In this document: positions 1 to 22,815 of the stretch, one piece after another | Layout of the letters: each line of letters opens with the position of its first letter | Position numbering within the stretch: position 1 is the first letter of the stretch | Origin: a virus | Length of the DNA: 22,815 nucleotides | Virus record (IMG/VR): IMGVR_UViG_3300020160_000370 | Location: 1 to 22,815 of that record | Reading direction: 5' to 3' (one strand) | Notes under the pieces: generated by a model | Told to the model about the DNA's origin: nothing | The model's input: the letters and a program-made list of their open reading frames with translations, nothing else | Database searches by the model: none | Made by a program: the position numbers and the translations under genes

Positions 1-1
1 G

Positions 2-178
2 TCGTTGCGTGAGGCGTGCGATGCGGCGTCGGCGTGGGCGAACATCGCCTACAAGGAGGCTGCGAAGCGCAGGGCGCTGAACGTGGCCGACGACGACGAG
101 GACACCCCGGCCGAGGCTGCGGCGAAGGCGTTGCGGCAGATCAAGAAGTCGATGCGGGACAAGCAGAAGGCCGGATGA
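2..178 (+). CDS. C-terminal end of an unidentified gene, possibly small terminase subunit (5' truncated by window)
   Basis: An open frame runs in from the left edge and stops at TGA 176-178, overlapping the large terminase start as ATGA. The visible 58 residues are helical and charged: an alanine-rich segment, then an acidic DDDED patch, then a lysine/arginine-rich end (IKKSMRDKQKAG). The position directly before a large terminase gene is where the small terminase subunit, which recognises the packaging site, usually lies, and a charged helical tail fits. No diagnostic motif is visible in this fragment, so the assignment rests on position only. Confidence 0.55.
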   Translation, partial: SLREACDAASAWANIAYKEAAKRRALNVADDDEDTPAEAAAKALRQIKKSMRDKQKAG

Positions 179-1815
179 GCGATCTCGCCACGATCGGGCT
201 CGACGTTGACCAGTTGGCGACGTTCGACGCGCTGGACCCTGCCGAACAGGCAGAGTACGTTCGGCTGCTCGAGCAGGCGTTGGGTGACACCTGGCTGCTC
301 ACCCCGAAGCAGGAACTGGCCGAGCTGCTGTGGTCGAAGGTGGACTGGCTGCTGTACGGCGGTTCCGCCGCCGGCGGCAAGTCCGAGTTCGCCTGCTGGC
401 ACGCCAACCGGCTGTCGATGCAGGTGCACGGCCATGTGTCGCTGCTCGTGCGCCAGTCAATTCCCGAGCTGCGGCGCTCGCTGATCCTGCGGATGATCGC
501 CCGCACCAAGCAGTTCAAGATCCCGGCGCGCCTCCGCAAGACGGACGGGCAGACCGGGTTCCACTACAAGAACGGGTCGCTGATCGAGTGCGGCTACCTG
601 GCGACCGACGAGCATGTGGGCAACTACCTGTCGGCCGAGTACGACCTCATCATCATCGACGAGGCCACCCAGTTGACGCCCGACCAGATCGTGCAGATCG
701 CCGGTCGTCTCCGCACCACCAAGGAGAAGGCCGCTCGAGGTGCACGCCCGCACCTGGGGATGTTCACCAACCCCGGTGACGTGGCGCACGCATGGATGTA
801 CGACCTCATCGTCACCCCGACCCACTACGGCGAGCAGGTCGTCGTGTTCAACGTGGCGAACGGGTTGGAGAAGGCGTTTCCGGTGCGGACCTATCCGGCG
901 CCGGTCCCGATCCGTGAGGCCACGATGGAGCAGGTCGAGGACATCCTCATCCCGTGGGCCGAGGAACTACAGGTCGAAGTCGATCCCGAGACGGAACTGG
1001 CGGTGGCGTTCGTGCCGTCGAAGGCGACGGACAACCCGCACATCGACCCGTCGTACCTCAAGTTCCTCAACGCGCTGCCCGAGCGCCGCCGCCGGCAGTT
1101 GCGTGACGGCGACTGGGACACGTTCGAGGGCCAGTATTTCCACGAGTGGAACCGGGACGTGCATGTCATCCCGCCGTTCGACATCCCCGAGTCGTGGCCG
1201 AAGTCCCGTGGCGCCGACTACGGTTCCCGAGCCCCGTGGTGCTGCCTGTGGGGCGCATGGGACGAGGACGGCAACTGCTACGTCTACCGGGAGGCGTACG
1301 CCGCCGGCCTGACGCCCGAGATGCAGGCCGCTCAGGCGGCAGAGATGTCGTGGTCACCGAAACTCGACGGCACGAAGGTGAAGGAGAAGTACGAGCGGAC
1401 GGTCGCTGACCCCGCCGTGTTCTCGGACCATCGTGGCGCCGGCCGTTCGGTCGCGCAGTTGTGGCGCGACAACGGGTTCCACGTCACCCGAGCCAAGAAC
1501 GACCGGATCGCCGGGTGGGCGAACATGCGCCAGTACCTGTGGGACTACGAGGCGCAGAAGCCCCGGCTGTACGTGTTCTCCACCTGCTCCAACCTGTCGC
1601 GCACCATCCCGAAGATGCAGTACGCGAAGGCGAACCAAGAGGATCTTGAGTCCAAGGGGACCGAGGATCACGCGGTGGACGCCCTGCGCTACCTGCTGGC
1701 GACCCGCCCGCTGGGCGTGCGTGAGGCGCCGAAGAAGGTCGGGCAGTCACTGGACGACAAGTTCCACACGATGATGCGTCGGGTGGACAAGCGAAAGAGG
1801 CCATCATGGATGTGA
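175..1815 (+). CDS. terL: Phage terminase, large subunit (packaging ATPase and nuclease)
   Basis: This 546-residue protein is the motor that cuts phage DNA and pumps it into the prohead through the portal. The N-terminal ATPase shows a Walker A loop (GGSAAGGKS, about residues 62-70), a Walker B strand ending in the acidic pair D162-E163 (LIIIDEA) and a coupling motif near T198-N199 (MFTNPGD). The C-terminal RNase H-like nuclease shows acidic metal ligands in order: D347 (GADYG), D412 (VADPA), and D498 and D502 (DHAVDALRY). Length is normal for the family. The frame stays open upstream to a GTG at 16, but ATG 175 is preferred because it makes an ATGA overlap with the preceding stop, has an AAGG-type ribosome site and begins a normal terminase N-terminus. 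The downstream gene starts 10 nt before its stop. Confidence 0.97.
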   Translation: MSDLATIGLDVDQLATFDALDPAEQAEYVRLLEQALGDTWLLTPKQELAELLWSKVDWLLYGGSAAGGKSEFACWHANRLSMQVHGHVSLLVRQSIPELRRSLILRMIARTKQFKIPARLRKTDGQTGFHYKNGSLIECGYLATDEHVGNYLSAEYDLIIIDEATQLTPDQIVQIAGRLRTTKEKAARGARPHLGMFTNPGDVAHAWMYDLIVTPTHYGEQVVVFNVANGLEKAFPVRTYPAPVPIREATMEQVEDILIPWAEELQVEVDPETELAVAFVPSKATDNPHIDPSYLKFLNALPERRRRQLRDGDWDTFEGQYFHEWNRDVHVIPPFDIPESWPKSRGADYGSRAPWCCLWGAWDEDGNCYVYREAYAAGLTPEMQAAQAAEMSWSPKLDGTKVKEKYERTVADPAVFSDHRGAGRSVAQLWRDNGFHVTRAKNDRIAGWANMRQYLWDYEAQKPRLYVFSTCSNLSRTIPKMQYAKANQEDLESKGTEDHAVDALRYLLATRPLGVREAPKKVGQSLDDKFHTMMRRVDKRKRPSWM

Positions 1816-2117
1816 GTCAGGGATTCCAAGTCGCACCGGGGCAGTGCTACGTCTGCGGCTCGTCCGACCAGGCGCTCTACCGGGCTGACCTGGGCGAGCT
1901 GTATACGGTGCGCCGCACCCGCCTGTACGTGTGCGAGCACTGCATCACCGCCGCCGCCAAGAGGATCGCTGACCTCAAGGGCGAGCGGTGGGTGTCGAAG
2001 GACGACGCCGAGGCGCTGTCGGCCGCTGCCGCCGAGGCCGGCGTGTGGCAGGACCGCGCCGAAGCGGCCGAGGCGAAGCTGGCCGGGTTCGCCAGCGCGC
2101 TCGAGGGGGCGATGTGA
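1806..2117 (+). CDS. Small Cys4 zinc-ribbon protein of unknown function
   Basis: This 103-residue protein has two CxxC pairs, C14/C17 (CYVC) and C43/C46 (CEHC), separated by about 25 residues. That pattern typically binds one structural zinc ion. The rest is an alanine/glutamate-rich helix that could form a coiled coil (about residues 65-98). The ATG lies inside the terminase gene (10-nt overlap) and the stop overlaps the GTG of the next gene, so the three are probably translated together. Its place between terminase and portal suggests a role in packaging or head assembly, but no specific function can be read from the sequence. Confidence 0.8.
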   Translation: MDVSQGFQVAPGQCYVCGSSDQALYRADLGELYTVRRTRLYVCEHCITAAAKRIADLKGERWVSKDDAEALSAAAAEAGVWQDRAEAAEAKLAGFASALEGAM

Positions 2118-2284
2118 GTCCCCTCTGGCTCTACGTCGCCGCGCACGTCGGCTGGATGGCGCGCTCGTTCGCGTCGTACTACCAGCGTGAGCGCCGCAGC
2201 GGGAAGTCGGCCCGAGAGGTGTTCCGACCCAACCGGGGGAAGCCACCGGCACCACGGGTGCCCAGTCCCACGGAGGTCGCATAG
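2114..2284 (+). CDS. 56-residue membrane-anchored or signal-like small protein, unknown
   Basis: GTG 2114 overlaps the preceding TGA (2115-2117) and is preceded by GAGGGGG about 4 nt upstream. The product opens with a short hydrophobic, aromatic segment (PLWLYVAAHVGWMA, about residues 3-16). A strongly basic region (YYQRERRSGKS) and a proline-rich tail follow, ending in TAG directly before the portal start. The hydrophobic segment followed by positive charge suggests a single-pass membrane peptide with a cytoplasmic tail. Perfect packing between its neighbours, with shared overlaps and ribosome site, argues that it is translated. I recognise no family. Confidence 0.6.
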   Translation: MSPLWLYVAAHVGWMARSFASYYQRERRSGKSAREVFRPNRGKPPAPRVPSPTEVA

Positions 2285-4282
2285 TTGTTCGGGAAGCGCA
2301 AGGAGTGGACGCCGCCCAACGCGGCGCAAGTCAAGGAGATGTGGACCGAGTGTGTCGATGACATGCTCGAGCTGCGCCGCAACTACTGGCTCAACAGTTC
2401 GTTCTTCCACGGCGACCAGTGGGTCGGCTGGAATGACTCGTCCGCATCGGTCGAGCTGATGACGTTCTTGGATCAGAACGAGTCGAAGTACCGGTCCACC
2501 GTCAACAAGTTCAAGCCCCGAGTGCTGTCGTTGCAGGCCCGCCTGTCGCAGACGCCGCTCACGTTCGAGCCGCGCCCCGATGGCGTGGACGCCGGCGCGC
2601 TCCGCAAGGCGCGCATCATGCGCCAGATCCTGCAAGCGAAGCACCACCGCGACGACTGGGAGTGGATTCGCAGCGAGAACTTGCAGAACACGATCCTCGG
2701 TGGTGCCGCCGCCATCTGCGTCGAACCGTCGTGGGAGTTCGAGACGGAGCCGACGACCGACTTGCAGACCGGCGAGCCGATCTACCTGCCCGAGCGTCCG
2801 TCGATCAAGCTGACCGCGCTCACCCCCGTCGAGTTCGGCATCGAACCCGGTTCCCGCTCGTGGCGTGACGCAAAGTGGTGGATTCGGTGCACCACGCTCA
2901 CTCCCCGTCAAGCAAAGGACCGGTACGGGCTGGCCGAGGAACCGAAGGCCGACGCCGACGCATCGGCATCCCCGATGCAGCGCACCCTCATCTCCAACCG
3001 CAACCGTGGCCGGCAGACCACCAAGGCGTGCCTCGTGTACGTCTACTACGAGCGCCCCTGTGAGGGCGCGCCCGGGTGTGTCGTGCACGTCGTCGGCGGC
3101 AACATCGTGTTCCAGTCCGAGTGGCCGTTCGACTTCGAGGACCGCCTCAACCTGCGCCCGTTCATCCAGACCCGCATGACCGGGACGTGGAAGGGCGACA
3201 CGATCTGCAACGACGCCCGCCAGATCCAGAAGAACATCAACCGCGCGTACACGTCGATCAACGCCCACATCGGCAAGGCCGACAACGCCCGCATGTTGAT
3301 CCCCAACGGATCCGTCATCGAGGGCGAGGACGAGATGACCGGCGAAGCCGGCGAGGTCATCCGCTACGAGCCGTCGTCCGGTGGCGAGCCGCACTGGATG
3401 AACGCCCCGCAGGTACCCCGCTGGCTCCGTGAGCACATCACGTCGCAGGAGATGGAGCTGGACGACCTGTTCTCCACCCACGCCATCTCCCGTGGTGAGC
3501 AGGTCGGTGACCGCAACTCGGGCCTCGCGCTGTCGATCCTGGCCGAGAAGGACGACACCCCGCTGGGGCTCATGTCCGGTGACCAGCAGCGCGGGTGGCA
3601 AGACCTGTGCGAGATGGTGCTCATGTGCGAGCGGTATCTGCTGGAGCAGGCATCCGAGGGCGGCGCCCCGATGGAGGTCGAGGAAGTTCTGCCTGGTCAG
3701 AACCACGACGACTCGCCCGAGGAAGTCCGCTACCGGGCCACCGACATCTCAGAGCATCCGATCGTGCACATCCCGCTCGACGCCGTGATGCCGAAGTCGC
3801 AGGCCGCAGTGCAGGACATGATGCTCCGGTTCGCCCAGTCGTTCCCGCAGATGTTCCAGCAGATGGGGCCGAGCCAGTTGGCGCAGATTCTCCAAGTGCC
3901 CGACCCGTTCGCGTTCACCTACACCGGCGACCCGCAGGTCGATCTCGCCACCTGGGAGAACAGCCGCATGGTCGCCGGCGCCGACGACTACGAGGTGGAG
4001 ATTGCGGACTGGCACGACCACGACGTGCATGTGCAGGAGCACAACCGCATCCGCGCCACGTCGTCCTACCGCAACGCACCGCAAGAGGTGCGCGAGTACA
4101 TCGACCTGCACGTCCAGGCGCACACGACGATGGCCGCACAGATGATGCAGCAGCAGATGATGCAGCAGATGCAACAGCAGATGATGCAGCAGCAGCAACA
4201 GTTCGCTCTCCCGCAAGGGGGCGAGCCGCCCGCCGATCCGGCGCAGGCGGCAGCAGACAACCAGGGGGTTCCCGTCCAATGA
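2285..4282 (+). CDS. Portal protein (podovirus/P22-like type)
   Basis: This 665-residue protein is interpreted as the dodecameric ring through which DNA is packaged and ejected. Evidence is its place after terL and before a scaffold and coat gene, its length, and portal-like text in the first 150 residues (an NKFKPRVLSLQARL segment, a RKARIMRQIL helix, and ILGGAAAICVEPSWEF). The start is TTG at 2285, immediately after the previous TAG; a strong GGAGGT at 2272-2277, 7 nt upstream, decides it. Residues about 619-640 form a run of almost only methionine and glutamine, followed by a Pro/Gln/Ala-rich end. This is unusual, but it lies where some portals have a long helical barrel. The stop overlaps the scaffold ATG (ATGA). 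Confidence 0.9.
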   Translation: MFGKRKEWTPPNAAQVKEMWTECVDDMLELRRNYWLNSSFFHGDQWVGWNDSSASVELMTFLDQNESKYRSTVNKFKPRVLSLQARLSQTPLTFEPRPDGVDAGALRKARIMRQILQAKHHRDDWEWIRSENLQNTILGGAAAICVEPSWEFETEPTTDLQTGEPIYLPERPSIKLTALTPVEFGIEPGSRSWRDAKWWIRCTTLTPRQAKDRYGLAEEPKADADASASPMQRTLISNRNRGRQTTKACLVYVYYERPCEGAPGCVVHVVGGNIVFQSEWPFDFEDRLNLRPFIQTRMTGTWKGDTICNDARQIQKNINRAYTSINAHIGKADNARMLIPNGSVIEGEDEMTGEAGEVIRYEPSSGGEPHWMNAPQVPRWLREHITSQEMELDDLFSTHAISRGEQVGDRNSGLALSILAEKDDTPLGLMSGDQQRGWQDLCEMVLMCERYLLEQASEGGAPMEVEEVLPGQNHDDSPEEVRYRATDISEHPIVHIPLDAVMPKSQAAVQDMMLRFAQSFPQMFQQMGPSQLAQILQVPDPFAFTYTGDPQVDLATWENSRMVAGADDYEVEIADWHDHDVHVQEHNRIRATSSYRNAPQEVREYIDLHVQAHTTMAAQMMQQQMMQQMQQQMMQQQQQFALPQGGEPPADPAQAAADNQGVPVQ

Positions 4283-5010
4283 GTGACATCCAGACCGACC
4301 AGACCGTTGCGGACGCCATCGACCAGGGCGCACCGCCCGCTGGCGAGCAGGACTACCGCGCGCTGTGGGAGCAGGAGAAGTCCGAGCGCATCAAGGAGCG
4401 GAACCTGTACCGCCCGGTGCAGCGCATCCTGTCCGACCTCGACACCGAATCGGTGAGCGCCATCAGCGCGCTGGCCGACATGGTGCGCCGTGGCGACACC
4501 GAGGGCATCACCGAGTGGTCGCTGGCGACCGCACAGAACGTGACCGGCAAGGATCTCGCCGCCATCATCGCCGCCCGCCAGAACGGCCAGGCACCCTCCA
4601 CGATCGGCCAGCCGGCAGCGGAACCCACCGCCCCCGCCCAGCAGCAGTTCGATCCGGCGCAGATCAAGCAGATGGTGCAGGAAGCTGCGGCCGAGCAGGT
4701 GCGTGTGGCGAGTCTCGCCGCGCAGATCAAGTCCGAGCTGGACTCGTCGGGCTACGCGCAGGGCGACCCCGCCACGCAGGTCATCATCCAGTACGCCCGC
4801 CAGAACAACGTGCCGATCAACGAGGCGATCGAGTGGTTCGAGGCCGACGCCACCGCCAAGGTCGCCCAGCGCAACCAGCGTCTCGCACAGGTCGCCGCCG
4901 CCACCCCGGCGCCGGCGCCCGATGGCGCCCCCGCCGCGACCGCACCGGCGCCGGACATGACCCCCCGGGACAAGGCGATGGCGCGCTTGCGCGCTGGCTC
5001 GATGGGGTGA
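4279..5010 (+). CDS. Probable capsid scaffolding protein
   Basis: This is a 243-residue, hydrophilic, helix-rich protein with glutamine- and alanine-rich stretches and no hydrophobic core typical of an enzyme. It has a helical N-terminal segment (EQEKSERIKERNLYRPVQRIL), a central QQQFDPAQIKQMVQEA helix and an Ala/Pro-rich linker. A short basic C-terminus (PRDKAMARLRAGSMG) would suit coat-protein binding. Portal-scaffold-coat is the standard order. Scaffold proteins guide coat assembly and are then removed. ATG 4279 overlaps the portal stop as ATGA, so the long frame upstream inside the portal gene is not coding. Function is inferred from order and composition. Confidence 0.82.
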   Translation: MSDIQTDQTVADAIDQGAPPAGEQDYRALWEQEKSERIKERNLYRPVQRILSDLDTESVSAISALADMVRRGDTEGITEWSLATAQNVTGKDLAAIIAARQNGQAPSTIGQPAAEPTAPAQQQFDPAQIKQMVQEAAAEQVRVASLAAQIKSELDSSGYAQGDPATQVIIQYARQNNVPINEAIEWFEADATAKVAQRNQRLAQVAAATPAPAPDGAPAATAPAPDMTPRDKAMARLRAGSMG

Positions 5011-5013
5011 TGC

Positions 5014-5042
5014 TTGCACCGCGCGCGTCGGTGGCGTATGGT
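5014..5042 (+). promoter_or_regulatory. Sigma70-type promoter candidate for the coat gene leader
   Basis: TTGCAC (5014-5019) and TATGGT (5037-5042) are separated by exactly 17 nt, immediately after the scaffold stop and at the head of the only gap over 200 nt in the window. Transcription would start near 5049-5051, giving a leader of about 205 nt that includes all four hairpins described below. The TATGGT also belongs to a motif shared with the gaps at 11649 and 13771. Confidence 0.5.
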
Positions 5043-5064
5043 GGGACTCGACATACGTGTACCG

Positions 5065-5080
5065 CTCCGTGGATTCGGGG
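5065..5080 (+). ncRNA. Leader hairpin 1 (TGGATT hexaloop)
   Basis: CTCCG (5065-5069) pairs with CGGGG (5076-5080), with one G-T wobble at the fourth pair, and presents loop TGGATT (5070-5075). It is the first of four copies of GTGGATTC in the coat-gene leader. Confidence 0.5.
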
Positions 5081-5086
5081 TAGGGA

Positions 5087-5110
5087 GGACGACGGTGGAT
5101 TCCTGAGTCC
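5087..5110 (+). ncRNA. Leader hairpin 2 (TGGATT hexaloop, internal loop)
   Basis: GGAC (5087-5090) pairs with GTCC (5107-5110). Inside, GG (5094-5095) pairs with CC (5102-5103) around loop TGGATT (5096-5101). Between the two helices is a 3x3 internal loop (GAC/TGA) that could form tandem G-A pairs. It is the weakest of the four in canonical pairing. Confidence 0.4.
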
Positions 5111-5117
5111 GTGAGGC

Positions 5118-5133
5118 CGTGGTGGATTCCACG
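5118..5133 (+). ncRNA. Leader hairpin 3 (TGGATT hexaloop)
   Basis: CGTGG (5118-5122) pairs perfectly with CCACG (5129-5133) around loop TGGATT (5123-5128). Its start-to-start spacing from hairpin 2 (27 nt) nearly equals that between hairpins 1 and 2 (26 nt). Confidence 0.5.
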
Positions 5134-5182
5134 CTCGCCCGAGGTGAACCGCACGCACAGGTCATGCCGAACAGCAGGTCAA

Positions 5183-5196
5183 GGGGTGGATTCCCC
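5183..5196 (+). ncRNA. Leader hairpin 4 (TGGATT hexaloop)
   Basis: GGGG (5183-5186) pairs with CCCC (5193-5196) around loop TGGATT (5187-5192). A further 6-bp helix, TGCCGA (5165-5170) with TCGGCA (5209-5214), could enclose it, giving a closed domain just before the coat ribosome site (AGGGAG, 5239-5244). Confidence 0.5.
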
Positions 5197-5254
5197 GTAG
5201 CAGGCGCATCGGCACCGCTCATGCAACCGCTTCATCACAGGGAGTAGAACACCC

Positions 5255-6508
5255 ATGCCCACCGCAACGCAGGTCGATGCCATCCTCCGCGACGATTACA
5301 AGTCGTACTGGGAGAACCTGAACCAAGAGACGTGGCTCCTGGCCCAGCTCGAGGTCAACAAGGACGACATCCAGGGCCGCATCGCCCGCCACTCGATCCA
5401 CACCGGCCGCTCGGGCGGTCTCGGTGCCCGCGTCGAAGGCGCCACCCTCCCCACCGCCGACCAGCAGCGTCACGCCACCGTCCCGGTGCCCGTCCGCTGG
5501 AACACGGCCCGCATCCAGCTCACCGTGCAGCTCATGGCGATGGCGACCGGCGAGCCCGGTTCGTTCATCAACGCCCTCGAGTCCGAAATGTCGATCAAGA
5601 ACGACGTGCGTCGTGACATGAACCGACAGGTGTTCGGCACCTCGAACGGCGTGATCGCCACCTGCGGCACCACCACCACGTCGGTCACGATCCAGCTTCT
5701 CGCCGCCACCACGGCAGCGCAGATGCGGCACTTCTACGTCGGCCGCTACGTGGACATCGGCACCGTCGCCAGCCCCTTCACCGTGGCGCAGGCCCGTCAG
5801 ATCACCGCCGTGGACGCCACCAACAAGACGATCACTGTCTCGGGCGCCACGCTCTCGACCACCTCGGGTACGCACTTCGTGTTCAACTCGGGTTCGGGCG
5901 GTGCGTCGGACAACACCGGCAACGTCAACGACGGCCAGGCCGAGATGACCGGGTTGCAGACCATCATGTCCACCTCGGCCGTGCTGCTCACCCTCATCCC
6001 GTCGAGCCAGCCGGTGTGGAAGGCGCAGGTCTACTCCAACAGCGGCACCAACCGTCCGCTGTCGGAGACGCAGATCGACCTCGCGCTGCTCAACAATCAG
6101 GTCGAGTCCGGTGAGACGGTCAACGCCCTGGTCAGCAACGCAGGCGTGTTCGTCGCCGGCAAGGCGATCCTGTCGGCGTATCAGCGCAACATGGACACGA
6201 TGGAGTTCAAGGGCGGCTTCAAGGGCATCAAGTGGAGCACCCCCGGCATCTCCGGCATCGCCGGTGAGGAACTGGGCTGGGTGGCCGACTTCGACTGCCC
6301 CGCCAACACCCTGTACGGCATCAACACCAACAAGCTGATCGCCCACCAGATCGGTGACGGCTGGAACTGGATGGACGACGACGGGGCGATCCTGTCCCGC
6401 GTGCAGAACAGCCTCGCCTACGAGGCCGTGCTCTACACGAGCCTCGAGTTGGCCTGCGTGCAGCGCAACGCCCACTTCGCCATCACGGACCTCACCGAAG
6501 CGTCCTGA
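5255..6508 (+). CDS. Major capsid (coat) protein, HK97-fold type
   Basis: This 417-residue protein is interpreted as the shell subunit. Evidence is the standard place after portal and scaffold, the size, its own promoter-like region, leader and ribosome site (AGGGAG, 10 nt before ATG), and a mixed alpha/beta composition. An N-terminal helix (AILRDDYKSYWENLN) is followed by a segment that could be the E-loop region and then a helix like the long spine helix (SFINALESEMSIKNDVRRDMNRQVFG, about residues 103-128; only a prediction). Codon use is strongly G/C-ending, with frequent ATC, GTC and ACC, as expected for a highly expressed gene. No cleavage site is evident and the N-terminus is short, so the separate scaffold gene probably does the assembly work. 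The fold assignment is family-level inference. Confidence 0.88.
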   Translation: MPTATQVDAILRDDYKSYWENLNQETWLLAQLEVNKDDIQGRIARHSIHTGRSGGLGARVEGATLPTADQQRHATVPVPVRWNTARIQLTVQLMAMATGEPGSFINALESEMSIKNDVRRDMNRQVFGTSNGVIATCGTTTTSVTIQLLAATTAAQMRHFYVGRYVDIGTVASPFTVAQARQITAVDATNKTITVSGATLSTTSGTHFVFNSGSGGASDNTGNVNDGQAEMTGLQTIMSTSAVLLTLIPSSQPVWKAQVYSNSGTNRPLSETQIDLALLNNQVESGETVNALVSNAGVFVAGKAILSAYQRNMDTMEFKGGFKGIKWSTPGISGIAGEELGWVADFDCPANTLYGINTNKLIAHQIGDGWNWMDDDGAILSRVQNSLAYEAVLYTSLELACVQRNAHFAITDLTEAS

Positions 6509-6518
6509 CCAACTGATC

Positions 6519-6556
6519 GTGCACCGGGGCCGAGCCCCCCATCGGTCCCGGTGCAC
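6519..6556 (+). terminator. Strong 15-bp stem-loop after the coat gene (terminator or processing site)
   Basis: Bases 6519-6533 pair with 6542-6556 over 15 positions with a single G-T wobble, closing an 8-nt C-rich loop. The outer ten pairs are a perfect repeat of GTGCACCGGG with CCCGGTGCAC. It starts 10 nt after the coat stop. No T-run follows, so it may be a U-less (actinobacterial-style) partial terminator, or a structure that stabilises the coat mRNA and lowers downstream expression. Confidence 0.65.
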
Positions 6557-6582
6557 GCCCTCACCGCAGAGAGGAAAGCCTC

Positions 6583-6906
6583 ATGGCACTCACCTACACC
6601 CTGGACGATCGGCAGCTCATCGGCACCAAGCGGTGCGTGCGCGGCGTCGTCACGTTCGACTCGTCGTACCCGACCGGTGGTGAGCCCTTCACCGCCGCCG
6701 ACTTCGGCCTCAGCGCGATCACCGATGTCGAGGCGCAGACCTCGACCACCGGCTACGCCGTCATGTGGGATCGCTCCACGTCGGCGCCGAAGCTGATGGC
6801 GTTCTACGGCGACAACAACAACGCCTCGGACGGCCCGCTCATCGAGGTGCCGAACACCACCAACCTCTCCACCGTGGTCACGCGAGTGGCGGTGTACGGG
6901 TACTGA
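6583..6906 (+). CDS. Small head-associated structural protein, unknown (decoration-like)
   Basis: This 107-residue protein has predicted beta strands separated by Thr/Ser-rich turns and ends in VVTRVAVYGY. ATG 6583 has a good GAGGAAAG ribosome site. I recall short proteins with a similar LSTVVTRVAV ending directly after coat genes in other phages, but cannot name a family. The likely role is shell decoration or head completion, from position after the coat stem-loop and before the adaptor. No catalytic motif is visible. Confidence 0.72.
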   Translation: MALTYTLDDRQLIGTKRCVRGVVTFDSSYPTGGEPFTAADFGLSAITDVEAQTSTTGYAVMWDRSTSAPKLMAFYGDNNNASDGPLIEVPNTTNLSTVVTRVAVYGY

Positions 6907-6907
6907 C

Positions 6908-7393
6908 ATGGGGATGACCACCGACACGATGCTGTCCTCGCTCGAGGCCAACGGCGTCCTGCACCTTTCGATGGCGCAGATCGGTGACCTCATGGATCTC
7001 GACCGCCGTGTGAAGGAGGGCGATGAGTGCGGATGGCGGGGCGACCCGACCATGGGCATCTTCATCAACCGCTTCACCGGCGAGTTCGAGGTGTGGGGGG
7101 TTGACCGGGGCGGCAACCAGTACAAGGCCGCATCGCACCACAAGCTCGACCACACGCTGCTCATCAAGCTGCGCGAGGGCGACCCGACGAAGCACGACGT
7201 GTTCCAGCGGGTGCTCGACGCCAACGAGAAGTTGAAGGCCGACCGCGACCAGGCGAACCGGGAGAAGGCCGCAGAGGTGGCCGACAAGCTGGCATGGGGC
7301 ATCCGTCAGGACTTCTCCCAGCACCTCGGCGGGCGCCGGCGCCAGTGGCACATCGACAAGGGCGAGTCGTCGCCCGTCACGAGCAAGGACTGA
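6908..7393 (+). CDS. Hypothetical protein in head module, basic helical C-terminus
   Basis: The product is 161 residues. The N-terminal half contains a small beta-like section (MGIFINRFTGEFEVWGVDRGGNQY, about residues 48-71). The second half is a long charged helix (about 85-140; ANEKLKADRDQANREKAAEVADKL) that could form a coiled coil. The start lies 1 nt after the previous stop, and a second in-frame ATG follows two codons later, so the exact start is uncertain by two residues. Context suggests a minor head or assembly protein. No family is recognised. Confidence 0.72.
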   Translation: MGMTTDTMLSSLEANGVLHLSMAQIGDLMDLDRRVKEGDECGWRGDPTMGIFINRFTGEFEVWGVDRGGNQYKAASHHKLDHTLLIKLREGDPTKHDVFQRVLDANEKLKADRDQANREKAAEVADKLAWGIRQDFSQHLGGRRRQWHIDKGESSPVTSKD

Positions 7394-7396
7394 CCC

Positions 7397-7711
7397 ATGG
7401 CTTCATTCAGCGTCCAGAGCGCCAAGCACGCCACCCTGACCGCCGCCACCGTCGATTCGGTCACGCTCGCCCAGCAGGGCCGGTACATCCAGATCGTGCA
7501 CCGTGGCGCCGCAGCGAACCCGCTCTACATCTCGGCCGGCAAGGTTCCGACCGACCCGACCTCGGGTGGCGACAACTTCATCGCCGTCATCGCCGGGTCG
7601 CCGCTCGTGATCCCGTGGCCCGCCGATTCGGTGTCCACCACCACCGTCAAGGTCATCTCGGCTGGCGCCGAGCCCTACTCGGTGCAGGTGCTGAACGATC
7701 GGTTGAGCTGA
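7397..7711 (+). CDS. Small beta-rich structural protein, unknown
   Basis: This 104-residue protein is rich in Ser, Thr, Ala and Val, with alternating hydrophobic strands (VTLAQQGRYIQIVHRG, NFIAVIAGSPLVIPW, TTTVKVISAG). This looks like a compact beta-sandwich such as those of capsid decoration or head-fibre proteins. ATG 7397 is served by AAGGA 7 nt upstream, and the adaptor gene follows within 3 nt. Function is inferred from fold type and location only. Confidence 0.72.
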   Translation: MASFSVQSAKHATLTAATVDSVTLAQQGRYIQIVHRGAAANPLYISAGKVPTDPTSGGDNFIAVIAGSPLVIPWPADSVSTTTVKVISAGAEPYSVQVLNDRLS

Positions 7712-7713
7712 CC

Positions 7714-8331
7714 ATGAACCGGGGGCAACTTCGCGCGGCACTCACAAGCCGCCTCGGCATCCCTGCGACCGGTGACGGCCTGCTTGATCCGAACACGCTC
7801 AACGACCTCATCGGTGTCGCCCTGCGCGACATCAGCGTGGAGTCGGACTGGCCGTGGCTGCTCACGTCGGCACCGCTGACGTTCAACGGCGACACCGCCA
7901 CCGCGCCCACCGACATGGTGAAGGCCCGCGAGTTGAAGCTCAACAACCGGCGCGCCAAGTACGCGCCGCTGTCCGAGTTCCTAGACGCACAGGGCCAGCG
8001 CGTCGTGCATGTGTGGACGACCATCGGGGTCGATGTGATCCTGTCCCCGACCCCGGGCACCGCGCCGACCGACCCGTTCCTGTACTACATCCAGTCCGAG
8101 CCGGAACTGTCGGCCGACACGGCATCGCCGCTGCTCCCCGACACCTACCACCAGGTGCTGCTCGCACGCGCCGCATACCACGCGAACACCCGCCGCAACC
8201 GGTTCGAGGAAGCGATGCGCGACGACAACGAGTACCAGTTGCTCGTCCGCAAGATGAAGGACTCGGCGTGGGCGCGCTCGGGTCCGCGCACCATCCGTGC
8301 CGCCGGCACCTCGAACTGGGCGACTTGGTGA
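7714..8331 (+). CDS. Head-to-tail adaptor protein (podovirus/SU10-like adaptor)
   Basis: This 205-residue protein probably forms the ring beneath the portal. The N-terminus carries the pattern common in such adaptors: a short helix (RGQLRAALTSRLGI), then a helix ending in RDISVESDWPWLLTS (about residues 39-53), then strands with a PTDMVKARELKLNN segment (about 66-79) and the APLSEFLDAQG stretch. The C-terminal half has a long helical region (TYHQVLLARAAYHANTRRN). Position between head genes and the probable nozzle fits. The start is ATG 7714, 2 nt after the previous stop; the frame is open far upstream but that portion overlaps two genes. TGA shares one base with the next ATG. Confidence 0.78.
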   Translation: MNRGQLRAALTSRLGIPATGDGLLDPNTLNDLIGVALRDISVESDWPWLLTSAPLTFNGDTATAPTDMVKARELKLNNRRAKYAPLSEFLDAQGQRVVHVWTTIGVDVILSPTPGTAPTDPFLYYIQSEPELSADTASPLLPDTYHQVLLARAAYHANTRRNRFEEAMRDDNEYQLLVRKMKDSAWARSGPRTIRAAGTSNWATW

Positions 8332-9776
8332 TGGCCCGCAAGTTCGATGTGGAGTGGGACGACTTCTCGGGCGGCTACTACGTCGGCAGGTCCGATGCCC
8401 GCCAGCCGAAGAACACATGGCGCGGCAATGACGTGATGGTCGCACAGCACGATCAGATGCTCGTGCCTGCTGCGCCGATCGAGATTGCGAACAACTGGGC
8501 GGGCACCGTCCTCAACTCGTTCGGGCCGATCCTCATGGACGGGATCTACCTGTACGCGTTCGATGACCTCGACCCGTTCCTCATGTGGGAGCTTCCCGTC
8601 CTCACCGACTGGGATGGCGTCTCGCCGCTCAACTCGTACACGTTCACCACGAACACCCCGACCGGGCGCGGGGTCGTGGCGGGCGGCTACCTCGTGATGC
8701 CGACCGACGCCGCGTTCATCGCCACCTACAACCTGTCCACGAACGTCACGTCCACCGCCACCGCCGGCCCCGCCATCGTCACCGACATGGCTCAGTGGGG
8801 CGAGTTCACGATGGCATGGAACGGCAGCACGAACCGCCTGTACTACTCGGCGCCGGCGAACCCGTTGTCGTGGTCGAGCGCCAACTACTACGACATCGGC
8901 AAGCCCGGTGACCGCATCCTGACCTGCGCCGCCGCACTCGGCACCCTGTACGTCGGCACCGAGGGCGCGTGGTACGCCCTGACCGGCGTCCCCGGCGCGT
9001 CCATCTCGGTGCGTCAGATCACCTACACCGGCGCCTCGTCGGCGTACTCCACCCCCGACCTCAACGGCGTCGTGTTCGCAGGTGGCTACAACGGCCACAC
9101 CCCCGTCGCTGCGCTCGCCGGTTCCCGGTTGCAGCCCGTCATCTACGACGCCTCGAGCGCCACCACCACCGCCGACGTGCACCCCGCCGACCAGTACCTC
9201 GTTGGCGACCCCGGCGACGTGACCGGCGAGTCGCTGTGGGTGCGCGCGCCCGAGGGCTCGTGGTCGAAGCTCGGCGCCGAGGTGTCCCGTGGGTTCCCGG
9301 CCGACCGGTCGATCTACTTCGAGTCGGCGTCCCGCGTCTACTACATCGCCAACGGCATCGTGTGCCGCCAGAAGCTCGACGTGCACGACCCGCCGCTCGA
9401 CGCCGCCGGCACATCGTTCCAGACGTGCGCCGCCATCCTGTCGGACTACCAGGCCAACTCCCCGTTCCGTGTGGACGAGGTGATCGTAGAACTGTCGCTC
9501 GGCGTCACCGCCGCCAACTCGCCGCGCCGCAGCGTGTCGTGCGCCGTGGAGCAGACCTCGGTCCCGGTGGAGGCATCCTCCACCACCGGGTTCTCCACCA
9601 ACACGTCGGACAACCAGACGTACCTCATGCCCGGGATGGCGCAGGCCACCAACAACGAGCGCGTCACCGTCCGCTTCCGACCTAACAACGCAGGCGCGTC
9701 GTACACCGCCGCCCCTCGCATCACGCTCGAGGGCGTCAAGCTGCGCCGAGTCATCATGCGGTGCACGGAGACGTAA
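8331..9776 (+). CDS. Probable tail nozzle / tail hub protein (beta-propeller-like)
   Basis: This 481-residue protein starts with a conserved-looking FSGGYYVG segment. It continues as repeated beta-rich blocks with aromatic-glycine turns (YLYAFDDLDPFLMWEL, GEFTMAWNGSTNRLYYSA, GTLYVGTEGAWYAL, DRSIYFESASRVYYI). These resemble blades of a propeller, as in T7 gp12 or P22 gp10 type nozzle proteins that extend the DNA channel below the adaptor. The C-terminus (about residues 370-480) looks like a separate beta domain that could hold fibres. Start and stop are coupled to both neighbours through TGATG and TAATG. The nozzle role comes from order, size and blade-like pattern, not from a catalytic motif. 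Confidence 0.7.
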   Translation: MARKFDVEWDDFSGGYYVGRSDARQPKNTWRGNDVMVAQHDQMLVPAAPIEIANNWAGTVLNSFGPILMDGIYLYAFDDLDPFLMWELPVLTDWDGVSPLNSYTFTTNTPTGRGVVAGGYLVMPTDAAFIATYNLSTNVTSTATAGPAIVTDMAQWGEFTMAWNGSTNRLYYSAPANPLSWSSANYYDIGKPGDRILTCAAALGTLYVGTEGAWYALTGVPGASISVRQITYTGASSAYSTPDLNGVVFAGGYNGHTPVAALAGSRLQPVIYDASSATTTADVHPADQYLVGDPGDVTGESLWVRAPEGSWSKLGAEVSRGFPADRSIYFESASRVYYIANGIVCRQKLDVHDPPLDAAGTSFQTCAAILSDYQANSPFRVDEVIVELSLGVTAANSPRRSVSCAVEQTSVPVEASSTTGFSTNTSDNQTYLMPGMAQATNNERVTVRFRPNNAGASYTAAPRITLEGVKLRRVIMRCTET

Positions 9777-10258
9777 TGGCCCGCCAGTTCCGATTCACCG
9801 ACCGTTGGCGCACGTCGCTCCGTGGCGTCCACCCCGAGGACACGACGACCACGCTCGACCAGCGCGACCTCGAGCTGGAAGGCTGGCTCGACAACGCGTT
9901 CCCGGTCGCCTACCGGGCGGCGCAGACCGCAGTCGGTTTCGCCACCACGACCACGCCGGTGACGGCCGTGTCGCAGGTCGTCCCCATGCGCCGCCACGAC
10001 CAGGCGCTCGTGTTCGGCGTGTTCGACGTGGACGCCGGCACCGCCCTGTTCTCGGGCGAGCTGTTCGTCAACGGCACCTTGCAGGCGGGCAAGGCGCACC
10101 ACTTCGGCACCGCCCGAGACACCGTTCCCCAGACGTGGCTCTACACCGCCACCGCCGATGGCGCAGTCACGTTCGACTTGCGCGTGTCGCACATCGGTGG
10201 CACTGCGTTCACCATCCGTCCCGCCAACACGACCATCGCCGTGCTGCACCTGAGGTGA
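9776..10258 (+). CDS. Small beta-rich virion protein, possible tail appendage
   Basis: The product is 160 residues. A basic/aromatic N-terminus (RQFRFTDRWRTSLRG) and a short helix (LDQRDLELEGWLDNAF) are followed by regular beta strands with Ala/Thr/Gly turns (QALVFGVFDVDAGTALFSGELFVNGT). The N-terminal helix plus a C-terminal beta sandwich would suit a short trimeric appendage attached to the nozzle, but this is inference. It overlaps the nozzle stop (TAATG). Its TGA lies in TGAGGTGACC, which gives the amidase gene its ribosome site. Confidence 0.68.
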   Translation: MARQFRFTDRWRTSLRGVHPEDTTTTLDQRDLELEGWLDNAFPVAYRAAQTAVGFATTTTPVTAVSQVVPMRRHDQALVFGVFDVDAGTALFSGELFVNGTLQAGKAHHFGTARDTVPQTWLYTATADGAVTFDLRVSHIGGTAFTIRPANTTIAVLHLR

Positions 10259-10262
10259 CCCC

Positions 10263-11174
10263 ATGACCGTTCATCCCTCCCGCTACTCGACCTCTGCCGT
10301 GCAACAGCCGAAGCGGCTGATCGTCGTGCACACGTCCGAGTCGGGCGACGGTTCGATGCAGAACCTCATCAACATCATGGCGACCCCAGGCACGCAGACG
10401 GTCCCCGGGTCGAACCCGCCCCGCCTGTTCGGCTCGGCGTACCACGCTGTCGCTGACGGCACCACCGGCAACTACGTGCAGTTGCTCCCGGGCTCGGCAG
10501 GCCCGTACGCCAACGGTGGCGCCAACAAGTTCGCCTGGTCGATCTGCTGCCCCGGGCGCGCCTCGCAGACCCGCGCCGAGTGGCTGGACCCGATGAGCCG
10601 GAATCAGATCCGTGCGTGCGCCAAGTTCATCGTGGACAAGGCGAAAGCCGATGGCATCCCGCTCACCCGTGTGTCGCCACCGCAGATGGTCAACGGCGCC
10701 AAGGGCTACTGCGGCCATGTGGACGTGACCTACGCCTGGCACCAGTCCACGCACACCGATCCCGGCCCGAACTTCCCGTGGGACGTGCTGGCCGACGACA
10801 TCCGCGCACTGAGCACCCCGATTCCCCCCGCACCTCAACCCCCGATGGAGGATGGCATGATCCCGCTCAACCCACCCGTACGCGTCTACGACTCCCGGCA
10901 GGCGACGGCGTTCGCTGCTGGCGAGACGCGCGAGATCCCGGTGTCGATGGGCGGGCGCGCCGCTGCGCTGAACATCACCGTCACCGCACCGCAGGCCAAG
11001 GGCCATGTGACCGTGTGGACCGAGGGCGACGTGCCGCCCACGTCGAACGTCAACTACGACGCCGGCGAGACGATCGCCAACCACGCCATCGTCGCGCTCG
11101 CCAACTCGTCGGTGAAGGTGCGCTCCACCGCAGCGTGCCACATCATCATCGACACGCAGGCCGTGTGGGAGTGA
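10263..11174 (+). CDS. Endolysin: N-acetylmuramoyl-L-alanine amidase with actinobacterial-type C-terminal domain
   Basis: This 303-residue protein is predicted to cut the amide bond between muramic acid and the stem peptide to lyse the host. The amidase-2/AmpD-like domain (about residues 1-182) shows zinc ligands H23 (VVHTSES), H152 (CGHVDV) and D166 (HTDPGPNFPW), with H61 in YHAVAD. H164 sits where AmpD has its catalytic lysine. A Pro-rich linker (about 186-196) leads to a C-terminal domain (about 200-303) of the PVRVYDSR...LNITVTAP...TSNVNYDAGETIANHAIV...IIDTQAV type. From memory, this resembles domains repeated in secreted actinobacterial and acidimicrobial proteins, and it probably targets the cell surface. 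The ribosome site GAGGTGA is 4 nt before the ATG. There is no signal peptide, so release needs a holin. Confidence 0.9.
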   Translation: MTVHPSRYSTSAVQQPKRLIVVHTSESGDGSMQNLINIMATPGTQTVPGSNPPRLFGSAYHAVADGTTGNYVQLLPGSAGPYANGGANKFAWSICCPGRASQTRAEWLDPMSRNQIRACAKFIVDKAKADGIPLTRVSPPQMVNGAKGYCGHVDVTYAWHQSTHTDPGPNFPWDVLADDIRALSTPIPPAPQPPMEDGMIPLNPPVRVYDSRQATAFAAGETREIPVSMGGRAAALNITVTAPQAKGHVTVWTEGDVPPTSNVNYDAGETIANHAIVALANSSVKVRSTAACHIIIDTQAVWE

Positions 11175-11176
11175 CC

Positions 11177-11482
11177 ATGCACGGCATCGCAATCGCGTGG
11201 GAGGAACACGGGGAGACGATCATCCGTGTCGCCGCCATTCTCGTCGCCTTCGGCGCCATCGTCGGCATGGCGAACAAGTGGGCCGTCCAGCCGATCATCC
11301 GGTGGGGCAAGCGCGTCGAGCGCGCCCTTGACGCCGTGGAGAGCCAGCTCCTGACGAACAACGGTGGGAGCACGACCAAGGACCGGCTCGAGGACATCCA
11401 GAAGCAGACCAAGGCCATCAACACCCATGTCGGCACGCTCGAAAGGCGAGTGCGTCGGCTCGAGAAGGAGAAGAATCCATGA
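11177..11482 (+). CDS. Lysis-cassette membrane protein with coiled coil (holin or accessory)
   Basis: This 101-residue protein has an N-terminal hydrophobic segment (IIRVAAILVAFGAIVGM, about residues 15-31). A basic stretch (RWGKRVERALDAVESQL) and a helical coiled coil ending in RRVRRLEKEKNP follow. Location directly after the endolysin and overlap with the small holin suggest a lysis role. Actinophage cassettes often carry a one-pass membrane protein with coiled coil (the DUF2746 type is a candidate comparison). GGGAG lies 5 nt before ATG 11177. Whether it forms the hole or regulates it cannot be told from sequence. Confidence 0.72.
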   Translation: MHGIAIAWEEHGETIIRVAAILVAFGAIVGMANKWAVQPIIRWGKRVERALDAVESQLLTNNGGSTTKDRLEDIQKQTKAINTHVGTLERRVRRLEKEKNP

Positions 11483-11646
11483 GCAAGTACGCGAAGTTCA
11501 TCGCCGCCATCGTCGCCGCCCTGACCGTGCTCGGCACGCAGATCGCGGACAACGACCTGTCGCGCGCCGACGCCATCGCGGTCGTCGTCGCCTTCCTCGG
11601 GGCGCTCGGCGTGTACGCCGTCCCCAACAAGCCCGCCCAGCAGTAG
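11479..11646 (+). CDS. Small holin with two hydrophobic segments
   Basis: This 55-residue protein carries two hydrophobic segments, FIAAIVAALTVLGTQIA (about residues 7-23) and AIAVVVAFLGALGVYAV (about 32-48). They are joined by a short charged turn (DNDLSRAD), and the tail is PNKPAQQ. The GVYAVPN ending resembles small actinophage holins I remember. Holins collect in the inner membrane and open it so the signal-less endolysin can reach the wall. The start ATG 11479 overlaps the preceding stop (ATGA), and AAGGAG sits 8 nt upstream. The gene is followed by a gap with a promoter-like motif. Confidence 0.8.
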   Translation: MSKYAKFIAAIVAALTVLGTQIADNDLSRADAIAVVVAFLGALGVYAVPNKPAQQ

Positions 11647-11648
11647 CA

Positions 11649-11676
11649 CATGGTGCACCTCGCTGTGCACTACCAT
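11649..11676 (+). promoter_or_regulatory. Promoter-like motif before 11710 (CATGGT-N16-TACCAT)
   Basis: CATGGT (11649-11654) and TACCAT (11671-11676) are spaced 16 nt apart in a 63-nt gap. The same pair, with TACGAT, lies before 13832. Two GTGCAC palindromes (11654-11659 and 11665-11670) sit between or within the boxes, so a dyad overlaps the putative polymerase site, as in an operator. A small GGCC-GTGA-GGCC hairpin (11678-11689) follows. Confidence 0.4.
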
Positions 11677-11709
11677 CGGCCGTGAGGCCACGTCACGAAG
11701 GAGCCAGCG

Positions 11710-12189
11710 ATGGCACGTCATTCCGCATCCGGCACCACCGTCGCCGCACTGGCGAACGGCAACGCCATCTGCTCGATCGTCCCCGGCGCATCGACCAACT
11801 TCAAGCTCCTGCGCGCCTGCTTCGGCATCTCGACGGCAGGCAACACCCCGACCGACTTCCAGATCGCTGTCGGACTGAACCGGGCCACCGCTCGTGGCAC
11901 CAGCTCGGGCACGGCGACGATCAACAAGTTCGATCCGCTGTCGCCCACCACGTCGATCACCGCCGTGGACAACGCCTGGTCCGCACAGCCGACGCTCGCC
12001 GCCGCCGACGCGCAGACGTTCGCGTTCAACAGCAGGGGCAACGCCGACCTGTACTACGGCACCGGCACCGGCGCCGACGACTTCGCCTCCACCTCCGGTG
12101 CAGCGAACGCCGTCGTGTTCGTCCACCGCAGCGGCGCAGCACTGCCGACCAACCACAGCATCGTGTGGACGGTCGAGTGGGAAGATTGA
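11710..12189 (+). CDS. Beta-rich virion protein, unknown (appendage or head fibre candidate)
   Basis: This 159-residue protein is rich in Ala, Thr, Ser and Gly with regular beta strands (FKLLRACFGIST, PTDFQIAVGLNRAT, AQTFAFNSRGNADLYYG) and ends in SIVWTVEWED. ATG 11710 has a strong AAGGAG at 11698-11703. It is the first of three successive small beta proteins after the lysis genes (11710, 12191 and 12584) that may form one appendage. No enzymatic motif or named family is recognised. Confidence 0.72.
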   Translation: MARHSASGTTVAALANGNAICSIVPGASTNFKLLRACFGISTAGNTPTDFQIAVGLNRATARGTSSGTATINKFDPLSPTTSITAVDNAWSAQPTLAAADAQTFAFNSRGNADLYYGTGTGADDFASTSGAANAVVFVHRSGAALPTNHSIVWTVEWED

Positions 12190-12190
12190 C

Positions 12191-12571
12191 ATGGGCGCAC
12201 AGGGCACGACGACCATCAACTTCGGGGCGTTCCCCGGCGGGTCGGACGCCTCGGTCGCCGTGACCGGGCAGGCGTCCATCCTCGCCGGGTCGCTCGTGGA
12301 GGCGTGGCTGTTCCCTGCTGCCACGGCAGATCACAGTGCGGACGAGCATGTCGTGGAGACGATCAAGGTGGTTGCGGGCAACGTGGTCGCTGGCACCGGG
12401 TTCACGATCTACGCGGTGAACACGAGCACGCTCAACGAGCCGCTGTCCAAGGCGGGGGTGGCGACGTTCCGCAGCGCGGCGACCTCGGTCTACGGGTACG
12501 GCGGCGAAACGTCTGGCGGCATCGGCACGCGCCTCTATGGCACATGGTCCGTGGCGTGGGTATGGAACTGA
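12191..12571 (+). CDS. Small virion protein of a widespread phage family, unknown function
   Basis: The product is 126 residues. The text is of a type I recall from many unrelated phages: GTTTINFGAFPG, then VTGQASI, SLVEAW, TADHSADEHVVE, GTGFTIYAVNT and a final YGTWSVAWVWN. In those genomes it also lies among tail or appendage genes and is annotated as hypothetical. It is probably a beta-sandwich virion component. The start is 1 nt after the previous TGA. The family memory could not be verified here, and its role is unknown. Confidence 0.75.
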   Translation: MGAQGTTTINFGAFPGGSDASVAVTGQASILAGSLVEAWLFPAATADHSADEHVVETIKVVAGNVVAGTGFTIYAVNTSTLNEPLSKAGVATFRSAATSVYGYGGETSGGIGTRLYGTWSVAWVWN

Positions 12572-12583
12572 GAGAGGACTGAC

Positions 12584-13243
12584 ATGGCTATCCAGATCCA
12601 GGGCAACGGCGGCGTCGTCGCAGAAGTTGACGGGACCACCTACCGCGCACTGCGCGTCACGCACCGCCCGCTGGACGCTGGCGCGTTCGGTCACTACCGC
12701 CTGTCCACCACCGTCGCGCTCGTCGTCACGCAAGCGGCGAACGGCACCCTGTTCAGCTTCCGATGGGGTGACGCCTCCCGCCTGTGCGCGGTGAACTACA
12801 TCCGTCTCGAGGTGCAGCAGACTGCCGCCGCGACCGCCACCATCGCCCCGGTGTTCGAGGTGTTGCAGGCCCGCTCGTTCACCGCGTCGGACTCGGCTGG
12901 TACTGCGCTCACCTTGACGGGTAACAGCTTCAAGAAGCGCACCAGTTTCGGCACCACGCTCGCGACCGACATCCGCAAGTCGGCGGTTGCTGCCGGCCTG
13001 ACGGTCGGCACCCGCACCCTGGACGCCGATCCGATCATGCAGATGGGCACCGTTCAGACGATCACGAACGTGAACGCCACCACGTACGCAAAGCAGATCG
13101 ACTTCTCGGACGGCACCGACCACCCGTTGGTGTTCGCCCAGAACGAGGGCTTCATCGTCCGTGGCCCCACCGTCGTGTTCGGTGCGGCAGGTACGGCCAA
13201 CCTCATCGTTGACGTGGGCTGGACCGAGATCGCGTCGTTCTGA
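12584..13243 (+). CDS. Beta-rich structural protein, unknown
   Basis: The product is 219 residues. An N-terminal strand pair (GGVVAEVDGTTYRALRVTHRP) leads to an aromatic-Ala beta domain (LFSFRWGDASRLCAVNYIRLEVQQ). A middle KKRTSFGTT region and a C-terminal half with PLVFAQNEGFIVRGP and LIVDVGWTEI follow. The pattern of two beta domains around a linker suits a tail or fibre-base protein. The ribosome site GAGAGGA precedes ATG 12584. I recognise comparable proteins from other phages only vaguely and claim no function. Confidence 0.72.
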   Translation: MAIQIQGNGGVVAEVDGTTYRALRVTHRPLDAGAFGHYRLSTTVALVVTQAANGTLFSFRWGDASRLCAVNYIRLEVQQTAAATATIAPVFEVLQARSFTASDSAGTALTLTGNSFKKRTSFGTTLATDIRKSAVAAGLTVGTRTLDADPIMQMGTVQTITNVNATTYAKQIDFSDGTDHPLVFAQNEGFIVRGPTVVFGAAGTANLIVDVGWTEIASF

Positions 13244-13251
13244 GGTGACCG

Positions 13252-13764
13252 TTGTCCCTCCTGCTCTCCCAGGTCGGGGCACCGCCGACTCCACCGTCCG
13301 TCCAACAGGCGATCCCGTGGCCCCGCCGTCCTGCCGCGCCGCGCACACTGCAACGCTCCCGCACGACGGTGGCGTTCGTCGTCACCCCTGCGGCGCCGGC
13401 GGTGCAGTTCTCCCCAGCTCGGCCCCGTCGTCCACAGGTTCCTGTGCAACCACGCAGGGCGCGGCCTGCCGCTCCCGTCGTCCAGCCGGTCGCACGGGTC
13501 GCCCCTGCACGTCCCGCTCCCCGTCTCGTCCCTCGTCCCCGTCCCGTCCGTGCCCCGTCCCTCACGCCTGTCGCCCCGGTGCGCTTCGCTCCGGCCACTC
13601 TCGCCCGACCGCACGCCCCGGGCGCGCCCGGGCGTCTGCGGGTTCCCGTCCGGTTCGTCCCCTCCGAATCGGGCGGGGCACCGCCGGCACCGGACGGCGA
13701 CTTCGGGACGATCATCCTCATTCTCGACACGCCCCGGTTGGAGATGGCATGGGACATCTCGTGA
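13252..13764 (+). CDS. Proline/arginine/alanine-rich basic protein, unknown
   Basis: This 170-residue protein is dominated by Pro, Arg, Ala and Val between about residues 12 and 145 (PAPRLVPRPRPVRAPS-type text). It ends in an ordinary hydrophobic-acidic tail (FGTIILILDTPRLEMAWDIS). It begins at TTG 13252 after TGAGGTGACC, the same ribosome-site arrangement as the amidase gene. A competing frame (GTG 13245 to 13832) has poorer third-base G/C bias and a less protein-like product, so this frame is preferred. The long extended basic region should be unfolded and could bind DNA or the inner capsid surface. That is inference. Confidence 0.6.
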   Translation: MSLLLSQVGAPPTPPSVQQAIPWPRRPAAPRTLQRSRTTVAFVVTPAAPAVQFSPARPRRPQVPVQPRRARPAAPVVQPVARVAPARPAPRLVPRPRPVRAPSLTPVAPVRFAPATLARPHAPGAPGRLRVPVRFVPSESGGAPPAPDGDFGTIILILDTPRLEMAWDIS

Positions 13765-13770
13765 GTGGCG

Positions 13771-13803
13771 CATGGTGGGACCACCAATGCACTACGATGG
13801 TGG
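13771..13803 (+). promoter_or_regulatory. Promoter-like motif before 13832 (CATGGT-N16-TACGAT) with dyad
   Basis: CATGGT (13771-13776) and TACGAT (13793-13798) are 16 nt apart. ATGGTGG is repeated at 13772 and 13797, 25 nt apart, and CCACCA (13781-13786) faces TGGTGG (13798-13803) as an inverted repeat. Seventeen bases ending at 13780 match the coat-gene gap (ending at 5046) at all but one position, so the two gaps share a site. Confidence 0.4.
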
Positions 13804-13831
13804 CAGACCCACGCCCAGGAACTGATGCCTG

Positions 13832-14671
13832 ATGCCGAACCTGTACGCCAACTTCCTGCGGGGCACCCTCACTGCCGACCCGGGCGCAGGCGGCGCCACG
13901 CTCACGTCGGCCGAGCTGGCGTCGATGGCGACGTTCGGCACCCCCGACTTCATGTGGGTCACGCTGGACCCGGCAGGCGTCAACGGCGCACCGGAGATCG
14001 TGAAGATCACCACGCACACCGCCGCCGCCACCACGGCAGCGATGACTCGAGCCCAGCAGGGCACCACCGCCCGGGCGCACCCGGTCGGGACCGCATGGCG
14101 ACAGACGTGGACCCGCGACGACGGCCTGCTGTCCAAGGACTTCTCGGGCACCGCCGCCGCCCGCCCGACCGCGACCGCCGCGCTGGACGGGTACACCTAC
14201 TACGCGACCGACACCGACACCGTGAGCTTCTGTGACGGCACCGGCTGGGTCATCATGTCCGAACCGTCGCAGTCGTTCACCCCGACATGGACGGCTGGCC
14301 TGACCACCACATCGGGCACCAACGTCGGCACCTACAAGCGCGGCGACGGCTGGATCGACGTGCAGGCGCAGTTCACGTTCGGCGCGTCGTCGGCCGTGAC
14401 CGGCAACGTCGTGTTCCAGTATCCGATCGCCGCGTTCGCCACGCCCGGTGCTTCGCAGTTCCAACTCGCGTTCTACGACAGTTCAGCCGCCAACACGTTC
14501 TCTGGCCTGGCGGCAACTCCGAGCACGACGCAGGTCAACGTGTGCGCGGTCGGCACCGCCTCCACCTACGCGGCCGTTGCCGTCTTGAGTTCCACGATCC
14601 CGTTCTCTTGGGCTACCGCCGACGTGATCTACGTCTCGGCCCGCTACCGGATGACCACGAGGTATTCGTGA
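13832..14671 (+). CDS. Tail appendage / minor tail protein
   Basis: This is a 279-residue protein. The first 85 residues follow an appendage pattern I recall from many phages: LYANFLRGTLTADPGAGG, then FMWVTLDPAGVNGAPEIVKIT, then TRAQQGTTARAHPVGT. The middle (YTYYATDTDTVSFCDGTGWV) looks like the glycine-aromatic base of a fibre. The C-terminal 130 residues (FTPTWTAGLTTTSG... to YISARYRM-like VIYVSARYRM) look like a receptor-binding beta head. AGGA lies 11 nt upstream, a weak ribosome site. The stop shares a base with the next ATG. The likely role is host contact. Confidence 0.78.
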   Translation: MPNLYANFLRGTLTADPGAGGATLTSAELASMATFGTPDFMWVTLDPAGVNGAPEIVKITTHTAAATTAAMTRAQQGTTARAHPVGTAWRQTWTRDDGLLSKDFSGTAAARPTATAALDGYTYYATDTDTVSFCDGTGWVIMSEPSQSFTPTWTAGLTTTSGTNVGTYKRGDGWIDVQAQFTFGASSAVTGNVVFQYPIAAFATPGASQFQLAFYDSSAANTFSGLAATPSTTQVNVCAVGTASTYAAVAVLSSTIPFSWATADVIYVSARYRMTTRYS

Positions 14672-14814
14672 TGGACGCGCTCGGCGTGGACGAACTGGCC
14701 TCGGCTGTCCTTGCAGGGGACGCCTACCTCGCTGTGTCGAACACGGCGATCGGCACCTGCCACATGGAGGTCACGATCGACCTGCCGGCCCTGACGTTGG
14801 AGATGGAGTCCTGA
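14671..14814 (+). CDS. 47-residue hypothetical protein
   Basis: A short acidic protein starts at ATG 14671 (TGATG overlap); a GTG one codon earlier is also possible. It contains a small helix (DALGVDELASAVLAG) and a strand-like end (MEVTIDLPALTLEMES). It is kept because it fills the space exactly between two real genes with 1-nt spacing on both sides. Its role, perhaps a chaperone for a neighbouring appendage protein, is not visible in the sequence. Confidence 0.5.
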   Translation: MDALGVDELASAVLAGDAYLAVSNTAIGTCHMEVTIDLPALTLEMES

Positions 14815-14815
14815 C

Positions 14816-15127
14816 ATGCAGCGCGCGTGCGACATCGGTGACCGGCCCACGGCGACGTTCACGTTCTACGACCTCGACGGCGCGCTCATCGACCCGACCA
14901 CGGTGAAGATCGTCACCCGCTCCCCCGCCGGCGCCGAGACGACGTACACCTACGGCGTCGATGTGCAGGTGTCGAACCCTTCGGTCGGGGTGTTCCAGTT
15001 CCTGTTCCCGCAGTTCACGTCGGCGGGCAAGTGGTACATCCGGTGCAACGGCACCGGCAACGTCACGTCCTCGTTGGAGGACTCGTTCGAGGTGCGCGCG
15101 TCGGGCTACACGACGCCGCTGCCGTAG
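14816..15127 (+). CDS. Ig-like small phage structural protein
   Basis: The 103 residues have an immunoglobulin-like strand pattern: RPTATFTFYDLDGALIDPTTVKIVTR, TTYTYGVDVQV, GVFQFLFPQFTSAGKWYIRCNG, and DSFEVRASGY. I know this arrangement (an added-parameter strand, then FxVxxPxxGxWYxRxxG, then FEV) from many phage proteins located beside tail genes, usually unnamed. It may decorate the tail or bind polysaccharide weakly. GGAG is 7 nt before ATG 14816. Its TAG overlaps the AGGAGG ribosome site of the fibre gene. Confidence 0.75.
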   Translation: MQRACDIGDRPTATFTFYDLDGALIDPTTVKIVTRSPAGAETTYTYGVDVQVSNPSVGVFQFLFPQFTSAGKWYIRCNGTGNVTSSLEDSFEVRASGYTTPLP

Positions 15128-15136
15128 GAGGCTGTC

Positions 15137-17140
15137 GTGGCGTTGGGCTCCACCCGAATCGGGATGTACGGCCAGCAGCAGGCCGGTGGCTCGGCCGGGT
15201 TCTCCCCTGCCGATCTGGACCCGGTGTTCTGGGTCGATGCCTCGCTGTCGGCCGTGGTCGGCGGGAAGCTGTCGAACCTCGGGTCGGGTGGCAGTGCGTT
15301 GGACGCACAGTTCGGTTCGACCGCCCCATCGTCGTACTTCAACGGTACGGCGTTGGTGCTGCCAGGTGTGGCGGGCAACTCGGCATCCACGCCCGACGCT
15401 ACGGCGCTGGACGTTGCGGGCGATCTGGACGTGACCATTGATCTCTCGGTGGACAACTTCACGCTCACGAACGTGCTTGTCAGCAAGGACGAATCCGCCC
15501 AACGCTCCTGGAATATCACAACTGCGACGACGGGGCGGGTTGTGTTCGAGCAGTACGACGGCACCACGATCGTGGGGTCGTCGCAATGCTCGAGTTTGCT
15601 GGTTGCGGGGCAGCGGACCACGGTGCGGGTGGTGAAGCCCGCTGGTGTGGCCGCAGGCGTGCAGTTCTTCTACAACGGCGTAGCGCAGAGCAAGGCGTCC
15701 GACACCACTACGAGCGCCGCTCTGCCAAACACAAACGCAGCACTGCGGATCGGGGCGAACTTCGGCAGTCTGAACCCGCTTCCAGGCAAGGTCTATCGGG
15801 TGACCGTCAAAGACGGGACGACCACCGTGTTCGACGCCGACTTCGCCAAGCCGTTCGACACCACCTCGTTCACCGCCACCACAGGCCAGACCGTCACCCT
15901 CACCCGTTCGACCTCGGGTACGGACACGAACGATCCGACCCTGTTGCCGCACACGGGAACGAACTATCTGTACCTGCCTGGCGTGGCGGGCAACTACGCC
16001 TCGACGCCTGACACACCCGCCATCTCCGTCACGGGAGACATCGAGATCCTGTGCAGAGTGGCGCTAGATGACTGGACGCCAGCAGCTCAAGCTGGACTGG
16101 TGACCAAGTACGGCGGTGCGGGCGACAGAGGTTGGGGCGTGTTCGTCACCCCCACGGGCAACTTCAAGCTCGACTGGTCGACGGACGGCACGACGCTCAC
16201 GAGCGCCACTTCTTCGGTTGGCCTCGGCGGAGCAGACGGCACCGCATACTGGATCAAGGTCACCCGTGCGTCCGTCTCGGGCAACGTCAACTTCTACTGG
16301 GCGGCCGACTCATCAACGGAACCGACCTCGTGGACACAGCTTGGAACACAGGTCGTTGGCGCTACGGGCGGGATCTTCGACAATGGTCCCGCCATCGAGG
16401 TCGGTGCCCGTGGTGGCGGCGGCGTCGATATGGCGACTGGCAAGTTCTACCGTGCCATCGTCCGCAACGGCATCGGCGGCACCACCGTGTTCGATGCCGA
16501 CTTCACCACGGGCATCACCTCGGGTGCACAGGCTTCGTTCACTGCGACGACGGGGCAGACGGTGACGATCTTCCGTGCCACGTCGGGCCGCAAGGCTGTC
16601 GCTGTCACCCGCCCGATCGTCCTGTTGGGGACGGACGACTACTTCGAGGTGCCTGACTCGGCCAGCCTCAACTTCGGGGCAACGGACTCGTTCACCGTGC
16701 TGATGGTGGCCCGAGGGTTTGGCTTGCCGTCCACCAACAGTCGCCTTCTCTCCAAGAACGGAACGACTGGGCCTGGCTACCGCATCCGCCTCAACTCGGC
16801 AGACGGCAACCCATTCTTCAACATCACGGACGGCACGATCACTACCGACACCGCCGCCTCTCCCGTCTCGGCCCTCACGGGCGGATCAATGCGGGTCTAC
16901 ACGGGCGTGCGAAACGTGACCGCCGACCAGGTTGCGACGAACAGTGGTTCGGTGATGACGACACCCAGCACCGACGCCACCACCACTACGCTGTCGAACA
17001 CTTCGGTGCTTCGCATCGGCTCTGACGCTCCCGCTGCTGGCTCGTACGCAGACTTCGAGTTCGTTGCCGCTGCCGTGTTCCGACGTGCGCTCACCGCCGC
17101 CGAAATCAGCAACATCGTCGCTTGGTATGGAGCGTCCTGA
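15137..17140 (+). CDS. Large fibre-like protein with three LamG-type jelly-roll modules (receptor-binding candidate)
   Basis: This 667-residue protein begins at GTG 15137 with AGGAGG 5 nt upstream. A short anchor (residues 1-65) precedes three concanavalin/LamG-like modules at about 70-270, 275-495 and 497-667. The first two share the entry text LPGVAGN.ASTPD and an exit linker of VFDADF followed by SFTATTGQTVT. The third has DDYFEVPDSASLNF...FTVLMVARG...RLLSKNG and an end typical of LamG in viruses (FVAAAVFRRALTAAEISNIVAWYG). Such modules bind sugars, so this is probably the host-recognition protein. Codon use looks less G/C-biased than its neighbours (more ACA, TCT, CCT), suggesting later acquisition. 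The stop overlaps the HNH gene start. Confidence 0.85.
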   Translation: MALGSTRIGMYGQQQAGGSAGFSPADLDPVFWVDASLSAVVGGKLSNLGSGGSALDAQFGSTAPSSYFNGTALVLPGVAGNSASTPDATALDVAGDLDVTIDLSVDNFTLTNVLVSKDESAQRSWNITTATTGRVVFEQYDGTTIVGSSQCSSLLVAGQRTTVRVVKPAGVAAGVQFFYNGVAQSKASDTTTSAALPNTNAALRIGANFGSLNPLPGKVYRVTVKDGTTTVFDADFAKPFDTTSFTATTGQTVTLTRSTSGTDTNDPTLLPHTGTNYLYLPGVAGNYASTPDTPAISVTGDIEILCRVALDDWTPAAQAGLVTKYGGAGDRGWGVFVTPTGNFKLDWSTDGTTLTSATSSVGLGGADGTAYWIKVTRASVSGNVNFYWAADSSTEPTSWTQLGTQVVGATGGIFDNGPAIEVGARGGGGVDMATGKFYRAIVRNGIGGTTVFDADFTTGITSGAQASFTATTGQTVTIFRATSGRKAVAVTRPIVLLGTDDYFEVPDSASLNFGATDSFTVLMVARGFGLPSTNSRLLSKNGTTGPGYRIRLNSADGNPFFNITDGTITTDTAASPVSALTGGSMRVYTGVRNVTADQVATNSGSVMTTPSTDATTTTLSNTSVLRIGSDAPAAGSYADFEFVAAAVFRRALTAAEISNIVAWYGAS

Positions 17141-17640
17141 TGGATAGGCACCCGATTCTCCCCCGCATCGAGGCCCGCTCCGTGGTCGTTGAAAACGGCT
17201 GCAAGGAGTGGACCGGCTACATCGCCCCCACGGGCTACGGGATGCTCCGAGTGGACGGCCTGCCGTGTGGCGCACATCGTGCAGCATGGATCGCCCACCA
17301 CGGACCCATCCCGCAAGGAATGTACGTCTGCCACCACTGCGACAACCCGAAGTGCGTCAACGTGGAGCACCTGTTCATCGGCACCGCAGCGGACAACAAC
17401 TGGGACAAGGTTCGCAAGGGGCGTGGCGGGTACGAGTACCGGCGCAACCCTGGCAACAAGGTCACGCACAGAAGGGGCAGCGCCAACTCCCGTGCCCTGT
17501 TCACGGACGAGCAGGTTGCGGACATTCGCTCCCGGTTCACTGGTCGCAGGGGTCAACAGTTGGACCTCGCCGCCGAGTACGGCGTGAGCCCTTCCGTCAT
17601 CAACCGCCTCGTCCTGGGCAAGACCTACGGGGCGGCGTGA
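17140..17640 (+). CDS. HNH homing-type endonuclease with C-terminal helix-turn-helix
   Basis: This 166-residue protein has the HNH_3-type nuclease core at about residues 43-92: AHRAAWIAHHGPIP, then VCHHCDNPKCVNVEHLFIGT and NNWDKVRKGR. H65/H66, N74, H77 and N86 are the probable active or metal-linked residues, and C64, C67 and C72 may be structural. Residues about 121-163 (FTDEQVADIRSRF...LAAEYGVSPSVINRLVLGKTY) form a DNA-binding helix-turn-helix of the kind seen in phage free-standing homing endonucleases. ATG 17140 overlaps the fibre stop and its own TGA overlaps the next ATG. It probably cuts alleles lacking it, or assists packaging; I favour homing. Confidence 0.92.
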   Translation: MDRHPILPRIEARSVVVENGCKEWTGYIAPTGYGMLRVDGLPCGAHRAAWIAHHGPIPQGMYVCHHCDNPKCVNVEHLFIGTAADNNWDKVRKGRGGYEYRRNPGNKVTHRRGSANSRALFTDEQVADIRSRFTGRRGQQLDLAAEYGVSPSVINRLVLGKTYGAA

Positions 17641-17948
17641 TGGGCACGCTACGACTCACTCCCGCCCAGTGGACCGGCCTGCAAGCCCTCGTGGACGACA
17701 TTCCGAAGGTGCGCCGCATCTACCGGCGGGTCAACCTCGGGGAACCGGCCGGGATCGACGCCACCGGCGCACCGTCCGACACGCCGGCGTTCTGGATCTT
17801 CGATGACCCTCGGCTCGGTGGACTGTGGCGGGTCCGCATCGGTGCCGGGAACAGCATCCACTTCCAAGAGTGGGACGCACTGGTCGGCGGCACGATGCAG
17901 CGGGAGCTGACGTTGGCGCAGATGCAGGCCGAACTGGGGTCGTCGTGA
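17640..17948 (+). CDS. Hypothetical protein, 102 residues
   Basis: A small mixed protein opens with a helix (TPAQWTGLQALVDDIPKVRRIYRRV). A middle beta-like section (FWIFDDPRLGGLWRVRIGAGNSIHFQEWDALVGGT) and a C-terminal helix (RELTLAQMQAELGS) follow. The start is coupled to the HNH stop by TGATG. The gene may have belonged to the fibre operon before the HNH gene arrived. No family is recognised. Confidence 0.7.
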   Translation: MGTLRLTPAQWTGLQALVDDIPKVRRIYRRVNLGEPAGIDATGAPSDTPAFWIFDDPRLGGLWRVRIGAGNSIHFQEWDALVGGTMQRELTLAQMQAELGSS

Positions 17949-17960
17949 TGCACCGAGTCC

Positions 17961-17989
17961 TTCCATGCACGACCGATCCGGTCTACGAT
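17961..17989 (+). promoter_or_regulatory. Promoter-like sequence close to the start at 18000
   Basis: TTCCAT (17961-17966) and TACGAT (17984-17989) are 17 nt apart. A GACCG-ATC-CGGTC dyad (17971-17983) lies just before the second box. The box ends 10 nt before ATG 18000, so a transcript starting there would be nearly leaderless, as is common in Actinobacteria. AGGGG (17990-17994) could instead serve as a ribosome site for an upstream transcript. Confidence 0.4.
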
Positions 17990-17999
17990 AGGGGTTGAG

Positions 18000-18590
18000 A
18001 TGGCGCTGACGAAGTACCCCTACGCTGCGGGCAAGAACCCCGCCTACGACGCCTGGAACGCCCAGGCGACGTTCAAGCGCAACAACGCATGGGCCGACGC
18101 CGCGCTCGGCCAGCAGCAGGCGCAGGAGAACTACGACGCCGCGCTCGCCCGTCTCGAGCAGCAGGGGCAGGCCGGGTCGAAGTCGATCGACAACTCGATG
18201 CTGTCCCGGGGCGTGTTCCGCTCCGGCGAGACGAACCGCCGGCAGGCCGAACTACAGGGCGAGATCCTGCGCGGCCGTGCGGGCGCCGACACGACGAAGG
18301 CCAACACGTTCGGCCGGATCAGCAACGACCTACAGCGTGCGCTCACTGCCCTCGACTTGGAGCAGGAGCAGCGCGTGCAGAGCGCGCTTGGGGGCGCAGG
18401 TGGAGGGGGTGGTGGCAGTCGCACGGCAGCACCGCCCACCGCCCCCACCGCCGTTCCCGCCGCCGCGTTCAACCCGAGCAACTTCCTCCCGTGGGGCTGG
18501 ATGAAGGGCACCACGCCGCCGCCCGCCGCTCCCGGCGCTGGTACCCCGTTGCCGCGCCGAGGCGCAGGCCCGATTGTGAGGCGGTCGTAA
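18000..18590 (+). CDS. Probable internal virion (ejection) protein, small
   Basis: The product is 196 residues. The N-terminal two-thirds is a long helix rich in Ala, Gln and Arg (ADAALGQQQAQENYDAALARLEQQ). It contains a SMLSRGVFRSGETNRRQAELQGEIL segment, a pattern I associate with phage internal or structural helical proteins. A glycine hinge (about 131-139) separates it from a Pro/Ala-rich end. Hydrophilic helical proteins at this place in short-tailed phage genomes are often packaged inside the head and ejected with DNA. That role is inferred from order and composition only. Confidence 0.65.
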   Translation: MALTKYPYAAGKNPAYDAWNAQATFKRNNAWADAALGQQQAQENYDAALARLEQQGQAGSKSIDNSMLSRGVFRSGETNRRQAELQGEILRGRAGADTTKANTFGRISNDLQRALTALDLEQEQRVQSALGGAGGGGGGSRTAAPPTAPTAVPAAAFNPSNFLPWGWMKGTTPPPAAPGAGTPLPRRGAGPIVRRS

Positions 18591-18997
18591 TGGCGCTCGT
18601 GAACGCCCCCGCCGCACGCCAGAAGGCGTACGACCAGTTGCTCGCCGCCGCCCAGCAGCGCGGCGATGGTGGCGCGTCGGACGGGATGATGGCCGGGATT
18701 CTCAACGGCGTGGACATGGGCCGCGCCGACCGGACGACCGGCTACTGGAATCAGCGGCAGAAGGCGCTCGCTGACAGCGGCACGACGATGATCGACGCCG
18801 TGGGTGCAGCCCTCCGTGCATCCCGGGCGCGTGCAGCTCGAGGTTCGGGGGGTGGTGGCGGGGTAGCGCCAGTCGGGTCCACGACGGTCCCGGGCGACAA
18901 CTGGTACGACAACTACTCGGCAGCGTTGGGGCTCATTTCCGCGCCGCCGATCATGCGGCACACCCAGCGTGGTGGCGGGATCACGAGGTACATGTAA
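18590..18997 (+). CDS. Probable internal virion protein, 135 residues, unknown
   Basis: The start overlaps the previous TAA by one base. It begins with a helix (APAARQKAYDQLLAAAQQR), has a small region GILNGVDMGRADRTTGYWNQRQKAL and a second helix (DAVGAALRASRARAAR). It then becomes glycine-rich and ends in RHTQRGGGITRYM. Composition resembles that of its neighbours, so it is grouped with them as a virion-internal candidate. No domain is recognised. Confidence 0.65.
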   Translation: MALVNAPAARQKAYDQLLAAAQQRGDGGASDGMMAGILNGVDMGRADRTTGYWNQRQKALADSGTTMIDAVGAALRASRARAARGSGGGGGVAPVGSTTVPGDNWYDNYSAALGLISAPPIMRHTQRGGGITRYM

Positions 18998-20160
18998 TGG
19001 CGCTCCGCTCCACTTCCCGCCGTCCGCGCGACACGTCGTACACCGAGGACGTGGCGAACCGTGGCCTCGACGCCGTTCGTGAGCGCCGTCGTTCGACCGG
19101 ATTCGACTCCACCATGCGGAACGAGGCGCTGTCGATGGTCGCCGGTGGCGCCCGCTACAAGCCGAACGCCGAGACGGACCTGTACGACCAGTGGCACAGC
19201 CAGCGCGGGTTCACCCCGGGCAGCTACGACATCGGCTTCGGCCGAGGCGACGGCAAGTACAGCGGGTTCGACACCGTGGACGCCCTCAAGTCGGCCGTGC
19301 GTGGCTACAGCGAGTTCCAGCGCGAGCAGGACCGGATGCAGGCGCAGGCGCTCGACCAGTTGGCGAACCAGCGTCTCGACGCGTTGGAGGGCCAGTACGG
19401 CGAGCGGCGCATCAACATCACCGACGACGACCCGGCGCAGGCGTGGATGCAGCACATGCCGCAGATGGGCAAGGTCGGGGAGATCCCGACTGCCACCGAG
19501 GCCGAGATGGAGATGCTGTCGCGCAACGCCGACGTGCAAGACCGGATCGACAACTCGGCGCAGACGGCACCGGCGCAGCACGAGTACAACAAGGCGCTCG
19601 ATCAGTGGCTGGCCGAGAACAGCGACAAGTACCTGCAAGCGTCCGAGTTCGCCGGTGAGGTGCAGGACACGCCGCTGCGCGACTACGCGATGATCGCCGC
19701 CCAGCAGTACGGGGTCGATCCGATGATCGCCCGTGGGTGGTACGACGAGGCCACGCAGATCGGTGACTTCCGCGAGCAGCGGGACTTGCAGAGCATGGAG
19801 AACTACGGCCTCCCGTACGGCGAGTACCAGGATGCGCTCGACCAGTTCCAGGGGCAGGCGCAGGATCAGCAGGAGATGCTGTCGGACGAGCAGGAGCAGC
19901 AGCTTCGTGGCGAGATCGAGGCGTTCACCGGCCTACGCGCCGACGATCTGATGAACGGCGCGATGATCAACATGACCGACCTGTACTCGGTGCTCGCCTC
20001 GCCCGATTACGGCCAGTACGCGACGGAGATCATGGACTCGGGCAACGACCCCGACACCATCACGTCGGTGCTCGACACCGTGCGGTCGATCGACCCGCAG
20101 TTGTACCGCGTGATCGTCGCGCAGTACGGCTACCTCGTGGACGCCGGCGATGGCGGTTGA
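18997..20160 (+). CDS. Probable internal virion/ejection protein, 387 residues
   Basis: This is a hydrophilic helix-rich protein. A basic N-terminus (RSTSRRPRDT) leads to helices with many Gln, Met, Asp and Glu (SEFQREQDRMQAQALDQL, then YGVDPMIARGWYDEA, then FQGQAQDQQEMLSDEQEQQLRGEI). The acidic, glutamine-rich body recalls P22 gp20-like and T7 gp15-like ejected proteins, but no specific motif supports either. Its start shares one base with the previous TAA. The next gene begins at ATG 20150, inside this one, 11 nt before the end. The assignment comes from position and composition. Confidence 0.65.
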   Translation: MALRSTSRRPRDTSYTEDVANRGLDAVRERRRSTGFDSTMRNEALSMVAGGARYKPNAETDLYDQWHSQRGFTPGSYDIGFGRGDGKYSGFDTVDALKSAVRGYSEFQREQDRMQAQALDQLANQRLDALEGQYGERRINITDDDPAQAWMQHMPQMGKVGEIPTATEAEMEMLSRNADVQDRIDNSAQTAPAQHEYNKALDQWLAENSDKYLQASEFAGEVQDTPLRDYAMIAAQQYGVDPMIARGWYDEATQIGDFREQRDLQSMENYGLPYGEYQDALDQFQGQAQDQQEMLSDEQEQQLRGEIEAFTGLRADDLMNGAMINMTDLYSVLASPDYGQYATEIMDSGNDPDTITSVLDTVRSIDPQLYRVIVAQYGYLVDAGDGG

Positions 20161-22815
20161 CAGCGGCAAGCTCGGGCTGGCCCTGCGGAACCAGGGCGCG
20201 TTCTCGCCGCTCCCCGTTCGCCGCGCCCCGATCGGTGGCCTGCGGCTGAACGCCGGGTCGCGCGGCTCGTACATTCCGCCCGACCAGCGCAAGAAGAAGC
20301 CCAGCGACGACGCACCGGACAACGTGCTCGAATGGTTCGGGGACGCCGCCGCCGATCTCGGCAAGGCTGCGGGCAACATCATCCCCGGCGCTGTGCACCT
20401 CGGTGCAGGCATCGCCAAGCAGGTCACCGCGCCCGTCCGCATGGGCTACGACGTGCTCAAGGGCGACCTCGAGCTGGGGGACGCCGCCAAGGTGGGCCTC
20501 ACCCTGCTCGCCCCGTGGGAGAAGGAGGAACTGGGCGTAGCCGACCTGGCCGACAAGTACACGCCGCTGTCGCAGCAGATGGGGCAGTCGTTCGGTCAGA
20601 CGGCGCTCCGGTTGCGTCACCCGACCCGCTACCTCGACGCCATCCGCGAGGGCAATATCGTGAACGTGGCGTTGGAGGACGCCGGCAACCTGTCGCTGTT
20701 CGCCGCTCCGCTCGCCAAGACGTTCGGAGTCGCTGGCCGTAGCGCCGAGGCGGCAGGCATGGGTTCGCAGGCGGCACGCACCGGCGCGGCTGGGGCGTTC
20801 GCACGGTTGGAGCGCGGCGCGAAGATCACGCAGAAGATGGGCGGGCAGTTCTCGGACCTGCCGATCTCGCTTCCCCGGCAGGGGTTGCGCGTAGCAGGCA
20901 AGCGCATCGGCGGCATGTTGCAGAAGTCCGAGGGGCTGCGCGCCCGCTTCCCCGAGTGGGCGACCCCCGAAGCGCGAGCGGCACGACGTGAGGCGCGCGC
21001 TGGTGACGTGCAGGCGCGGCGCCGAACGACCCACCTGACCAAGCGGTTTGAGCAGGAAGTCGGCGCACGCAGTCCGATCGACTCGCTGCCCGAGGAAGGC
21101 GCCGCGATGGCGCTCATCAACGGCGTCGGCCGCTACGACGACTTCGCCATTCGGCAGGCGCGCAAGGCAGGCGTTCCCGTGTCGTCGGGCGAGGTGCGCG
21201 AGATGCACCAACTCCACGACCTCCCCGAGCAGTCGTACTCGCCTGAGGCGCAGGCCATCGTGCGCGAGTACCAGGCCGGCACGCTCGCCCCCGAGATCCG
21301 CGCGCGGGTCGATCGGTACATGGAGGTCGCCCGCCGCGAGTTGGGCGCCGGGACCGAGAGGGCGCTACTGGGCAGCGGTCGCCGCAAGGGCACGCTCGAC
21401 CCCCGCTACCTGGGCGACGACCCGTTTGACGAGTACATCATCGACGCCCTCAAGGAGCGCGGCGTGGACAAGGCTGCGCTAGCCATGCTCGACCAGGGGC
21501 GCGCACAGGGCGTGACGTGGGACGACCTGCACGCACAGAACCCGGGGCTCGGAATCAGCGACATCCTCGACTCCCCCGACGTGTACCCGACCGCGTGGCG
21601 CCCGCCGATGCAGTCCGCTCTGCGGATTCAGGCGGGACTGGACGAGATGGTGGCGACGCGCAACGCTGCGCTCGGCCGCAACGACGCAGCGCCGAGGCTT
21701 CCGCTTCGCCCCGCCGACCAGCTCGCCGCAGGGCTGGGACGACCCGAGTACCTGCCCGGTGGCAACAGCGACATCGTGAACCCCCGCTCCAACCGGCAAG
21801 GGTTGGAGGGCACGAACATCGGCTTCAACGGCATCGTGGACGTGACCAGCGAGAACTTCCGTGGCACCGGCAAGTACCAGCCGTACTCGTTCCGTGCGCT
21901 CGCTGACCATCTTGGCCGCGAGGTGAGCCAGACCACCCGCAACGAGGCGTTGCTCCGGTGGGTGGAGTCGTCCACGAAGCGCGTAGACAAGGTGATCGAC
22001 CCGGCATGGCTCAGGCAGCAGCGCATTGAGGCCGAGCGCATGGCGATCGTTGAGCGCGCCACCGACGTGAAGGCCCGGGCGCAACAGCACTTCGGGCAGA
22101 TGGTGGACGATCTGTTGCGCGAACACAACCTCGAGGTGCTGCACGGCGACTTGGTGAATCCAAAGAACGGCGATTTCTCGCCCGACGTGGGCGCCGAATA
22201 CTCGCGCATCACGGAGGACACGCTGGTCGTCCCTGCGGGCACGAAGGAATCGCTGCGAAAGCGGTTCGACTCCAAGGACATGAACCTCGTCCTGCGCGGC
22301 CTGCGGGCCGTCAACGCCGCGTGGAAGCGCAACGTGCTCCCGTTCTCGGTGCGCTGGCACCTGGGCGACATGGTGGGCGGTGCGTTCATGTCGTGGACCG
22401 CCGGCGGCATCCCGCCGTGGGAGATGTTCGGCTCCATGAAGCGACTCGAGGACATCGGCCCGAACGCGCAGTCGCTGTTCGACAAGTACGTCATCGACAA
22501 CGAGAACTTCATCGACCAGGGCTTGAACATGCAGCAGATGGAGTGGCTGCGCGGCGAGGGCGTCGGCTTGCGGGAGCCCCGCACCCGGCTCGGTAAGCGG
22601 TACGACAACGTGCGGCAACGGTCGTTCAAGGCCAACGACGCGATCAACCGCTTCAACCGCCACCACTACGTCGCCGCCAAGTTGCAGAAGCTCCTTGACG
22701 AGAAGGGGCTGTCGCTGGACTCGCTGGCCGACGAGGCAGGCTGGCAGACGCCCGAGGTGCAGCGTGCGATCGAAGATGCGGTGACCGACGCCAACAAGAC
22801 GATGGGCGTGTTCGA
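20150..22815 (+). CDS. Very large internal virion/ejection-type protein (3' end beyond window)
   Basis: An open frame from ATG 20150 reaches the right edge without a stop (at least 888 residues). The N-terminus is basic with a proline turn (IPPDQRKKKPSDD), then amphipathic helices that could touch membrane (AADLGKAAGNIIPGAVHLG, then LSLFAAPLAKTFGVAGR). The middle is long and charged. Near the visible end is AAWKRNVLPFSVRWHLGDMVGG (about residues 726-747). A similar PRWH...N/D.VG motif occurs in some very large phage virion or polyvalent proteins, from memory. The size, following smaller helical proteins, suits the largest ejected protein of a short-tailed phage. No enzymatic motif was found in the visible part; one could lie beyond the window. 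Confidence 0.7.
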   Translation, partial: MAVDSGKLGLALRNQGAFSPLPVRRAPIGGLRLNAGSRGSYIPPDQRKKKPSDDAPDNVLEWFGDAAADLGKAAGNIIPGAVHLGAGIAKQVTAPVRMGYDVLKGDLELGDAAKVGLTLLAPWEKEELGVADLADKYTPLSQQMGQSFGQTALRLRHPTRYLDAIREGNIVNVALEDAGNLSLFAAPLAKTFGVAGRSAEAAGMGSQAARTGAAGAFARLERGAKITQKMGGQFSDLPISLPRQGLRVAGKRIGGMLQKSEGLRARFPEWATPEARAARREARAGDVQARRRTTHLTKRFEQEVGARSPIDSLPEEGAAMALINGVGRYDDFAIRQARKAGVPVSSGEVREMHQLHDLPEQSYSPEAQAIVREYQAGTLAPEIRARVDRYMEVARRELGAGTERALLGSGRRKGTLDPRYLGDDPFDEYIIDALKERGVDKAALAMLDQGRAQGVTWDDLHAQNPGLGISDILDSPDVYPTAWRPPMQSALRIQAGLDEMVATRNAALGRNDAAPRLPLRPADQLAAGLGRPEYLPGGNSDIVNPRSNRQGLEGTNIGFNGIVDVTSENFRGTGKYQPYSFRALADHLGREVSQTTRNEALLRWVESSTKRVDKVIDPAWLRQQRIEAERMAIVERATDVKARAQQHFGQMVDDLLREHNLEVLHGDLVNPKNGDFSPDVGAEYSRITEDTLVVPAGTKESLRKRFDSKDMNLVLRGLRAVNAAWKRNVLPFSVRWHLGDMVGGAFMSWTAGGIPPWEMFGSMKRLEDIGPNAQSLFDKYVIDNENFIDQGLNMQQMEWLRGEGVGLREPRTRLGKRYDNVRQRSFKANDAINRFNRHHYVAAKLQKLLDEKGLSLDSLADEAGWQTPEVQRAIEDAVTDANKTMGVF

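Follow-up and report, generated by a model that had tools for sequence, protein, structure and literature searches.

The leader of the major capsid protein (MCP) gene in this virus contains an array of hairpins that carry GGA in their apical loops, and it is best read as a new class of structured 5′-leader RNA, a candidate multivalent platform of GGA loops. The array is probably a docking site for a putative RNA-binding factor, common to dozens of related uncultured actinobacterial viruses, and both the RNA structure of the hairpins and their conservation are well supported by sequence comparison. Actinobacteria, to our knowledge, largely lack the classical RNA regulators CsrA, Hfq and ProQ, so that a conserved loop-specific RNA in dozens of their phages would point to a new RNA-binding factor. 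Moreover, since the element precedes the capsid gene, it may show how phages abundant in freshwater and soil set the timing of particle production or raise its yield, and the combination of a tight loop code with freely changing stems would make it a clean bait for the protein and possibly a tagging tool.

The window analyzed here is the whole stretch of 22,815 nucleotides, a 22.8-kb IMG/VR virus contig that encodes, in this order, the large terminase subunit TerL, an SU10/P22-like portal, a probable scaffold, MCP and an SU10-type adaptor, followed by genes of mostly unassigned function and an amidase endolysin (Table 1). The gene that the initial annotation had called the coat gene indeed matches a major head protein family, and its product is 67% identical to the MCP of the related record L208. 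The preceding gene is a probable scaffold gene by its position: it is about 32–33% identical to, and collinear with, positions 6674–7414 of the relative L010, likewise between portal and MCP, and a gene occupies the same place in seven relatives. The capsid and scaffold proteins of the window are both acidic. The gap of 244 nt between the two genes is the leader under study.

Table 1. Coordinates of the capsid leader and neighboring features in the window.
Feature	Position	Strand	Description
TerL ORF	16–1815 as listed		Listed start too early; ATG at 175 by alignment with L010
Probable scaffold gene	4279–5010	+	Upstream of the leader, between portal and MCP
Promoter-like element	5014–5042	+	TTGCAC-17 nt-TATGGT; predicted start near 5049–5050
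Hairpin 1	5064–5081	+	Loop TGGATT 5070–5075; GCTCCG/CGGGGT, 6 pairs including two G-T
Hairpin 2	5087–5110	+	Loop TGGATT 5096–5101; GG/CC inner stem, 3×3 internal loop, GGAC/GTCC outer stem
Hairpin 3	5118–5133	+	Loop TGGATT 5123–5128; CGTGG/CCACG
Hairpin 4	5183–5196	+	Loop TGGATT 5187–5192; GGGG/CCCC
Spacer and Shine-Dalgarno-like GGGAG	5197–5254	+	43 nt spacer; GGGAG 5240–5244
Major capsid protein gene	5255–6508	+	PHROG 14242, major head protein, E = 1e-65

The four hairpins had been noticed through an 8-mer, GTGGATTC, which comprises a closing pair and the hexaloop and was found exactly as described, at 5069, 5095, 5122 and 5186; the whole window holds six copies, compared to a mean of 0.53 and a maximum of 3 in dinucleotide shuffles. 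Read from the sequence, the arms differ and yet are complementary in all four leader copies, and, counted from the loop, pair three reads C-G in copy 1, T-A in copy 3 and G-C in copy 4, the compensatory change that had been claimed, while the two copies in the portal gene (2662 and 2878) are without pairing of the leader type. Folded alone, the segments give the expected hairpins at −10.5, −7.8, −9.4 and −7.5 kcal/mol for hairpins 1 to 4, and the closing pair of hairpin 1 has a probability of 0.98 in a short nascent transcript and that of hairpin 4 a probability of 0.99 in the full leader. The minimum free energy structure of the 205-nt leader does not hold all four hairpins together, although a fold with all four lies just 3.6 kcal/mol above it. 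The full leader has no excess stability over shuffled sequences (z = +1.33), and therefore folding of a single sequence neither proves nor disproves the hairpins, and comparison decides.

Alignment-based searches with TerL and MCP recovered few relatives, among them L010 (TerL 60% identical), the nearest relative bearing TGGATT. Scanning IMG/VR for patterns of three or two copies of GTGGATTC returned mostly coding tandem repeats, with L010 as the only real match; clusters of GTGGATTC with varied flanks and without matching stems were also seen in the IMG/VR records L018, L096, L105, L107 and L108. A scan with a degenerate MCP motif yielded at least 100 relatives, and the comparison set consists of 34 non-redundant leaders, including that of the window, with MCP at least 50% identical among the matches listed. 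The MCP leader of L010 has GTGGATTC at 7859, 7888 and 7915, corresponding to three hairpins: the first has the stem CCGGG/CCCGG, the second CAGG/CCTG with a further outer helix, and the third CGG/CCG together with GGAA/UUCC. The second copy of L010 is built like hairpin 2 of the window, in that a 3×3 internal loop separates its inner stem from an outer GCC/GGC helix, although the two leaders share no similarity detectable by blastn. Turnover is also complete at shorter distance, since freshwater members with MCP 82–93% identical to one reference member have entirely different stems. The distant named relatives infect Arthrobacter, Microbacterium and Cellulosimicrobium, and where annotated their capsid gene follows the upstream gene by about 10–40 nt, thus without such a leader; no named phage was found to carry the GGA-hairpin leader, and prophage scans of genome contigs found no host.

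What is general across the 34 leaders is an array that usually comprises two to four hairpins with the loop YGGANN. The constant TGGATT loop of the initial annotation holds for all four copies in the window and turns out to be a special case of this wider motif: relatives have CGGATG, CGGATA, TGGATT, TGGATG, CGGACG and CGGAAG, L208 has TGGAGA and AGGAGA, and a few relatives contain variants such as CAGAAG, CAGGAG and CAGCAG. An unselected listing of hexaloops is headed by CGGATG, CGGATA, TGGATT, TGGATG and CGGACG, the ACATGT of a promoter palindrome aside. Loops are uniform within a phage in the window (TGGATT in four copies), L010 (TGGATT in three) and L208 ([TA]GGAGA in four); the array of L194 mixes CGGATA, TGGATA, CGGATG and TGGATT.

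An unbiased test of pairing was based on [CT]GGANN hexamers chosen regardless of their flanks, of which the 34 leaders contain 102. Four flanking pairs are present at 50% of these leader sites, compared to 2.9% of the 2373 sites that lie outside the leaders in those loci, and the control loop cores GAA, GGC, GCA and CGA reach 0–11%. Furthermore, the leader sites form on average 3.12 of 4 pairs with their own arms, versus 1.62 ± 0.09 with swapped arms. When the first hairpin of each leader was aligned without gaps, GGA was invariant in 34 of 34 and all 8 stem pairs changed on both sides, with 109 doubly changed cells versus 46.5 ± 4.8 after shuffling and a covariation score of 0.878 versus 0.230 ± 0.031, which falls to 0.12–0.18 when the alignment slides by one column. 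The remaining hairpins, a set picked by eye and mildly selected, score 0.900 versus 0.217 ± 0.040. No structure was predicted by RNAalifold on a gapped leader alignment, because the stems are too divergent and too unevenly spaced for one MAFFT alignment, and hairpin-anchored alignments were used instead; a covariance model of a single hairpin is too short to reach significance by itself.

The array occupies a fixed place in the predicted 5′ UTR, the capsid leader, in the 34 non-redundant relatives, with gene order checked in seven near-complete genomes. Hairpins satisfying strict GGA criteria are scattered through those seven genomes at a background of 0.07–0.42 per kb and strand, and they cluster only in two capsid-leader arrays and in one further pair that looks like chance; leaders whose array missed the strict criteria still hold shorter-stemmed copies. 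The comparison of related leaders that the initial annotation had called for has found relatives in which the GGA loop is kept along with the pairing and the stem sequences are wholly replaced, rather than relatives that keep the repeat and lose the pairing. Freshwater leaders also share a conserved ACATAG linker after hairpin 1. A long-range helix between GCAACC in the linker after hairpin 1 and GGTTGC near the ribosome site looked suggestive in several leaders and, if formed, could close a multiloop; it was rejected on a swap control (12.7 versus 12.5 ± 0.4).

The promoter-like element of the window is part of the leader and precedes all four hairpins; it was not called by a strict consensus scan and rests on comparison with relatives, since in most freshwater leaders TTGAC[AG]/TTGC[AG]N-like and GTGTATNNT-like boxes precede hairpin 1. 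The distance from the −10-like box to the stem of hairpin 1 is only 3–8 nt in most freshwater leaders, so that hairpin 1 should form the 5′ end of the mRNA; it is 19 nt in the window and 13 nt in L010, counting the stem with one mismatch allowed. Hairpin 1 is thus predicted to stand at the mRNA 5′ end in most relatives, with transcript starts taken from promoter-like elements only. Other features surround the capsid promoter in individual relatives. Many of them (e.g., L197, L133, L120 and L194) have a palindrome, ACAACATGTTGT or CCACAACATGTGG, that overlaps the −10 region and the spacer and is possibly a DNA operator. In L197, L133 and L207, strong terminator-like inverted repeats between the scaffold gene and the capsid promoter suggest a separate capsid transcript, and L208 has a very stable extra hairpin (CCACTCCCTCACC...GGGTGGGGGAGTGG) without a T run between the promoter and its first GGA hairpin.

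As for function, we think it reasonably likely that the leader is a structured 5′ UTR whose GGA-loop array is bound by a putative small RNA-binding protein setting the stability and output of the capsid mRNA; the protein reader, its phage origin, the direction of regulation and its timing are all things that we infer. The 5′ UTR of the capsid mRNA would present the array, four hairpins in the window and usually two to four in relatives, each displaying GGA in an apical YGGANN hexaloop, and a GGA-loop factor, most likely a small RNA-binding protein, would hold two or more of them. Docked at the transcript's 5′ end or close to it, this factor would then set capsid mRNA stability and output. Protection of the 5′ end or activation would be favored over direct blocking of the ribosome site, because the array is clear of the Shine-Dalgarno sequence (in the window, the last hairpin ends 43 nt before GGGAG) and hairpin 1 lies near the predicted 5′ end; the action of CsrA on the flhDC leader is a precedent. 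The most likely role is that a putative RNA-binding factor protects or boosts the capsid mRNA. Inspection of the core genes gave no obvious RNA-binding candidate.

A 5′ UTR in which apical loops with GGA recur is the hallmark of CsrA targets, and the hairpins do present GGA in an apical loop as CsrA sites do, which raises the question of regulation of the CsrA/RsmA type by a genuine host CsrA homolog. We regard this as highly improbable. The hosts are Actinobacteria, since relatives encode WhiB (20 of 40 related records), in agreement with the hosts of the named relatives, and CsrA was matched in only 3 of 14 control genomes and not in C. glutamicum. The A(N)GGA consensus is almost absent, as A stands two bases before GGA in 0 of 34 first hairpins and 4 of 47 others (4 of 81 in all), where that base is the 5′ base of the closing pair, counted as a standard pair; nor is the Shine-Dalgarno sequence covered. 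The caution on CsrA in the initial annotation was hence justified, both by this consensus and by the lack of CsrA in 40 related phage records, many of them partial. A ribosome decoy was considered and rejected, as GGAU loops offer the anti-Shine-Dalgarno only three bases; L208, with its AGGAGA loop, would be the better fit.

Three further readings were considered. A purely structural 5′ stabilizer against 5′-end-dependent decay, without any specific reader, would agree with the place of hairpin 1, which in most relatives is predicted to lie at the 5′ end or close to it, and with the free turnover of stems, but appears unlikely, as it leaves unexplained why GGA is invariant in all first hairpins and why one loop type is used per phage (TGGATT in the window and L010, [TA]GGAGA in L208). 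The location of the array, immediately 3′ of a promoter-like element and heading the structural genes from capsid onward in the window and relatives, is compatible with antitermination by a put- or nut-like element in the nascent RNA, which would modify RNA polymerase as it leaves the capsid promoter into the late operon. This is distinctly unlikely given that hairpin number (2–4) and spacing vary and the stems are unconstrained, unlike the conserved put stems, and that neither a cognate antiterminator nor, within 4700–7000 of the window, a terminator-like site to bypass was found. Finally, the spacing of three window copies, 26–27 nt apart, had suggested iteron-like binding to DNA, and an element at the DNA level might consist of inverted repeats or iterons recognized by a phage protein, or of cruciforms. 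The array, however, lies just downstream of the promoter-like element, which makes DNA-level binding less likely; it keeps the pairing and not the arm sequence, its spacing is not kept (starts 26, 27 and 64 nt apart in the window, 29 and 27 nt in L010), and it is always the coding strand of the capsid gene that reads GGA in the loop. We thus hold a DNA element to be very unlikely, although a strand test in the stems, which counted G-U against A-C as 11 versus 3 in the inner three pairs and 12 versus 7 in a stricter set, is not significant in the latter (p = 0.37), so that sequence alone is no proof of RNA over DNA.

Returning to the docking-site reading, one close likeness is with CsrA/RsmA leaders and the CsrB/RsmZ sponge RNAs, which share repeated GGA apical-loop hairpins, variable stems and a multivalent layout with the window. 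CsrA binds GGA motifs (PMC4894983). In the capsid leaders, GGA occupies loop positions 2–4 behind a pyrimidine rather than the A(N)GGA of CsrA/RsmA sites, and the setting also differs, being leaders of actinobacterial phages in which no csrA was found and the Shine-Dalgarno is uncovered; we conclude that the array would work like a CsrA-type multivalent GGA platform yet fails the CsrA site consensus. TwoAYGGAY is, by name, a candidate RNA family of hairpins with GGA-bearing loops, in this respect like the capsid leader, its loop being AYGGAY by name and here YGGANN. That motif was reported from the human gut, gamma-Proteobacteria and Clostridiales (Weinberg et al. 2010, PMC2864571). Rfam scans covering the window and ten relatives gave no match to its covariance model, nor did any other Rfam 15 family reach the gathering score there, and no description of this hairpin array was found in the literature. 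With no Rfam match and no named phage found to carry it, the array is, as far as such comparison goes, a previously unlisted leader RNA.

Among phage systems, the MS2/PP7 coat hairpins and the T4 RegA and gp43 operators are single sites at the ribosome-binding region. They resemble the window in that RNA before a phage gene serves as a protein-binding control site, whereas here several hairpins with a different loop stand upstream of that region. The HK022 put RNA has conserved stems and acts on RNA polymerase; put and lambda nut, like the array, are found just 3′ of a phage promoter, but in the capsid leaders only the loop core is kept and the copy number varies.

Sister lineages with MCP 36–44% identical have capsid-leader hairpins of another type, with the pentaloop CTGGT (or CAGGT) and likewise varying stems; such leaders occur in L192, L118, L224, L129, L145 and L186, the last with three copies. 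Uniformity of the loop within a phage, together with a different loop in sister lineages, hints at a lineage-specific reader. Tentatively, actinobacterial phages might own a GGA-loop RNA-binding system, a functional analog of CsrA with a reader perhaps encoded by the phage, that acts on capsid-mRNA arrays with loop codes differing by lineage, YGGANN hexaloops here and CUGGU pentaloops in the sisters. In L190, the last ~160 nt before MCP contain repeats of GGTGCGGAGCCTGATGC(T/A)CGGC, apparently a related hairpin array with the loop CTGAT.
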